DNA from: Halonotius pteroides | GTDB taxonomy: Archaea > Halobacteriota > Halobacteria > Halobacteriales > Haloferacaceae | Assembly: GCF_003605635.1 (NCBI RefSeq) | Contig: NZ_QMDW01000013.1 | Coordinates: 1 to 64,000 of the forward strand | DNA length: 64,000 bases | Reading direction: 5' to 3' | In this document: in pieces, positions 1-64,000 of the stretch | Numbering within the stretch: the first letter of the stretch is position 1 | How the letters are laid out: each line of letters begins with the position of its first letter | Notes under the pieces: model-generated | The model's database searches: none | What the model was told of the DNA's origin: nothing | What the model saw: only the letters and a program-made list of their open reading frames with translations | Translations under genes and position numbers: made by a program

Positions 1-7
1 TACCGAT

Positions 8-124
8 TTAGCCTCCACTATCGGAGACAGTGAACTTCTCAATGTGATCGACTGATGCTGTATCACCGTCTCCGTGGCTCGCTTCGTCGGTCTCGTCCAC
101 ATCGGTGCTTTTCGTCGAGTACAT
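8..124 (-). CDS. possible 38-aa acidic micro-protein
   Basis: Reading the minus strand from ATG at 124 gives a 38-residue acidic peptide beginning MYSTKSTDVDE and ending with a TAA at 8-10. Its Asp/Glu/Ser/Thr-rich composition is typical of haloarchaeal proteins. A TATA-like element (148-155) lies about 27 nt upstream of the ATG, the expected spacing for a leaderless haloarchaeal transcript, and this decided the start. No family is recognised and no function can be assigned. A chance ORF remains quite possible because of its length. Confidence 0.35.
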   Translation of the reverse strand: MYSTKSTDVDETDEASHGDGDTASVDHIEKFTVSDSGG

Positions 125-147
125 CACCCACATCCTCTGGCATTCAG

Positions 148-155
148 TATTTATA
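148..155 (-). promoter_or_regulatory. TATA box for the micro-ORF at 8-124
   Basis: TATAAATA on the minus strand, centred about 27 nt before the ATG at 124, in an AT-rich patch of otherwise GC-rich DNA. This is consistent with a leaderless promoter. Confidence 0.35.
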
Positions 156-613
156 TCTATCTACCGTTTACATGATTATTCATTATGGATACGGCCAAAA
201 ACGGATTTAGAGGGCCTAAAAGGCGCGTCTGCTGCTATTCCTCCACTTCTGAGAAACCGGCCACTACAGTTGTGTGCACCTGCTGTCACCGGGGACGGTG
301 CTCCGAATTCAGTCGACTGTATACACCACCGAGGGGTATGCAGTTGTCTGCATTTAACGGTTTCAGCGGTTATATCGAGGGTTTGGCGCTAACCCTATCA
401 CTCATACGCATATTGAAGCAGTCTGTCACCGCTCAGCTTTGTGTTCCGCCCCGGCCAGCGCGCGGTGGCTCTCCTTGCTGTGGAAGGCGTTCGCCTCCGA
501 GCTTTCTATCCGCGTGGGCGGTGTGTCGACAGCGACACGAGTACAGCGTTATCGCTATGTAGCAACGCCCCCGTAATTTTACGACAGCGTGTGATTCACT
601 GTCAACCGGAGTC
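156..613. other. gene-free stretch upstream of uspA
   Basis: About 450 nt with no convincing gene. The open frames here (for example 185-562 on the plus strand) encode Arg/Cys-rich peptides that lack haloarchaeal composition. The stretch should contain the uspA promoter, but no clear TATA element could be singled out. Confidence 0.4.
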
Positions 614-1036
614 ATGAGCAAGCAGATCGTCGTTCCAGTCGACAGTTCCGAACAGTCACAGCAAGCACTCACCTACGCCGTTGAGGAGTACCCCGAAGCC
701 AAGCTCACGCTTGTCCATGCGTACGGTCTCAGCGCACACGCCGGACGCGGCGCTGTCGTTCAGCCAACCAGCGACGCCATCGATGCCGCCGAGGAACAGG
801 CCGAGGAGCTTGTAGCGGACGCCCGAGAGGTCGCCGTCGACGCCGGCCACGATGGGCCTATCGAGACGGTCGCCGAGACGGGGGATCCTGAGACGGTCAT
901 CACAGATCAGGCAGCGGACGCCGATGCGGTCTACATCGGCAGCCACGGGCGTGACGGCACAGCGCGAGTTTTGCTCGGTAGTGTGGCCGAAAAGGTCGTC
1001 CGGCGGGCTCCTGTCCCCGTTACCGTCGTCAAGTAA
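614..1036 (+). CDS. UspA-family universal stress protein
   Basis: Single-domain cytoplasmic Usp protein of 140 aa, the usual family size. It starts with the beta-strand MSKQIVVPVDSSE and ends with the ATP-binding signature G-x2-G-x9-G-S (GSHG at about 109-112, GS about 10 residues later), followed by the strand PVPVTVVK. The complete glycine motif suggests an ATP-binding type. Haloarchaea carry many paralogues and the signal that this one answers cannot be read from sequence. The ATG at 614 is the only start that keeps the first strand intact. It is a single-gene unit followed by a hairpin and a convergent tRNA. Confidence 0.9.
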   Translation: MSKQIVVPVDSSEQSQQALTYAVEEYPEAKLTLVHAYGLSAHAGRGAVVQPTSDAIDAAEEQAEELVADAREVAVDAGHDGPIETVAETGDPETVITDQAADADAVYIGSHGRDGTARVLLGSVAEKVVRRAPVPVTVVK

Positions 1037-1053
1037 CGAGCCGGACTCCCACC

Positions 1054-1076
1054 CCGGGGGAACGGTTCCACCCCGG
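1054..1076. terminator. GC hairpin downstream of uspA
   Basis: An inverted repeat 18 nt past the uspA stop. The CCGGGG / CCCCGG outer stem encloses GGAA-CGG-TTCC, with one bulged A. It may help end uspA transcription or protect the mRNA 3' end. There is no T-run after it, so terminator function is only inferred. Confidence 0.35.
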
Positions 1077-1168
1077 CTGTCCGATCCTCCGATCGCTGTC
1101 ATCGTTGATCACTGCCCGACGGTGCGTTCGTGTTACACGGGGCGTTTCAGAACCGTTCAGAGCAAGAA

Positions 1169-1241
1169 TGGGCTCGGGCGGAGTTGAACCACCGATCTCA
1201 GCCTTGTAAAGGCCGCGTCATAACCACTAGACCACGAGCCC
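1169..1241 (-). tRNA. tRNA-Val (anticodon TAC)
   Basis: The minus strand folds into a standard tRNA. Acceptor GGGCTCG pairs with CGAGCCC, followed by discriminator A. The D stem is GTC/GAC, the anticodon stem CGGCC/GGCTG encloses loop TTTACAA, and the T arm carries GGTTCAACTCC. The loop gives anticodon TAC, reading GUA and other Val codons. CCA is not encoded and no intron is seen. It lies convergent to uspA. Confidence 0.93.
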
Positions 1242-1324
1242 GCAATCGATGGAACCACCCGGCCGTCAATAACGGTTTCCTTCCGCGGCGGAAGCACTAT
1301 GCAGCCGTCAGCCCAACTTCCTTT

Positions 1325-1804
1325 ATGCCGCGGCCGCCCGCGTGGTTCCTCGTCGGCGTCGCTGTCGCCATACTGCTTGCCAGCGGCATCGTCGCCATCA
1401 CAACCGGTGCTTTCACCGGCGACTACGAGCGGACAACGATCACCGTTGTCGACGCCGTCACTGGCACCGAACGGGCCACCGTCGATGTCCGGATCGCCGA
1501 TACCCTCGACAAACGCGTTACCGGCCTGAGCACCACCGATGCGCTCGGCCCCAACGAGGGGATGCTGTTTGTTCACAACAGCGAGGGGCGACACGGCTAT
1601 GTGATGCGGGGGATGGCCTTTCCTATCGACATCGTCTTTATCGACAACAACGGGGCGGTCACAACGATCCACCACGCCGAGGTTGACGCCGACCAGCCGT
1701 TCCACGGAACCGGCCGGTACGTGCTTGAACTCCCACACAACTACACAACCGCAAACGATATTACGGTCGGCGATCGGGTCAAGATCCCCGCCGTGTATCG
1801 ATAA
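1325..1804 (+). CDS. DUF192 family membrane-anchored protein
   Basis: 159 aa. A hydrophobic segment at about residues 6-26 is a signal anchor or signal peptide, so the rest is probably extracytoplasmic. The remainder is a DUF192 domain, recognisable by the stretches VTGLS, GMLFV, MRGM.FPIDIVFID and VLELP, which form the family's small beta-barrel. The family is widespread but its biochemical role is unsettled. The ATG at 1325 places the hydrophobic segment at the N terminus; longer in-frame starts run into the tRNA and are unlikely. The next gene begins about 60 nt downstream on the same strand. Confidence 0.85.
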   Translation: MPRPPAWFLVGVAVAILLASGIVAITTGAFTGDYERTTITVVDAVTGTERATVDVRIADTLDKRVTGLSTTDALGPNEGMLFVHNSEGRHGYVMRGMAFPIDIVFIDNNGAVTTIHHAEVDADQPFHGTGRYVLELPHNYTTANDITVGDRVKIPAVYR

Positions 1805-1865
1805 TCGCCCGAGGATCACCCCATCGAAGCCAACCCTCTTGCCGACCGCTCCCCTACAAACTGTA

Positions 1866-3794
1866 ATGAGTAGCATCGAGCCCGCGAGCGATGACGATCC
1901 CTTTGAGGCACAACGCGAACGGGTCGACAACCCGATGGCGCGGCTGGTCGGCGAGTACGGTCGACCCTACTGGCTGTCTGTCACGCTGGGGATTCTCGCC
2001 AGCCTTGCTGCCCGACTGTTGGATCTGTTGCCGGTGATCCTGCTCGGCGTCGCCATCGACAGCCTGTTTCAACGTGTCGAACCCTTCGAGCTCCCGTTAG
2101 TCCCACAGGCGTGGCTGCCAAGCACACCGATCGACCAGTTTGCCCTCGTTGTCGGCCTTATCGCCGCCGCCTTCATCACCGGTGCGGCGTTTCACTGGCT
2201 CCGCAACTACGGCTTCAACGCCTTCGCTCAAGACATCCAACACGATGTTCGCACCGACACCTACGATACGATGCAGCAGCTCGATATGGGCTTTTTTGCC
2301 GACAAACAGACCGGTGAGCTGATGTCGATTCTCTCAAACGACGTAAACCAGCTGGAGCGGTTCCTCAACGACGGCCTCAACTCCGCCTTCCGACTGGCGG
2401 TCATGGTCGTCGCTATCGCGGCGTATCTCGTCTATCTCAACCCCCAACTCGCGGTCGTCGCGCTCTCGCCTGTCCCGCTGATCGCCATCTTCACCTACAT
2501 TTTCGTCAAGACAATCCAACCGAAATACGCCGCCGTCCGCTCCAGCGTCGGCGACGTGAACTCCCGACTGGAAAACAACCTCGGCGGCATCCAGGTCATT
2601 AAATCCTCCAACACCGAGGCGTTCGAATCCGGCCGCGTTGACGATGTCTCACGGGACTACTACGAGACCAACTGGGGGGCGATCACGATCCGCATTCGCT
2701 TCTTCCCCGGCCTGCAACTCATTTCGGGGGCAGGATTCATCCTCACCTTCCTCGTCGGCGGGCTGTGGGTGTTTTCGGGGTCGGGGCCGGGCCCGTTCAC
2801 CGGGGCGCTCTCGACCGGCGAGTTCGTCGTCTTCATTCTCTTCACCCAACAACTCGTCTGGCCGATGGCCCAGTTTGGACAGATCATCAACATGTACCAG
2901 CGGGCCGAAGCCTCCGCAGAGCGGATCTTCGGGCTGATGGATGAAACCGACGCGCTCGAAGACGATACCGGCAGCGACGACCTTGTTGTCGACGACGGGC
3001 AGGTCGCATACGACGATGTGCGCTTCAGCTACGACGATGAGCCGGTACTCGACGACATCAGCTTTAGCGTCGACGGCGGTGACACCCTCGCCCTCGTCGG
3101 GCCGACCGGTGCCGGGAAATCGACCGTCCTCAAACTCCTCTTGCGGCTCTACGATCCTGATGGGGGGGCGATCCGGATCGACGGTCAAGATATCCAATCA
3201 GTGAGCCGCACCTCCCTCCGACAAGCCATCGGCTACGTCGGCCAGGAATCCTACCTGTTCTACGGCACCGTCCGCGACAACATCGCCTACGGCAGTTTCG
3301 ACGCCAGCGACGCCGATATACGCGCGGCCGCCGAGGCCGCCGAAGCCCACGACTTCATCCAAAATCTCCCGGACGGCTACGAGACGATGGTCGGCGAACG
3401 CGGCGTGAAACTCTCCGGCGGCCAACGTCAGCGGATCGCTATCGCTCGGGCGATCCTTGAGGATCCGGCGCTCCTCGTACTCGATGAGGCGACCTCCGAT
3501 GTCGACACCGAGACCGAGATGTTGATCCAGCGCAGCCTTGACGATCTGACGACCGACCGGACGACGTTCGCTATCGCCCACCGGCTCTCAACGATCAAGG
3601 ATGCCGACCGGATCGTTGTGCTTGAGGATGGCCGTATCGTCGAACACGGCAGCCATGAGGAGCTGCTTCGCGCTGACGGGCTGTACGCTCACCTTTGGGG
3701 GGTGCAGGCCGGCGAGATCGACTCGCTACCACAGGCGTTCATCGATCGTGCCACCCAACGGCAGGCCCGCACCGAGACGGCCGAAGACGACTGA
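1866..3794 (+). CDS. MsbA/MDR-like ABC exporter (fused permease-ATPase)
   Basis: 642 aa half-transporter with a type I exporter fold. Residues about 50-380 hold six hydrophobic segments, followed by the ATP-binding cassette. Walker A GPTGAGKS lies near residue 410, signature LSGGQRQR near 515, Walker B LLVLDEATS near 537 and the switch His (AIAHRLST) near 570. It presumably works as a homodimer exporting a lipid, peptide or drug, because no partner half-transporter is adjacent. Substrate is unknown. The ATG at 1866, giving MSSIEPAS, was chosen because upstream in-frame codons fall in the DUF192 gene. Confidence 0.9.
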   Translation: MSSIEPASDDDPFEAQRERVDNPMARLVGEYGRPYWLSVTLGILASLAARLLDLLPVILLGVAIDSLFQRVEPFELPLVPQAWLPSTPIDQFALVVGLIAAAFITGAAFHWLRNYGFNAFAQDIQHDVRTDTYDTMQQLDMGFFADKQTGELMSILSNDVNQLERFLNDGLNSAFRLAVMVVAIAAYLVYLNPQLAVVALSPVPLIAIFTYIFVKTIQPKYAAVRSSVGDVNSRLENNLGGIQVIKSSNTEAFESGRVDDVSRDYYETNWGAITIRIRFFPGLQLISGAGFILTFLVGGLWVFSGSGPGPFTGALSTGEFVVFILFTQQLVWPMAQFGQIINMYQRAEASAERIFGLMDETDALEDDTGSDDLVVDDGQVAYDDVRFSYDDEPVLDDISFSVDGGDTLALVGPTGAGKSTVLKLLLRLYDPDGGAIRIDGQDIQSVSRTSLRQAIGYVGQESYLFYGTVRDNIAYGSFDASDADIRAAAEAAEAHDFIQNLPDGYETMVGERGVKLSGGQRQRIAIARAILEDPALLVLDEATSDVDTETEMLIQRSLDDLTTDRTTFAIAHRLSTIKDADRIVVLEDGRIVEHGSHEELLRADGLYAHLWGVQAGEIDSLPQAFIDRATQRQARTETAEDD

Positions 3795-3884
3795 TCGACA
3801 CCGGCGTTTTCCCCCAGTCGCGCCGCTTTCGCGGCATCGCCACGTGTCACACGGCTTTTACGCTCAGCCACGGAACAACCACCA

Positions 3885-4544
3885 ATGAGTGATCCCGACG
3901 CTGGCGATACCCTGGCCCTCTCCTGTCCGGCCTGTTCGCCCCACGACGACACCGTCCATGAGGTACTGAAGCCCGGCGGCACCGCGACCGTTCGTTGTAA
4001 CGACTGCGAGCACGTCCACAAGGAGACGATCGAGTCGACAGCAGCCGTCGAGAAACGCGTGATCGTCTCTCAGGGCGGCGAATCGATCAGCACACACATC
4101 GATGTCGACCCCGAGGAGACAGTTGCGGTTGGCGATGAGTTCGTTGTCGACACCCCTGAGGCGATCTTTCAGGCCCGGGTGACCAGCCTCGAACAGCAAG
4201 ACGGCGACGCCCGCCCGGAAAGTGCGGTCGCAGACGACCTCGAAGCGATCTGGACACGGGCGATCGACAACGTCAGCGTCAACGTGACGCTCCACCCCAA
4301 CGACGACTCCCGCGACGACAGCCGGAGCCTCACGATCAACGTCCCCGGCGACTACGAGCTATCTGTCGGCGCGACCGAATCCTTTGGCGACGACGAGTTC
4401 ACGATCACCGGGCTGTTGGTTCGAGACGATGCCGAGGGCTATCGGTTCGATCAGTTCGACGAGGACGGCGATATGGTGTACGCCAAGGACTGCAAGCGCG
4501 TCTACGGCGTCGACGAACAGACGACCGCGTGGTCGGCGTGGTAA
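3885..4544 (+). CDS. HVO_0476-type zinc-finger protein
   Basis: 219 aa acidic protein. The N terminus holds a zinc ribbon with Cys14-x2-Cys17 and Cys38-x2-Cys41 (CPAC, CNDC). The remainder is a beta-rich region without catalytic motifs that could be recognised. It matches the haloarchaeal family named after Haloferax HVO_0476, whose function is not known. A nucleic-acid or protein-binding role is only suggested by the ribbon. It is monocistronic; the next gene is about 325 nt away behind a repeat. Confidence 0.75.
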   Translation: MSDPDAGDTLALSCPACSPHDDTVHEVLKPGGTATVRCNDCEHVHKETIESTAAVEKRVIVSQGGESISTHIDVDPEETVAVGDEFVVDTPEAIFQARVTSLEQQDGDARPESAVADDLEAIWTRAIDNVSVNVTLHPNDDSRDDSRSLTINVPGDYELSVGATESFGDDEFTITGLLVRDDAEGYRFDQFDEDGDMVYAKDCKRVYGVDEQTTAWSAW

Positions 4545-4869
4545 GATAACGTTTCAAAATCGCGTTGCTGACCCACTGTTTCTACTGAAAATCGTACTGT
4601 GACCACTGTCGCCCAGAAAGCCCTCGGTCGTTCCGCTCCCGCGGCTCTCACGGCTCCCTTCGGTCGCCGTTCGAGCGGGTCGCGGTCTCCCTGCGGTCGA
4701 CCGCTCGCTCGCTGCGCGCTTCGTCGCTCACTTCGTTCGCTCCTGCAGTGCTTGCGTTCTCGGGGTTCGCGGAACGCCCTCGCCCTTTCATTCCACCAGG
4801 GCACCGATTGGTTGGGATCACAACGTAACCGGGCGTAACGGCTACATGTGCTGTGCGCCAACACTCGAC
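4545..4869. other. intergenic stretch containing a dispersed repeat
   Basis: About 325 nt without a credible gene. It is rich in CGCT/TCGC-type simple motifs and contains the repeat copy listed separately at 4708-4800. The minus-strand frame through it gives an Arg/Glu-rich peptide with no family resemblance and is treated as an artefact. Confidence 0.5.
4708..4800 (+). repeat. dispersed non-coding repeat, copy 1
   Basis: A 93-nt segment matching 40248-40341 in the same orientation. Shared blocks are CTCGCTGCGC, CTTCGTCGCTC, CGCTCCTGCAGTGC, GGGTTCGC-type, TCGCCCTTTCA and a CCGCCAGG/CCACCAGG end. Both copies lie between genes. Origin and function are unknown. Confidence 0.6.
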
Positions 4870-5493
4870 ATGAACATGGCGACAGCCCGCGACCGGCTGG
4901 TCGACAGCCTCGTCGCCAACGACATCATCACGAAATCGAGTACCGCCGAGGCGATGCGCGCGGTGCCGCGCCACAAGTTCGTCGACGACGAGCATCAAGA
5001 GCAGGCCTACCAGGATCGCCCGCTGCCGATCGGCAACGAGCAGACGATCAGCGCGCCGCATATGGTCGGCCACATGGTCGACCTACTCGATGTCGACCCC
5101 GGGGATCGCGTTCTCGAAATCGGAACCGGCTGTGGCTACCACGCCGCGGTCACCGGCGAGATCGTCGGCGGTGGCAGCGTCTTCAGCGTCGAGTACGACC
5201 CCGACCTCGGCGAGGCGGCCCACCAGCGACTCGCCGACCTCAGCTACGATGTGGCTGTCCGGATCGGTGACGGCCGAGAGGGGTGGCCCGAAGAAGCTCC
5301 GTTCGACGCCAGCTATCTCACCTGTGCGGCCGCTGAGCCGCCGTCGGCGGTGATCGAGCAGACCACGACCGATGGCGTCGTCGTCGGGCCATTCGGTTCG
5401 GGCCAACAGGAGCTCAAACGGATCGTTCCGGGGGCTGACGGAAGCTACGATACCGAAACGATCGCGCCGGTTCGGTTCGTCCAGATGCGCTGA
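4870..5493 (+). CDS. pcm: protein-L-isoaspartate O-methyltransferase
   Basis: 207 aa SAM-dependent enzyme that methylates isoaspartyl residues in damaged proteins so that they can be repaired. It has the family's substrate loop PLPIG..QTIS.PHMV (about residues 51-65), SAM motif I LEIGTGCGYHAA (about 82-93) and the acidic post-motif strand SVEYD. Length is normal. Three ATGs are close together (4846, 4870, 4876); 4870 is preferred because homologues start shortly before the first helix. A divergent paralogue follows 40 nt later, so the two probably form one transcription unit. Confidence 0.9.
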   Translation: MNMATARDRLVDSLVANDIITKSSTAEAMRAVPRHKFVDDEHQEQAYQDRPLPIGNEQTISAPHMVGHMVDLLDVDPGDRVLEIGTGCGYHAAVTGEIVGGGSVFSVEYDPDLGEAAHQRLADLSYDVAVRIGDGREGWPEEAPFDASYLTCAAAEPPSAVIEQTTTDGVVVGPFGSGQQELKRIVPGADGSYDTETIAPVRFVQMR

Positions 5494-5533
5494 CCGCGGT
5501 GGGATTAAACCGTTCCATCCCCCAGTTTCGACA

Positions 5534-6286
5534 ATGGATCACGAAACGCTCCGGGCCGATATGGTCGATGGGTTGGAACGCGCCCTTGAGCGACCGCTCG
5601 GAGCCGCGGTGCTGGACGCTCTCGGAACCGTCCCGCGCCACGAGTTTGTCGACGACGCTTACGAACCCGGCAGCGACGAGGTCGCCGGCTCCCGCGTGCT
5701 TGGTCTCCGGACGGTCGCCCGCATGATCGCCGCGCTTGCGGCCGACGACGGCGACGACACCCTCGTTGTCGGTGCAGGCGTCGGCTACACGACGGCGCTG
5801 TTGGCCGAGATCGCCGGCGGCCGCCATGTTCACGCCATCGATATCGACCGCCAACTCGTCCACATCGCTCGCGATAACCTCGGGACGGCGGGTTACGACG
5901 CCGTGTTGGTTGACTGCCGCGATGGGGCTCGCGGCTACCCCGAATACGCGCCCTTCGATCGTGTCTTGATCGAGAGTGCGGTACACGACGTGCCGCGGGC
6001 GATCCGCGAGCAACTCGCCGAGGGGGGCCGGATCGTTTTTCCACGCGGGACGACCGATCAGACGCTCGTTGCTGTTGAGCCCGCCGGCGATGGCGGCCTT
6101 GAATCGGTTGGTGAGTTCGGTTCTGTTGGCTTCCGGCCGATGTTGGTTGACGGCGAACAACCTAGCGGCCACGAGCGCAACCGGACGCGCCGGGAGGACG
6201 CCGAGTTCGACTCCCAGGGCTACTTCGCCAAAACAGGCTGGGAGTACGAGTGGCTCAACTGGGACAACCGGCGTGACTCGCGGTAG
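5534..6286 (+). CDS. PCMT-family methyltransferase paralogue, divergent
   Basis: 250 aa. Shows the PCMT fold: VPRHEFVDDAY at the N terminus, SAM motif I VVGAGVGYTTALLAEI at about residues 77-92, then HAIDID, and the PFDRVLIESAVHDVP strand typical of the family. The isoaspartate-recognition segment of its neighbour (PLPIG, QTIS) is absent and replaced by an unrelated GSDEVAGSRVLGLRTV. A C-terminal extension of about 40 polar residues is present. It is probably a SAM enzyme with a changed or lost substrate. The ATG at 5534 lies 40 nt after the first paralogue. Confidence 0.8.
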   Translation: MDHETLRADMVDGLERALERPLGAAVLDALGTVPRHEFVDDAYEPGSDEVAGSRVLGLRTVARMIAALAADDGDDTLVVGAGVGYTTALLAEIAGGRHVHAIDIDRQLVHIARDNLGTAGYDAVLVDCRDGARGYPEYAPFDRVLIESAVHDVPRAIREQLAEGGRIVFPRGTTDQTLVAVEPAGDGGLESVGEFGSVGFRPMLVDGEQPSGHERNRTRREDAEFDSQGYFAKTGWEYEWLNWDNRRDSR

Positions 6287-6342
6287 CTGCGTCCGGCACT
6301 CTCAAGCGATACACTCAGGGCCATTGCGGCTCAACACCCTCT

Positions 6343-6606
6343 GTGGCCCGATCAGAGCCTTCCGCGGACGACCCCGACGAGGACACCTTCGCAGCCCTGA
6401 CGCTCAAAGAGCGGATCGTCGTCGCCACCGCCCAAGATCCCTCAAAGGCGATCGTTGTCATCCTTCTCGGGCTGTTTGCGTTGACCTTCCTCGTCGCGCT
6501 GTCGTTGGTATTCCCCGTTGTTGCCGGACTCTTCGTCCTTGGGACGCTGCTGGTTGTCGTTCTCGCCGTCGGTGGCTACGTTGTGCTCACCCGTCTTGAC
6601 GGCTGA
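6343..6606 (+). CDS. small haloarchaeal membrane protein
   Basis: 87 aa starting with GTG. An acidic cytoplasmic head (residues 1-35, with a LTLKERIVVATAQDPSKA helix) is followed by two tightly spaced hydrophobic helices (about 37-57 and 60-82) and a short basic-acidic end. No family name is certain. It stands between a methyltransferase gene and the end of a convergent transducer gene 18 nt away. Acidic composition and codon use match neighbouring real genes. Confidence 0.6.
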   Translation: MARSEPSADDPDEDTFAALTLKERIVVATAQDPSKAIVVILLGLFALTFLVALSLVFPVVAGLFVLGTLLVVVLAVGGYVVLTRLDG

Positions 6607-6624
6607 AACCGCCGCGCCCCACGG

Positions 6625-8172
<1,548 letters not shown>

Positions 8173-8213
8173 TCGTTATCATGCTTCATTGTGCCGACAC
8201 ACGTAAGTTTTTA

Positions 8214-8241
8214 TTCATGAATATTGATCCATATTCAAGAA
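8214..8241. promoter_or_regulatory. 28-bp imperfect palindrome in the Htr-like promoter
   Basis: TTC-A-TGAATAT-TGATCC-ATATTCA-A-GAA: seven perfect pairs plus outer TTC/GAA around a GATC centre. It lies 42-69 nt upstream of the minus-strand start at 8172, directly behind an AT-rich TATA-like stretch (about 8205-8213), where a dimeric regulator would overlap the BRE/TATA region. The divergent Nudix gene begins 146 nt away on the other side. Confidence 0.5.
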
Positions 8242-8387
8242 ACGAACGTCTGGCACAATTACTCTCGCTAAAACGAATCGGGGTAAAACTGCAAAATAGT
8301 GCGATATCAAAAACTGGATTTCAGCCAGGAGGTGCCCGTTGTGAGCAAAACAGAACGGCTACCCGAACCGCGGCCTACCGTCCAGCT

Positions 8388-8918
8388 ATGACCGATTGGC
8401 AGCGACTCGCCTCGGAAACCGAATACGACTGTGGCTGGTTCACCGCCGGCTACGATCGCGTGGTTGAACCCTCGGGCCGGGAGGCCGACTACTACTGGGT
8501 CGACAAACCGAACGATGGCCTTGGGATCGTCGCCGTTACCGACGACGACCGCGTGGCGATGGTCGAACAGTACCGCCCGAAGTTAGCGGAGTCGTTCGTG
8601 GAGTGTCCCGGCGGCTACGTCGAATCCGGCGAATCCTATGTCGAGGCCGCCGAACGCGAACTCAAGGAGGAAACCGGGTTGTCGGCCGAGGAGTGTACGT
8701 TGCTGTCGACGTACTACCCGAGTGCGACGATGCGGTTCCAGCGTGGGCTGGTCGTCGCCACCGGGCTGGAGGCTGGCGACGCTGATCCCGATGAGGGCGA
8801 GTACATCGAGTGGCGATTCATGAGTGTGGAGGAGGCTATCGAGTCGGCGAAAACGTCGCCGACGACGGGCTGGACGTTGACAGCGTTGTTAGCGGCGCGT
8901 GAGGAAGGGTATATTTGA
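8388..8918 (+). CDS. Nudix hydrolase, ADP-ribose pyrophosphatase type
   Basis: 176 aa. The complete Nudix box G-x5-E-x7-REL-x-EE-x-GL lies at about residues 73-95 (GGYVESGE...RELKEETGL). Before it, MVEQYRPKL and the FVECPGGYV strand are typical of the ADP-ribose pyrophosphatase branch. It would hydrolyse nucleoside diphosphate derivatives such as ADP-ribose using Mg2+, although substrate cannot be fixed from sequence. The ATG at 8388 gives MTDWQRLA; longer in-frame starts run through the divergent promoter and the palindrome, so they are rejected. Confidence 0.85.
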   Translation: MTDWQRLASETEYDCGWFTAGYDRVVEPSGREADYYWVDKPNDGLGIVAVTDDDRVAMVEQYRPKLAESFVECPGGYVESGESYVEAAERELKEETGLSAEECTLLSTYYPSATMRFQRGLVVATGLEAGDADPDEGEYIEWRFMSVEEAIESAKTSPTTGWTLTALLAAREEGYI

Positions 8919-8968
8919 TCGATCGACTCAGTCCGGACGCCGTCTTTGAATTCTCGACGAGAGACTAA

Positions 8969-9112
8969 TTATTCGCCGCCGTCGGCCCGCGCTTCCGTCG
9001 CCGAGTCCTCCCACGGGCTCACATCGACACCGCGGCTTTCGAGGTAGTCGCGGATTTCGTCCTGTTGCTCCGCTAGTCCGTCTCGCAGTTCCTCGATTTC
9101 CTCGTCGGTCAT
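8969..9112 (-). CDS. 47-aa acidic protein, candidate antitoxin partner
   Basis: Reading from ATG at 9112 gives MTDEEIEELRDGLAEQQDE..., 47 residues, strongly acidic and largely helical, ending at TAA 8969-8971. It starts 5 nt after the stop of the gene at 9118-9504 on the same strand, so the two are co-transcribed. A short acidic helical protein tied to a TumE-like protein resembles an antitoxin, but no DNA-binding motif is visible and the role is inferred only from context. Confidence 0.6.
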   Translation of the reverse strand: MTDEEIEELRDGLAEQQDEIRDYLESRGVDVSPWEDSATEARADGGE

Positions 9113-9117
9113 CGGCT

Positions 9118-9504
9118 CTACTCTATCTGGTGCCATTCTTCGAATCTCCGTATATAGCCTTTGAGGTTCTCTCTCAAGTGTTCTTCGGCGCGATTGAGGG
9201 CGACGTTCGACGGGAGCGGCGGTGTCAGTTCGTGACTCTCGATCTTTGCACCGTCCCGGTAGATATCGATGTGAAGCCCGTCCTTGGTTACGTCGTGGGC
9301 AGCTTCGTTGCTACCTTCGCTGTCGTGATCGTACCGGACTACTTCCTCCCACTCATCTTCGACGATGTTGCGCCCATACTCCAATTGGACGACGAACCGT
9401 GTGACGACACCGCGCTCGATGTCGAGACCGAGCCGGCGGCGGGATCGACGACCTACTCGCTCTGTGAACTCCCTGTCGTAGTCCCGCGGTTTCTTTTCGC
9501 CCAC
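9118..9504 (-). CDS. TumE-like / DUF7718-type protein, candidate toxin
   Basis: 128 aa with a GTG start. A basic N terminus (GRRSRRRLG) precedes a beta-rich core FVVQLEY...W.EVVRYDHD.....HD....GLHIDIY, then a helix (NRAEEHLRENLKGYIRRFEEWH). The pattern YG..DEW..V.RYDH with later HD and H residues resembles the haloarchaeal DUF7718 group and, more loosely, TumE (DUF6516) RNase-type toxins. The family assignment is by eye and moderate. It is followed 5 nt later by an acidic 47-aa gene and lies about 50 nt from a copy of the tRNA-Asp 3' end, suggesting accessory DNA. Confidence 0.6.
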   Translation of the reverse strand: MGEKKPRDYDREFTERVGRRSRRRLGLDIERGVVTRFVVQLEYGRNIVEDEWEEVVRYDHDSEGSNEAAHDVTKDGLHIDIYRDGAKIESHELTPPLPSNVALNRAEEHLRENLKGYIRRFEEWHQIE

Positions 9505-9555
9505 CGCGCTCGGTGCTGTCTCTCCGCGGCATCGGATAAAAATCTGGACGTGGAG

Positions 9556-9576
9556 GCCCGGAGCGGGATTTGAACC
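9556..9576 (-). repeat. partial copy of the tRNA-Asp 3' end (attachment-site scar)
   Basis: 21 nt identical to 9693-9713, the acceptor and T-arm part of the tRNA-Asp gene, in the same orientation and 137 nt downstream of it. Integrases that use tRNA 3' ends leave such duplications. Its inner 11 nt (9566-9576) are also inverted at 9603-9613, so GGATTTGAACC and GGTTCAAATCC can form a stem with a 26-nt loop. Confidence 0.65.
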
Positions 9577-9691
9577 TCACTCGCTCACTGTGTTCGCTCG
9601 TTGGTTCAAATCCGCCGTCGAACGTTTCCGACTCACGAGGGAACCCTCGCACACGCTACGCAGTGCTCGGGAGTATTGTTCGTCAGAAGAA

Positions 9692-9764
9692 CGCCCGGAG
9701 CGGGATTTGAACCCGCGTCACGACCGTGACAGGGTCGTATGATGGGCCACTACACCATCCGGGC
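9692..9764 (-). tRNA. tRNA-Asp (anticodon GTC)
   Basis: The minus strand reads GCCCGGA...TCCGGGC with discriminator G. D-arm TGTAGTGGCCCATCATA, anticodon stem CGACC/GGTCG around loop CTGTCAC (anticodon GTC) and T arm GCGGG-TTCAAAT-CCCGC are all intact. No intron and no encoded CCA. A partial 3' copy lies downstream, which points to past use of this gene as an integration site. Confidence 0.95.
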
Positions 9765-9822
9765 GAACGCATTCTATCGTATCGCGGTAAGGTAAATAAG
9801 GCTTCTCTTTTCCGGCAGTCAA

Positions 9823-10173
9823 CTACTCCTCGTAGGCTAGATTCATCAGCCACTGCGAGAAGGAGTCACTCTGTGGGTTAACCTCCTCTTCGCCGATAAA
9901 CGGCGAGAGCAGATCGCCGGCCATCAGCAGCCGGAACTCCAGATCCTTCGCCGTCGGCTCAAGATAGTAGGTGTTGTGCCCGTTGTAAACGGTCTGCTCG
10001 CGGTTGATCAACTCAGCCTCAACCAGCTTTTCGGCGATCCGGCTCCCCTTCCGCGAGGAGATGTCGAGTTCCTTCCAGAAATCGCTTTGATGAATCCCAC
10101 CGGTTTCCTTGATGAGTTCGAGTCCGCGCTGCTCGTCGGCGGAGAGGTCGACCTCGGCTTCGGACACACTCAT
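9823..10173 (-). CDS. winged-helix transcriptional regulator
   Basis: 116 aa. After MSVSEAEVDLSADEQR comes a winged-helix domain: ELIKETGGIHQSDFWKELD (helices 1-2), SSRKGSRIAEKLVEAELI (recognition helix and turn) and the wing REQTVYNGHNTYYLEP. A C-terminal helical part (FRLLMAGDLLSPFIG...QWLMNLAYEE) probably mediates dimerisation. It is typical of small haloarchaeal MarR/Lrp-like regulators. Targets are unknown. An ATG three codons earlier (10182) is the alternative start. The NRDE gene ends 25 nt upstream on the same strand, suggesting a bicistronic unit. Confidence 0.75.
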   Translation of the reverse strand: MSVSEAEVDLSADEQRGLELIKETGGIHQSDFWKELDISSRKGSRIAEKLVEAELINREQTVYNGHNTYYLEPTAKDLEFRLLMAGDLLSPFIGEEEVNPQSDSFSQWLMNLAYEE

Positions 10174-10198
10174 TGGATTCATTCGGGCCGCAACTCGT

Positions 10199-10951
10199 TT
10201 AAAGGCTGCTTTCGACGCGCTCGAAGCCTGTCCGACACGGCGGCCCATCCGCAAACCAGTAGCTACCGACGCCTGTGGTGGTCTCACCGCCGAGTTCGAC
10301 CAGCGATGCCGACCGCGTGCCGAACCCATCGCCGTGGACACAGACGCCGTACTCGTGATCACCGAGCACGGCGGCGGCCTGTTCGCGCCACACCGCGGCT
10401 GTCGGTGGAGCCGCCTCGTCGACGCTGAGAGCTGACCGCACCGCGGTCGCGTTGGCGGCCTGCTGACGACCCAACTCCGGCCGTTCCGGCGGCTCAAACG
10501 ACGCCCCATCCGCGCCGACGTTGACGACGACGTGAACCCCGGGGTTGAACTCGGTGACGCCGAGTTCACCATCCCACTCAAGCAGCACGGCTCGGTCGGC
10601 GTCGGCGACAACGAGATTGAAGCCGGCGTAGCTGTCGACCGCGACCGCCTGGTCGACGGCGTCGATAGCGGCATCCGCTGACGCAGCACCGAGGCAGTCA
10701 GCGACGAGTTGGCCCCGCGAGCGCTCACCCGCGCGGTCGACCCAGCGGTTGGTGATTCCGACAAACAGACCGGCTTCGTTGTAGCCGATCCATGTCCCGC
10801 CGGCGCGGGCGTCCCGCGGGGCAATCACCTGCGGATCGGTTTGATACAGCCCCGGCGGCTCGCTGGGACGGTCGGTGGCCTCATCACGGTTGGCGGCAAC
10901 GACGACCGGCGCGTCGGCAACGGCCTGCCACGCAAAAACGAGTGTACACAC
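10199..10951 (-). CDS. NRDE-family (TANGO2-like) protein
   Basis: 250 aa. The N terminus M-C-T-L-V-F-A-W with a cysteine at position 2, followed by AANRDE and later GGTWIGYNEAGLFVGITNR, identifies the NRDE/TANGO2 family, whose N-terminal Cys resembles Ntn-hydrolase nucleophiles. Molecular function is not settled; animal TANGO2 has been linked to haem and lipid metabolism. The GTG at 10951 was chosen because it places the conserved Cys at position 2, whereas the upstream ATG at 10978 would bury it behind nine residues. Confidence 0.82.
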   Translation of the reverse strand: MCTLVFAWQAVADAPVVVAANRDEATDRPSEPPGLYQTDPQVIAPRDARAGGTWIGYNEAGLFVGITNRWVDRAGERSRGQLVADCLGAASADAAIDAVDQAVAVDSYAGFNLVVADADRAVLLEWDGELGVTEFNPGVHVVVNVGADGASFEPPERPELGRQQAANATAVRSALSVDEAAPPTAAVWREQAAAVLGDHEYGVCVHGDGFGTRSASLVELGGETTTGVGSYWFADGPPCRTGFERVESSL

Positions 10952-11105
10952 GATCGCTTGTAGCAGCGTCACCAACAAGAATCTCGCCCTGTCTCGCTAC
11001 CGCGATTCGAGCACCTGGTTCGTCCATTCGACACCGCACCTATACCCACCGATCGGGGCTAAGATCGATACCATAAGGTACGTTCATGTGAAACAGTGGT
11101 AGTAT

Positions 11106-11729
11106 ATGAGTACGCAGGGTCACGCCAGCAAGCCATCGACGCCAGAGATCGACAGCAATCTCCTCATCACCGTCTCCGGCCCGCCGGGCTGTGGGGCGAC
11201 GACACTCTGTGAACGCCTCTCGGAGGCGATGGACTGCCCCTACGTGTCGGGTGGCGACATCTTCCGGGAGCTCGCCGAGGACGGCGAACTTAGTCTCCAC
11301 CAACAGACCGCGATTGCCGACAGCTCGGCTGATATCGACCGCGCACTCGACGAACGACTCCAATCAATCGCCGAAAAATGGGGTTCCTCCGGAAAGCCCT
11401 TTATCCTTGAATCCCGTCTCGCTGGCTGGTTGGCCGGCGAAAACGCGGATCTTCGGATCTGGCTCGACGCACCGGATGAGGTACGGGTTGATCGCGTCGA
11501 CGGCCGTGAGGAAACCGAGGCTGAGATGCGTGTCCGGGAGGTCAGCGAGGCTGGCCGCTATCAGAAATATTACGACATCGATGTTGAGGATCGCGAGTTC
11601 TACGACCTCAACATTAACACCGCCCGCTGGGGCAAAGCAGGCGTCTTCCAGCTTGTCAAAACCGCGATTGAGCAGTACGACGCCGAAGCCGACGAGGGGG
11701 CCTACGAGACACCGCCCGTCGAGTTTTGA
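11106..11729 (+). CDS. cmk: (d)CMP kinase, archaeal type
   Basis: 207 aa. Phosphorylates CMP/dCMP with ATP for pyrimidine nucleotide supply. The phosphate-binding loop GPPGCGATT (25-33) begins the core, followed by YVSGGDIFRELAE, the LID-like RLAGWL..NADLRIWLDAP and the C-terminal R-x-Y-YDID..DREFYDL.INT typical of archaeal Cmk. The usual Walker lysine is replaced (GCGAT), which resembles the GSGTT form common in archaeal Cmk, so it is not evidence of inactivity. Seventeen extra residues precede the first strand. It is a separate transcription unit. Confidence 0.87.
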   Translation: MSTQGHASKPSTPEIDSNLLITVSGPPGCGATTLCERLSEAMDCPYVSGGDIFRELAEDGELSLHQQTAIADSSADIDRALDERLQSIAEKWGSSGKPFILESRLAGWLAGENADLRIWLDAPDEVRVDRVDGREETEAEMRVREVSEAGRYQKYYDIDVEDREFYDLNINTARWGKAGVFQLVKTAIEQYDAEADEGAYETPPVEF

Positions 11730-11921
11730 GCAGGTGCGGCTCGCTTAACACGCTGAGTTCCGTTGCGGCGGACAGCATTTGCAGCTGAAACTGTGGTGGT
11801 GTCTCTGTCAGTGCGGCACCGAACGGTCTAATCGAACGATAACAGCCGTCGACGCAAGCGGATCTCCCCTGTTTAGCGTCGCGCGAAAGCTTTAGGCGAG
11901 CCAGCGGCCTACGCCGATCCA

Positions 11922-14465
11922 ATGAGTCGCGGCCCTGCAGTGATTATCACCGAGAAGGATAACGCCGCCCGGCGGATCGCTGAGATCCTCAGCGACGGTA
12001 CCGCCGACACCGAGCGTGTCGCCGGCACCACCGTCTACAACTGGGGCGGCAACCGTTGTATCGGCCTCTCGGGACACGTCGTCGGTGTTGACTTCCCGCC
12101 GGAGTACAACGACTGGCGCGATGTCGAACCCGTCGAGTTGATCGACGCCCCCATCGACAAACAGCCGACTCAGGAGGGGATCGTCCGCGCGCTCCGCCAA
12201 CTCGCCCGCCGGGCCTCCCACGTCACCATTGCCACTGACTACGACCGCGAGGGTGAGCTGATCGGCAAGGAAGCCTACGAACTGGTGCGGGAGGTCAACG
12301 AGGACGTGCAGATCGACCGCGTGCGCTTCTCCTCGATCACCGACCGCGAGGTGACTGAGGCCTTCGACAACCCCGACGAACTCGACTTCGAGCTCGCCGC
12401 TGCCGGCGAGGCCCGACAGGTGATCGATCTCCTGTGGGGGGCTGCCCTCACCCGATTCCTCTCGCTTTCGGCGCGCCAACTCGGCGATGATTTCATCTCT
12501 GTCGGCCGCGTTCAGGGCCCGACGCTCAAGCTGATCGTTGACCGCGAACGCGAGATCGAGGCCTTCGACCCCGAGGACTACTGGGAACTCTTTGCTGACC
12601 TCGAAACCGACGAAGCCGGCGGCTTCGAGAGCCAGTATTTCTATCGGGACGAGGACGGCAACGAGGCCGAACGGCTCTGGGACGGCGACCGCGCCGATGC
12701 AGTCTACGACGCCCTCACCGAGTCCGAGACCGCTGCCGTCGACTCGGTCAACCGACGCACTCGCACCGACAGCCCGCCCGCGCCGTTCAACACCACGCAG
12801 TTCATCCGCGCGGCCGGCTCGCTGAACTACTCCGCCCAGCAGGCGATGAGCGTCGCCGAGGAGCTGTACACCGCCGGCTACCTGACCTACCCCCGCACCG
12901 ACAACACGGTCTACCCGGAGGATCTCGATCCGCGCGAACTGCTGGAAGCGTTCACCGGCGACAGCACCTTTGGCGACGACGCCGAGGGCCTGCTGGCGGC
13001 CGACGAGATCGAACCAACCGAGGGCGACGAGGAGACGACCGACCACCCGCCGATCCATCCGACCGGCGAACTCCCCAGTCGCAGCGAGCTCTCCGACGAC
13101 GAGTGGGAGATCTACGAACTCGTCGTCCGCCGCTTCTTTGCCACCGTTGCCGACGACGCGACGTGGGAACACCTGAAGGTCGTCGCCGAAATCGCCGACC
13201 GCGAGGTCGTCGACGGTGAGCCCCCGACCGAGGATCTCACACTGAAGGCCAACGGCAAACGTCTTGTCGAGGCCGGCTACCACGCTGTCTACCCCTACTT
13301 TAGCCAGTCGGAAACCCACGTCCCCGACGTAACTACTGGCGACGAGTTGGCGATCACCGATACCCAAATCGAGGCCAAACAGACCCAGCCGCCGCGCCGC
13401 TACGGCCAGTCGCGGCTGATCGAAACCATGGAGGGGCTAGGGATCGGCACGAAAAGTACCAGACACCATACAATTGAGAAACTCTACGACCGCGGTTACC
13501 TCGAAAACGACCCGCCGCGACCAACGATGCTGGCGAAGGCGGTCGTTGAGGCCGCCGAGGAGTTCGCCGATCAGGTCGTCTCCGAGGAGATGACCGCCCA
13601 ACTCGAAGCCGACATGGAGGCGATCGCAGCGGGCGAAAAGGCGTACGACGAGGTGACCGCTGAATCCCGCCGACTCCTCGAAGACGTTTTCGACGACCTC
13701 ACCGACTCCCGGGAGGCGATCGGCGACCAGATCCAGCAGTCGCTCAAGGCCGACAAAACGCTCGGCCCCTGTCCGGAGTGCGGCGACGACCTGCTCATCC
13801 GCACCAGCCGGCAGGGGTCGTACTTCATCGGCTGCAACGGGTATCCCGACTGTGAGTACACTCTCCCGCTACCGTCGACCGGCAAACCCCTCCTGCTCGA
13901 TGAGATCTGCGAGGAACACGAGCTCAGAGAAGTCAAACTGCTGGCCGGCCGGAAGACGTTCGTCCACGGCTGTCCGCAGTGTCAGGCCGACGCCGCCGAC
14001 GCCGAGGCGGATCGCGTGATCGGCAACTGCCCCGAGTGTGGAAAAGAGCACGGCGGCGAGTTGGCGATCAAACAGCTCCGCAACGGCTCGCGGCTCGTCG
14101 GCTGTACGCGGTATCCTGACTGCGAGTACTCGCTGCCGCTGCCGCGCCGCGGCGACATCGAGATCACCGACGATCACTGCGAGGAACACGGGCTGCCGGA
14201 ACTGCTTGTTACCTACGAGGACGAGGACAGAGAGTCCTGGGAGCTTGGCTGCCCGATCTGCAACTATCGGGAGTATCAGGCCCGCCAGAACGGCTCGGCG
14301 TTGGAAGCCATCGACGGCATCGGCGAGAAGACCGCCGAGAAGCTCCAGATCGCCGGCATCGAGGACGTTGCGGGTCTGAAAAATGCAAACCCCGACAAAC
14401 TGGCCGAAGAAGTCGACGGCGTTGGCGTCGACACCGTTCGCGATTGGCAGGCTGACGCCGACTGA
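11922..14465 (+). CDS. topA: DNA topoisomerase I (type IA)
   Basis: 847 aa; relaxes negative supercoils by transient single-strand cleavage. The TOPRIM start (AVIITEKDNAARRIA, then DYDREGELIG near residues 107-116) binds Mg2+. The active-site Tyr is in LTYPRTDN, Tyr323. The C terminus carries at least two topoisomerase zinc ribbons (CPECG...FIGCNGYPDCEY near 616-650; CPECGKEH...VGCTRYPDCEY near 704-735), further Cys pairs, and a helix-hairpin-helix region (AIDGIGEKTAEKL, about 790-847). It is monocistronic and starts 190 nt after cmk with ATG MSRGPAV. Confidence 0.95.
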   Translation: MSRGPAVIITEKDNAARRIAEILSDGTADTERVAGTTVYNWGGNRCIGLSGHVVGVDFPPEYNDWRDVEPVELIDAPIDKQPTQEGIVRALRQLARRASHVTIATDYDREGELIGKEAYELVREVNEDVQIDRVRFSSITDREVTEAFDNPDELDFELAAAGEARQVIDLLWGAALTRFLSLSARQLGDDFISVGRVQGPTLKLIVDREREIEAFDPEDYWELFADLETDEAGGFESQYFYRDEDGNEAERLWDGDRADAVYDALTESETAAVDSVNRRTRTDSPPAPFNTTQFIRAAGSLNYSAQQAMSVAEELYTAGYLTYPRTDNTVYPEDLDPRELLEAFTGDSTFGDDAEGLLAADEIEPTEGDEETTDHPPIHPTGELPSRSELSDDEWEIYELVVRRFFATVADDATWEHLKVVAEIADREVVDGEPPTEDLTLKANGKRLVEAGYHAVYPYFSQSETHVPDVTTGDELAITDTQIEAKQTQPPRRYGQSRLIETMEGLGIGTKSTRHHTIEKLYDRGYLENDPPRPTMLAKAVVEAAEEFADQVVSEEMTAQLEADMEAIAAGEKAYDEVTAESRRLLEDVFDDLTDSREAIGDQIQQSLKADKTLGPCPECGDDLLIRTSRQGSYFIGCNGYPDCEYTLPLPSTGKPLLLDEICEEHELREVKLLAGRKTFVHGCPQCQADAADAEADRVIGNCPECGKEHGGELAIKQLRNGSRLVGCTRYPDCEYSLPLPRRGDIEITDDHCEEHGLPELLVTYEDEDRESWELGCPICNYREYQARQNGSALEAIDGIGEKTAEKLQIAGIEDVAGLKNANPDKLAEEVDGVGVDTVRDWQADAD

Positions 14466-14638
14466 ATGGCCCCTCCGAGACAGCCATTGCGTTCTGTATA
14501 GTCTAACACATTCGAACTCGCAGCCTTCGATTCTCACGGCATCCCAACTATCGGGTAGCTATCACGAGAGTTACTCCCGGGGGTGTCTCTGTGCTGCTGT
14601 GAACACTTTTTTGAGGCTACCTCCGGGATGGCCGACCG

Positions 14639-15682
14639 ATGGATCCGCTTGAGATCGCCCTCCGAATTCTTGGTGGGATCGTTCTTATCGGCGTGAACGC
14701 CTACTTCGTCGCCATCGAATTCGCCCTGACCCGGCTCAGGCAGTACCCCGAATCCGAGTTCGACACGCCCGGACTTGAACTCGCTTGGGAGATGACCAAC
14801 GATCTGGAGTTTTACCTGACGACGTGTCAGGTGTGGATCTCCGCGACGAGTATCGCCCTCGGGATTATCGCCGAACCCGGGCTGGCAGCCCTGATCGAGC
14901 CGCTGTTCGAAAACACCACGCTCGCGTCTGTCGGTGCCGGCTCACTGCTCGGCTTTCTCATCATCAATCTGGTGCATCTCACACACGGCGAACAGACACC
15001 GACGTATCTCGGTGTCGAACGCTCCAAACAGGTCGCGCGGTACGGCGCACGACTACTGTACTGGTTTGCGAAGATACTGGCTCCAGCTATCTGGGTCGGC
15101 GACTCGGTTGCCAAGGCCACACTCGGGCTGTTCGGCATCGAGATGACCCAGGCGTGGACGGAGACGGAAAAGGAGGTCATCGAAACCCGTGCGGACCTCC
15201 GCAATCGGCTGGGATCGGTGCTCGAAGAGGGCGAACTGCCTGCCGACCGGCGGGAGGAGATCATGAACGCACTGACTATCGGCGAGCAGTCGGTGCGAGA
15301 GGTCATGATTCCGCCCGAGGAGATCGTGGCACTGTCCACCGAGAACGGGATCGACGCGAACTTCGAGACGCTTGAGGCGAAGCCCCACACGCGGTATCCG
15401 CTGGTCGGTGATGATCTGACAGCGTTCGAGGGTGTTCTCTACAGCCCGACGCTGTTCAACAAGCGTGAGCAACTGTCCAGCGGCGAGACGACGCTGTCGG
15501 CGCTGGCCGCCCCGCCGATGACACTCTCGCCTGATACCGACGTGAGCGATGCGATCGACCAGTTCCAGACGGAACGCCAAGAACTCGCGCTCGTTATCGA
15601 GGACGGCGACGTGGTCGGTCTGGTGACTGTCACCGATCTACTGGAGACGATCATCGGCGATATCGAGGATCCGCTTGACTGA
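14639..15682 (+). CDS. CNNM (DUF21) domain protein with CBS pair
   Basis: 347 aa membrane protein. The CNNM/DUF21 transmembrane domain (about residues 1-180) has hydrophobic helices near 6-30, 65-90 and 98-125, and conserved polar stretches (AYFVAIEFALTRL; HLTHGEQTPTYLGV). A cytoplasmic CBS pair follows (about 205-345; REVMIPPEEIV, ending LVIEDGDVVGLVTVTDLLETIIGDIEDP). Related proteins (CorB/CorC, CNNM) are tied to Mg2+ or Co2+ efflux or resistance. No C-terminal CorC/HlyC domain follows. The T-rich run around 14600 lies in front of the gene. Confidence 0.88.
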   Translation: MDPLEIALRILGGIVLIGVNAYFVAIEFALTRLRQYPESEFDTPGLELAWEMTNDLEFYLTTCQVWISATSIALGIIAEPGLAALIEPLFENTTLASVGAGSLLGFLIINLVHLTHGEQTPTYLGVERSKQVARYGARLLYWFAKILAPAIWVGDSVAKATLGLFGIEMTQAWTETEKEVIETRADLRNRLGSVLEEGELPADRREEIMNALTIGEQSVREVMIPPEEIVALSTENGIDANFETLEAKPHTRYPLVGDDLTAFEGVLYSPTLFNKREQLSSGETTLSALAAPPMTLSPDTDVSDAIDQFQTERQELALVIEDGDVVGLVTVTDLLETIIGDIEDPLD

Positions 15683-16019
15683 GGCAACTTCGCCACCATG
15701 TGGTCGCGCATTCGGATTTGGTCTTGACTAACCGACCGAAACAACCACCAGACCAGCGATATTGTCACCGACTTGCGTGCAAGGTGGAAGGCGCGTGTCG
15801 GTCACTCGTTGATTGAGGGGTTCAGCTCAACCTCAACGTTGATAGCGGAATTATTAATCTCTCCTGCAGGTACTATCTAGTCAAGCGGTCACATTCGACA
15901 CCCTACATACCCATCGGGTTTAGACTAAGCCATAGACGACGATACGATTCACAGCACAGATTACAGCATATCACTGGACACCGATGTCTGAGGTAGACAG
16001 TGCAGACAGTAGTATAGTT
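15683..16019. other. convergent intergenic stretch, no gene seen
   Basis: 337 nt between the CNNM gene (plus) and pstB (minus). No ORF with haloarchaeal composition was found. In particular no phoU-type gene follows pstB, although phoU often closes pst operons. Confidence 0.5.
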
Positions 16020-16880
16020 TTACTGCTTGTCGTCGCCAGCGGCTGGCCCTTCGCCCCCAGCAGAGGTCGGTGGTGTAGTCGTTGGCCCAGTAGCGTTATC
16101 TTCCCGGTTGACCGGTGTTGGGCCACCAATGAACGCTTTTGTCCGCTCCTGTTGTGGATCTTCGAAGAACGACCGAACATCGTTGCTCTCGATAACTTCT
16201 CCGAGATAGAGGAACACAACCTCGTCGGCAAGCCGGCGGGCTTGGGCCATACTGTGAGTGACAAGAATGATCGTATATTCGGATTTTAGTCTTTTGAGCG
16301 TTTTTTCGACGCTTTCGGCCGACACCGGATCGAGCGCGGAGGTTACCTCGTCGCAGAGCAACACGTCCGGCTCAACGGCCAGTGATCGGGCGACACAGAG
16401 TCGCTGGATCTGTCCGGTCGATAGCTCCGCGCCCGGCGCGTCAAGCCGGTCGGCGACTTCATCCCAGAGGTTGACCTTTCGGAGATAGGTTTCGACCTTT
16501 TCGTCGAGATCGGCCTTCGACTCGTAGTCACCGTGGATGCGAAGCCCGTAGGCGACGTTTTCGTAGATTGACACGGGCAGCGCGGTCGGCGTTTGGGGGA
16601 CGTAGCCGATCCGTTTGCGTATCTCCGGGGCTGGCACGTCAGTGTTGTACACTGAGTCTCCTGAGAGCAACACATCGCCATCGATTGTGACGTTTTCCTG
16701 AATCTCGTGGAGCCGGTTGAGTGATTTCAGTAGCGTTGATTTCCCACAGCCGGACGGCCCGATGATCGTTGTGAGCGTGTTCGCTGGGAAGCCGATAGAG
16801 ACGCCTTTGACGGCCTCGATCTCGCGGTCGCCGGTGTACGTTACTGAAAGCTGGTCTGTCGTGAGTGGGGTATCTGTCAT
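16020..16880 (-). CDS. pstB: phosphate-type ABC transporter ATPase
   Basis: 286 aa ATPase energising PstCA. Walker A GPSGCGKST (about 39-47) and the PstB-like KSLNRLHEI follow the first strands. The signature is LSTGQIQRLC, not the usual LSGGQ, and Walker B reads VLLCDEVTSALDP, with V where P is usual. An H-loop ILVTHSMAQARRLAD is present. The last 35 residues are a Pro/Thr/Gly-rich tail. The ATG at 16880 overlaps the pstA stop by four bases (ATGA), indicating translational coupling. Confidence 0.88.
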   Translation of the reverse strand: MTDTPLTTDQLSVTYTGDREIEAVKGVSIGFPANTLTTIIGPSGCGKSTLLKSLNRLHEIQENVTIDGDVLLSGDSVYNTDVPAPEIRKRIGYVPQTPTALPVSIYENVAYGLRIHGDYESKADLDEKVETYLRKVNLWDEVADRLDAPGAELSTGQIQRLCVARSLAVEPDVLLCDEVTSALDPVSAESVEKTLKRLKSEYTIILVTHSMAQARRLADEVVFLYLGEVIESNDVRSFFEDPQQERTKAFIGGPTPVNREDNATGPTTTPPTSAGGEGPAAGDDKQ

Positions 16881-17734
16881 CTGTTTCCTCCGGGTGTATA
16901 TCGCGCATAGCGGCCGGCTAACAGCTTCGAGAGGAGTATCAAGCCGAGTACGACACTGGTCAACACGAACGCCGCCGCGTATGCGTGGGAACGAACCTCG
17001 GCGTTAAACGACATCGCCTGATCGAAGATGAGCACTGGCAGCGTCGTCGCCGCCTCGAACAGCCCTCCGGGCATTCGAGTGCTTCGACCGGTGGTAAACA
17101 ACACGGTCGCCGCATCGCCGATACCGCGAGCAAACCCCATTACTAGGCCGGCGATCACGCCCGGTGCAGCCGCCCGAACGGTCATTCGCATGCTCTCAAA
17201 CCGGGTCGCGCCAAGCCCGTAGGTCGATTCTCGAACCGTTTCCGGGGCTGCGCGCAGTGCCTCATCGGTGTAGCGCGTCATAATCGGATACTGGAAGATA
17301 GCGATGGCAATGATACCGAAAAATAGACTCGTCTGGGCCCCCGTGGCGATGATGATTGTCAGCACAAAGACGCCGTAGACGATTGGCGGGGTTCCCCACA
17401 GCACGTTCAGAAACATGTTTACACCGTCGGAAAACCGTCTGCTGGAGTAGTCGCTCTGGAGGTAGACCGCTGTTGACACCGCAGCCACCATCGAGACGAC
17501 CGTTGCCGGGCCGACGATAAAGAGGCTACCAAGCACCGCATGCAGAAAGCCGCCCGTTCCTTCGAGCATGTATCGCGAGCCAGGTGGTGTGAATACAATC
17601 GATGGATCAGCGAGTAACACGCCGCCTCCTCTGGCAACAGTGACCCCAATAACCAACAGCAACACACCAACGACAAGCAAGGCGGCCGCCCGCACTGCGA
17701 TGCCGAACAGCCGCTGTGTCATATAGCGGTTCAT
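16877..17734 (-). CDS. pstA: phosphate-type ABC permease PstA
   Basis: 285 aa inner-membrane permease with about six hydrophobic helices. The EAA loop (YGLGATRFESMRMTVRAAAPGV...GFARGIGDAATVL) sits about 85-100 residues before the end, as in PstA. It pairs with PstC to form the channel. The ATG at 17734 was chosen because it overlaps the pstC stop by four bases (ATGA); a longer ATG start at 17746 would overlap further into pstC. Confidence 0.9.
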   Translation of the reverse strand: MNRYMTQRLFGIAVRAAALLVVGVLLLVIGVTVARGGGVLLADPSIVFTPPGSRYMLEGTGGFLHAVLGSLFIVGPATVVSMVAAVSTAVYLQSDYSSRRFSDGVNMFLNVLWGTPPIVYGVFVLTIIIATGAQTSLFFGIIAIAIFQYPIMTRYTDEALRAAPETVRESTYGLGATRFESMRMTVRAAAPGVIAGLVMGFARGIGDAATVLFTTGRSTRMPGGLFEAATTLPVLIFDQAMSFNAEVRSHAYAAAFVLTSVVLGLILLSKLLAGRYARYTPGGNR

Positions 17735-18675
17735 TGGTACTGCCACCGCCGTTTGAGTCGCTGCTGGACGAGCATCGCCCCGAAATTAAACAGCCAGACA
17801 ACGATGACGAGCATCAGCCCGACGAAGATCAACGCCGATTGCGTGAGCGGCAGCGACATCAACTCGCCGAAGTCGTTGACGATCAGCGTCGGCAAGGTCT
17901 GGCCCGTCGAGAAGATTGAGTTTGGGATCTGTGTCTGGCCGCCGATTAGCAACGCAGGCACGATTGTCGCGCCGAACACGCGGCCAAACCCAAGCAAAAT
18001 CGCCGAAAAGATACCCGGTCCGGCTGCCCGAAGCAACACCGATCGGATGGTCTCGAACTTGGTTGCGCCGACGCCGAGCGACGTTTCCCGCAGCTCGTCG
18101 GGGAGCGATTCGAGTGATTCGACCGACAGTGAGGTCATGAAGGGGGTGACAACGATCGCGATCACGAGGCTGACAGTAAAGATGCCGACGCCGACAGTGT
18201 TCTCGCTGAACACCGGAGCCACGTAGCGACCGATAACCGGCACAACGACGATCAGCGCGACCAGCCCGAAGATCACACTCGGGATCGCCGCCAGCACGTC
18301 GATCAGCGCGGCGACAAGCGTTTTTGTTCGGCCTTCAGCGTACTCGGCGATATAGATCGCTGCACCGAGGGCAATCGGCACCCCCATTAGCATCGAAAGT
18401 GCGGTGACGTAGATGGTGCCGACGATCGCTGGTAGAAAGCCGAAGTTGTTCGCCGCAGGATCCCAGTTTGCGGAGGTTAACATCGAGCTCAGCGGATACT
18501 CCGAGAGAATCGGCAGCGACCGGTAAAACAACAGCAGTGTGATCCCCGCAAACAGCGCGATCGCCAGATATCCCGCCCCGGTGAGCCAGTAGCTGCTGTA
18601 ACGTTCAGCGAGCAGCCGTCGGCCGAGACGACTCGACTGAGCCCGGTTTTGAAGACTGTCGGTGTCAGTGGTCAC
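17731..18675 (-). CDS. pstC: phosphate-type ABC permease PstC
   Basis: 314 aa with six hydrophobic segments, the first at about residues 29-50 after a polar head. The EAA loop LGVGATKFETIRSVLLRAAGPGI is followed by GFGRVFGATIVPALLIGG, placing it in the PstC/PstA family. It begins with GTG at 18675, overlapping the pstS stop (GTGA), so it is coupled to pstS translation. It works with PstA and PstB in uptake of phosphate or a similar oxyanion. Confidence 0.9.
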   Translation of the reverse strand: MTTDTDSLQNRAQSSRLGRRLLAERYSSYWLTGAGYLAIALFAGITLLLFYRSLPILSEYPLSSMLTSANWDPAANNFGFLPAIVGTIYVTALSMLMGVPIALGAAIYIAEYAEGRTKTLVAALIDVLAAIPSVIFGLVALIVVVPVIGRYVAPVFSENTVGVGIFTVSLVIAIVVTPFMTSLSVESLESLPDELRETSLGVGATKFETIRSVLLRAAGPGIFSAILLGFGRVFGATIVPALLIGGQTQIPNSIFSTGQTLPTLIVNDFGELMSLPLTQSALIFVGLMLVIVVWLFNFGAMLVQQRLKRRWQYQ

Positions 18676-19664
18676 GATTCGGTATTATTCTCAAGTGTCG
18701 TTCGTCCGTCCTCAAGACGGTCTTCTGTCAGGGGAACGTATCCGTTTTCGGAGACGTACTGCTGACCGTCAGTGAGCACCCACTCGATAAACGGTGCGAC
18801 AGCGGCGTCGAAGGCACCGTTTGCGGCGAGCCACATCTCACGGGCTGGCGGTGCTGGGTAGTCGCCGCGCTCAACGGCCGCAAGCAGTTCACCACGGGTT
18901 TGATAGAACGACTCCGACTCGGAGAGTCCATCGCCGTTTTGATCGAGGGGGATCGGCCGGATCTCACCGTCGAGTTCGCCGCTGTCGAGATTGTAAACGT
19001 AATTGATATTATTCATGCCGATGGCGTTTTCACTGTCACCAAGCGACTGGGCGACGGGCTGATCACCGTTGAAATTGCCGTCGGAAAGCCCTTCAAGATC
19101 ATCCTGTGTGTAGGCGTTGCCTTCGCCGCCGAGGAACTCACCCCACTTTTTGTACGCCGCAGAGGCGTCCGATCGGCCGTAGACGACGATCTCGGCGTCG
19201 ACACCGGCATCCGGAAACAGTTCTCCCCAGTTGGTGATCTCTTTAGTAAATATTGCTTCTAACTCGGCTCTCGTTACCCCCTGTGATTGAATCTGATCGA
19301 TTACTGGATTGTTCTGATTGACGGTGCCGACAACGGTATCGATCAACATCGGCACCGCGACCAATCCACGTTCGAGTTCCTCCTGAAACGGCTCACGCCC
19401 CATCATGGCCACGTCGACCTGCTCGTTGAACAGATCTGACACCCCGACGCCGGTGCCACCACCCGAAATATCGAAGCTAAGATCGCTCTGTTCAGCGTAG
19501 ATATCGGCCCACACCTGTACCATCGGTAACGGGCCGACGCCGCCAGAGATCCGCACTGTTTGGCCGCCACCGCCGCCACCGCCGAGACAACCGGCTGCCG
19601 AAATGGTGGTGCCGACGGTCGCCGCACTCAGCACAGATCGTCGTGAGTACTGCTGTGTCATCAT
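18672..19664 (-). CDS. pstS: phosphate-type binding lipoprotein PstS
   Basis: 330 aa. The N terminus is a Tat-type lipoprotein signal (SRRSVLSAA, lipobox AAGC near residues 23-26), then a run of seven glycines, so the protein is exported folded and lipid-anchored. The mature part has the PstS-like anion loop GGGTGVGVSDL, the VDVAMMGR strand and NNPVIDQI. First gene of pstSCAB. Upstream, a TATA-like GGATATAC about 27 nt before the start suggests a leaderless transcript, with palindromes just beyond it. Phosphate is the likeliest ligand but is not proven by sequence. Confidence 0.87.
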   Translation of the reverse strand: MMTQQYSRRSVLSAATVGTTISAAGCLGGGGGGGQTVRISGGVGPLPMVQVWADIYAEQSDLSFDISGGGTGVGVSDLFNEQVDVAMMGREPFQEELERGLVAVPMLIDTVVGTVNQNNPVIDQIQSQGVTRAELEAIFTKEITNWGELFPDAGVDAEIVVYGRSDASAAYKKWGEFLGGEGNAYTQDDLEGLSDGNFNGDQPVAQSLGDSENAIGMNNINYVYNLDSGELDGEIRPIPLDQNGDGLSESESFYQTRGELLAAVERGDYPAPPAREMWLAANGAFDAAVAPFIEWVLTDGQQYVSENGYVPLTEDRLEDGRTTLENNTES

Positions 19665-19693
19665 TGCAGCTATATTTTCAAGACGTATATCCT

Positions 19694-19750
19694 TCGACTA
19701 GTCGACAAATACGCGTTGCTCACCAGCATACAAAAAAAAAATTGCTGGTG
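19694..19750. promoter_or_regulatory. pst promoter palindromes
   Basis: Two inverted repeats upstream of pstS. The 12-bp perfect palindrome TCGACTAGTCGA (19694-19705) abuts the TATA-like element on its BRE side. CACCAGCA (19721-19728) and TGCTGGTG (19743-19750) are perfect arms around an A-rich 14-nt spacer. Both positions suit phosphate-dependent regulator binding. The rest of the 19751-20001 stretch has no recognisable gene. Confidence 0.45.
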
Positions 19751-20001
19751 TCTGTAACATCGTATCCAAACAAACCGCTTCCGAATTGATGCTGACCACA
19801 CTGGTGCTATCCGTTTTATTTGTAGTCTATGGGATGCTCGGCATTCACCGACTCAGCAAACGAATCGAAAGCGGGGTGTCGACGGCAACGCCGCCGGTGC
19901 GGTGGCCTCAGTATCGCCATGTTTACCGATAGCGTACTCATCGCTGTCACCGTTATCAAAAAGATGGGGGCGTTGACCGCAGCTGCCACTCCGTGGTTCT
20001 G

Positions 20002-20430
20002 TCACCGCTGTTTAGCGACAATGGTGTCTGCCACGAGATCGCCGACCCGCTGATCCTTGTCGGTCAGATATATCGAGATCATGGCGACAAGGTTCAGTGT
20101 CGGGAGTGCGTCGATGATCCACGCCAGATTCCGGAGCATCGATGCCGGGATCGTACATTGCGACCCGTCCGATTTGACCACGACCAAGCCGAACAGATAT
20201 TTCCCCGGTGTGTAGCCGAGTAGACCTTCGAGCAGCAGGGCATAGATGAGTCCGACCAGGACGTAGACACTCAAAAAGAGCAGTGTGATGAGGTCGCCAG
20301 CGACCGGGCCGAGCAAGATGAAGGGAACCCCGAGCACCCCGATCAACACGCCATCCACAAAGAACGCCAGTATCCGTCGCAACGTTACCCCATCGGTTGT
20401 GTTGAGATCCGGTTTTGGATGCTTCCGCAT
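20002..20430 (-). CDS. RDD family membrane protein
   Basis: 142 aa. Hydrophobic helices at about residues 20-45, 48-72 and 98-120. The family motif appears as TLRRILAFFVDGVLIG near the start (Arg and Asp in the first helix), followed by LGYTPGKYLFGLVVV and the closing KDQRVGDLVADTIVAK. RDD proteins are small multispanning proteins, in some cases implicated in ion exchange or in protection against salt stress; the role here is unknown. It stands alone on the minus strand beyond the pst promoter. Confidence 0.85.
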   Translation of the reverse strand: MRKHPKPDLNTTDGVTLRRILAFFVDGVLIGVLGVPFILLGPVAGDLITLLFLSVYVLVGLIYALLLEGLLGYTPGKYLFGLVVVKSDGSQCTIPASMLRNLAWIIDALPTLNLVAMISIYLTDKDQRVGDLVADTIVAKQR

Positions 20431-20631
20431 ACTGTTGCGAACATGTCCATCCGTTTTTATAAACTCTGATGGGCGGCTTCACCACGAGAAACACCGGTTC
20501 AGCCGTCTATGATTGCCCCGGTCGAATCGAACATGACGAGGGGAGTGATATGACCGCTGTGCTATCGGTTGTAGACCGCACTGCCGATCTGCGCCGGAAA
20601 TCGATGCCGCGCTGCGCTTCAGCCGTCGAAA

Positions 20632-21027
20632 CTACCTGTGATCAGCACTGTCCTCCGGCGGTTCGGCGGCGTGCTCGCGGAGTTCCTCGACCGAGAGCTC
20701 ATCGAGGACGCCCTCGCTTGTCGCTTCGAGCACAACCGGCGGCGCGTGGCCAACCTCTCGGGCTTCGATCCACCGGGGGAGACAGATACACCAGCGGTCG
20801 CCCGACTGTAACCCGGGAAAGCCGAGTTCCGGCCGCGGGGTGATGAGATCGTTGCCCTGTTCGCGGCTGTACTCGAGGAACTCCTGTGTCATCACCGCAC
20901 AGATCTCGTGGCGGCCGGGATCACGTTGCAGCTGTCGGCAGTGCCCGTCGCGCAAAAACCCGGTTTCAGGACGCTTACTACAGGGCTGTAACTCGCCACC
21001 CACCACATTGTGTTCGGTGTCGCTCAT
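20632..21027 (-). CDS. DUF2237 family protein
   Basis: 131 aa. Matches DUF2237: NVVGGELQPCS..PETGFLRDGHC, a conserved CAVMT.EFLEYS, and PELGFPGLQSGDRWCICLPRWIEA, with several conserved Cys residues (PCS, GHC, EICAV, WCICL). Small, cytoplasmic, of unknown function. The last 20 residues are an acidic tail (ELREHAAEPPEDSADHR). The ATG at 21027 is used because upstream frames are non-native. It is divergent from the gene at 21136. Confidence 0.85.
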   Translation of the reverse strand: MSDTEHNVVGGELQPCSKRPETGFLRDGHCRQLQRDPGRHEICAVMTQEFLEYSREQGNDLITPRPELGFPGLQSGDRWCICLPRWIEAREVGHAPPVVLEATSEGVLDELSVEELREHAAEPPEDSADHR

Positions 21028-21135
21028 GCCGGCATTTCCGGCTACGGCTGTATAGCTATTCGGCCCAACGTGTCCTTTTGTCGACTCCCAACCCCAAGCC
21101 GCGGGGCTTATTCGCGCCCCTCGATAAGCAGCGGT

Positions 21136-21861
21136 ATGGAGCCGACGACGACCGGCCGGTTTCGCGTTCTCGACCGTCGCCCGGATGGCACGATCCTGCT
21201 GGTCGATCTTGCCAACGCTATCGCTGCGGCAACCGGCGAGGATCCCGACGCTGATCTGCGCCCGATCGCCGTCACCCCACCAGCCGTCGATGACCCGAAG
21301 ACCGACGCACACGATATCGACGCCGAGACAGTCGACACGATCAGATCGCTGGAACCCGGCTACGTCGTCGAGGCCGAACTCGCCTGGGACGACAGCGACG
21401 CCGCTTTTCTTGACTGTACGATCACGAACCGCACCCGGATCCAGTACGCCGATGGCGTGACTGGCCTCTTTGAGAAGGCCCAGGAAACGTGGCACGACGC
21501 ACAGGTCGCCGGCGAGGCGATGAACTCCGCGGTGACCTACAGCACCGGCAAGGAGCCTAACGGCGTCGTCTACGTGTTTGCCAAACAAGACCCGCCACGA
21601 GACCTCTTTGAGGAGTTTCGGACGGGCGCAACGCCGATCGAACCGCTGATACAGCGTGTTAACGCTACCCACGATGGGGGTGCTGCTGATACCACCGCCG
21701 ATGACGATGCGGTCGACAACGCGTCCGACGACGAGGCCGAGCGTGCCGTTTTCGTTCTCAACCCCGCCGACGAGCCGTTTGTTGTGGTGTATATCGTTTT
21801 CCGCAAAGACGGCATGTTGGCTCAGACCGTCCGCGATACCTACGGGTTGCCGGCTATCTGA
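21136..21861 (+). CDS. uncharacterised haloarchaeal protein, probably DUF6663
   Basis: 241 aa acidic soluble protein. The N-terminal TGRFRVLDRRPDGTILLVDL and the central ETWHDAQVAGEAMNSAVTYS..KEPNGVVYVFAK resemble the haloarchaeal DUF6663 group; the name is given with moderate certainty. An acidic low-complexity insert lies at about residues 180-208. No catalytic motif was recognised. The ATG at 21136 starts the first conserved strand. It ends shortly before the hairpin cluster at 21877. Confidence 0.65.
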   Translation: MEPTTTGRFRVLDRRPDGTILLVDLANAIAAATGEDPDADLRPIAVTPPAVDDPKTDAHDIDAETVDTIRSLEPGYVVEAELAWDDSDAAFLDCTITNRTRIQYADGVTGLFEKAQETWHDAQVAGEAMNSAVTYSTGKEPNGVVYVFAKQDPPRDLFEEFRTGATPIEPLIQRVNATHDGGAADTTADDDAVDNASDDEAERAVFVLNPADEPFVVVYIVFRKDGMLAQTVRDTYGLPAI

Positions 21862-21876
21862 ATGCGATGAGAGAGC

Positions 21877-22000
21877 GGCGGCCCTACTGGGGTAGCACCG
21901 GCCGCCAGGGGCGTGGACACAACACATGACCCGTCGGTGGGTGGGAACCGACGGCCGATGGGATGGCCCCATCGGATGTACTGATCGTTACCCATGTAAC
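21877..22000. ncRNA. tandem hairpins in a convergent intergenic region, candidate structured RNA
   Basis: Four stems follow one another. (1) 21877-21906: GGCGGCC-CTAC-TGGG-GTAG with a 4-nt bulge, then GGCCGCC. (2) 21931-21954: CCGTCGGT/ACCGACGG, 8-nt loop. (3) 21955-21975: CCGATGGG/CCCATCGG, 5-nt loop, directly abutting (2). (4) 21987-22000: GTTAC-CCAT-GTAAC. All stems are perfect apart from the bulge. No known RNA family is recognised. It could be a non-coding RNA on either strand or a bidirectional terminator/3' UTR structure. Confidence 0.4.
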
Positions 22001-22046
22001 CGCTGCGCCGCGTTTCAGAGCCAGAAAACCCCAGCGAGCGGACTGC

Positions 22047-22655
22047 TCAGAACTCGCCGAGTCTCGACTGGCCGTCGCCATCATCGTTGCCGCCGTCGCC
22101 CAGTCCAGCAAGCCCAACCGCCGACACGATCGTCTCCTCGAAGCCGTCTCGCTGACTGGCGTCGTACAGCGTCGCCGCCGGATGCATCGACAGCAACACC
22201 CGCTGTGAGCGATCGCCAAGCCGACAGTCGACAACGTCGCCCGCCTCCTTTGTGATCGCAACCGACCGATCCAGCAGGTGCTCGCTCGGCACCTTCCCGA
22301 GAGTGACGACCAGCGTCGGATCGACGGTTTCGATCTCGGTCTCCAGATAGCCGCGGCAGTTGGCAAGCTCGTCAGTTGTCGGATCACGGTTATCTGGGGG
22401 TCGACACCGAACACAGTTGGTGATTCGTACAGCCGATCGATCGACGCCGGCGTTATCAAGCGCGTCATCAAGCACCGAGCCCGATCGGCCGACGAAGGGT
22501 TCGCCCGCCTCGTCTTCATTCGCGCCGGGGGCCTCGCCAACAAACACCAACTCGGCATCATCTGGGCCGACGCCGTTGACAATCCGACTCCGGGAGGCGA
22601 CAAGGTCGGGACACTGTTCGCAGTCGGTGACACACCGGCCGTCGAATCCGTCCAT
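22047..22655 (-). CDS. udg: uracil-DNA glycosylase, Fe-S (type 4/5-like)
   Basis: 202 aa. Removes uracil from DNA. Motif 1 is GEAPGANEDEAGEPFVGRSG (about 40-59) and motif 2 is MHPAATLY near the end. Cys residues at C..CEQC in the first 18 residues and C-x15-C (CRPP...ANC) around 90-106 fit the [4Fe-4S] cluster of this class. The ATG at 22655 gives MDGFDGRCV; an extended frame upstream would add an Arg/Pro-rich stretch overlapping the next gene. It lies 22 nt after the DUF99 gene, so the two are probably co-transcribed. Confidence 0.88.
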   Translation of the reverse strand: MDGFDGRCVTDCEQCPDLVASRSRIVNGVGPDDAELVFVGEAPGANEDEAGEPFVGRSGSVLDDALDNAGVDRSAVRITNCVRCRPPDNRDPTTDELANCRGYLETEIETVDPTLVVTLGKVPSEHLLDRSVAITKEAGDVVDCRLGDRSQRVLLSMHPAATLYDASQRDGFEETIVSAVGLAGLGDGGNDDGDGQSRLGEF

Positions 22656-22677
22656 ACCAACCGGTGGGGCGGGCGGC

Positions 22678-23292
22678 TTAACTGTCGGTCGGTTTGTCGG
22701 TCGCCGCGTCGCCGGCGGTCTCCCAGCCGAACCGCTCGGCCTGTTGGCGTCCTGCGCGGGCAGCCCGTTGAGCGACCCGGAGCGGTTCGGGACGCTCGTT
22801 GCTGTCGGGAGTAAACGCACGAAGGATGTCGGTGGCGTCGACCGTGTCGATGCCGACCGTTCGGAGCCACAGCTCAGTGTCGTTGACGGTGACTGGTTTA
22901 CGGGCCGGGAGCTCCCGGTAGGTAGCCAGCCGTCGATCTAACGCCTCGCCAGAAAAGTGCTCTCGGAGCGGTTTCTCCAGTCCATTGCTCTCCTCGAATG
23001 CGACCGCGATCACCGGCCGGTCGGCGGCCGCGTGCACATCGTCGAGAGAAATGAGGTTGAACCACGCGGGGGCGACACCGGCGAACAGTACCCACTGAGC
23101 GTCCGGTCTGTCCAGCCGGTCGAGTAGGTCATCACACGCGGCGGTCGCATCGCTACCACCGGTCGTACAACGCGCGAAGGCACACTTCTCAACGACGCGG
23201 TCGGCACGAACGACGGCCCCACATAACTGGCTGTAGTCAGGGCCATCGGAGGCGGCGATGCCGACCGCCCGACTGCCGGGCTTCGGAGCCAT
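22678..23292 (-). CDS. DUF99 (UPF0215) endonuclease-V-like protein
   Basis: 204 aa. RAVGIAASDG at the N terminus and AVVRADRVVEKCAFARCTTGGSDAT match the archaeal DUF99 family, which has an endonuclease V-like fold and is thought to act on deaminated bases. Later blocks FAGVAPAWFNLISLDDVH and RPVIAVAFEESNGLE are also typical. Catalytic residues could not be assigned with certainty. Its position 22 nt upstream of a uracil-DNA glycosylase supports a role in repair of deaminated DNA. Confidence 0.83.
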   Translation of the reverse strand: MAPKPGSRAVGIAASDGPDYSQLCGAVVRADRVVEKCAFARCTTGGSDATAACDDLLDRLDRPDAQWVLFAGVAPAWFNLISLDDVHAAADRPVIAVAFEESNGLEKPLREHFSGEALDRRLATYRELPARKPVTVNDTELWLRTVGIDTVDATDILRAFTPDSNERPEPLRVAQRAARAGRQQAERFGWETAGDAATDKPTDS

Positions 23293-23304
23293 CGCAGCAG
23301 CGGC

Positions 23305-23490
23305 TTACTCTGCGGGGTCGTCTTTCATCGATTCGAGTCTGTCGAGCAGTTCGTCGTTGGACGCACCGATCTCGAAATCAACGCTGCCTTTGTGTTCGGC
23401 CTCGCCGGCGTCGAGCCCGTCGTCGTTCTCGAAGTCGGTATCAAAATCTTGGTTCTCCTGTTCAGACTCATCGTAGCTTCCGAATCCCAT
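23305..23490 (-). CDS. DUF5786 family small protein
   Basis: 61 aa, very acidic. Begins MGFGSYDESEQENQ, the hallmark of the haloarchaeal DUF5786 family, and ends in a short amphipathic helix (NDELLDRLESMKDD). No cysteine or catalytic motif. The family appears confined to haloarchaea and has no known function. It ends 12 nt before the DUF99 start on the same strand, so it may lead that operon. Confidence 0.85.
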   Translation of the reverse strand: MGFGSYDESEQENQDFDTDFENDDGLDAGEAEHKGSVDFEIGASNDELLDRLESMKDDPAE

Positions 23491-23594
23491 ACATACACAT
23501 AGATGGCTCCAACAGTGAAAAATCCCCGTGCAGGCTGAGTGTCAGTAGCCAGCCGACGCCGGGGACTTTTGCTGGTCGATCACGTCCCGCCGGT

Positions 23595-24221
23595 ATGGAG
23601 CCGACTGTTGTTACTGACGGTGCGGATGTCTTCACCTGCAACGCGTATCTCGTTGACGGCGAGACGCCGACGCTTATCGATGCTGGCACCATGCCCGGCG
23701 TTGCCGACGTGATCGCCGACCACGTTGCTGACCTCGATCGGGTTGTACTCACCCACCAGCATGGCGATCACGTCGGCGAACTCGACGCCGTCTTAGATCG
23801 CTTTGATGCTGATCTTTACGCCTACGCCGACCATCCACGCAGAACCGTCGCCATCGACGACGGTGACAGCGTCGCTATCGGCGACGACGAGTTCGACGCG
23901 ATTTATACGCCGGGTCATGCGAGCGACCACCTGTCGTTGGTAAGTGATAGGGCCCTGTTCAGCGGCGATGTCGTCGTCTACAACGATGGCGCGTTCGACG
24001 ACGGCAGCTTCGGCCGCACTGATCGCCGCGGGCAGTCACGCGAGCGACTGATCGAAAGTCTCGAACGGATTCTCGACGGACTTCCTGACTCGGTGTCGGC
24101 GATGTACGCCGGCCATGGCGACCCCTTCCGCGCTGAGCCTGCCGGCGACGACGTGCGAACCGTCATCGAGCGTGCGCTTGAGCGCGCCGAACGCCGGGAG
24201 CCGAAGTATCCCGACGGGTAA
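23595..24221 (+). CDS. metallo-beta-lactamase fold hydrolase
   Basis: 208 aa. Metal-binding motif HxHxDH appears as THQHGDHV (His54, His56, Asp58, His59), followed by TPGHASDHLSL (third-site His), FSGDVV (bridging Asp) and AGHGDP near residue 172. It is complete for a dinuclear Zn or Fe site. Resembles small glyoxalase II or RNase Z-like hydrolases; substrate is unknown. It is divergent from DUF5786 and the ATG at 23595 is well placed before the first strand. Confidence 0.87.
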   Translation: MEPTVVTDGADVFTCNAYLVDGETPTLIDAGTMPGVADVIADHVADLDRVVLTHQHGDHVGELDAVLDRFDADLYAYADHPRRTVAIDDGDSVAIGDDEFDAIYTPGHASDHLSLVSDRALFSGDVVVYNDGAFDDGSFGRTDRRGQSRERLIESLERILDGLPDSVSAMYAGHGDPFRAEPAGDDVRTVIERALERAERREPKYPDG

Positions 24222-24364
24222 TCTCGATCCGGTGAGGTCGCTTGTGGTCGTTGCTCGGTATCGCCGACAGCGACGGTGTCATTGTTTGAACACCGCCGAC
24301 AGCGGTGTCGATGACACAGCTGTCGCTTGCGGCCGAGAGGCCCTTGGAAACCCAACCGGCAGAA

Positions 24365-24514
24365 TCAGGCTGCGCGTCGCTCTTTGGCTTTCGGGCGAAG
24401 CCGCGAGTAGCCACACTTTCGGCAGCTGTCGGCGTCCGGCGCGTTGCGCGCGTTACACCGCATGCAGATCTGCTTGTTGAGCGTCCGGCTGGTGGCGACA
24501 TCATTGGTTGGCAT
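24365..24514 (-). CDS. rpl40e: 50S ribosomal protein L40e
   Basis: 49 aa starting [16 protein letters not shown]. It contains the L40e zinc ribbon C-x2-C-x10-C-x2-C ([20 protein letters not shown]) and the basic tail [12 protein letters not shown]. These are near-invariant in archaeal L40e, and the length is right. It binds the large ribosomal subunit. The gene is too short for many gene finders and overlaps longer false frames. The neighbouring thioredoxin gene is 58 nt upstream in the same direction. Confidence 0.92.
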
Positions 24515-24572
24515 ACCCAATACTTGTCAGGGTTACTGTTTAACAGTTCCGAGAACAGTGCCGCCGACCGCC

Positions 24573-24839
24573 TTAGACGCCGGCGTCGCTGAGGGCGTCC
24601 TCAAGATCGCCGCGCTGGGTGACGCCGACGAACCGCTCGACGATCCCGTCGTCGTTTTCGATGACAAGCGTCGGTAGCGATCGCACCTGGTACTCGTTGG
24701 CGACCTCCTGTTCCTCGTCGACGTCGACCTTGGCGAACTCCACGTCCTCGTAGTCGGCCTCCAGCTCTTCGAGGATCGGATCCTGCGTCTTACACGGGCC
24801 ACACCAGTCGGCATAAAAGTCTGTCAGTCGAACAGTCAT
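24573..24839 (-). CDS. thioredoxin
   Basis: 88 aa single-domain thioredoxin. Active site WCGPC (about residues 12-16) in TDFYADWCGPCKTQDPI, followed by VEFAKVDVDEEQEVANEYQVRSLPTLVIEN with the cis-proline in SLPT. Reduces protein disulfides in the cytoplasm. It is shorter than bacterial Trx by roughly the first strand. The ATG at 24839 (MTVRLTDF) was chosen over long in-frame extensions that cross the promoter and the divergent Sec61-beta gene. Confidence 0.9.
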   Translation of the reverse strand: MTVRLTDFYADWCGPCKTQDPILEELEADYEDVEFAKVDVDEEQEVANEYQVRSLPTLVIENDDGIVERFVGVTQRGDLEDALSDAGV

Positions 24840-24957
24840 CGTGCGGCAAACTGTTGCGCCGACGCGGTCATAAGCGTTTCCTCCCCGTTGTTGGCGGTCG
24901 ATGACGACCGCGGTCGAAGCCGAAACGCTTAGGTCGCCAAAGTGGCGACTGTCGACA

Positions 24958-25122
24958 ATGGCTTCCAGTGGGAACTCCGGCGGACTGATGTCCAGTGCCG
25001 GGTTGGTGCGGTACTTCGACTCCGAGGATCGCAACGCGATCCGTATCGATCCGAAAACTGTGATGGCGTTCTGCGTCCTCTTTGGCGTCTTTGTGCAGGT
25101 GCTGACGCTGACGGTCGCCTGA
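24958..25122 (+). CDS. secG: preprotein translocase subunit Sec61-beta
   Basis: 54 aa. Pattern [24 protein letters not shown] followed by a single C-terminal hydrophobic helix (about 33-53) is typical of archaeal Sec61-beta (SecG/Sbh). It sits with SecY and SecE in the cytoplasmic membrane protein channel. The ATG at 24958 fits the family start. A longer frame from 24901 adds non-conserved residues. The pdxT gene begins 42 nt later on the same strand. Confidence 0.92.
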
Positions 25123-25163
25123 TCGATCCGGTAGCTTTTGTCCCCAGCGCGCCAGCTATCCGT

Positions 25164-25778
25164 ATGCATGTTGGCGTGATTGCTGTTCAGGGCGACGTGA
25201 GCGAACACGCCGCCGCGATCCGGCGTGTCGCCGATGCTCGCGGCGTCGACACCGAGATCACGAAGATCCGCGAGGCCGGACTCGTCGACGACTGCGATGT
25301 GTTGCTCATGCCCGGCGGGGAGTCGACAACGATCTCACGGCTGCTTGCTGACGAGGGTATCGACGAGGAGATCAACGCTCACGTCGAGAGCGGCAAGCCG
25401 ATCTTGGCGACCTGTGCCGGGCTGATTGTCGCCGCCCGCGATCCACAAGATGAGCGTGTCCAGTCGCTCGATATGCTAGATATCACGGTCGACCGCAACG
25501 CATTCGGCCGCCAGAGGGATAGCTTCGAAGCCCCGCTCGATATCGCTGGTCTCGATGAGCCGTTTCCGGCGGTGTTCATTCGCGCCCCGCTGGTCGAATC
25601 GGTCGGCGAGGACGTGGCGGTACTTGCCGACTGGGAAGACAGCCCGGTTGCCGTCCGGCAGGGGCCGGTTGTCGCCACCTCGTTCCATCCCGAACTGACC
25701 GAGGACAGTCGCTTACACGAACTCGCGCTGTTCGACGGTCACCCGGCCGCAGCCGAGACCCCGGAGGCCAATCAATGA
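25164..25778 (+). CDS. pdxT: pyridoxal 5'-phosphate synthase glutaminase subunit
   Basis: 204 aa class I glutaminase that supplies ammonia to PdxS for PLP synthesis. Start MHVGVIAVQGDVSEHA, the glutamine site LLMPGGEST (about 47-55), nucleophile Cys84 in LATCAGLI, and the His-Glu dyad in TSFHPELTED near the end are all present. The partner pdxS is not in this window. The stop overlaps the start of hisE by four bases (ATGA), so the two are translationally coupled. Confidence 0.93.
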   Translation: MHVGVIAVQGDVSEHAAAIRRVADARGVDTEITKIREAGLVDDCDVLLMPGGESTTISRLLADEGIDEEINAHVESGKPILATCAGLIVAARDPQDERVQSLDMLDITVDRNAFGRQRDSFEAPLDIAGLDEPFPAVFIRAPLVESVGEDVAVLADWEDSPVAVRQGPVVATSFHPELTEDSRLHELALFDGHPAAAETPEANQ

Positions 25779-26110
25779 GCGATGATACTGCAACCGGGTT
25801 CGACGGGGTTGACGATGCCGCTGCTCCCGAAGCCGTCATCGATTCGTTGTTTGCGACGATTAAACAGCGGCAGGCAGAGCTGCCGGAAGACTCCTATACG
25901 GCCTCGCTGTTCACCCACGAGAAAGGCGACAATGAGGTACTCGAAAAACTCGGTGAGGAAGCGACCGAGGTGATACTCGCGGCGAAAGATGACGACCTTG
26001 ACGATCTTCAGTATGAGTCAGCGGATCTCGTCTACCATCTGCTGGTGTTGTTTGCGATGAAGGGGTTGGATGTCGATGATCTGCGTGACGAACTCGAATC
26101 GCGGTTCTGA
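25775..26110 (+). CDS. hisE: phosphoribosyl-ATP pyrophosphatase
   Basis: 111 aa enzyme of step two in histidine biosynthesis, hydrolysing PR-ATP to PR-AMP. It has the all-alpha MazG-like fold motif EKLGEEATEVILAAKDDD with paired acidic residues for Mg2+, then ESADLVYHLLVLFAMKGL. An N-terminal 20-residue acidic extension is present. Length matches HisE. It begins inside the pdxT stop (ATGA). Confidence 0.92.
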   Translation: MSDDTATGFDGVDDAAAPEAVIDSLFATIKQRQAELPEDSYTASLFTHEKGDNEVLEKLGEEATEVILAAKDDDLDDLQYESADLVYHLLVLFAMKGLDVDDLRDELESRF

Positions 26111-26155
26111 GCCGTTCCCGACGCGTTTTTCAAATTGCTTGCTAAAGAGCAACCA

Positions 26156-26968
26156 ATGAACGCAGTGACGCTTGGCCCGACCGGAACCTACTCACACCGT
26201 GCCGCCCGCGCCGTTGCCGACGATGTTGCCTTCCGCGAGTCGGTGACTGCCATCATCGAAGCCGTCGCGGGCGGCGAGTTTGAACGCGGCGTCGTCCCGA
26301 TCGAAAACAGCATCGAGGGCAGCGTCACCGAAACGCTGGACGCCCTCGCGGACTACGAGGTGAGCGTCACCAGTGAGATCGTCACCCCGATCCGCCACGC
26401 GCTGCTCGCCCAAGGCGACTCCTTCGACACCATCGCCAGCCACGCCCAAGCCCTCGCACAGTGTCGCAGCTACCTCGAAGCGCACTATCCCAACGCCACA
26501 CAGGAGGCCGTTGCCTCCACCGCCCGCGGCGTCCAGTCGGCCCGCGAGAATAGCTCTATCGCCGGCATCGGCCACCCGGACAACGCGACCAACGGGGCCG
26601 ACCTCCAGATTCTCGCCGAGGATATCCAAGATCAGGACTCCAACGCCACGCGGTTTTTCGTCGTTGCGCCCGCCGCGGAGCGAACCGACGCCGGCGGAAA
26701 AACCTCGTTGATTGTCTACCCCAGCGCTAACTATCCTGGCCTACTGTTGGAGCTACTGGAGGCGTTTGCTGATCGTGATATCAACCTCTCCCGTGTGGAA
26801 TCCCGTCCGAGCGGCGCGAGACTCGGCGACTATCTCTTCCATTTCGACATCGAGGCCGGCGTCTACGAGAGCCGTGTACAGGAGGCCTTCGCTGAGATCG
26901 AGGAACTGGCCGCCGACGGCTGGGTTCGCAATCTCGGCTCCTACGATACGAAACACGTTCTGTACTGA
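26156..26968 (+). CDS. pheA: prephenate dehydratase
   Basis: 270 aa. Converts prephenate to phenylpyruvate for phenylalanine synthesis. The catalytic domain (about 1-180) starts TLGPTGTYSHRAA and contains the conserved IENSIEGSV and the TRF motif (SNATRFFVV near 165). An ACT regulatory domain follows (about 187-265; KTSLIVY.....GLLLELLEAF, ESRP), which usually binds phenylalanine as feedback inhibitor. No chorismate mutase domain is fused. The ATG at 26156 gives the family-standard N terminus. It is the third gene in a row on this strand after hisE, 45 nt away. Confidence 0.94.
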   Translation: MNAVTLGPTGTYSHRAARAVADDVAFRESVTAIIEAVAGGEFERGVVPIENSIEGSVTETLDALADYEVSVTSEIVTPIRHALLAQGDSFDTIASHAQALAQCRSYLEAHYPNATQEAVASTARGVQSARENSSIAGIGHPDNATNGADLQILAEDIQDQDSNATRFFVVAPAAERTDAGGKTSLIVYPSANYPGLLLELLEAFADRDINLSRVESRPSGARLGDYLFHFDIEAGVYESRVQEAFAEIEELAADGWVRNLGSYDTKHVLY

Positions 26969-27046
26969 GCTGCCGGCAGCTATTTGCTTTTTGTCGCTGT
27001 GAAAACGACGAAAAGCTTGAAGCCGATTCAGGGGTAACTATCGGGT

Positions 27047-27478
27047 ATGCCTGAGAAACCGAACCCCTTCGAGGAGCTTGACGAGCTGATCGAGCGCATG
27101 AACGACCAGTTCGGCGAGCTGAGCCGCACCTTTGAGGGCGGCAGTGTCCTCTCGGAGATCAGCGTCGATGTCGCCGACCACGGCGAGGAGATCGTCGTCA
27201 CCGCTGATCTCCCTGGGTTCGCCGAGGCGGATATCGATCTCCACGCCGACGAGGACTCTGTTACGCTCAGCGCGGAAGCTGAGACCGAAACCGTCGACGA
27301 CGACGCCCACTACCACCGCAAGGAACGCAGCCACCAGTCGGTCAGCCGTCGGGTACGGTTGCCGGAGTCGGTCGACGCCGCGGCTGCAACCGCGGGCTAC
27401 ACTAATGGCGCGCTGACGGTCACGCTGCCGAAACTCGATCCCGACGCGCCCGGCGGCCACGAGATCGACGTGGAATAA
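27047..27478 (+). CDS. Hsp20/alpha-crystallin family small chaperone
   Basis: 143 aa. A polar helical N terminus (FEELDELIERMNDQFGEL) precedes an alpha-crystallin domain at about residues 42-130: VADHGEEIVVTADLPGF, a YHRKERSHQSVSRRVRLP loop, and GALTVTLPKLD near the end. It forms oligomers that hold unfolding proteins. The C-terminal I-x-I anchoring motif is reduced to EIDVE. Separate transcription unit. Confidence 0.88.
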   Translation: MPEKPNPFEELDELIERMNDQFGELSRTFEGGSVLSEISVDVADHGEEIVVTADLPGFAEADIDLHADEDSVTLSAEAETETVDDDAHYHRKERSHQSVSRRVRLPESVDAAAATAGYTNGALTVTLPKLDPDAPGGHEIDVE

Positions 27479-27531
27479 CGCCGATTTGAGTCACCAGTAC
27501 CATTTTGCTGTCACAGCCGCCACCGACAGCC

Positions 27532-27711
27532 ATGCCCTCTAGAGACAACATCGTTATCTTCGGCTTCATCGCTGTCGCCGTGACAGCCGCCGTCGGCATC
27601 GACACCGCAACCACGTTGCCCGGCTGGCTCCCGTTTGCCAGTCTGTTGGGACTTGGCGTCATCGCGCCGCTGCTCGTCAACAACTATCTCGACGCACGCG
27701 ACGCTGCCTGA
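27532..27711 (+). CDS. small two-helix membrane protein
   Basis: 59 aa. Two hydrophobic helices (about 7-24 and 31-51) separated by TATTLPGW, ending NNYLDARDAA. No family was recognised. It converges on atpB with 44 nt between the stop codons and follows Hsp20 by 53 nt. Codon use and acidic C terminus look native. Acts presumably in the cytoplasmic membrane. Confidence 0.6.
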   Translation: MPSRDNIVIFGFIAVAVTAAVGIDTATTLPGWLPFASLLGLGVIAPLLVNNYLDARDAA

Positions 27712-27755
27712 GAGTTACAGCGAACCGAAGCGACAGGAAAGAGAAAACAGCGAGC

Positions 27756-29168
27756 TTAGTCGGCGGTCGCTTCGACTTCCTCACCCTCGTCGTCGACGTA
27801 GTAGGTCTCGATGAACTCCTCGTCGATCCGGTTGAGCTCCGCTTTCGGTAGCTTGCTGAGTAGCTCCCAGCCGAGATTGAGGGTGTCCTCCAGCCCGCGG
27901 TTGGTGTCGAACCCTTGATCGATGAAGTCGGTCTCGAAGTCGTCAGCGAAGTCGAGATACTTGTTATCCCGATCGCTGAGCGCTTCGCGGCCGACAATGT
28001 TGACGAGGTCGCGCAGGTTCTCACCCTCCGCATACGCGGCGTACATCTGGTTTGCCACGTCGCTGTGATCCTCGCGGGTCAGACCCTCGCCGATCCCGTC
28101 GTCCATCAGCCGCGAGAGGCTGGGCAGGACGTTGACGGGCGGCTGGACGCCCTGACTGTTGAGGTCGCGGTCGACGTAGATCTGGCCTTCCGTGATATAC
28201 CCCGTCAGATCCGGGATCGGGTGGGTGTCGTCGTCGCCGGGCATCGTGAGGATCGGGATCTGGGTGACCGAGCCCTCACGGCCTTGAATCCGCCCGGCGC
28301 GCTCATACAGCGTCGCCAGATCGGTGTACATGTAGCCGGGGTAGCCACGGCGACCCGGCACCTCTTCACGGGCCGCACCGATCTCCCGCAGTGCCTCACA
28401 GTAGTTCGTCATGTCCGTGAGGATGACAAGAACGTGGTAGTCCTTCTCGAAGGCGAGGTATTCGGCGGTCGTCAAGGCGAGTCGCGGCGTGACCGTCCGC
28501 TCGACGGCGGGGTCGTCGGCTAGATTCGCAAAGACTACCGAGCGTTCGAGCGCGCCGGTGCGCTCGAAGTCGTCAATAAACTCGTTGGCCTCCTCCTGAG
28601 TGATCCCCATCGCACCGAAGATCACGGCGAACTCGCTGTCTTCACCCTCCGCTTCTTCCTCGGGTACGCTGGCCTGTCGGGCGATCTGGAGTGCCAGATC
28701 GTTGTGTGGCAGCCCCGACGCCGAAAAGATCGGCAGCTTCTGGCCCCGAACAAGCGTGTTCATACCGTCGATGGCACTCACACCGGTCTGGATGAACTCC
28801 TCGGGGTACTCCCGGGAGTAGGGGTTGATCGCCGCGCCGATGATATCCTCGCGGGACTCGGGGACGATCTCGGGGCCGCCGTCGATCGGCTGACCCGTCC
28901 CGTCCATAATCCGCCCGAGCAGATCCTCGGTGACGGGCATCTTCAGCGTCTCGCCGAGGAAGCGCACAGAGGCGTTGCGGTCGATCCCGCTGGTGCCCTC
29001 GAAGACCTGAATCGCCACAAGGCCGTCGTTTGACTCCAAGACCTGCCCGCGGAGCGTCCGTCCGTCCTCGGTCTCGATCTCGACGATCTCGTCGTAGCCG
29101 ATCGGCTCGTCGACCTCGGCGTAAACGAGCGGGCCGCTGATCTCGTTGATTGTCTCGTACTCTTTCAT
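27756..29168 (-). CDS. atpB: A-type ATP synthase subunit B
   Basis: 470 aa non-catalytic nucleotide-binding subunit of the A1 head. Begins [14 protein letters not shown] and has [15 protein letters not shown], the region [15 protein letters not shown], and [27 protein letters not shown], all characteristic of V/A-type B subunits. It lacks a functional Walker A lysine motif, as expected. Start at 29168 overlaps the atpA stop by one base (TAATG-like junction). It is the last gene of the operon; no atpD follows. Confidence 0.95.
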
Positions 29169-30925
29169 TAGTACATCCCCCGTAGTTCCTCGGTGATGTC
29201 GTCTTTCAGCTCCTCGATGTACTCCTCGTACTCATCTTGAACGCCGATCCGGTTGATACGCGGTGTAGAGTCAAGCGAGACGAGATCTTCAACCGGCACG
29301 CCGGCGTCGAGTGCCTCGAAGGCCTCGTCGTTGTAGGTCTTGATTGTCGTGAGGATGCTGTGGGTTTTCTCCGGCGGGCAGAACGTATCCGTCGGGTGGA
29401 ACGCATCCTGCTGAAGATAGGCCTCCCGCAGGTAGCGGGCGATCTCAAGGGTCAGCTGCTGATCCTCCGGCAGGGCGTCCTTGCCGACGAGCTGCACGAT
29501 TTCCTGGAGCTCGCTTTCCTCGTCGAGGACGTCGATAGCCCACTGGCGGGTCTCCGACCAGTCCTCGGTGACGTTCTCTTCGAACCACGGGTCAAGCTGA
29601 TCTCGGTACAGCGAGTACGATTCGTTCCAGTTGATCGACGGGAAGTGCCGGCGTTCGGCCAGATCCGCGTCGAGGGCCCAAAACGTCTTGACGATTCGCA
29701 GCGTGTTCTGGGTGACTGGTTCGGAGAAATCGCCGCCGGGCGGGCTGACCGCGCCGATAACCGACACCGAGCCGGTCGTCCCGTTGGTGTTCTCGAAGAA
29801 GCCGGCTCGCTCGTAGAACTGGCTGAGCCGCGCCGAGAGGTACGCCGGGTAGCCCTCCTCGCCGGGCATCTCCTCAAGCCGGGAGGAGATCTCCCGCATG
29901 GCCTCGGCCCACCGCGAGGTGGAGTCGGCCATGAGTGCCACGTCGTACCCCATGTCGCGGAAGAACTCCGCGATGGTAATCCCCGTGTAGATGCAGGACT
30001 CACGGGCTGCGACGGGCATATTCGACGTGTTGGCGATGAGGCAGGTGCGGGCCATCAGCGGATTGCCGGTTTTGGGATCGTCCAGCTCCGGGAAATCCTC
30101 AATGACCTCGGTCATCTCGTTGCCACGCTCGCCACAGCCGACGTAGACGACGATGTCGGCGTCGGCCCACTTGGCGAGTTGGTGCTGTGTCACCGTCTTC
30201 CCGGAGCCGAACGGGCCCGGAATCGCCGCTGTCCCGCCTTTCGCGATCGGGAACAGCCCATCGAGAACGCGCTGCCCTGAGATGAGCGGCTGTGTCGGTG
30301 TTTTCTTCTCGACAGCCGGCCGTGGTGTCCGAACCGGCCACTCTTGATGCATCGAGATCTCCTCGCCGGAATCGAGTTCGACGACCGTCTCCTCAACGGT
30401 GTAGTTGCCGGACTCGACGGCGACGACCTCGCCGCCATCCGAGTCAGGCGGCACCATCACCTTGTGGTCGATGGTGACTGTCTCCTCGACGATGCCGACA
30501 ACGTCGCCGGCGGATACGTCGTCTCCCTCCTCGACCTCGGGCTGGAACGCCCACTCCTTGTCGAGGTCGATGCCGGGGGCGTCGACCCCGCGGTCGAGAA
30601 ACGCACTGTTCATCTTGTCTTCCAGCACGTCAAGTGGGCGCTGGGTGCCGTCGTAGATGGCATCCAGCATGCCAGGGCCGAGGTCGACCGACAGCGGCTC
30701 ACCCGTGTTTTCGACGGGTTCGCCCGGGCCGACCCCGGAGGTCTCCTCGTACACCTGGATGGTTGTCACGTCGCCTTCGATCTCGATAACCTCGCCCATC
30801 AGCCCTTCGTCGCCGACGTAGACGACGTCGTTCATCCGGGCGTCGAGATCGCGGGCGGTGACAACCGGCCCACTGACGCTTTCGATGACGCCGGTTGCGG
30901 CGTCCTGTTGGGTTGCTTGACTCAT
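29168..30925 (-). CDS. atpA: A-type ATP synthase catalytic subunit A
   Basis: 585 aa catalytic subunit. Walker [18 protein letters not shown] lies near residue 235, followed by [41 protein letters not shown] forms the catalytic core. The A-subunit-specific insertion before the P-loop is present ([17 protein letters not shown]). No intein interrupts the P-loop region. Together with AtpB it forms the A3B3 hexamer that makes ATP from the ion gradient. It starts 2 nt after the atpF stop. Confidence 0.96.
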
Positions 30926-30927
30926 AG

Positions 30928-31254
30928 TTAGTCGTCTTCCTCCATCAGATCGATGCCGATGGCGCGTTTGATCTGTCCGCGGAGATCGCCGCTGCCCGCG
31001 CCGCCACCAAGGGTGACAAGCGTTGGCTCGACGCTGGTTTCGACTGCCTTCCGCGTTCCGCGGGACAAATAATCGAGATCGTCGTCGTACATGACGATGA
31101 TACCGACGGTCTCGTCGTTGAGGACGCGCTCGACGGCGTCGTCAAGCGCGTCGTCCTTCTCGTCGTCGGGCACGTTTTCGAACGTCTGCACGCCGGCCAG
31201 CCGGAAGCCGGTGGTGAAATCCGGGCTGCCGATGACCGCGATCTCCTGGCTCAT
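30928..31254 (-). CDS. atpF: A-type ATP synthase subunit F
   Basis: 108 aa. [24 protein letters not shown] at the start and [23 protein letters not shown] are typical of the F subunit, a small Rossmann-like protein on the central stalk. The glycine-rich [13 protein letters not shown] precedes the C-terminal helix. The start at 31254 overlaps the atpC stop by four bases. Confidence 0.93.
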
Positions 31255-32324
31255 AGAATCACCAACTCCTGTTCGATGGCCGTTTCGCTCAGCCCGGCCT
31301 CGCGGCCGCGAGCGATGGCACGGATGTTGGTTACTTCCCGCTCCTTCATCAAAATGTAGGCTACGACCGGGCAGATCGACAACGGATGGACGTTGCCGAG
31401 CTGTCTGGAGTACTGTAGTAACACCGCCTCCAAGGCGCGCTCGAAGTCGATGAGACTGTCAGCGGTCTCCAACTCGTTGAGCGGCTCTGAGAGCCGTTTC
31501 CCGTATCTGCTTTCTCTGATCCGCGTGATGAGTTCGTCCGTGTTTCCGACCAACGTCGTCATCTCGCTGGCCGAAAACAGCCGCCCGCCGTCGATGAAGT
31601 ACGCGCCGGGATCGATGTCCGCGCCGCTGCGAGCGAGCCGCAAGGCGTTGCGAACGTTTCGGAAATCGATCTCGGCTTGAAGAAACTCCCGGTAGAGGGC
31701 GACGGCTTCTCCACTAGGGAGGTTGCCGAGTAGCTGTTCGTAGAACGCCCGATCGACGGCGTTTTCCAGCGGCACCAGCGTGTCGGTCTCCTGAAAGTCC
31801 TCAAAGGCCGCCTCAACCCCGTCGCCGAACATCGTGCCATCGAGAACGGTTACGACATCTTCGACGGTGCTGGCCTCAAGCAGTTGATTGAGCAGCGCGT
31901 CATCGAACTCGCCGGCCCGTATCAGGTCAGTCTCGACGGCCTCGCTGTCTGTGTCGGTGTAGACGCCGCGGAACACCGTCTTGATGTTCCAGGCATCGAA
32001 CTTCCGGAGGTAGCGAGCGATGAGGCCGTACAGCTGTCCCTCGGCGAAGCCCAACAACGCGTTGAAATGCCGCGCTAAGTTGCGGTTCAGCGCGTACTCG
32101 ATGAGGTCAACGCCGCTGTGGCGGCTCCCGAGGGCGTTGATCTCCTGTTCGTACTCGGATTCCTCCATGTAGCGGGCGATCTCTGCGGGGCTCATGCGGA
32201 CGAGCTTGCTGTACTCGTCATCGTCGAACAGCACGCCCCGCCGGGCTCGCACCCGGGCGGTGACGTACTCGGGGTTCGAGCTACCGGGCGAGCCGGCCGA
32301 TGCGTCCATTTCAGGCGTGCTCAT
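31251..32324 (-). CDS. atpC: A-type ATP synthase subunit C
   Basis: 357 aa all-alpha subunit (V-type subunit d homologue) linking the membrane ring with the central stalk. Shows SNPEYVTARVRARRGVLFDD, YRLL-like helices, LARHFNALLGFAEGQLYGLIARYLRKFDAWNIKTV and a C-terminal LSICPVVAYILMKEREVTNIRAIARGRE. Starts within the atpE stop (4-nt overlap) and is coupled to atpF. Confidence 0.94.
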   Translation of the reverse strand: MSTPEMDASAGSPGSSNPEYVTARVRARRGVLFDDDEYSKLVRMSPAEIARYMEESEYEQEINALGSRHSGVDLIEYALNRNLARHFNALLGFAEGQLYGLIARYLRKFDAWNIKTVFRGVYTDTDSEAVETDLIRAGEFDDALLNQLLEASTVEDVVTVLDGTMFGDGVEAAFEDFQETDTLVPLENAVDRAFYEQLLGNLPSGEAVALYREFLQAEIDFRNVRNALRLARSGADIDPGAYFIDGGRLFSASEMTTLVGNTDELITRIRESRYGKRLSEPLNELETADSLIDFERALEAVLLQYSRQLGNVHPLSICPVVAYILMKEREVTNIRAIARGREAGLSETAIEQELVIL

Positions 32325-32902
32325 TGCTCGAAGAGGTGGTCGGAAAGTTCCTTCAGATTCTCATCCCAGACGGTGTCGAGAACCGAGTCGAAGGTGTTGT
32401 TCACCCGAACGCGTGCGGTGTCGCTCTCGACGATCACGCCGCCGAGACAGTCGCGGTCACCGGCAAAGCTGAAGCCGTCGTAGTCGGTCAGGATCTCCTC
32501 GATGAGCTCCTGATCGCCGTCCCGGCCGTAGACGCTGACGGTCGCGTCGTCGTCGAACTCCGTCGCGGCGTTTTCGATGAGCGTCCGGGTGAGCGACTGG
32601 CGACGGTCACCTGACAGCTCTGCGAGCGCCCCTTCGACCGCCTCGCGGACATCGGCAAGCACGTCACGACGGGCTTCGAGCCGCTGCTGTTTGGCTTCGA
32701 GGTTCGCACTCGACAGCGCCTGTTCGCGCTCTTGATCGATCTGTGATTCGACCTCGGCAGCGCGCTCGTCTTTGATCGCCTCGGCGTCGGCCTCGGCCTC
32801 AGCGATGATGGTCTCAGCTTCCGCCTCGGCCTCGGCGCGTATCTCCTCTGCACGCGCGCGGGCTTCGTCTTTAATGTCGTCGACGACGTGTTCCAAACTC
32901 AT
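32321..32902 (-). CDS. atpE: A-type ATP synthase subunit E
   Basis: 193 aa peripheral-stalk subunit. Residues about 1-100 are a long acidic/alanine-rich helix (ARARAEEIRAEAEAEAE) forming a coiled coil with subunit H. The C-terminal domain binds the A3B3 head. It begins 17 nt after atpK and overlaps atpC by four bases. Confidence 0.93.
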   Translation of the reverse strand: MSLEHVVDDIKDEARARAEEIRAEAEAEAETIIAEAEADAEAIKDERAAEVESQIDQEREQALSSANLEAKQQRLEARRDVLADVREAVEGALAELSGDRRQSLTRTLIENAATEFDDDATVSVYGRDGDQELIEEILTDYDGFSFAGDRDCLGGVIVESDTARVRVNNTFDSVLDTVWDENLKELSDHLFEQ

Positions 32903-32919
32903 TGTTAGCCCGGATATCC

Positions 32920-33189
32920 TTACAGACCGATCAGAACCACAACGATGAGTGCAAGGATAATGAGCGTTTCAGGAAGCACCGTCAGGATCAGGCCCTTTCC
33001 GAAGAGGCTCTCGTCTTCGGCCAGCGCGCCAACGGCGGCTGCACCGATCCCTCGCTGTGAGTAGCCGGCGGCAAGGGCGGCGAGGCCGACAGCGATCGCA
33101 CTCGCTGCGGCCGGGCCGAGTGCTGCTCCACCGGCTGCTCCACTCTGTAGTACAACGCTACTAGCTTCTGTGGCAAGTTCCAAGCTCAT
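32920..33189 (-). CDS. atpK: A-type ATP synthase subunit K (rotor ring)
   Basis: 89 aa proteolipid with two membrane helices (about 22-47 and 63-88). The ion-carrying glutamate sits in the second helix in TVLPETLIILAL, as in c-type subunits that carry protons or Na+. Haloarchaeal enzymes are generally taken as proton-driven. A 284-nt gap separates it from atpI, and a TATA-like element lies about 33 nt before the ATG at 33189, so atpKECFAB may also have its own promoter. Confidence 0.93.
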   Translation of the reverse strand: MSLELATEASSVVLQSGAAGGAALGPAAASAIAVGLAALAAGYSQRGIGAAAVGALAEDESLFGKGLILTVLPETLIILALIVVVLIGL

Positions 33190-33473
33190 GTATTGTGTCT
33201 CGTGTCCGCTAACGTTGGCTTATAGCCGAACAATTGGTATTGCTCCCACACAGTTCATAAAGCTTCCCAAACCCGATAGTCCCACCAGTGAGCCGGTATG
33301 ACACCGATTATCAGGTTTCCGACCAGTGCCGTTGCAGCGGTGGTCTGATACGGTCGCTCGACTGACAACTGTTGTGCAGAAGCACACGCGCTTGACGGTG
33401 TTACAGAGAGCCTTTGTACGCACCGACGCCGAAATGAAACCCAACCGACACCGAACTGAGAACCTGCGTGCGG
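33190..33473. promoter_or_regulatory. atpI-atpK spacer with candidate internal promoter
   Basis: 284 nt inside an otherwise tightly packed operon. GGCTATAAGCC on the minus strand (33217-33227) is centred about 33 nt before the atpK ATG, suitable for a transcript with a very short 5' end. No native-looking ORF lies in the gap. Extra transcription of atpK would fit its multicopy place in the rotor ring. Confidence 0.35.
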
Positions 33474-35675
33474 TTATGAGCTATTTTTGTCGGTCGTGGT
33501 GTGCGTTCGGTCGTAGCCGAACGGGATGTACTGCCGACCACCGCCCTCATAGAACTTCCCGAAGAACTCAACGTACTCTAGGCGGACGGCCTGTAGCCCG
33601 GCGCTTGTCACACCGAGTGCCAAGACGACCGCGTGGCCGACAAGCAACACGAGCGCGCCGACGATCAGTCCGGTTGTCCCACCTGTCGTCAGGCCCGCAA
33701 ACATGATCTCAGCACCCTCCGCTTGGAGCTGGCTGAGCTCGCTCCCGGTGAAGATGAAATGGAAGTTTCCGCCGTTGAAGTAGGCACCGAAGACGATGAG
33801 ATTGACGGCGAAGGCGGTACCGGCCTTGGCGAGCAACACCGCCGCCAGCCGCGTATACGAAAGTGCGTTGACCAATGGGTTAAGAACCTCTGGGATCTCC
33901 ATCGGCTCGCCGAGCCCCAACAACACGGCACCGACGAGGAACGCGGCACCGCCGATGAGCCCGACCGTCTCGCTAAACCCGTTGAACCCCAACGCGACGG
34001 CGGCATCGGAGCCCTCATTGAACACGGTAAAGAGGAAATCCGGCTTCTGTGCTCTAAAGAGGTCACTGAGGACGAACGCCCAGACGCCGTTGAGCATGAG
34101 CAGCCACGAGCCGCTCTCGAAGACCGCGTCTTTCAGGCCGTGGAGGTTGACATCCTCGATGAACGAGAGCAGATATCCCATGTTAAGATGGACGACGCCA
34201 ACAAGGATACTCACGAAGAACCACGCGAGTGCCCACTCGGCGTAGTAGGGCTTTAGTCCCTTATGCAGCGTCAGGAATCCCAAGCCAAGATACTCCGGCA
34301 TCGGCTCGGCAAAGGGGTGTAGCCCGAAGACCTCATCGTAGAGCACGCCGAACAGCGCGGTGAATCCGCCGGCCCACATCGCGACCCCACCCATACTTTG
34401 CAGGCCTGAGGCGTCGAATCGGGTGTAGAGAACGTAGCCGATGAGCATGTACAACACCCCATAGCCCACGTCGCCGATCATGAAGCCGAACATGACGGGG
34501 AACGTCAGGAAGACCAACACGGTCGGATCAAACTCCGAGTACTTTGGTCGTGAGAACGCGTCGATCAACACCTGAAATGGTTTTGCCGCACTAGTGTTGC
34601 CCTGTACGACCGGCGGGCCGTCATCAGCCATGGTGACCGTTCCGCTCCCGTCGGCGACGACCTCGCCACCGTCGGTGGCTGTTTCGGCCGCGTCGGCCCC
34701 GCCGTGTTGTTCAACGTGGGTCTCACCGTTGGACTTGAACTGTGCGCGTTCGATCTCGTCGACATCGACCGGCCCGTCGACCTCGCTGTCAAGGGCGGCT
34801 TCAAGCTCGTCGTAGCGAGCGGTCGGAATCCAGCCCTCGGCGACAAAAGCGTTGGTCGTCGTCGCAAACGACAGCGGGGCTTCCTTCTTTTGGGCCTCGA
34901 TGGTGAGATACTCCTCAGCCGCGAGCAGAAAGCCCGCCGACTCGGCTTTGACCGTCTCCAACTCGGCTTCAACCTCGCCGAGTTCGGCCGCCACCGTCTC
35001 CCGCTGGCCTTCGAGGTCGGCGACGTACTGTTCGGGTGAGTCGTCGGCGTCAGGCACCGACAGCGTGGTAAACTCGACGCCGACAATCGCGTCGGCGATG
35101 AGTTCGCTCGTGGCCTCATGGTCGTCGGCTGGCTGCGCAAAGATCGCCTGTGTGTCGCCGCCGGAGAAGATCTCGAAGCGATTGATTGCCGCTTCATCGT
35201 TGAGTGCCGCGGCGATGGCATCGCGGTCGCCTTGGCCGACGAGAACGGCCAGAGAGTCGTAACCGCCCAACAGATCAAGATCGAGCCCGAGTTGCGCAAA
35301 GGGCTCGACTGCGTCGATCTCTTCGTCGATCTCACGCATCTGTGTTTCGAGCTCGCTGCGCTGGTCGTCGAGGTCGTTGATGCGCTCACGGAGCGCGGGC
35401 AGCTCGGCGGTGAGCTCCTCGCGGTCGACGATCCGGGTTTGGCCGGCATCGCTGTCCTCGATTCCAAGCGTGCTTTCGAGTGCGCGAACGGTGACGAGTT
35501 GCTCGTTGGTTTCCGCCGCGCTCTCCAGGGAGCGGCCGCCCTCGAAGCCCTCCCAAGAGCCGTCGTAGTCCGACAGATCTAGCAGGTTCAGCGAGTGAAC
35601 AGTCTCGATGACGTCGTCGATAACGCGTTTTGAGCCCGTCACCGAGACCTTGCTCATCCGCTCAGGTCTGAGCAT
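33474..35675 (-). CDS. atpI: A-type ATP synthase subunit I
   Basis: 733 aa. Cytoplasmic N-terminal half (about 1-370) is rich in coiled coil (DQRSELETQMREIDEEIDAVE; EVEAELETVKAESAGFL). The C-terminal half holds about seven to eight membrane helices (from VLVFLTFPVMFGFMIGDVGYG), ending in ALGVTSAGLQAVRLEYVEFFGKFYEGGG, the family's conserved ending. It carries the ion path beside the K ring. The Asp/Thr-rich stretch near residues 315-345 is a linker. ATG 35675 (MLRPERMSKVS) overlaps atpH by 14 nt; ATG 35657 is an alternative. Confidence 0.93.
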   Translation of the reverse strand: MLRPERMSKVSVTGSKRVIDDVIETVHSLNLLDLSDYDGSWEGFEGGRSLESAAETNEQLVTVRALESTLGIEDSDAGQTRIVDREELTAELPALRERINDLDDQRSELETQMREIDEEIDAVEPFAQLGLDLDLLGGYDSLAVLVGQGDRDAIAAALNDEAAINRFEIFSGGDTQAIFAQPADDHEATSELIADAIVGVEFTTLSVPDADDSPEQYVADLEGQRETVAAELGEVEAELETVKAESAGFLLAAEEYLTIEAQKKEAPLSFATTTNAFVAEGWIPTARYDELEAALDSEVDGPVDVDEIERAQFKSNGETHVEQHGGADAAETATDGGEVVADGSGTVTMADDGPPVVQGNTSAAKPFQVLIDAFSRPKYSEFDPTVLVFLTFPVMFGFMIGDVGYGVLYMLIGYVLYTRFDASGLQSMGGVAMWAGGFTALFGVLYDEVFGLHPFAEPMPEYLGLGFLTLHKGLKPYYAEWALAWFFVSILVGVVHLNMGYLLSFIEDVNLHGLKDAVFESGSWLLMLNGVWAFVLSDLFRAQKPDFLFTVFNEGSDAAVALGFNGFSETVGLIGGAAFLVGAVLLGLGEPMEIPEVLNPLVNALSYTRLAAVLLAKAGTAFAVNLIVFGAYFNGGNFHFIFTGSELSQLQAEGAEIMFAGLTTGGTTGLIVGALVLLVGHAVVLALGVTSAGLQAVRLEYVEFFGKFYEGGGRQYIPFGYDRTHTTTDKNSS

Positions 35676-36000
35676 TCACAGCCTCCTCGAAGCGGTCGAT
35701 GGCCAACTCGACGGCCTCGTCGATCCGGTCTTGGGCCTCCTCGACGAGCTCCTCCCGGGCAGCCTCACCCTCTTCGAGGATTTCCTCACGGCGGGCGTTG
35801 ATCTCCTCGTGGGCCGCCTCCAGTCGGTCGGCCGCGTCCTGTTCAGCCTCCTCCTCGGCCGTCGTGCGGATCTCGTCGGCGTCGGATCGGGCCTCGGCGA
35901 TGCGTTCCTCGGCGTCGGCTTCCGCCTCGGCAACGATCTCCTCGGCGTCGTCCTCGGCCGCCTTGATCTCGTTGAGAACCTCTTGTCTCGGCATGCTCAC
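35662..36000 (-). CDS. atpH: A-type ATP synthase subunit H
   Basis: 112 aa, nearly all helix with Glu/Ala heptads (RQEVLNEIKAAEDDAEEIV ... DRIDEAVELAIDRFEEAV). It is the peripheral-stalk partner of subunit E. First gene of the operon; the promoter must lie in 36001-36136, which it shares with a divergent methyltransferase gene. Length and place match haloarchaeal AtpH/AhaH. Confidence 0.9.
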   Translation of the reverse strand: MSMPRQEVLNEIKAAEDDAEEIVAEAEADAEERIAEARSDADEIRTTAEEEAEQDAADRLEAAHEEINARREEILEEGEAAREELVEEAQDRIDEAVELAIDRFEEAVNAQT

Positions 36001-36136
36001 TAATCATCAAGAATTGCAGTAGCTGCGTATAAGGTGTTTGCGGAACGTCTCGGCGTGTCGACGGGTCTGTGTCGGCTGTGTGTGGGTTCGGTAAATCCGT
36101 ACCGTTATTGTCACGCCGCCCATAGAGTGGGGTGAC

Positions 36137-36826
36137 ATGGGAATCCTTGAGAACAAGGCCAGAGCGCGCCTGTTCTACAAATATCTCTCGAAGGTTTACG
36201 ACACAATCAACCCCTTCATCTGGAACGATGAGATGCGCGACGAGGCTATCGCGTGGCTCGACATCCAGCCTGACGACCGCGTTCTCGATGTGGGCTCAGG
36301 CACCGGGTTTGCGACCGAAGGGCTGCTCCAACACACCGACACCGTGTACTGTCTCGACCAGTCGATCCACCAGATGGAGAAAGCCTTCACCAAGTTTGGC
36401 AAACACGACCGCGTGAGATTCCACCGCGGCGACGCCGAACGGCTTCCGTTTGCTGACGACACGTTCGACCATCTTTGGTCGTCCGGCTCGATCGAGTACT
36501 GGCCTAACCCGGTCGACGCCCTCGAAGAGTTCCGGCGGGTCACCAAGCCCGGCGGCCGCGTGCTCGTCGTCGGCCCCGACTATCCAAACTCGGTTGTCAT
36601 GCAGAAGCTCGCCGATGCGATCATGCTGTTTTACGACGAAAGCGAGGCCGACCGGATGTTTGATGCCGCCGGCTACACCGACTTTGAGCACCACATCCAG
36701 CAGGCCAGCTCCGGCAGCCCCAAGGCGATCACGACGGTTGCGACCGTCCCCGAGGCTGCGGCTGTCGACGGTGTTGTCGACACGACCGCAGATCTCGCCG
36801 CGCCAAGCGATTCCGCGGCTGATTAG
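36137..36826 (+). CDS. class I SAM methyltransferase (UbiE/MPBQ-like)
   Basis: 229 aa. KYLSKVYDTINPFIWN at the N terminus and SAM motif I VLDVGSGTGFATEGL (about residues 48-62) are followed by LDQS, DAERLPFADDTFDHLWSSGSIEYW and the post-motif LEEFRRVTKPGGRVLVVGP. The N-terminal segment and order of blocks resemble methyltransferases acting on isoprenoid quinones (UbiE/MPBQ type), so menaquinone modification is one possibility. The last 30 residues are an acidic Ala-rich tail. Divergent from the ATP synthase operon. Confidence 0.8.
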   Translation: MGILENKARARLFYKYLSKVYDTINPFIWNDEMRDEAIAWLDIQPDDRVLDVGSGTGFATEGLLQHTDTVYCLDQSIHQMEKAFTKFGKHDRVRFHRGDAERLPFADDTFDHLWSSGSIEYWPNPVDALEEFRRVTKPGGRVLVVGPDYPNSVVMQKLADAIMLFYDESEADRMFDAAGYTDFEHHIQQASSGSPKAITTVATVPEAAAVDGVVDTTADLAAPSDSAAD

Positions 36827-36871
36827 CCGTCTTGCCCCACGACAACCGCTCAGAAAGCCATCCGGCGCGCG

Positions 36872-37435
36872 TTACTCGTCGATAAACTCGTTGTCGCGCC
36901 AGTCGACACCGTTTTTCCCGGCGCTGTTCTGTGGGTTTTCAACGACCTCGACGGTTGCGGGCCGTTGTTCGCCTTCGACGATCCGTGTTGCTTCGAGTTT
37001 GTCGTCGTGTTCGGAGATCGCTGTCAGCGTCCCTTTCTCGGAAAGCGCGGCGATCTCTTTGAGCACCTCGAACATCCCGTACTGGACGGCGGTGTTCTGG
37101 AGCACGGTTTCGCGGTCGCCCTTGAAGCAGGCGAACTCGACGAGCTCCGAGGGGATCTCCTCTTCTTCCTCGTCGCCCCAACTCGGCCCGCCGGCCCGCG
37201 GTGGTTCCTCCTCGTAGACCCGGGTTTCGGTCACGCTGGCTTTGAGTTGAGCTGTCGGCGTGTATTTGCTGAGGCTTTCATCGCTGGCCTCGGCGTTGAT
37301 GATTAGTGTGTTGTTGCGTCGTGTGAGTGTCACCTCGTCGATCTCGTCGGGGAGGTCTGGATCGTCCAGATACTCCTCTAAGTCTTCGAGCGGCAGTTCA
37401 AGCGTCGAGTGGAGACGGAATACGCGGCCTGTCAT
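36872..37435 (-). CDS. uncharacterised haloarchaeal acidic protein
   Basis: 187 aa soluble protein. The N terminus VFRLHSTLELPLEDLEEYLDDPDLP and the central ELVEFACFKGDRETVLQNTAVQYGMFEVLKEIAALSEKGTLTAI are well ordered. Between them is an acidic Pro/Glu linker (YEEEPPRAGGPSWGDEEEEE). No catalytic motif was recognised. It may belong to one of the named haloarchaeal DUF families (DUF7110 was considered) but I am not certain. It stands alone. Confidence 0.6.
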   Translation of the reverse strand: MTGRVFRLHSTLELPLEDLEEYLDDPDLPDEIDEVTLTRRNNTLIINAEASDESLSKYTPTAQLKASVTETRVYEEEPPRAGGPSWGDEEEEEIPSELVEFACFKGDRETVLQNTAVQYGMFEVLKEIAALSEKGTLTAISEHDDKLEATRIVEGEQRPATVEVVENPQNSAGKNGVDWRDNEFIDE

Positions 37436-37572
37436 GATGTTGGATGGTGGTGTCGTCGACGTGGGTGCCGATACCTACCGTTTGTAGGGCCCCCACTGGT
37501 ATATGGGCTATCCTTTCGTGTCCGCCCGTGACCGACGGCTGTGGGCGGGATCGCCAGCGATCTCGTCTGTGC

Positions 37573-37914
37573 TCAGGTCGTTAGCGCCGCTTCGAGTTCG
37601 CCGCGCTCGTCAAGCTCGGTGAGAATATCGCTGCCGCCGACGAACTCGCCGTCGACAAATGTCTGGGGGATCGTCTCCCAGTCGCTGTGGGTCGACAGTG
37701 CCTCGCGGTATTCGTCAAGCGCGGGCAACACGTCGACGGTCTCAAACTCGGTGACGTGTTCGCTGATCAACTCAAGGGCGTTGGCCGAGTAGCCACACTG
37801 CGGCATCAGTTGATTCCCCTTCATAAACAGTACCACCTCGTTGCTTTCGATCGCCTCATCGACGCGTTCTTCGACGGCCTCAGCGTCCAACTCGCTGTCA
37901 GGTTGGAAGGTCAT
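37573..37914 (-). CDS. monothiol glutaredoxin (CGFS-type)
   Basis: 113 aa. Shows VVLFMKGNQLMPQCGYSANALELI with the single active-site Cys40 in CGYS, a close form of the CGFS motif. The GSH or Fe-S contact stretch WETIPQTFVDGEFVGGSDIL follows. Such proteins carry [2Fe-2S] clusters or act in Fe-S delivery. Haloarchaea use gamma-glutamylcysteine rather than glutathione, so the thiol ligand may differ. An N-terminal extension of about 25 acidic residues is present. It is transcribed alone from 37914. Confidence 0.87.
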   Translation of the reverse strand: MTFQPDSELDAEAVEERVDEAIESNEVVLFMKGNQLMPQCGYSANALELISEHVTEFETVDVLPALDEYREALSTHSDWETIPQTFVDGEFVGGSDILTELDERGELEAALTT

Positions 37915-38025
37915 ACCATTCTATATGAGCGACGGGGCCATAGGCGTTGCGTCCGGTTTCTGCTCCGACCTCGCCTGATGGCGGGGCTCGGCACCCATCG
38001 AAATCCGACACCTCCTTGTAGGCCG

Positions 38026-38235
38026 ATGGAATCAGCCACGGGTATGAACGCGACCATCACCTGGGGCGGCGCGGGGCTTGTGTTGGCACTGGCCGGCACC
38101 GCGTTTGTCATCTCGGAGATCCAACACGGGCTCGAAGTCGGCAATCCTTTTGCTGTTGCCTACGGCGGTGCGGTGGTTGTAGCTACCGTTATCGCTGTCC
38201 TGTTGATTGTCCCGAGCATGCGGTCGAGCAACTGA
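38026..38235 (+). CDS. small two-helix membrane protein
   Basis: 69 aa from ATG 38026, or 63 aa from ATG 38044. Two hydrophobic helices (about 11-30 and 42-62) with SEIQHGLEVGN between them, ending with SMRSSN. No family recognised. It is divergent from the glutaredoxin gene and 75 nt upstream of the PHP gene. The exact start is uncertain. Confidence 0.5.
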   Translation: MESATGMNATITWGGAGLVLALAGTAFVISEIQHGLEVGNPFAVAYGGAVVVATVIAVLLIVPSMRSSN

Positions 38236-38310
38236 GTCGATCGCTGACAGCCCCCTGTCGACCGCGACACAAACGGGGGGAGTTATTAGGGTCGCCACGA
38301 AGAACGCGAT

Positions 38311-38997
38311 GTGTTTCGCGTCGAGCTTCACGCCCACTCGGAACGCTCCCACGACGGCCGCGACCCCGTCGATCTACTGCTCGAACAGGCCGCGGCTGTC
38401 GGGCTCGACGCGCTTGCGATCACCGACCACGACGAGATCGACGCCAGCATTGAGGCCGCGGTGAGCGCGCCGAATCATGGCCTTGTCGGCATCGTCGGGA
38501 TGGAGGTTACCAGCGCGGTCGGCCACATTCTCGCCTTGGGCATCGACGAACTCGTCTCGCCGGGACTCTCATACGATGAGACGCTCGACCGCATCCACGA
38601 TCAAGGCGGGATCGCCGTTGTCCCCCATCCGTTCCAGAAATCCCGCCACGGCGTCGCGCCACATATCACCGACGACCAACTCGCCGCGGCCGACGCCATC
38701 GAGGTCTACAACTCCCGGCTGTTCACCGGTCGGGCGAACCGCCAAGCCGAACAGTTCGCCCTCGAACACGACCGCCCGATGACCGCCGGCAGCGACGCCC
38801 ACATCTCCGAGCTGGTTGGCCAAGCGGTCACCGAAGTCGACGCCGACGAGCCGACCGCCGACGCGATTCTCGACGCGATCCGTAGAGGTCGCACCAGCGT
38901 TATCGGCCACCGAACGCCGTGGCACGTCAGCCTCCGGCAGTTCGGCGGCGGTGCAAAACGCCGCGCCCAGCGGGCGATCCGTGAGTTCTTCCGATGA
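38311..38997 (+). CDS. PHP domain metal-dependent phosphoesterase
   Basis: 228 aa with a GTG start. PHP-domain metal ligands: HAHSERSHDG (His7, His9), ITDHDEIDA, GMEVTS, VVPHPFQ, and DAHISEL near residue 165. This resembles the YciV/RNase AM type of PHP phosphoesterase. The C terminus (WHVSLRQFGGGAKRRAQRAIREFFR) is basic. Its stop overlaps the start of the next gene by four bases (ATGA). Substrate could be a nucleotide or RNA end, which is inference. Confidence 0.85.
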   Translation: MFRVELHAHSERSHDGRDPVDLLLEQAAAVGLDALAITDHDEIDASIEAAVSAPNHGLVGIVGMEVTSAVGHILALGIDELVSPGLSYDETLDRIHDQGGIAVVPHPFQKSRHGVAPHITDDQLAAADAIEVYNSRLFTGRANRQAEQFALEHDRPMTAGSDAHISELVGQAVTEVDADEPTADAILDAIRRGRTSVIGHRTPWHVSLRQFGGGAKRRAQRAIREFFR

Positions 38998-40163
38998 GTC
39001 AGCCACCACAGCCGCCGCTCCGCGGGGCCGATGCCGCTGTCATCCGCACAACGCTCAATGCCGGCGATCCGCTGCCCGGTGTACACGGTCGCGGTTCAGC
39101 AGCGATAGGTGGTTTTGGCGGCCGTCTTGACGACCGACTTGTTCGCGACGTATTGGGTCGCCAGCCGGTCTACAGCGAGGCTGACGCCGACAACCCGACC
39201 GCTGACGACGCGTGGTCGTTTTCGCCCGACAATCTTGACGAGCCGGTTGCCGTCCCGCCCGGCGGTGTCCGCACCGCCGACGGCGACGAGACAATACTCA
39301 CGCTCCCGGAGCCGCCAGCCGCCGACAGCGACGCGGCGATGTCGGCCGTGACTGATGCACTCTCGAGCGCACTCGGCGTTGACGACACCGAGACTACGGC
39401 CACAGGCGATGTTGCCGTCGCCTTTTCTGGTGGCGTCGACTCCACACTTGTCGCCAGCGGCTTCCCGGACGCGCCGCTGTACGTCGTCGGCTTCGAGGGC
39501 TGTCACGACATCGCCGCCGCCCGTGAGGCTGCCGCCGCGATCGACCGCGCCGATGACCTCATCGTCACCGAACTCAGCCACGACGATCTGATCGACGCTG
39601 TCCCCCGGGTCGCCGCCGCGACCGGCCGGACAAATCCGATGGACGTGACGATCGCGCTGCCGCTGCTCGTTGTCGCCGAGCGGGCCGCGGCCGACGGCTA
39701 CGACCGCCTTGCGCTCGGCCAGGGCGCGGACGAACTGTTCGGTGGCTATTCGAAGGTCGTCGAGCCGGCCGACGACCACCGCGTCGACAGCGACACGGTT
39801 CGCGGCGCGGTGCGGGAGGCGGTCGAGACGCTGCCCGGCCAACTGGAACGCGACGTGTGTGGGCTTTCGGCCGCTGGCGTCGAGCCGGTGACGCCGTTCC
39901 TGCAGGATCGCGTTGTCGACGCCGCGTTGCGGCTCCCCGGCGAGTTACTGGCGACACCCGAGGCGCGGAAGGTTGCCCTGCGGCGGGTTGCTCGTGAGGC
40001 GGTCGGCCTCCCGGAATCAGTTGCGGGCGCGGACAAGAAAGCGGTTCAGTACGGCACCTACGTTAGCCGCGAGCTGGATCGGCTGGCTCGCCAAAACGGG
40101 TACAAGCGACGGATGGAGGACCATGTTGGGCAGTATATTCGGGAACTGTGTTCGGATTCGTAA
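38994..40163 (+). CDS. asparagine-synthase-like ATP pyrophosphatase lacking an active glutaminase
   Basis: 389 aa. The synthetase domain has the PP-loop SGGVDS (about residue 146), then QGADELFGGY and GADKKAVQYGT, as in AsnB. The N-terminal 100 residues are a remnant of the glutaminase domain: GFGGRLDDRLVRDVLGRQPVY echoes its core. The Cys nucleophile is missing (starts MSQPPQ). It would therefore use free ammonia, or activate another substrate. It overlaps the PHP gene by four bases (ATGA), so the two act together. It is shorter than AsnB (about 550 aa). Confidence 0.78.
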   Translation: MSQPPQPPLRGADAAVIRTTLNAGDPLPGVHGRGSAAIGGFGGRLDDRLVRDVLGRQPVYSEADADNPTADDAWSFSPDNLDEPVAVPPGGVRTADGDETILTLPEPPAADSDAAMSAVTDALSSALGVDDTETTATGDVAVAFSGGVDSTLVASGFPDAPLYVVGFEGCHDIAAAREAAAAIDRADDLIVTELSHDDLIDAVPRVAAATGRTNPMDVTIALPLLVVAERAAADGYDRLALGQGADELFGGYSKVVEPADDHRVDSDTVRGAVREAVETLPGQLERDVCGLSAAGVEPVTPFLQDRVVDAALRLPGELLATPEARKVALRRVAREAVGLPESVAGADKKAVQYGTYVSRELDRLARQNGYKRRMEDHVGQYIRELCSDS

Positions 40164-40247
40164 CTTATTCTGACTCGCAGGGTGTGGGGCCGACGTTGCG
40201 TGAGATGGATTAGTGTAGACAGCCCTCGACGCGCTCAACTCCCAGGC

Positions 40248-40341
40248 CTCGCTGCGCCCTTCGTCGCTCGCTCCGCTCGCTCCTGCAGTGCGTACATCGG
40301 CCGGGTTCGCCGAGCGCGTCTCGCCCTTTCAGTCCGCCAGG
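40248..40341 (+). repeat. dispersed non-coding repeat, copy 2
   Basis: 94 nt matching 4708-4800 in the same orientation (shared blocks CTCGCTGCGC, CTTCGTCGCTC, CGCTCCTGCAGTGC, TCGCCCTTTCA, CGCCAGG). It lies in the 284-nt gap after the asparagine-synthase-like gene and before a lipoprotein gene; nothing else is seen in that gap. Confidence 0.6.
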
Positions 40342-40447
40342 AGTCCGGTTAGTCAATTGGTCGACCCACCTGTTCGGCTGGTCGTCTCTGAACCTCGTTG
40401 TGTTGACTGAGACCTGACTTTTTCATCATCGCGGCTGAAACCCGGCT

Positions 40448-40951
40448 ATGAATCGACGCAACATGCTCACTGTCGCCGGCGGGCTCACGCTGTCGACGAC
40501 ACTGGCTGGCTGTGTCGGAGAGTCGCCCAGCAGCGACACAGATGCCGAAGCCGATAGCGACGATATGTCCAGCGAGTTGGATCTCCGCGAGGCCAACGTT
40601 GTGAGTATCGGCATCGATGACAGCAACGGAGCGAGTACGTTCACTGTCGGCCTGCACCATGACGACGCTGGCGAGGACGGCTACGCCGACTGGTGGCAGG
40701 TCGAAACACTTGAGGGGACGCAGCTTGGCCGCCGCGATCCCCTGCATGCTCACGAGAACAATCAGCCGTTCGAGCGAAGCGAGACGATCGAAATACCCGA
40801 CGACGTGACCTGCGTCGTCGTTCGCGGCCACGACCAGACCCACGGCTACGGCGGCCGCGCGGTCGTCGTGAACCTCGACTCCGGTGGGCAGAACACGACT
40901 TCTCAGGGCTCGGAGCGACAGACTCTCAGTGAGAGCGATTGTCCAGCGTAG
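40448..40951 (+). CDS. Tat-type lipoprotein of unknown function
   Basis: 167 aa. The N terminus MNRRNMLTVAGGLTLSTTLAGC carries twin arginines and a lipobox (LAGC, Cys22), so the protein is expected outside the cell, lipid-anchored. An acidic Ser/Asp linker (SSDTDAEADSDD) precedes a folded part of about 120 residues with His-containing stretches (TVGLHHDDAG, DPLHAHENNQP, VVVRGHDQTHGYG), perhaps a metal site. No family was recognised. Confidence 0.75.
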   Translation: MNRRNMLTVAGGLTLSTTLAGCVGESPSSDTDAEADSDDMSSELDLREANVVSIGIDDSNGASTFTVGLHHDDAGEDGYADWWQVETLEGTQLGRRDPLHAHENNQPFERSETIEIPDDVTCVVVRGHDQTHGYGGRAVVVNLDSGGQNTTSQGSERQTLSESDCPA

Positions 40952-41137
40952 CGTGTCGGTAGTGACTCCTGATCGTGTGACCTCGTCTCTCGGTGCAGCG
41001 AGTCCGAAGCGGTTAAACGGGCTTCGAAGGTAGAGTAGACAACTCACTGCGGTGACGGGCTACCAGTGGGCACCCGGTTTGCCGGGACGAAATGTGGTCG
41101 GCTTGACCGACTGAATCGCAAGCGCCCGAGGACAACT

Positions 41138-41728
41138 ATGGCACGAAGCGTCTACTCACACATCCGCGAAGCATGGGAGAGCCCAAGCGAGGGCAAACTC
41201 GCCGAACTACAGTGGCAGCGCAAACAGGACTGGCGGAACCAGGGCGCGATCGAACGCGTCGATCGCCCAACCCGCCTCGATAAGGCTCGCTCACAGGGAT
41301 ACAAAGCCAAACAGGGCGTTGTTGTCGCCCGCGTGTCCGTCCGCAAGGGCGGGGCGCGCAAGCAACGACACACGGCTGGTCGCCGTACCAAACGGCAGGG
41401 CGTCAACCGTATCGGCCGCCGGAAATCGATCCAGCGGATCGCCGAGGAGCGAGCCTCCCGGAAATACCGTAACCTCCGGGTGTTGAACTCCTACTGGGTC
41501 GGCGAAGACGGCTCACAGAAGTGGCACGAGATCATCCTCATCGACCCGAACCACCCGGCCATCGAGAACGACGACGATCTCGGCTGGATCTGCGAGGATC
41601 AACACAAGGGTCGGGCGTTCCGTGGCCTCACCAACGCCGGCGACAAAGGCCGTGGCATGCAGACCCGCGGAAAGGGCACTGAGCACGCGCGCCCAAGCGT
41701 CAACAGCGATCGCAACCGCAGCAAATAA
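41138..41728 (+). CDS. rpl15e: 50S ribosomal protein L15e
   Basis: 196 aa. Starts MARSVYSHIREAWESP; the basic core KQGVVVARVSVRKGGARKQR, GRRTKRQGVNRIGRRKSIQRIAEERASRKYRNLRVLNSYWVGEDG and WHEIILIDPNHPAI are diagnostic of L15e. It is more basic than its neighbours, as expected for an rRNA-binding protein. The ATG at 41138 matches the archaeal family N terminus. Monocistronic. Confidence 0.96.
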   Translation: MARSVYSHIREAWESPSEGKLAELQWQRKQDWRNQGAIERVDRPTRLDKARSQGYKAKQGVVVARVSVRKGGARKQRHTAGRRTKRQGVNRIGRRKSIQRIAEERASRKYRNLRVLNSYWVGEDGSQKWHEIILIDPNHPAIENDDDLGWICEDQHKGRAFRGLTNAGDKGRGMQTRGKGTEHARPSVNSDRNRSK

Positions 41729-41849
41729 CAGCGACCGGCTGTCCCCACAGCACGTTCTTTTCGGCAGTGTCGTCCGCTCCGGCTGGGTTGTTCCCAGATA
41801 CTGATAACCATGTACATTTTTCATGTATTAGGTTTCTGAAGCTAGAGGT

Positions 41850-43607
41850 ATGTCACTGCTTGATAGCTACGAGGCCGCCCTCTGGAAAACGATGGATTGG
41901 CTCCGGATCACCGACTCTGTCCGTCGAAAGATGGTGGCTGCGGTGGCACTACAGTTCGGAGCCGCAATCGGTCTGTTCAGCCTCCCGTTCGTGTTTTCGG
42001 GCACGCTGTTACGGGGGGCTCAAGCCGTATTATTCGCCGCGACAACCCTCGCGTTCGTCAACACCATCCTGATTGTCCAGCGCGATGTCGTCGAACCGTT
42101 AGCCGACATCGAAGCCGCCGCCGGGCGGATCTCGCAAGGCCATGTCGAAACTGAGGCTGTTGCCACCGACCAACCCGACGAGGTCGGCGAACTCACCCGC
42201 TCGTTCAGCGCGCTCCAGTCGTATCTCACAACGGTTTCTGCGCAGGCTGATGCTCTCGCGGATCAGGAGTTCGATGATGATGCCCTCGATGAATCGGTTC
42301 CTGGCCCATTCGGTGAGTCGCTGCGCCGAATGGCCGACAATCTCGAAACCCATACCGAAGCGGTCGAAACGCGGTCGGCCCGGCTCGAACGACTTGTTGA
42401 TGCCTTCGAGGAGTCGACAACCGCCGCGATCGACGGCGATTTGACGGCAACGATCGATCCAGCCGTGGTCAACGACGAGGACGGCACCTACACCGTGGTT
42501 ATCGAGCGATACAACGAGCTGCTGCGAACCCTTCAGGAATCCCTCGGCGAGACGGCCGCCTTCGCCGCCGAGGTTTCTAACTCGACCGACAGTGTCGTCG
42601 AGAGTACAAGCGAACTTGATCGCGCCGGCAACGAGATCGCCGCCGCAACCGACGAGATCGCCGCCGGTGCCGACACACAGCGCGAGCAGTTGCAAGCCGC
42701 TGTCGACGAGGTCAACACGCTGTCGGCGACCGTCGAAGAGATCGCCGCCTCCGCCGAGGAGGTCAGCCGAACGGCCCAAACCGCGAGTGAAACCGCCACC
42801 GAGGGCCGTCAAGAGGTTACCAACACGATCGCGGAACTCGATGAGATCGAAATCGAGATCACCGAGGCCGCCGACAGCGTTGCGACGCTCGGTAGCCGGA
42901 TCGATGAGGTCGACGAGATCGTTTCGGTGATCACCGATATCGCCGAACAGACCAACCTCCTCGCGCTCAATGCCTCGATCGAAGCCGCTCGCGCCGGCGA
43001 GGACGGCGATGGGTTCGCGGTCGTCGCCGAGGAGGTCAAAAGTCTCGCCGAGGAGACCAAAGCCGCCGCCGGTGAGATCGCCGACCGCCTCGAAGAGATT
43101 CAGGCCCAATCCGATGAGACGATCGCCGAGGTCGAATCAGCCAGCCAGCGCGTCAGCGAGAGCACCGACGCCGTCGAACGTTCGCTTGGCCGGTTTGATG
43201 AGATCGCCGAGGTTGTCACCGAGTTGAGCGACAGCGTCCACGAGATCAGCAACGCGACCGACCAACAGGCCAGCTCCGCGGAGGATGTCGCTGCTGTTGT
43301 TGACGAGGTTGCTGATATCAGCGACGAGACAGCCGAGGATGCCGCCAGCGCGGCGTCGGCGGCCGAACAGCAGACGGTGTCGTTGTCGTCGGTCTCTGAG
43401 ACCGTCGAATCACTGGCCGGTGAGGCCGACGAACTTGAATCGCTCCTCTCGCAGTTCGATCTTGACGAAGAGGCGGCAACCAACGGGACAACGGGGATGA
43501 ACAACACAGGCAGAATTAACGGTACCGACGCCACAAGCGACGACAGCGACGTAATCGAACACACCGAGTTGACCGACGATCCGTTCACCATGCCAGCAAG
43601 CAACTGA
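41850..43607 (+). CDS. membrane-bound halobacterial transducer (Htr), no sensor domain
   Basis: 585 aa. Two adjacent membrane helices (about 29-49 and 56-75) with a very short turn and no extracellular ligand domain. A HAMP domain follows (about 76-135), then a second coiled-coil region. The signalling domain (about 235-520) has the conserved tip [20 protein letters not shown] and [10 protein letters not shown]. It passes a signal to CheA/CheW to control the archaellum. The layout resembles MpcT and rhodopsin-linked Htrs rather than ligand receptors; no rhodopsin gene is adjacent. Confidence 0.88.
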
Positions 43608-43668
43608 GCCGGAGTCGCCTACGCAGTGACATCCGCGGTCTTATCTTGCTGTCGCCCAAGCTGAAGCT

Positions 43669-44493
43669 ATGAGCCTCTCGTTGGATGCACCCCAACTTGA
43701 CCGCTACTCGCGGCATCTCATCACCGACGAGATCGGCCCTGAGGGGCAGGCAACACTGCTAGATAGCAGCGTCCTCGTCGTCGGTGCGGGCGGCCTCGGC
43801 GCGCCGGTCATCCAGTATCTCGCGGCCGCCGGCGTCGGCACCCTCGGCGTCGTCGACGACGATGTCGTTGAGCGGTCAAATCTCCAGCGACAGGTGATCC
43901 ACGCCGACAGCGACGTGGGCCGGCCGAAAGTCGACAGCGCGGCGGCGTTTGTCGCCGATCTCAACCCCGATCTGACGGTCGAACCCCACGAGCAACGCAT
44001 CAGCCCCGACAACGCCGCCGAACTGATCGCCGACTACGACCTCGTTGTCGATGGCTCCGACAATTTCCCGACGCGATACCTGCTCAACGACGTCTGCCGG
44101 TTGGCGGGGGTTCCGCTGGTCAACGGCGCGGTCTACAAGTTTGAGGGCCAGGTCACAACGCTCGTTTCCGACGGGCCCTGCTACCGATGTCTGTTTCCTG
44201 AAGCCCCTGATCCCGGAACCGTCCCCGACTGTGCGACGACCGGTGTGTTGGGTGTGCTGCCAGGCACTATCGGCTGTTTGCAGGCGACCGAAGCCGTGAA
44301 ACTACTGGCCGATATCGGCGACCCGCTGGTCGGCACGCTGCTGTCATATGACGCGATGGAACTTGCGACCGAACGCGTCCCCTACCAGCAGTCGCCGAAC
44401 TGCCCGGCCTGTGGCGCGGACGCCGTCGACTCGGTCGACGCGGTCGATTACAGCGACGGCTGTGGGATCGACACCTCACAACCGGACGCTTGA
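43669..44493 (+). CDS. ubaA: E1-like SAMP-activating enzyme UbaA
   Basis: 274 aa MoeB/ThiF/E1-family protein. ATP site GAGGLGAPVIQYLAAAGVG (40-58), catalytic Asp in the VDGSDNFPTR block (about 128-136), and Cys188 in PDCATTGVLG. This numbering matches the thiol residue of Haloferax UbaA. Zn ligands are C171-x2-C174 and C245-x2-C248. It adenylates ubiquitin-like SAMPs for protein conjugation and sulfur transfer to tRNA and molybdopterin. It is 60 nt past the transducer gene; no samp gene is adjacent. Confidence 0.92.
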   Translation: MSLSLDAPQLDRYSRHLITDEIGPEGQATLLDSSVLVVGAGGLGAPVIQYLAAAGVGTLGVVDDDVVERSNLQRQVIHADSDVGRPKVDSAAAFVADLNPDLTVEPHEQRISPDNAAELIADYDLVVDGSDNFPTRYLLNDVCRLAGVPLVNGAVYKFEGQVTTLVSDGPCYRCLFPEAPDPGTVPDCATTGVLGVLPGTIGCLQATEAVKLLADIGDPLVGTLLSYDAMELATERVPYQQSPNCPACGADAVDSVDAVDYSDGCGIDTSQPDA

Positions 44494-44607
44494 GACCGAC
44501 GCCGACAGCGACCAGCGAGTCCCGCGGCTTTTTACCGAAACCGACGTATCTGTAGCTATGACGAGTGGTGTCATCCAACCGACTGCTTGTAGGATCAAAA
44601 TCAACTC

Positions 44608-45957
44608 ATGACGCGCACACACGCACCTGTCTCCCCGCCGGTAACTCTCACCATCGCCGGCAGCGATTCCGGTGGCGGCGCGGGGATCCAGGCGGATCTC
44701 AAAACGATCGAAGCCCACGATGCCTTCGGTACCTCGGCGATCACCGCAACGACCGCCCAGAACACGACTGGCGTCGCGGATATCAACGTCCTGCCGACTG
44801 ACCACATCGCCGCCCAGTACGACGCCGTCGTCGACGACTTTGCAGTGGGCGCGATCAAAACCGGCATGCTCGCTACCACTGCGGTGATCGAGACCGTCAC
44901 CGACTGCCTCGCCGAGTTCGACGGCCCGGTCGTCGTCGACCCTGTCATGGTCGCGGCGACCGGCGACCGGCTCCTAAGCGAGGACGCCGAGGCCGCATAC
45001 GAGGGGCTGTTTGATCATGCGACGCTTGTGACGCCGAACGCCGACGAGGCCGAACTGCTGACCGACCGGACGGTCGACAGCGTCGACGCCGCCGAGGCCG
45101 CGGGCCGCGATATTGTCAAGCTAGGGGCCGACGCCGCGCTCGTGAAGGGCGGGCACATCGACGGCGAGAGCGTTGTCGACACGCTCGTCATCGACGAGTC
45201 GGTCACCGATGCGACCCACACTGAAGGGTTCAGCCACCCACGCGTCGACACCGATGCAACGCATGGCTCGGGCTGTACGCTCTCCAGTGCCATCGCCGCC
45301 CGCTTGGCCCACGAGGAAACGCTCACCGAGGCCGTCGCCGGCGGCGTTGCGTTCATGGAGCGAGCCGTTCGCTACGGGGTTGACGTCGGGGAGGGGCCGG
45401 GATCGGTCCACCACCTCGTCGAGATGCGCGAACGCGCCGACCGCGAGGCGACAACCGCCGCCGTCGAGCGGATCGTCGCCAGACTGGTCGAGACCAACGT
45501 CGAACCCCTCGTTCCCGCCGGCGGCATGAATATTGTTGGCGCGACCCGGTACGCCGAGTCAGCCGCCGAGGTTGTCGGCGTTGATGGCCGCCTCAGCCAG
45601 ACGCGAACCGGGATCCGACACAACGCCGGGGTTCGATCCGGTGTCGGCAGCGACCTCGCCCACCAACTCCTGGCCGCCCGCGAGGCGTTCCCTACGCTCC
45701 GGTTTGCGGCCACCTGTCGCCTCGACGACGCTGTCGAGCAGGCTCTCGATACACTCGATGGGGTTGCTGTCCGTGGTTCAGCGGCAAGCGCGACCGATGT
45801 CGTCGCAACGGCACTCGACGACGCCGATGCCGCCCCGACAGCGATCATCGACGCCGGTGGTGCGGATCGACAGCCCGCGGTGATCGTGGTCGCACCCACG
45901 GCGGCGACGCTCCGTAAGCGGCTGGTTGGGCTTCATGAGGCGCTGATCACGGAGTGA
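44608..45957 (+). CDS. thiD: HMP/HMP-P kinase fused to thiamine-phosphate synthase (ThiDN)
   Basis: 449 aa bifunctional thiamine-synthesis protein. The ThiD part (about 10-270) phosphorylates hydroxymethylpyrimidine twice: [49 protein letters not shown] and [13 protein letters not shown] are present. The ThiN part (about 275-445; [22 protein letters not shown] and [16 protein letters not shown]) condenses HMP-PP with thiazole phosphate, replacing ThiE. The ThiDN order is a common archaeal fusion. No TPP riboswitch was recognised in the 114-nt leader. Confidence 0.94.
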
Positions 45958-46014
45958 CGGCAGCACCGCCGCCTGCATCGTAGCGTTTTAGCGACTGTCC
46001 GCCCCACGGCCGGT

Positions 46015-48699
46015 ATGTCTCAGGGAATCGTCGGCCAGTTCCACGCGCTGAAGGCCGACAGCGATGCCGACTTGGTGGCGATGCAGTGCGGCGATTTCTA
46101 CGAGTTTTTCGACGAGGATGCTGAGTGTGTGGCTGCCGAACTAGAGCTGACAACATCCACGAAATCCTCCGGCGGCGAGTCCTACCCGATGGCTGGCGTG
46201 CCGGTCTCGGAGCTCCAGCCGTACCTCACCGCGCTCGTCGAACGCGGCTATACCGTTGCTGTCGCCGATCAGTTTGAGGACGATTCGGGCGACTTCTACC
46301 GAGAGATCACCCGCCGCGTCACGCCCGGCACACTGCTGGAAACCGCCGACAGCGACGCCCAGTATCTCGCGGCAGTTGTTGCACCCGCTGGAGATGATAC
46401 CGCCGATGACAGTGGCCCCTACGGGCTGGCCTTCGCTGACATCACGACCGGTCAGTTCCTCGTCACCGAGGTCGCAGATGCCGACAGCGCGGTTGCCGAA
46501 TGCTATCGGTTTGACCCCGTCGAACTGCTGCCCGGCCCGGCCGTTCGCACTGACGACGCGTTCCTCGATGCGGTCACCGATCGTAGCGACGCTGAGGTGA
46601 CGCTACACACCACCGATGCCTTCGCCCCAGGGCGGGCGACCCACGCTGTCACCGAACAGTTCGGCGACGAAACCGCCGACAGCATCGGGCTCGACTCCGC
46701 GTTGGCCCGCCGGGCTGCGGGCGCAACTCTCGCGTATGTCGCCGAAACCGGTGTTGGCGTCCGCCAATCGATGACTCGGCTTCAGCCCTACACAGCCGAT
46801 GATCATCTGACGCTCGATGCGACGACCCAGCGGAATCTTGAACTCGTTGAGACGATGCAGGGCGACAGCGACGGCTCGTTGTTGGCGACACTCGATCACA
46901 CCGAAACGAGTCCGGGGCGTCGGCTGCTGCGGGAATGGTTAACCCGGCCGCGCCGTGACCACACAACGCTGGATCGGCGCCTCGACAGCGTCGCTGCTGT
47001 CGCCTCAGCCGCGCTTTCCCGCCAACGACTCCAGGAAACGCTCGGGGGTGCGAGCGATCTTGAACGACTTACCAGTCGCGTCGCCAGCGGGAGCGCGGGC
47101 GCAACAGAGTTGCTGTCAATCCGTGACACGCTGGCACTACTGCCCGATATCGCCAGTGGGCTCAGGGATAGTGAGCTCGCAGACTCGCCACTACCCGGCG
47201 TTTCCGCCGACATCGACCGAGACGCCGCAGCCGACCTTCGGGACACGCTGGACGATGCCATCGTTGCGGATCCACCGCAGACGGTGACACAGGGCGAGCT
47301 CTTCAAACGCGGCTACGATGACGACCTCGATGACCTCATCGACCAACACGAGGCCGCCAAGGAGTGGCTCGATGGGCTGGCTGACCGCATCAAACAACGA
47401 CATGGGCTCACCCACGTCTCGGTCGACCGGAACAAAACCGACGGCTACTACGTGCAGGTCGGCCAGTCGGAAGCCGACGCCGTTCCCGATTCTTTCTCAC
47501 ACGTCAGGACACTGAAGAACTCCAAACGGTTCGTCACCGACGAGTTGGCCGAGCGAGAACGCGAGATTCTCCGCCTGGAAGAACAGCGCGGTGAACTCGA
47601 ATACGAACTGTTTGAGGCACTCCGCGAGACAGTCGCCGCACAGTCAGCGTTACTGCAAGACGTGGGCCGCGCTATCGCCGAACTTGATGTCTACTGCTCG
47701 CTGGCAACCCACGCTGCCGCCAACGGCTGGTGTCGTCCGACACTGGCCGAACCGGGCACACTCGACATCACGGCGGGCCGTCACCCTGTCGTCGAACAGA
47801 CCACCGAGTTCGTGCCCAACGATCTTCGAGTTGACAACGATCGTGGCTTCCTGCTCGTGACGGGGCCGAATATGAGCGGGAAATCGACCTACATGCGACA
47901 GGCCGCACTAATTACCTTACTCGCACAGGTGGGCAGCTTTGTTCCCGCCGACGCGGCGACCGTCGGCGTCGTTGATGGGATCTACACCCGCGTCGGTGCC
48001 CTCGATGAACTCGCGCAGGGTCGATCAACGTTCATGGTCGAGATGCAGGAGCTCTCTAACATCCTCCATTCGGCGACCGACGAATCGCTGGTGATCCTCG
48101 ATGAGGTCGGCCGTGGTACCGCGACCTACGACGGCATTTCGATCGCGTGGGCCGCAACAGAGTACATTCACAACCGGATCGGCTGTCACTGTCTGTTTGC
48201 GACCCACTACCATGAGCTGACCGCGTTGGCTTCCCATCTTGAGCGCGTTGGCAACGTCCACGTCGCCGTCGCCAACGAGGGCGAGGGCGACGAGGAGATT
48301 ACCTTCCTCCGGACGGTTGAAGAGGGTGCGACCGATCGCTCCTATGGAATCCATGTCGCAGATCTTGCGGGCGTGCCTGACCCTGTCGTTGATCGCGCGC
48401 GCAGCGTGCTCGACAAACTTCGGTCGGAGAAGGCCGTCGAAGCGAAGGGTAGCGGCTCAAATAAGCCGACACAAGCGGTGTTCGACCTAAGCGCGGGTGA
48501 GTTTCGTGCGGCTGACAACGGTATGGACTCAGATACCCCCGCGACAACCGAGATGAGTGAGGAATCCGATCCGGCGGTCAGATCGGTGCTCTCGGAGTTG
48601 GAGGCGACCGATATCGACGAGACACCGCCAGTCGAGCTAATGGCGAAAGTACAACAGTGGCAAGACCGCCTCGCTGACGCTGATGACCCCCAGCACTGA
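46015..48699 (+). CDS. mutS: DNA mismatch repair protein MutS
   Basis: 894 aa MutS. The mismatch-binding motif F-Y-E is present (GDFYEFF, Phe28-Tyr29-Glu30). The connector, lever and clamp regions follow. The ATPase has Walker A GPNMSGKST (about 620), signature STFMVEMQE, Walker B LVILDEVGRGT and the helix-turn-helix near 790. The C-terminal 100 residues are acidic/Ser-rich, as usual. With MutL downstream it should start mismatch repair. It begins 57 nt after thiD. Confidence 0.95.
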   Translation: MSQGIVGQFHALKADSDADLVAMQCGDFYEFFDEDAECVAAELELTTSTKSSGGESYPMAGVPVSELQPYLTALVERGYTVAVADQFEDDSGDFYREITRRVTPGTLLETADSDAQYLAAVVAPAGDDTADDSGPYGLAFADITTGQFLVTEVADADSAVAECYRFDPVELLPGPAVRTDDAFLDAVTDRSDAEVTLHTTDAFAPGRATHAVTEQFGDETADSIGLDSALARRAAGATLAYVAETGVGVRQSMTRLQPYTADDHLTLDATTQRNLELVETMQGDSDGSLLATLDHTETSPGRRLLREWLTRPRRDHTTLDRRLDSVAAVASAALSRQRLQETLGGASDLERLTSRVASGSAGATELLSIRDTLALLPDIASGLRDSELADSPLPGVSADIDRDAAADLRDTLDDAIVADPPQTVTQGELFKRGYDDDLDDLIDQHEAAKEWLDGLADRIKQRHGLTHVSVDRNKTDGYYVQVGQSEADAVPDSFSHVRTLKNSKRFVTDELAEREREILRLEEQRGELEYELFEALRETVAAQSALLQDVGRAIAELDVYCSLATHAAANGWCRPTLAEPGTLDITAGRHPVVEQTTEFVPNDLRVDNDRGFLLVTGPNMSGKSTYMRQAALITLLAQVGSFVPADAATVGVVDGIYTRVGALDELAQGRSTFMVEMQELSNILHSATDESLVILDEVGRGTATYDGISIAWAATEYIHNRIGCHCLFATHYHELTALASHLERVGNVHVAVANEGEGDEEITFLRTVEEGATDRSYGIHVADLAGVPDPVVDRARSVLDKLRSEKAVEAKGSGSNKPTQAVFDLSAGEFRAADNGMDSDTPATTEMSEESDPAVRSVLSELEATDIDETPPVELMAKVQQWQDRLADADDPQH

Positions 48700-48790
48700 C
48701 CGGCAGGAAAACTCGTATTTAAACAGCGTGGTCGTTCATTCACCGGTGATTTTTGCTTGTATGCGAGTAAATAGCTGAGATATGATTATA

Positions 48791-48808
48791 AAATGTCTAA
48801 AGACATTT
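48791..48808. promoter_or_regulatory. palindrome AAATGTC-TAAA-GACATTT
   Basis: A perfect 7-bp inverted repeat with a 4-nt spacer in the AT-rich 231-nt gap between mutS and the next gene, about 123 nt before its ATG. Another AT-rich TATA-like stretch (TATTATATACG) lies near 48890. Possible operator; function not known. Confidence 0.35.
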
Positions 48809-48930
48809 GAGGAGGTTATAAACTATCAGTTGAGCACATTTTACGACGTTTTAGCCGATGAATTCTCTCGAACACTCGGGCTATTATATACGCATACACC
48901 CTATTAATTCAGATAGACGGTGAGCACTCA

Positions 48931-49182
48931 ATGACAGGTTCCCCATCGACCGTTGGTCGGTCGTCGCCGGCCGAAGCTGAGTCGCCCCCGCAGGCCGCTC
49001 ATAGCCTGTCGCTTACCCAGTCGATCCGCTGGCTTGGCTTCTGGGCGGCGATCGTCCTGCCGGCAGTCTACCTGCCAGTCCTCTCGCTTGGTATCGGCAC
49101 GCACACTGGGGCAGTCTTCCTTGGACTGCTCGGCTGTCAACTGCTCGCATTGCTTGCTGGCCACCAGTACAAGAGATCATAA
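48931..49182 (+). CDS. small membrane protein
   Basis: 83 aa. Polar Ser/Pro/Glu-rich head (residues 1-32) followed by two hydrophobic helices (about 35-54 and 58-77), ending HQYKRS. No family recognised. It is separated from the DUF7123 gene by 3 nt and shares the promoter upstream of 48931, so the pair is one operon. Confidence 0.65.
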   Translation: MTGSPSTVGRSSPAEAESPPQAAHSLSLTQSIRWLGFWAAIVLPAVYLPVLSLGIGTHTGAVFLGLLGCQLLALLAGHQYKRS

Positions 49183-49185
49183 TCC

Positions 49186-49458
49186 ATGACTGCGACGACC
49201 CAACCTGTTCAGGCCGAGGAATCGACCGACGTAGACAGCCCTAAATCGAAGGAGGCACGGCTTGCCGACTATCTGCGTGAGCGTGCCGACGCCGGCGATA
49301 TGTATTTCAAAAGCAAGTTTATCGCCGAGGAAGTCGGCCTCTCCGCCAAAGAGATCGGTGCCCTGATCGTCAAACTCCAGGACTCGATCGACGACCTCTC
49401 GATCGAACGGTGGTCGTACACCGGCGCGACAACGTGGCGCGTCGAGCGAACTGCCTGA
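49186..49458 (+). CDS. DUF7123 family protein
   Basis: 90 aa. Core LADYLRERADAGDMYFKSKFIAEEVGLSAKEIGALIVKLQDS..DLSIERWSYTGATTWRVER resembles the haloarchaeal DUF7123 family and has a winged-helix-like pattern (helix, helix, then beta-hairpin), which would suit DNA binding. The family name is given with moderate certainty. Co-transcribed with the membrane gene before it (3-nt gap). A connection with mutS or mutL is only positional. Confidence 0.72.
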   Translation: MTATTQPVQAEESTDVDSPKSKEARLADYLRERADAGDMYFKSKFIAEEVGLSAKEIGALIVKLQDSIDDLSIERWSYTGATTWRVERTA

Positions 49459-49705
49459 GTGCTCGCCGTCGATCCACCCCACTCCTTTCAGTGCTGTTCT
49501 CACACAGACAGCAACAGATAGCGTCACTGTCCGGCGCCGTGGAACGCATTCTTCGCGCTGACATGACACGGAGGCAACAATGGATTCATACCGCTCACGT
49601 ACAAACCCTAAATAATGCAATCGTTCGCTTCCCATCGATCCGCCAGCAGCCAGGCGGTCGGCTGCCGCCCGGACGAGGTGAATCACCGCCGACATCCGCC
49701 CACCG

Positions 49706-50143
49706 ATGACTGACCAACCGTTGATCGCCGAAGTTAGCCAGAAGGCACTCGTTCGATCGCCTGCCGATGAGCTACTGGTGATGCAGGTCGACGCCGATAC
49801 CTGGGAACTCCCCGGCGGCCGGATGGGGGCGACTGAGGCCCCGATCGTCGGACTCAAACGGGAGGTAACCGAGGAGACCGGCCTCTCGGTGACCGTCGGT
49901 GAGCCGATCCATACCGCCGCTTGGCGGAACGACGCCGGCCGCGGGCGGTTCAGCGTCGTCTACTACTGTGAGACCGAAACAACCGATGTTGAGCTCAGCG
50001 ACGAGCACTGTGATTACGAGTGGGTCTCGCCGTCGACCGCCCGCGATGCGTTGTTGACAGTGAGCATCCACCAGACGGCGATCGATCGGCTGTTGGCTGC
50101 CGAAGAGCCGCCGATCGGACAGACGGCCGCCACCGATGACTGA
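49706..50143 (+). CDS. Nudix hydrolase (MutT-like)
   Basis: 145 aa. Nudix box G-x5-E-x7-RE-V-x-EE-x-GL at about residues 36-58 (GGRMGATE...REVTEETGL). The N-terminal ISQKALVRSP-type strand and C-terminal CDYEWVSPSTARDAL follow. Substrate is unknown. Its last eight bases overlap the mutL start (ATG at 50136), so it is coupled to mutL. This suggests nucleotide-pool cleaning, but MutT identity is not established. Confidence 0.85.
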   Translation: MTDQPLIAEVSQKALVRSPADELLVMQVDADTWELPGGRMGATEAPIVGLKREVTEETGLSVTVGEPIHTAAWRNDAGRGRFSVVYYCETETTDVELSDEHCDYEWVSPSTARDALLTVSIHQTAIDRLLAAEEPPIGQTAATDD

Positions 50144-52442
50144 GGACGCTGCTCCCGCCGACACAGCGATCCGCCACCTTGACGAACAGACCGTTCAGCG
50201 AATCGCCGCCGGTGAGGTTGTCGAACGACCGGCTTCTGTCGTCAAGGAACTCATCGAAAACAGCCTTGATGCGGGCGCGAGCCGGATCGCGGTCGCCATC
50301 GAAGGTGGCGGCACCGAACACATCCGCGTTCGCGACAACGGCCACGGTATCCCCGAATCCGAGCTCTCGTTGGCGGTCGCCGAACACGCAACGAGCAAGA
50401 TCAGCGATATCGCTGATCTCAACGCCGGTATCGGCACGCTCGGCTTTCGGGGTGAGGCTCTCGCCACGATCGGTGCTGTCTCCCGGCTGACGGTTCGCTC
50501 GCGGCCGGCCGACGCCGCCTCGGGAGCCGAACTCACCGTTGAGGGTGGCGCTGTCGGCGAGATCGACCCTGCCGGCTGCCCGGTTGGGACGACCGTCGAA
50601 GTCGACGATCTGTTTTACAACACGCCTGCCCGCCGGAAGTTTCTCAACCGCGATCGCACCGAGTTTGATCACGTCAACACGGTCGTCAGTCAGTACGCCC
50701 TCGCAAACCCGGATGTGGCGGTCGCCTTCGAACATGATGGCCGGGAGGTGTTTGCGACCGAGGGCACCGGCTCGCTGCGCTCGGCCGTGCTTGCAGTCTA
50801 CGGACGCGATGTCGCCGAATCGATGATCCAGGTCGACTCCGAGACAGATGGCGATGGGCCGATCAAGGGGGTCTCAGGGCTTGTCAGCGATCCCGAGACG
50901 ACCCGAAGCACGCGGTCGTATCTGGCGACGTTCGTCAACGACCGATACGTAACGGCCTCGCTACTGCGCGGCGCGGTTGTCGACGCCTACGGCGGCCAGC
51001 TAGCTCCTGATCGCTACCCCTTCGCTGTGCTCTTTGTCGATGTCCCGCCGGGATCGGTCGACGTCAACGTCCACCCGCGCAAAACAGAGGTACGGTTCGA
51101 CGACGAGGATGCCGTTGCATCCGCTGTCCGCGAGGCTGTGACCGAGGCCCTGCTTGATGATGGCTTGATCCGCTCGTCGGCTCCCCGTGGGCGATCGGCC
51201 CCAGAGGAGGCAACCATCGAACCAGACTCCCCCGACACGACCGCTGTCGGCGGTGGCGATCGTGACGAAGCCGGTGACGCTGCTGAGGTCGGCGAGGTCG
51301 CCGCCGATAGCTCGTCTGACCGCGGTGATACAGCGTCTCTTGATGAATCTTCCACCGGCAACGACGCCGTTGATGTTACGGCTGATCCTCAGTCATCGGA
51401 GTCGGAGTCGCCGCCTACAGAGCCCGCCGACGGCGTCGGTTCTGCCGAACCGATCGATCCGAGCGCCGAAGACAGTTGGGTTGTCGACGACATCGCGACC
51501 GAGTCGACACCGACCGAATCCGTCGAGCAGACGACCGATCCGGCGACAGTAGCCGACTCGTCGACCGCGGACGAGCAGCCGACAGCAGGTGAGCCGTCGA
51601 CAGCAGCCGACTCCACAGCAGATACCCCCGAACCGTCAGATACCCCCGCAGCGACGACACCAGCAAAGTCGTCAGCTGAATCCACACCAACCGGGCATGG
51701 CGAGACTGATAACACCGCCACTGACGAGACCACCCCCCACCCACCGCCTGGCACGGGGGACTTCGAGCCAACGCAGCCAACGACTCAGCGAACGCTCACC
51801 GGCGAGACGACAACCGCCGAGCGGGGGTATGACACGCTGCCGACCCTTCGCGTGCTCGGCCAGCTGTATGACACCTATCTGCTGGCGGCGACCGACGATG
51901 GACTGGTGTTGATCGACCAGCATGCCGCCGACGAGCGCGTCAACTACGAACGCCTGCAGGCCGCTCTCGGCGAGTCGCCGGCGACCCAGACGCTCGCCGA
52001 GCCGGTGTCGTTGGAACTTACCGCTCGCGAGGCAGCCCTCTTTGGGTCGGTCGTCGACCAGCTTTCGGCGATCGGGTTCCGCGCCGACCGCGTGAGCGAC
52101 CGCGAGGTTGCTGTTACCGGTGTGCCGGCGATCTTCGAGACAACGCTGGAACCCGAGTTTCTGCGTGATGCGTTGCTCGGTGTCGTCGAATCGGCTGACG
52201 GCGACGCGACTGTTGAGGCTGCAATCGACGACTTACTCGCCGATCTCGCCTGCCATCCTTCCGTGACCGGCAACACCGCACTTACCGAGGGTTCAGTTGT
52301 CGAGCTGTTGTCGGCGCTCGATGACTGTGAGAACCCCTATGCCTGCCCGCATGGCCGGCCGGTGCTCATCGAGATCTCCCGCGAGGAGATCGCCGATCGC
52401 TTCGAGCGCGACTATCCGGGCCATGGTCGGCGGGCGGAGTGA
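50136..52442 (+). CDS. mutL: DNA mismatch repair protein MutL (endonuclease type)
   Basis: 768 aa. GHKL ATPase domain with ENSLDAGA, DNGHGI, and GFRGEAL (about residues 45-110), followed by the transducer fold to about 340. A long acidic Ser/Thr/Pro linker (about 350-560) is much longer than in typical MutL. The C-terminal domain carries the metal-binding nuclease motif DQHA-x2-E-x4-E (near 594-605) and the CPHGRP motif. So it is a nicking MutL, expected in species without MutH. Overlaps the Nudix gene by 8 nt. Confidence 0.94.
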   Translation: MTEDAAPADTAIRHLDEQTVQRIAAGEVVERPASVVKELIENSLDAGASRIAVAIEGGGTEHIRVRDNGHGIPESELSLAVAEHATSKISDIADLNAGIGTLGFRGEALATIGAVSRLTVRSRPADAASGAELTVEGGAVGEIDPAGCPVGTTVEVDDLFYNTPARRKFLNRDRTEFDHVNTVVSQYALANPDVAVAFEHDGREVFATEGTGSLRSAVLAVYGRDVAESMIQVDSETDGDGPIKGVSGLVSDPETTRSTRSYLATFVNDRYVTASLLRGAVVDAYGGQLAPDRYPFAVLFVDVPPGSVDVNVHPRKTEVRFDDEDAVASAVREAVTEALLDDGLIRSSAPRGRSAPEEATIEPDSPDTTAVGGGDRDEAGDAAEVGEVAADSSSDRGDTASLDESSTGNDAVDVTADPQSSESESPPTEPADGVGSAEPIDPSAEDSWVVDDIATESTPTESVEQTTDPATVADSSTADEQPTAGEPSTAADSTADTPEPSDTPAATTPAKSSAESTPTGHGETDNTATDETTPHPPPGTGDFEPTQPTTQRTLTGETTTAERGYDTLPTLRVLGQLYDTYLLAATDDGLVLIDQHAADERVNYERLQAALGESPATQTLAEPVSLELTAREAALFGSVVDQLSAIGFRADRVSDREVAVTGVPAIFETTLEPEFLRDALLGVVESADGDATVEAAIDDLLADLACHPSVTGNTALTEGSVVELLSALDDCENPYACPHGRPVLIEISREEIADRFERDYPGHGRRAE

Positions 52443-52502
52443 CAACGGCTGGAATTAAGAGTCGTACCCCCCAACCACGCGGTATGCATGGCGGTCGATA
52501 CC

Positions 52503-53483
52503 ATGGCTGAGTTGGTGACGTTCGGCGAGACGATGCTCCGGCTTTCGCCACCTCGCGGCACGCGACTCGAAACGGAGGGTGAGCTGGACGCACAGGTTGG
52601 TGGTGCCGAAAGCAATGTCGCCGCCGCCGCAAGCTGTCTCGGCGTCGACGCGGCGTGGTGCTCGAAGCTCCCGGCGAACCCGCTCGGGCGGCGGGTTACA
52701 CGCGCGCTTCGCGGCCATAATGTGACACCCGAAGTCGCGTGGGACGACAGCGACGCCGCCCGGCTCGGCACTTACTATCTCGAATACGGGGCTGATCCCA
52801 GAGAGACGACCGTCGTCTACGACCGCGCCAACGCGTCGATCACGACGGTCGACACCGACGAACTTGATACCGAGCCCGTCGCCGACGCTGACGTGTTCCA
52901 CACCACCGGGATCACACCTGCCCTCAGCGACGCTACCGCCGAGACGACACGCGACCTCCTCGACATCGCTGCCGAGGCCGACACGCTGTGTTCGTTTGAT
53001 CTCAACTATCGCTCGAAGCTCTGGTCACAGGAGGCGGCCGCGATCGCCTACGACAGCCTGCTGTCCCGCGTCGACCTGCTGTTTGCGCCGCGCAGAGACG
53101 CCCACCGTATTCTCGGCTACGACGGCGACGCCGAAGCCGTCGCTCGTGAGTTAGTTGCCGACTACGAGCTTGATGCGGTCGTCGTCACCCGCGGCGCGGA
53201 TGGCTCGCTTGCCCTCGTTGATGAGGCGATCATCGAAGAAGGGATCTACTCGGACGAGACCGTTGATGCCATCGGCACTGGTGACGCCTTTGTCGGCGGC
53301 TTCCTCGGTGAGCTGCTTACCAACGGCGACGGCGCGTTGACCCCGGAGCATGTCGAAACCGCCCAGGCGTACGCAGCGGCGGCTGCGGCGGTCAAGCGGA
53401 CGATCACAGGTGATGTGTTGGTCTCGACGCGCGCGGAGATCGAATCAGTGCTCGCTGATGAGTCGGCTGGTATCTCCCGATAA
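52503..53483 (+). CDS. kdgK: PfkB-family sugar kinase, probably KDG kinase
   Basis: 326 aa. [19 protein letters not shown] at the start, [15 protein letters not shown], and the C-terminal PfkB signature around [15 protein letters not shown] (catalytic Asp in the GTGD motif) are present. Sequence pattern matches haloarchaeal 2-keto-3-deoxygluconate kinases of the semi-phosphorylative Entner-Doudoroff route. Another sugar substrate cannot be ruled out. ATG 52503 is preferred; ATG 52488 would add five residues. Followed by a 507-nt spacer. Confidence 0.85.
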
Positions 53484-53516
53484 GCACAGAAAACGATTAG
53501 CACTGTTGCACCGCAT

Positions 53517-53843
53517 GCCTGCCCGGAATGAGCTGCGGTGCGTGCCCGGCAGCTGCGTGCCGCCTGCCCGGAGACGGCCACCGCCTGCCCGGAACACGGT
53601 CAGACGGTAACTGAAACCATGGGTACGATTATAATAAAAAGTGGGATCAAGTTCTCAGATTCTATAATTTGACTGTGTTGATACTACTGTTATTACGGCT
53701 ACACTGGATGAGGTTTGAGCATAATACCGCTATTACATTATCGTAATTGATATTTCAATCATTAGTTATTTATATCATAGGTCAAAACACACAGTTGTCG
53801 CCTCGTGTCAACGACGGCGACTGTCGAACACGCCTGCCCGGAA
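53517..53843. repeat. five GCCTGCCCGGAA-type repeats around an AT-rich core
   Basis: The 507-nt gap 53484-53990 has no gene. Copies of GCCTGCCCGGAA or near-identical forms stand at 53517-53528, 53540-53551 (GCGTGCCCGGCA), 53562-53573 (ending GAG), 53583-53594 and 53832-53843. Between the fourth and fifth is about 200 nt of AT-rich DNA (53620-53790) rich in TATTA/TAATA-type motifs. No orc1/cdc6 gene is near, so an origin is not claimed. Function unknown. Confidence 0.5.
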
Positions 53844-53990
53844 CAGGTCGGGAAGTGATACGTACTTCCCACATCTACGCCTTTCTCGTTGTGTCTGGGT
53901 AGTACTGAACCGCTACCGTCCACACCGCGCTTGTGATACCATGGTGGCCAGCCGCCATACGGTTTTGTAGCCGCAGCCCCATTACCTGTT

Positions 53991-55403
53991 ATGCATGTAC
54001 TCGTTATCGGTGCCTACGGCAGCGCGGGGGCAGCCGCCGCCGAGACCCTGACCGATCATGTTGGCAGCGAGATTGGTCGACTGACACTTGTCGACGATGG
54101 TGACCCCGGCGGCGGGCTCTGCATTCGCAACGGCTGTATGCCCTCAAAGGAGGTGCTCTCGACAGCGGCCCACCGATTTCAGGCACGGGTTGACGATCGG
54201 CTTGCGGGCGACCCACAGACCATCGATCTTGACCGTGCCGTCGCCCGAAAGGACGACCACGTCGACCGCTTCGCAGCCCACCGTCGGGAGGGGATCCACG
54301 AGCTGACTGACCGCGAGGGCGTCGAGTTTATTCACGACACCGCCCGATTTGTCGACGATCGTGTTGTCGATATCGACGGCGACCGATATGAGCCCGACTA
54401 CGTCGTCATCGCCACAGGCTCCTCGCCGTTTGTCCCCGACCTGCCCGGGATGGATGCTATCGAGCCACTGACCAGCAAGGACGTGCTTTCGGCGACCGAC
54501 CTCCCTGCCTCGGGCATCATCATGGGCTTTGGCTACGTCGGCATCGAACTCGTGCCCTATCTCGCCGAGGCCGGTGTCGACCTCACCGTTGTCGAACACG
54601 ATGACCGGCCGATCGACGAGGCCGATCCGATCTTCGGCGACGAACTCATGACACTCTACCGGGAGGAGTTTGGCGTTGACATTCTCACCAACACCACCGA
54701 ACAACGGATCGAACCGACCGAGGATAACGGTGTTCGGCTTCACGTCGACGACGCAGGCGACACAACCGACAACCGGGCTATCGAGGCCGACGCGTTGTTC
54801 ACGTTTACTGGTCGTCGTCCCTCGACTGACCGTCTCGGCTTCGACACCACAGCCATCGACCCTGGTGAGGGGTGGGTCGACGACACGATGGCTGCTGTCG
54901 ACGACGAGCGGGTGTTTGTCGTTGGTGACGCAAACGGCAGAGAGCCGATCCTCCATGTTGCCAAAGAGCACGGTGCTACTGCGGCCGACAACATCCTCGC
55001 CCACCACGCCGGCGAGCCGATGGAAGCCTATGAAAACGTTCACCACCACGTCATTTTCTCTGGAGCCAGCGTCTACCCCTTCGCCCGGGTTGGCCACACG
55101 CCGGAGACGGCCGAATCCGCCGGCCACGAGGTCGTCACCGCGACCCGGTGGGCCAAAGACGACGGCGTGTTCACCGTCAAGGATCTTCCCTACGGATTGG
55201 CCCGGCTGACCGTCGATAGCGACGACGGCACGGTACTGGGCTACCAGGGATTGCACGCCCACGCCGACACGATGGCGAAAACACTGCAGATACTCGTCGA
55301 GAACGAAGGTGATGTCCGCGAGGTGCCGGATCGCGCATACCACCCGACACTGCCGGAACTGCTCGATGGCCTGCTTCGGGAGACGGTATCGAAACTGGCG
55401 TAG
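53991..55403 (+). CDS. FAD-dependent pyridine nucleotide-disulfide oxidoreductase
   Basis: 470 aa, class I disulfide reductase fold like dihydrolipoamide dehydrogenase or mercuric reductase. The redox disulfide is C-IRNG-C in GGLCIRNGCMPSKE (about residues 43-56). The NAD site is GFGYVGIELVPYLAEAG (about 180-196), the second FAD site is VFVVGDANG (about 305), and the partner His-Glu in YHPTLPELL (about 445) completes the active centre. The first FAD loop is odd: VIGAYGSAGAAAAE instead of GxGxxG. Substrate is unknown. No lipoyl enzyme genes are near. Confidence 0.85.
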   Translation: MHVLVIGAYGSAGAAAAETLTDHVGSEIGRLTLVDDGDPGGGLCIRNGCMPSKEVLSTAAHRFQARVDDRLAGDPQTIDLDRAVARKDDHVDRFAAHRREGIHELTDREGVEFIHDTARFVDDRVVDIDGDRYEPDYVVIATGSSPFVPDLPGMDAIEPLTSKDVLSATDLPASGIIMGFGYVGIELVPYLAEAGVDLTVVEHDDRPIDEADPIFGDELMTLYREEFGVDILTNTTEQRIEPTEDNGVRLHVDDAGDTTDNRAIEADALFTFTGRRPSTDRLGFDTTAIDPGEGWVDDTMAAVDDERVFVVGDANGREPILHVAKEHGATAADNILAHHAGEPMEAYENVHHHVIFSGASVYPFARVGHTPETAESAGHEVVTATRWAKDDGVFTVKDLPYGLARLTVDSDDGTVLGYQGLHAHADTMAKTLQILVENEGDVREVPDRAYHPTLPELLDGLLRETVSKLA

Positions 55404-55480
55404 ATTCGACCGCGTGGGTCGATACACCGCCTTCTCGCCACCGTACGCTTTTTATTCTCCCCGTGAGCATCCAATAGCCA

Positions 55481-56203
55481 ATGAGCACACCTTGGGCGGC
55501 GTGGGATCATATCCTCAAGATCGACCCCGACAAGCCCCTCGTTGAGGGCGAGACGTTCGCGGATGTCTGTCAGACCGGCACCGACGCCATCGAGATCGGC
55601 GGCACCCTTGGGATGACCGAAGACAAGATGCAGCGCGTCGTCGACGCCTGCGCCGAGTACGACGTGCCGCTCTACCAGGAGCCATCAAACCCGAGCGTCG
55701 TCATCGACTCGCCGGTTCTCGAGGGCTACCTCATCCCGACGGTGTTCAACTCGACGGATCCCTTCTGGATGGTCGGCGCCCACAAGGAGTGGGTGCGCAT
55801 CGAGGACGGTCTCGACTGGGATCGCACGACGACCGAGGCCTATATCGTCATGAACCCTGAGGCCTCCGTCGCCGAGTACACCGAGGCCGACTGCGAGCAG
55901 TCCGCCGAGGATGTCGGGGCGTTCGCCCGTGTCGCCGAGAAGATGTTCGGCCAGGAGATCGTCTACGTCGAATACTCCGGTACCTTCGGCGATCCCGAGA
56001 TTGTCCAGGCTGCCGCCGACGGCCTCGACGACGCGACACTGTTCTACGGCGGCGGGATCGGCGACTACGACAGTGCCTACGAGATGGGCCAGCACGCCGA
56101 CGTGATCGTCGTCGGCGACCTCCTCCATGAGGAGGGCTGTGATGCGGTTCGAGAAACTGTCGAGGGTGTCACCGACGCCCACGCCGCATCGACACCGAAC
56201 TAA
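55481..56203 (+). CDS. geranylgeranylglyceryl phosphate synthase
   Basis: 240 aa. Makes the first ether bond of archaeal lipids, joining sn-glycerol-1-phosphate and geranylgeranyl diphosphate. TIM barrel with [57 protein letters not shown] and [13 protein letters not shown], which form the G1P and diphosphate sites. Starts at ATG 55481 ([11 protein letters not shown]). Its stop overlaps by four bases the stop of the convergent DUF418 gene. Confidence 0.94.
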
Positions 56204-57444
56204 TCGCCGGCTGCGTCGGTCGATCGATCGTTTCGTAGTGGTGGTCGACGCCCGTATGTGACGGCGCGCCAGAGCCATTCGGCGGGGCCAAACCGGACGT
56301 ATCGCAGCCACAGCACAGAGAGGATGATCTGCCCTGTCCAGATGGCGACAACGATACCGGCCTGTTCGATGCGGGTCACACTTCCGAACAGTCCGAGCCC
56401 GTGACCGTAGAAGATCGAGGTGGCGATCAGCGTCTGCAACAGGTAGTTGCTAAAGGCGGTTCGCCCGACGGCCGACAGCGCGGTCGTCACAACCCCGCCG
56501 CCGAAGCGACGACACAACAGCATTACCCCCGCGATATACGCGCCGGCCAACAGGAGGCTGCCCCAGTAGTTGAACTGTGTGCCGAAAAACAGGGCCTCCC
56601 GGGCGGCCCAGTCGACTGTCTCGGTATACCAGACGCCAGCAAGCGTTACTCCGAGCCCACCCAACAGGCCGCCGGCAAGGAGCCGCCGGTAGAACGCTGT
56701 TGACCGCTCATTCGTGAGGACGCCCCATTTGAACAGTGCCATCCCAGCCAACATCAGCCCGCTTGTCCGCCAGAAGACGACGCTGATGAAGCCGCTGGTC
56801 TGTTGGGCGAACGCTGTCGGCACGCGGTGGTCGAGTTGGGCGAGCCAGCCGCTCCGGTAGGTTTCGACCTCCGCAAGCAACCTGGCTTCGGCGGGTGCCC
56901 ACTGGGCAGCGACCGCCTGTGTCGACCCTGGTGAGAGCCCCGACATGATATAGAGCAGCGAGGGAACCGCCACCAACACCAGCCCTGTCCGCGCAAGCTG
57001 TTTTGCTTCCCAATCGCGGACAAACACCACAACCAGCCCACACAGCGCGTAGGGGACGAGGATGTCACCGTACCACAGCAGGTACGCATGTGCGAGGCCG
57101 GCGACCAGCAGAAATCCGGTTCGACGATAGTGGAGGCGAAGCACCTCGCTTGCATCCTTCCCTTGGGTAAAGAGGATGATTCCCGCACCGAACATGACGG
57201 TAAACAGCGTGATGAACTTCCGCTCGGCGGCGATGTGACCCACCAGCCAGACGAGGTAGTTGACGCCGGCAAACTCGCCGTAGGGGGTTGCCGACGCGTA
57301 CACTGTCGGGTTATTCAGCGTCGTAAACGGCATCGCGAACACGCGGATGTTGATAATAAGAATCCCAAGTAGCGCAAACCCACGGAGCACGTCGAGGCCG
57401 AGAATCCGTTCCTCGGGTGGTGTGGGAGACGGGTCGGAGGTCAC
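56200..57444 (-). CDS. DUF418 / YeiB-like membrane protein
   Basis: 414 aa. After [26 protein letters not shown] come about ten hydrophobic helices. The N-terminal Asp/Arg signature, [16 protein letters not shown], and the C-terminal DUF418 block ([29 protein letters not shown]...[27 protein letters not shown]) place it in the YeiB/DUF418 family. Function of the family is not established. The GTG at 57444 ([12 protein letters not shown]) is favoured; ATG 57480 gives a 426-aa form starting MCLCGILPD. Confidence 0.82.
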
Positions 57445-57500
57445 TGTCTCCGTGTCGGGTAAGATGCCACATAAACACACCGCCGCTCGGTCGTCGTCAC

Positions 57501-58415
57501 TCAGTCGGCTGTCGCTTCGAGTTCCTCGTCGGGTTCGTCTTGTTCGTCGTCTCCGGATCGCTGTGCGGGATCCTGCACCCAGAGGTCGCCGAAGAGGTCG
57601 TCCTGCTGGAGACGGAGTTCGCCGCGATGGGAGAGGAACAACAGTGCGAGATAGGTCATAAACGGCCGGCCTCCGGCGGCTTCAATTTCCGCGTACAGCA
57701 CCTCGCTGCGGCCATTGTCGAACTCAGGGGCGAGGGCGGCCTGCACCTGTTCGATAACGCTCTCGATGTCTTCGGTGTGAGTGTTGGCGGTCACGTCGCC
57801 CTCGGTCGGCTCGTCGGCCGCACGGAAGTCGTCGGTCGCGCGGTAGTCGACCGTTTGGGTGCCGTACCCCCCGCCGCCGGTGTCGCTGGTGTCGTACTCT
57901 CGGCGCCGCTTCCACCAGTTATCGCGTTCGGCCTCCCGGAGTTCGCGGACGAGTTCGTCAAGCGTTTCGGGGTTGCCACGGGTGCTTTTGCGGTCGAGGC
58001 GGCGATCCATCTCGGCTTCGAGTTCGTCGACCGGGTCGAAGCCTGACGCACCGTCCGCCTCGTCGTCGACTCCCGCGCCGTCCTCGAAGGCCTGTTCCCA
58101 CGGTTCCGGCTCATCGTCTGTCTCGTTTTCTGTGGGATCGAGTAGTTCGTCGCCTTTCATCCGCAGGAGGACACTGGCGTAGAATAACGCCCGCGCGCTC
58201 GTACGCAGGTCAGTTGCTTCGAGCTTCGAGAGGAAGGCGTCGGTGACCTCGACGATGTCGGTATCCCACGGCTCGATCTCGCCGTCCTCGGCCAACTGCA
58301 CCAACAGCTCGACAGGCTCGACTTCGTCGTCGGTCGGTTCTGTCGGTCGTTCCTGTTCGCCGTTGTACTCACCGCTGATCCCGTCGAGGCCGACGGCGTC
58401 GGGCAGATCAGTCAT
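57501..58415 (-). CDS. scpA: condensin-type protein ScpA
   Basis: 304 aa kleisin subunit linking Smc heads. Shows VEPVELLVQLAEDGEIEPWDTDIVEVTDAFLSKL, LRTSARALFYASVLLRMKGDELL, an acidic linker (residues about 115-145), and a C-terminal winged-helix region (EAAGGRPFMTYLALLFLSHRGELRLQQDDLFGDLWV). Length is normal for haloarchaeal ScpA. The start overlaps smc by eight bases, so it is co-translated with Smc. No scpB is next to it in this window. Confidence 0.92.
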   Translation of the reverse strand: MTDLPDAVGLDGISGEYNGEQERPTEPTDDEVEPVELLVQLAEDGEIEPWDTDIVEVTDAFLSKLEATDLRTSARALFYASVLLRMKGDELLDPTENETDDEPEPWEQAFEDGAGVDDEADGASGFDPVDELEAEMDRRLDRKSTRGNPETLDELVRELREAERDNWWKRRREYDTSDTGGGGYGTQTVDYRATDDFRAADEPTEGDVTANTHTEDIESVIEQVQAALAPEFDNGRSEVLYAEIEAAGGRPFMTYLALLFLSHRGELRLQQDDLFGDLWVQDPAQRSGDDEQDEPDEELEATAD

Positions 58416-61400
58416 CGGCTGGCACCTCCGCCTCGGCGTCGTCGCCGTCGAACTGGATGCCGGTGACCGCGCTGTAGTTGTCGTCCTGCATCGTCACACC
58501 GATGGCGCGCTCGGAGCGCTCCAGCAGCGCGGAGCGATGGGAGACGACGACGAACTGGGCGTCGCCGGCCAGATCGTCGACCATCTCGCCGACGCGCTCG
58601 GCGTTGACCGCATCGAGGAAGGCATCGATCTCATCGAGCGCGTAGAACGGCGCGGGATTGTGTCGCTGGATGGCGAAGATGAACGCGAGGGCCGTCAGCG
58701 ACTTCTCGCCGCCGGACATCGCCGCCAGCCGTTGGATCGGCTTGTCCGCCGGCTGAGCCTTCATCGTCAGCCCGCCCTCAAATGGCTCTTCGGGGTCTTC
58801 TAAGACGAGCTCGCCCGATCCGTCTGAGAGCCGCGAGAAGATGTCTTGGAAGTGGCCGTTGATCGACTCGAAGGCGTCGATGAACGTCGCTTTTTTCTGG
58901 GATTCGTACTGGTCGATCCGGTCGCGGATGCCGTCGCGCTCCGCCTCCAGGGTGTTGCGGCCATCAACGAGTTCCTCAAGGTCGGCTTCGACCTCCTCGT
59001 ATTCGTCGATAGCGAGCATATTGACCGGCTCCAGTTTTGCCATCGCCGTTTCGAGGCGGTCGATGTTGGACTCGACTTCGTCGTGATCGGGAATCTCCTC
59101 GGGGTCGTAGTCGCCGACGGCCTGTTCCAGTTCGTCGATCTCCCACTCAAGCCGGTCGCGCTCCTCGCGGGCCGACTGGAGTTTTGACTCGATTTCGCCG
59201 ACGGCCTCTTTCGCCTCGTCGCGGTCGGCCTGGGCGTCTTTGACAGTCGTTTTCAACTCCTCGCGCTCGTCTTTGAGGTCGGCCAACTCGGCTTCGAGTT
59301 CCTCGATGGCCTCGCGTTTTTCGTCGAGTTCCCCCTCCTTGTCGTCGATCTGGCTTTCCAACTCGCTGATCTCGTCTTGGCCGTCGGCCTTCCGCTCTTG
59401 GGCGGATTCAACGGTGTCGTGAAGGTCATCGATGGCCTCCTCGGCGTACTGCTGTTCGAGTTGCTGTTCGTTGAGTCGGCCTTCGAGATCGTCCATCCGA
59501 TCCTTGTGCTCCCGAATTTCTTCGCGGATCGCGTCGGCCTCGTCGGTCAACTCGGGGATCTTTGATTCTGCCAACTCGGCCTCAAGCTCCTCGATGTCAG
59601 CGTCGACGGCCTCGCGTTCGCTCTCGATCTCGTCGAGTTCGGCGTCGACCTCGGCCATCTCATCCTCGACGGCTTCGCGTTCGGTTTCGATCTCATCGAG
59701 GCGGGTTTCGAGGTCGCCGATCTCCGATTCGGCATCGTCGATTGCCTCGTGTTTGCGTTCGATGTCGGCCTCGATGGACTGGACTTTCTCGACGGCGTCG
59801 GATTTCCGGTCGCGGGCGGCGTCGATCTGGTCTTCCAGATCGCGGATTTCGTCTTCGTGCTGGCGGCGTTTGTCTTCGAGTTGGTCGATCTCCTCGGCGA
59901 GCCGTTCGAGTTTGCCGCCGCCCGACGCCGAAAACGCATACCGGGAGCCGCCGCCGGAGCCGCCGGTCATCGCGCCGCTCTTCTCGACGAGGTCGCCGTC
60001 GAGTGTGACCATCCGGAACCGACCCATGAACTCACGAGCCGTCGCCATATCCTCGACGACGAGTGTCGAGCCGAGTACATAGGAAAACACCCCCTCGTAT
60101 TTGCTGTCGTACTCGACGAGATTGCGCGCGAAGTCGACGACGCCCGGATGGGATGGGAGGGTCGGCAGGCCGCGGTTGTCCATCTCCGTAATCGGGAGGA
60201 AGGTTGCCCGGCCGGCGTTGCGGGATTTGAGGTAGTCGATACACTCCGAGCCGACGCCGTCGTCGTCGACGACGACGTTTGCGAGGCGGCCGCCCGCGGC
60301 GGTTTCGCAGGCGGTCGCGTACTCGCTGTCGACGCTACCGAGATCGCCGACCGCGCCGTGGACGCCGCGCTTGCCGGCGTTGAGAATCGTCGTCACCGCC
60401 CGCGGCCACGAGCTGTCGTCGTCGCTGCGGGCCTCGATGTCGGCGTATTCGGACTGTTTTTCGCGGAGCTTCGATTCGATCTCCTCCAAGTCGGCTTTCG
60501 CCTCCTCGCGGTCGTCTCTGAGCGCGCCGATTGAGGCTTCGATCTTCGATCTGTTCTTTTCGGCTTTATCGAGTTCGCTCTGGAGGTTCGACAGTTCGGC
60601 TTTGAGATCCGGAATCGATTCGCGGGCCTCAGTGAGGTCGGCTTGGGCCTCCTCAACCTCGGTCGAACGTCGTCGGGCGTCGTCGAGCAGGCGATCCTTC
60701 TTCCGCTGGATGTCGTTGGCCTGCGTCTTTAGCTCCTCGCGTCGCTCCTTTTTGTCGGCCAACTCGGCTTTGAGTTCGTCGAACTCGGTGTCGGCGTTGT
60801 CGATCTCGTCTTGGATCTCGGCGAGGTCGGCCTGCTTGCTCTGGATCGTGCTTTTGACCGACGCCTGCTCGACTTTGAGATCCGTGATCGTCGCCTCGAT
60901 CTCGTCGAGCTCCTCCTGTTTGCGATCGATCTGGACGAAGGCCTGTCGGCGTTCGTCCTCGGCGTCCTCGATGCGGCCTTCGGCGGCCTCAATCCGGCCT
61001 TCGAGGCGGTCGATCTCGCCTTTGATCGACTCCATTTCGCGTTTGAGCCGCAACTGCTCGTCCTCACCTTTGCGTTCGATCTCGCGGTTGAGCGCTTCCA
61101 GTTCGTTCTCCAGTCGACTGAGTCGGCCCTGTGCGCTGTCGAGGGTTTCCTGTCGCTCAGCGAGTGTCTCCTCGTGGCTGTTGATGTCGCTCTCAATCTC
61201 GGTGAGTTCTTTGCGTTTATTCTCAAGCTCGGCAGCCTTCAGATACCCCTCGTACTCCTGTTTTTCGTCGCGCAGCGATTGGTATTCGAGGGCCGTATCG
61301 CGTTCGTCGGCAAGCTGGTCGAGTCGCTCCTCTTTCTCCTCGATTTTGAGCGTCGCCTCGTTGATCCGCTCTTCGACGGCGTCGAGTTCCTCGAAGGCTG

Positions 61401-61989
61401 AGTCCTTCTTGGCGTCGAACTCGGCGACGCCGGCGATCTCGTCGATGATGCCACGTCGCTGGCCCGCCGACATGTTGATGATCTCGGTCACGTCGCCCTG
61501 CATGACGACGTTGTACCCCTCGGGGGCGATGCCAGCCTGTGCGAGCAGGTCTTGGATGTCGCCGAGGTTGACCGAGCGTTCGTTGAGGTAGTAGTACGAA
61601 TAGTAGTTGTCGTCGGTCTGTTTGACGCGGCGTTTGATCGTGATCTCCTCGACGTCGCCGATGCGATCGGTGCCGGCGGCCGTCACGACCTGCTCGCGGG
61701 TGAGTGTGCCCGCGCTGTTGTCGAGGATGACCTCGACGCTGGCCTCGCGTGGGCCATCGTCGGTTGAGGCCTCACCGTCGTGGCCGGGATTGTAGATCAG
61801 GTCAGTGAGCTTCTCGGCGCGGATCCCCCGGGTTTTGGCGAGCCCGAGGGCAAAGAGCACGCCGTCGATGATGTTCGATTTTCCCGACCCGTTTGGCCCG
61901 GTAATCACGGTAAAATCTTCATACAGCGGGATACGCGTTGGCCGCCCGAAACTCTTGAAACCGTCTAAGACGAGGGCTTTGATATGCAT
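58408..61989 (-). CDS. smc: chromosome condensation protein Smc
   Basis: 1193 aa. N-terminal ATPase part begins MHIKALVLDGFKSFG, with Walker A GPNGSGKSN at 31-39. Two long coiled coils (about 165-510 and 680-1020) flank a hinge (about 520-680, with glycine-rich turn GGSGGGSRY). The C-terminal part has signature MSGGEKSLTALAF and Walker B FYALDEIDAFLD (near 1115-1145). Dimer that with ScpA organises chromosomes. Upstream, on the same strand, is a coiled-coil gene 39 nt away. Confidence 0.96.
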   Translation of the reverse strand: MHIKALVLDGFKSFGRPTRIPLYEDFTVITGPNGSGKSNIIDGVLFALGLAKTRGIRAEKLTDLIYNPGHDGEASTDDGPREASVEVILDNSAGTLTREQVVTAAGTDRIGDVEEITIKRRVKQTDDNYYSYYYLNERSVNLGDIQDLLAQAGIAPEGYNVVMQGDVTEIINMSAGQRRGIIDEIAGVAEFDAKKDSAFEELDAVEERINEATLKIEEKEERLDQLADERDTALEYQSLRDEKQEYEGYLKAAELENKRKELTEIESDINSHEETLAERQETLDSAQGRLSRLENELEALNREIERKGEDEQLRLKREMESIKGEIDRLEGRIEAAEGRIEDAEDERRQAFVQIDRKQEELDEIEATITDLKVEQASVKSTIQSKQADLAEIQDEIDNADTEFDELKAELADKKERREELKTQANDIQRKKDRLLDDARRRSTEVEEAQADLTEARESIPDLKAELSNLQSELDKAEKNRSKIEASIGALRDDREEAKADLEEIESKLREKQSEYADIEARSDDDSSWPRAVTTILNAGKRGVHGAVGDLGSVDSEYATACETAAGGRLANVVVDDDGVGSECIDYLKSRNAGRATFLPITEMDNRGLPTLPSHPGVVDFARNLVEYDSKYEGVFSYVLGSTLVVEDMATAREFMGRFRMVTLDGDLVEKSGAMTGGSGGGSRYAFSASGGGKLERLAEEIDQLEDKRRQHEDEIRDLEDQIDAARDRKSDAVEKVQSIEADIERKHEAIDDAESEIGDLETRLDEIETEREAVEDEMAEVDAELDEIESEREAVDADIEELEAELAESKIPELTDEADAIREEIREHKDRMDDLEGRLNEQQLEQQYAEEAIDDLHDTVESAQERKADGQDEISELESQIDDKEGELDEKREAIEELEAELADLKDEREELKTTVKDAQADRDEAKEAVGEIESKLQSAREERDRLEWEIDELEQAVGDYDPEEIPDHDEVESNIDRLETAMAKLEPVNMLAIDEYEEVEADLEELVDGRNTLEAERDGIRDRIDQYESQKKATFIDAFESINGHFQDIFSRLSDGSGELVLEDPEEPFEGGLTMKAQPADKPIQRLAAMSGGEKSLTALAFIFAIQRHNPAPFYALDEIDAFLDAVNAERVGEMVDDLAGDAQFVVVSHRSALLERSERAIGVTMQDDNYSAVTGIQFDGDDAEAEVPADD

Positions 61990-62028
61990 AAATGAACTCG
62001 GGCGACAGTCTGGGTCGTCGCCGGTCAG

Positions 62029-62361
62029 TTAGGCAACGATGATGTCGTCGGTCGACTCGTTGGACTCCTCCTCAGTTGTGTCTTCCGTTTCAACAGCCTC
62101 GTTGATCGGATCGGCGTCCTCTGCCAGCGAGCCGGTGACGACGTCGACATCGTCCTGCTCCTGTTCGACGACGACGACGTGATCGTCGCTTTTGGTCGGC
62201 GTTTCGGTCTCCGGGGTCGGTGTCTCGGCGTCGGTGGCTGCGGCCTCGGCTTCGAGTTCACGAACCCGGTCTTTCGTCTCAACGAGTTCCTCGGTGAGAC
62301 CGTTGACTGCGGCGCGGAGCTCTGCGAGCTGTCCTTCGAGTTCATCGACCCGATTACTCAT
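62029..62361 (-). CDS. small coiled-coil protein upstream of smc
   Basis: 110 aa. Residues 1-40 are a coiled coil (VDELEGQLAELRAAVNGLTEELVETKDRVRELE); the remainder is an acidic, probably disordered tail ending STDDIIVA. It resembles the haloarchaeal DUF7518 group, a name I give with low certainty. It lies 39 nt upstream of smc in the same direction, so may be co-transcribed with smc-scpA and could bind them; that is inference. Confidence 0.65.
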   Translation of the reverse strand: MSNRVDELEGQLAELRAAVNGLTEELVETKDRVRELEAEAAATDAETPTPETETPTKSDDHVVVVEQEQDDVDVVTGSLAEDADPINEAVETEDTTEEESNESTDDIIVA

Positions 62362-62499
62362 ACCATGACAACCGTTCTGTCTCTGTATAAAACTGTGTCA
62401 GACACATGTCTGATTCCCGACTGATGATCGACGCGAGGTGCGCCGATCGAGCCGTCGCTGCACTGGTTATTTATATGAAAACTTGCAATAGTGTTACTG

Positions 62500-63639
62500 A
62501 TGGCGTACCATGAGCCGCTGGGGGACGGCACGTATCGTCCGAGCCGCCGCACACTGTTGAAATCGGTTGTCGGCGTCGGACTCGCCACGGGGGTTGCTGC
62601 GTCGTGGGCGAGTGCACAACCAGGCGACCGACAACGGTGGGCGGTCGACACCGACAACGCTGTTGCATCCTCGCCAACCGTCGTCGACGAGACGGTCTTT
62701 GTTGGCAGCGGGGATGGCAACATCTACGCGCTGGACGCTGCAACCGGCGACACGCAGTGGACGGCCGAAACGGCGGGGTACGTCTACGCATCGCCGACAG
62801 TCGCCGACGGGACGGTCTTTATCGGTAGCGATGACGGCAGCCTGTACGCGCTGGACGCTGCAACCGGCGACCAGCAGTGGACATTCGACACCGGCGACAG
62901 CGTCGGCTCCTCGCCGACCGTCGTCGATGGCACGGTCTTCGTCGGCAGCAACGACGCCTCGATCTACGCGGTCGACGCCGCGACCGGCGACCAGCAGTGG
63001 GCTGTCGACACCGGCGATCACGTGACGTCGTCGCCGACGGTTGTCGACGAGACGGTTTTTGTCGGCAGCGATGACGGCACGCTCTACGCCCTAGCTGCCG
63101 CGAGTGGCGACAGCCAATGGACAGTTGAGACCGACCGGAAGATCGAGTCGTCGCCGACGGTCGCCGATGGGACGGTCTTCGTCGGTGGCTGGGAGCAGTT
63201 GCATGCCATTGATGCTGCCACCGGCGACGAACAGTGGCGTGTCGATGCGACCGTTGTCTCCTCGCCAACCGTCGCCGACGGCACGGTCTTCGTTACCGGT
63301 GCTGGCGGGTTGCTCTACGCCCTCTCGGCGGCAACCGGCGACCGCGAGTGGGCCTTTGAGACGAAGAGTTCGCTGCACTCCTCGCCGACGGTCGCCGACG
63401 AGACGGTCTTTTTCGAATCCTTACGCAAGGTCTACGCTGTCGATGCGGCCACCGGTGCCCAGCAGTGGCGCCTCCCGATCGGTGGTCGCTCCTCGCCGAC
63501 GGTGGTCGACGGCACCCTGTTTGTTGGCAGCGACGACACACACATCTACGCGTTGCGGGCCGGCGTCGAGGGCTCCAGCACCGGCTCGCGGGTTCGGCTG
63601 GGCACGCTTGGCCATCACGGGGATCGACGCGTCGTGTGA
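62500..63639 (+). CDS. Tat-exported PQQ-like beta-propeller protein
   Basis: 379 aa. A Tat signal (YRPSRRTLLKSVVGVGLATGV; no lipobox Cys) precedes eight 38-41-residue repeats of the type SSPTVVDGTVFVGSDDGxLYALDAATGDxQW, forming an eight-bladed propeller as in PQQ-enzyme or BamB-like proteins. No dehydrogenase residues were recognised, so it is probably a binding or scaffold protein. A TATA-like TTATTTATA about 27 nt before ATG 62500 supports a leaderless start there, rather than GTG 62491. Confidence 0.85.
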   Translation: MAYHEPLGDGTYRPSRRTLLKSVVGVGLATGVAASWASAQPGDRQRWAVDTDNAVASSPTVVDETVFVGSGDGNIYALDAATGDTQWTAETAGYVYASPTVADGTVFIGSDDGSLYALDAATGDQQWTFDTGDSVGSSPTVVDGTVFVGSNDASIYAVDAATGDQQWAVDTGDHVTSSPTVVDETVFVGSDDGTLYALAAASGDSQWTVETDRKIESSPTVADGTVFVGGWEQLHAIDAATGDEQWRVDATVVSSPTVADGTVFVTGAGGLLYALSAATGDREWAFETKSSLHSSPTVADETVFFESLRKVYAVDAATGAQQWRLPIGGRSSPTVVDGTLFVGSDDTHIYALRAGVEGSSTGSRVRLGTLGHHGDRRVV

Positions 63640-63711
63640 TGGTTTCGCGCCGGTTGTAGTCGCCCTCGTGGCTCCGTTAGGCTTTAGCGGGCGGGCAGCA
63701 AATCCTGTCCA

Positions 63712-64000
63712 ATGACAGCACAGGCCGTCCAAACCGACGAACACGCGGTCGTCATCGGGCTGGAGGTGCACGTCCAGCTTGAGACGGCCACCAAGATCTT
63801 CTGTGGCTGCTCGACTGCGGCCGATGATAACGAGGAACCAAACAGCCGTACCTGCCCGGTCTGTCTCGGCTTGCCGGGCGCACTCCCGGTGCTCAACGAG
63901 GGCGCGGTCGAAGCCGCCGTCAAGATCGGCAAGGCCCTCGACGCCGACATCCCCGAGCGCACCACGTTCCACCGGAAGAACTACTACTACCCTGACCTCC
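63712..64000 (+). CDS. gatB: Asp/Glu-tRNA amidotransferase subunit B (partial, 3' cut by window)
   Basis: The first 96 residues are visible. [23 protein letters not shown], then [27 protein letters not shown] and [10 protein letters not shown], are the GatB catalytic-domain N terminus; the two CxC/CxxC pairs bind Zn. GatCAB amidates Glu-tRNA(Gln) or Asp-tRNA(Asn). Start ATG at 63712 (MTAQAVQT). Continues past the window. Confidence 0.93.

Follow-up and report, generated by a model that had tools for sequence, protein, structure and literature searches.

Four consecutive hairpins had been noticed in a short spacer between two convergent genes of Halonotius pteroides. The question raised by this locus is whether the hairpins form a structured RNA of their own, belong to the 3′ ends of the neighbouring messages, or are chance stems in a GC-rich sequence. 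The window was the whole stretch of DNA analysed, 64,000 nt of contig NZ_QMDW01000013.1, and all coordinates refer to it.

Location of the hairpins

The features of the locus are as follows.

21136–21861, + strand: DUF6663 gene (PF20368), by Pfam family match
21862–22046: convergent spacer of 185 nt between the stop codons of the DUF6663 gene and udg
21877–21906: hairpin 1, 7-bp GC stem and 16-nt loop
21907–21930: linker between hairpins 1 and 2, containing GGCGTGGACACAACACAYGA
21931–21954: hairpin 2, 8-bp stem and 8-nt loop
21955–21975: hairpin 3, 8-bp stem and 5-nt loop, directly abutting hairpin 2
21987–22000: hairpin 4, 5-bp stem and 4-nt loop
22010–22030: conserved 21-nt block, GCGTTTCAGAGCCAGAAAACC in H. 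pteroides, 17–37 nt past the udg stop
22047–22655, − strand: udg, family-4 uracil-DNA glycosylase (PF03167; TIGR00758 above its cut-off)

All four stems of the original prediction were present at these positions in the 185-nt spacer, with hairpins 2 and 3 abutting. Two further pairings are possible. The linker could pair at 21912–21928 as CGTG-GACACAACA-CAYG, and the 21-nt block contains a potential stem TTTC-AGAGCCA-GAAA (22013–22027) with an invariant 7-nt loop. With a GC content of 0.65, the spacer was richer in GC than the typical convergent spacer of the same genome (median 0.57, n = 23).

The ORF list showed long ORFs crossing the spacer in H. pteroides. In the relatives these ORFs were interrupted, or most of their residues were changed. 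A coding explanation of the spacer was rejected on account of 1–2-nt indels, stops, and frames that were not kept in the three species. The claim that no coding frame explains the hairpins was thus upheld, no reading frame being kept among the three Halonotius species compared.

Excess over chance and folding energy

Perfect stems with 7 or more base pairs and loops of 3–20 nt were counted in dinucleotide shuffles of the spacer and in other spacers. Three such stems were found in 2 of 4000 shuffles. For comparison, genes were called with a codon-usage script on parts of six H. pteroides contigs, which yielded 214 spacers of 80–400 nt. Four of these had three or more such stems, and of the 19 that were convergent only the DUF6663–udg spacer itself did. 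Hairpins 1–3 were therefore confirmed as real and above chance expectation. The predicted hairpin density beyond the ordinary stood for these three against shuffles and genome spacers, and fell away for hairpin 4, which was not kept in the relatives.

The spacer folding energy was only mildly unusual. The z-scores for 21850–22020 were −2.58 (+ strand) and −2.01 (− strand). The exact spacer had a z of −1.19 (60 shuffles), the sixth lowest among the 19 convergent spacers. The core of hairpins 1–3 gave −1.97, −2.46, and −1.30 in the three species on the + strand and −1.63, −3.85, and −2.13 on the − strand.

The three further spacers that reached this stem count were L107 2939–3311 (C93 62939–63311), L108 5619–5956 (C93 85619–85956), and L130 17253–17431 (C82). 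Each of these three, out of the 214, had a folding z below −4. A search of the three loci at Rfam gathering thresholds returned only two tRNAs, both outside the three-stem spacers. One of these matches covered 179 nt (L107 1603–1781), which suggests an intron-containing tRNA gene.

Sequence conservation

The core (21875–21981) was 83–92% identical among the three species with gaps left out, whereas the flanking genes were 70–81% identical at fourfold sites. Hairpin 1 had an invariant stem; the 7–8 differences of the relatives from H. pteroides all lay in its loop. The linker was identical at 21/23, 22/24, and 23/23 aligned positions in the three pairwise comparisons. The stretch containing hairpin 4 (21976–22009) was 53–59% identical, gaps left out, and hairpin 4 was not kept in H. 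roseus or H. aquaticus. It was taken as a chance stem on the grounds of this non-conservation. The 21-nt block was 86–95% identical (18–20 of 21 positions, gaps left out), better kept than the sequence separating it from hairpin 3.

With the better gene calls, the identity of the whole spacer was 0.76 (pteroides–roseus), 0.75 (pteroides–aquaticus), and 0.80 (roseus–aquaticus). The corresponding medians for divergent and tandem spacers were 0.69/0.65, 0.81/0.89, and 0.71/0.74, so that the spacer exceeded them in two comparisons and fell short in the third. The comparison could be made for just two other convergent spacers, with identities of 0.65 and 0.59. An initial, cruder set of gene calls placed the spacer third among 7 convergent spacers for roseus–aquaticus and first among 4 for pteroides–roseus; for pteroides–aquaticus it was the sole convergent spacer compared. 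Exceptional conservation of the whole spacer was not supported, its overall identity being ordinary for intergenic regions.

Covariation and strand preference

In the two relatives, 44 of the 46 pair cells of hairpins 1–3 were kept when read as − strand RNA (P 0.0175) and 43 when read as + strand RNA (P 0.05), by column permutation within the core. Column permutation over the whole spacer gave P 0.0011 (+) and 0.0001 (−); these values were set aside because they mostly reflect a core better conserved than its surroundings. With the linker stem added, P was 0.0144 and 0.0028.

In hairpin 2, two pairs had both partners changed in a compensatory way. The double-change cells numbered two by one count and three against H. 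pteroides, one change being common to both relatives. In H. roseus the stem was extended to at least 11 bp. For hairpin 2 alone, double changes had an uncorrected P of 0.017; over all three stems P was about 0.09, from three sequences only. When all six stems were tested, the observed share of paired cells was reached in 9 of 500 shuffles, and the covariation score in 37.

The pairs were somewhat better retained on the − strand. Of the 8 pairs of hairpin 3, H. aquaticus kept 6 in + strand RNA and 7 in − strand RNA, and three pairs in this species were retained solely as G-U, in − strand RNA. The mean pair probability of the three hairpins in − strand RNA was 0.78 (H. pteroides), 0.85 (H. roseus), and 0.64 (H. 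aquaticus); in + strand RNA it was 0.82, 0.62, and 0.19. Consensus folding of the three sequences yielded the three hairpins on the − strand and favoured a different long hairpin on the + strand.

These results weakly suggested that structure is maintained at the RNA level. The candidate structured RNA of the original prediction was partly supported, by the invariant stem of hairpin 1 and the compensatory changes of hairpin 2, and not by hairpin 4, which was lost, or by hairpin 3, which was eroded on the + strand in H. aquaticus. The covariation support from three sequences was weak: P was about 0.02–0.05 for retained pairs and about 0.09 where both partners had changed.

Distribution among relatives

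The region was present in three Halonotius genomes only, H. pteroides, H. roseus F9-27, and H. aquaticus F13-13, always between the DUF6663 gene and udg. In a DNA search of 60 genomes, own included, the long matches besides the own one were in H. roseus (80% over 162 nt) and H. aquaticus (78% over 160 nt), at the same locus. The search gave a match at E ≤ 1 in 43 of the 60 genomes; matches outside the three Halonotius loci were at most 54 nt long, with E ≥ 0.0048.

Covariance-model and pattern searches for a wider family found none beyond the three Halonotius (392 genomes of the order, 170 of the family). The linker pattern occurred without mismatch in 3 of the 392 order genomes, which were the three Halonotius, and with up to three mismatches in 126. 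The mismatched matches were taken as chance, since a reversed control pattern also matched here and there. The covariance model R1 gave E ≤ 0.5 in 13 of the 170 family genomes under stricter Infernal filters. Scores above 100 bits were obtained by the three training sequences only. The next match (39 bits, H. aquaticus) lay inside a 323-aa ORF which, read by eye, resembles a ROK-type sugar kinase, and was taken as chance.

The H. pteroides genome contained one full copy; five other matches up to E 10 were each at most 24 nt. A repeated or mobile element, in the sense of more than one copy, was thus not found in this genome. Plasmids and phages gave no match to the region at E 0.01, and viral contigs no exact match to the linker. 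Five matches to a hairpin 3 string were seen in viral contigs.

A fourth Halonotius member (G004) had both the DUF6663 gene and udg, with 31 nt between the stops. In another assembly (G001), the DUF6663 gene was not found and the udg relative was only 36% identical; this assembly is 73% complete and hence uninformative. In a genome of another genus (G016), a CBS-domain gene lay between the DUF6663 gene and udg (L030 1083–1457, Pfam). The spacers of G070, G025, and G085, read by eye, contained sequence similar to this gene, and those of G025 and G085, of about 1.3 kb, seemed to contain a further Lrp/AsnC-like regulator gene. The best relatives of the CBS-domain gene in five Halonotius genomes were at most 42% identical.

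Search for RNA-gene and terminator signals

Searched against Rfam up to E 5, the spacer gave no match; two weak matches in 21000–23000 fell inside genes. A scan of 21780–22080 for TATA-like hexamer patterns found none on either strand. Nothing in the Rfam, TATA, copy-number, and wider-family searches pointed to a stand-alone RNA gene. No Halonotius transcriptome was recognised from the titles and abstract beginnings of the papers listed in searches for the genus.

The terminator scan of 21600–22400 returned zero terminators. No T-run directly followed a hairpin, and the longest in the spacer was 3 on the + strand and 4 on the − strand. The lone − strand TTTT precedes the hairpins and is TTT in both relatives. 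Of the 86 strands of convergent spacers counted in these genomes, 28 had a T-run of at least 4; the absence of such runs is therefore uninformative, and the missing + strand T-run was dropped as a special sign.

Comparison of explanations

Chance stems in GC-rich sequence, similar in three species only through close kinship, are an unlikely explanation, though not a negligible one. The raised GC content, the ordinary spacer identity, the loss of hairpin 4, the erosion of hairpin 3, and P values of only 0.02–0.05 for retained pairs fit it. It is opposed by the rarity of three stems among the shuffles, by the uncorrected P for double changes in hairpin 2, and by a hairpin 1 stem that stayed invariant although its loop changed. 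It is very unlikely that the cluster is a DNA-level element, either a group of protein-binding palindromes or what is left of a small insertion. The full copy is single, plasmids, phages, and viral contigs lacked the region or its exact linker, and the three pairs kept in H. aquaticus only as − strand G-U favour RNA. On the other side, the cluster is missing from G004 and its palindromic arms are usable as DNA sites.

It is rather unlikely that the spacer encodes a small non-coding RNA of its own, about 100–150 nt long, made of hairpins 1–3 and the linker and acting by base pairing via the linker or the loops. Both neighbours point toward the spacer, so a 3′-UTR RNA suffices; in addition, TATA-like hexamers and Rfam matches were not found, and the region occurred in three congeners only. 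For such an RNA speak the nearly invariant linker, consensus folds compact on both strands, and the many intergenic sRNAs of haloarchaea, described as primarily 50–200 nt (PMC7002113). The Halonotius region is like these in intergenic place and size range and, unlike them, has no promoter-like site and lies in a gene-end context. A Halonotius-specific structured RNA without described relatives could also come from the udg 3′ region, its linker pairing with targets or binding a protein; this is quite doubtful. A 3′-end role for the two convergent messages would explain as much as an RNA gene, with less.

The preferred explanation, with a probability of about 0.5, is that three lineage-specific, GC-rich hairpins are clustered where the convergent messages have their common 3′ end, and act chiefly in udg-strand RNA, in termination or 3′-end protection. 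From its position and the strand preference, we infer this 3′-end role and, with it, transcription of the region, a preferred strand, termination, and 3′-end protection. Transcripts entering the spacer, mainly from udg on the − strand, would form hairpin 3 first, then hairpin 2, and last hairpin 1. The folded hairpins would slow RNA polymerase and may help to release it ahead of an antisense run into the DUF6663 gene. The structured 3′ end left behind would resist exonucleases. The location between convergent stops, the stem count above shuffles and most genome spacers, and the core identity above that of flanking fourfold sites count for a 3′-end role. So do the compensatory changes of hairpin 2, the higher pair retention and pair probabilities in − strand RNA, the lack of a TATA-like hexamer, and the hairpins known upstream of some haloarchaeal termination sites. 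G004, which keeps the gene pair without the cluster, the lack of a T-run after the hairpins, the ordinary overall identity of the spacer, the mainly T-stretch intergenic signal of Haloferax volcanii, and the basis of three sequences only count against it.

Comparison with known systems

In the account of Haloferax volcanii termination sites (PMC7237163), 503 sites are described as having a hairpin upstream, at a distance of up to 10 nt. A single hairpin from a coding region was tested in vivo and gave 59% termination. A T-stretch motif at 748 of 807 intergenic sites is given there as the main intergenic signal, and no clear accessibility signal is described around termination sites in general. 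The Halonotius cluster is similar in that hairpins lie near haloarchaeal transcript 3′ ends, here predicted from sequence. It differs in its three strong successive stems with no T stretch after them, whereas the hairpin tested in Haloferax volcanii lay in a coding region. Bacterial hairpin clusters have been proposed to terminate with less dependence on the U-run (PMC8355165). They likewise consist of several adjacent hairpins, between operons; they were described for bacterial genomes, and the Halonotius cluster is one archaeal locus.

The cluster is most likely a familiar kind of 3′-end structure, lineage-specific and not surprising. As it stands, it is a single lineage-specific 3′ region, and the general picture is unchanged. 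Should the hairpins prove able to end transcription where no T stretch follows, the locus would offer a small, self-contained system for studying how archaeal polymerase uses RNA structure to terminate convergent genes.
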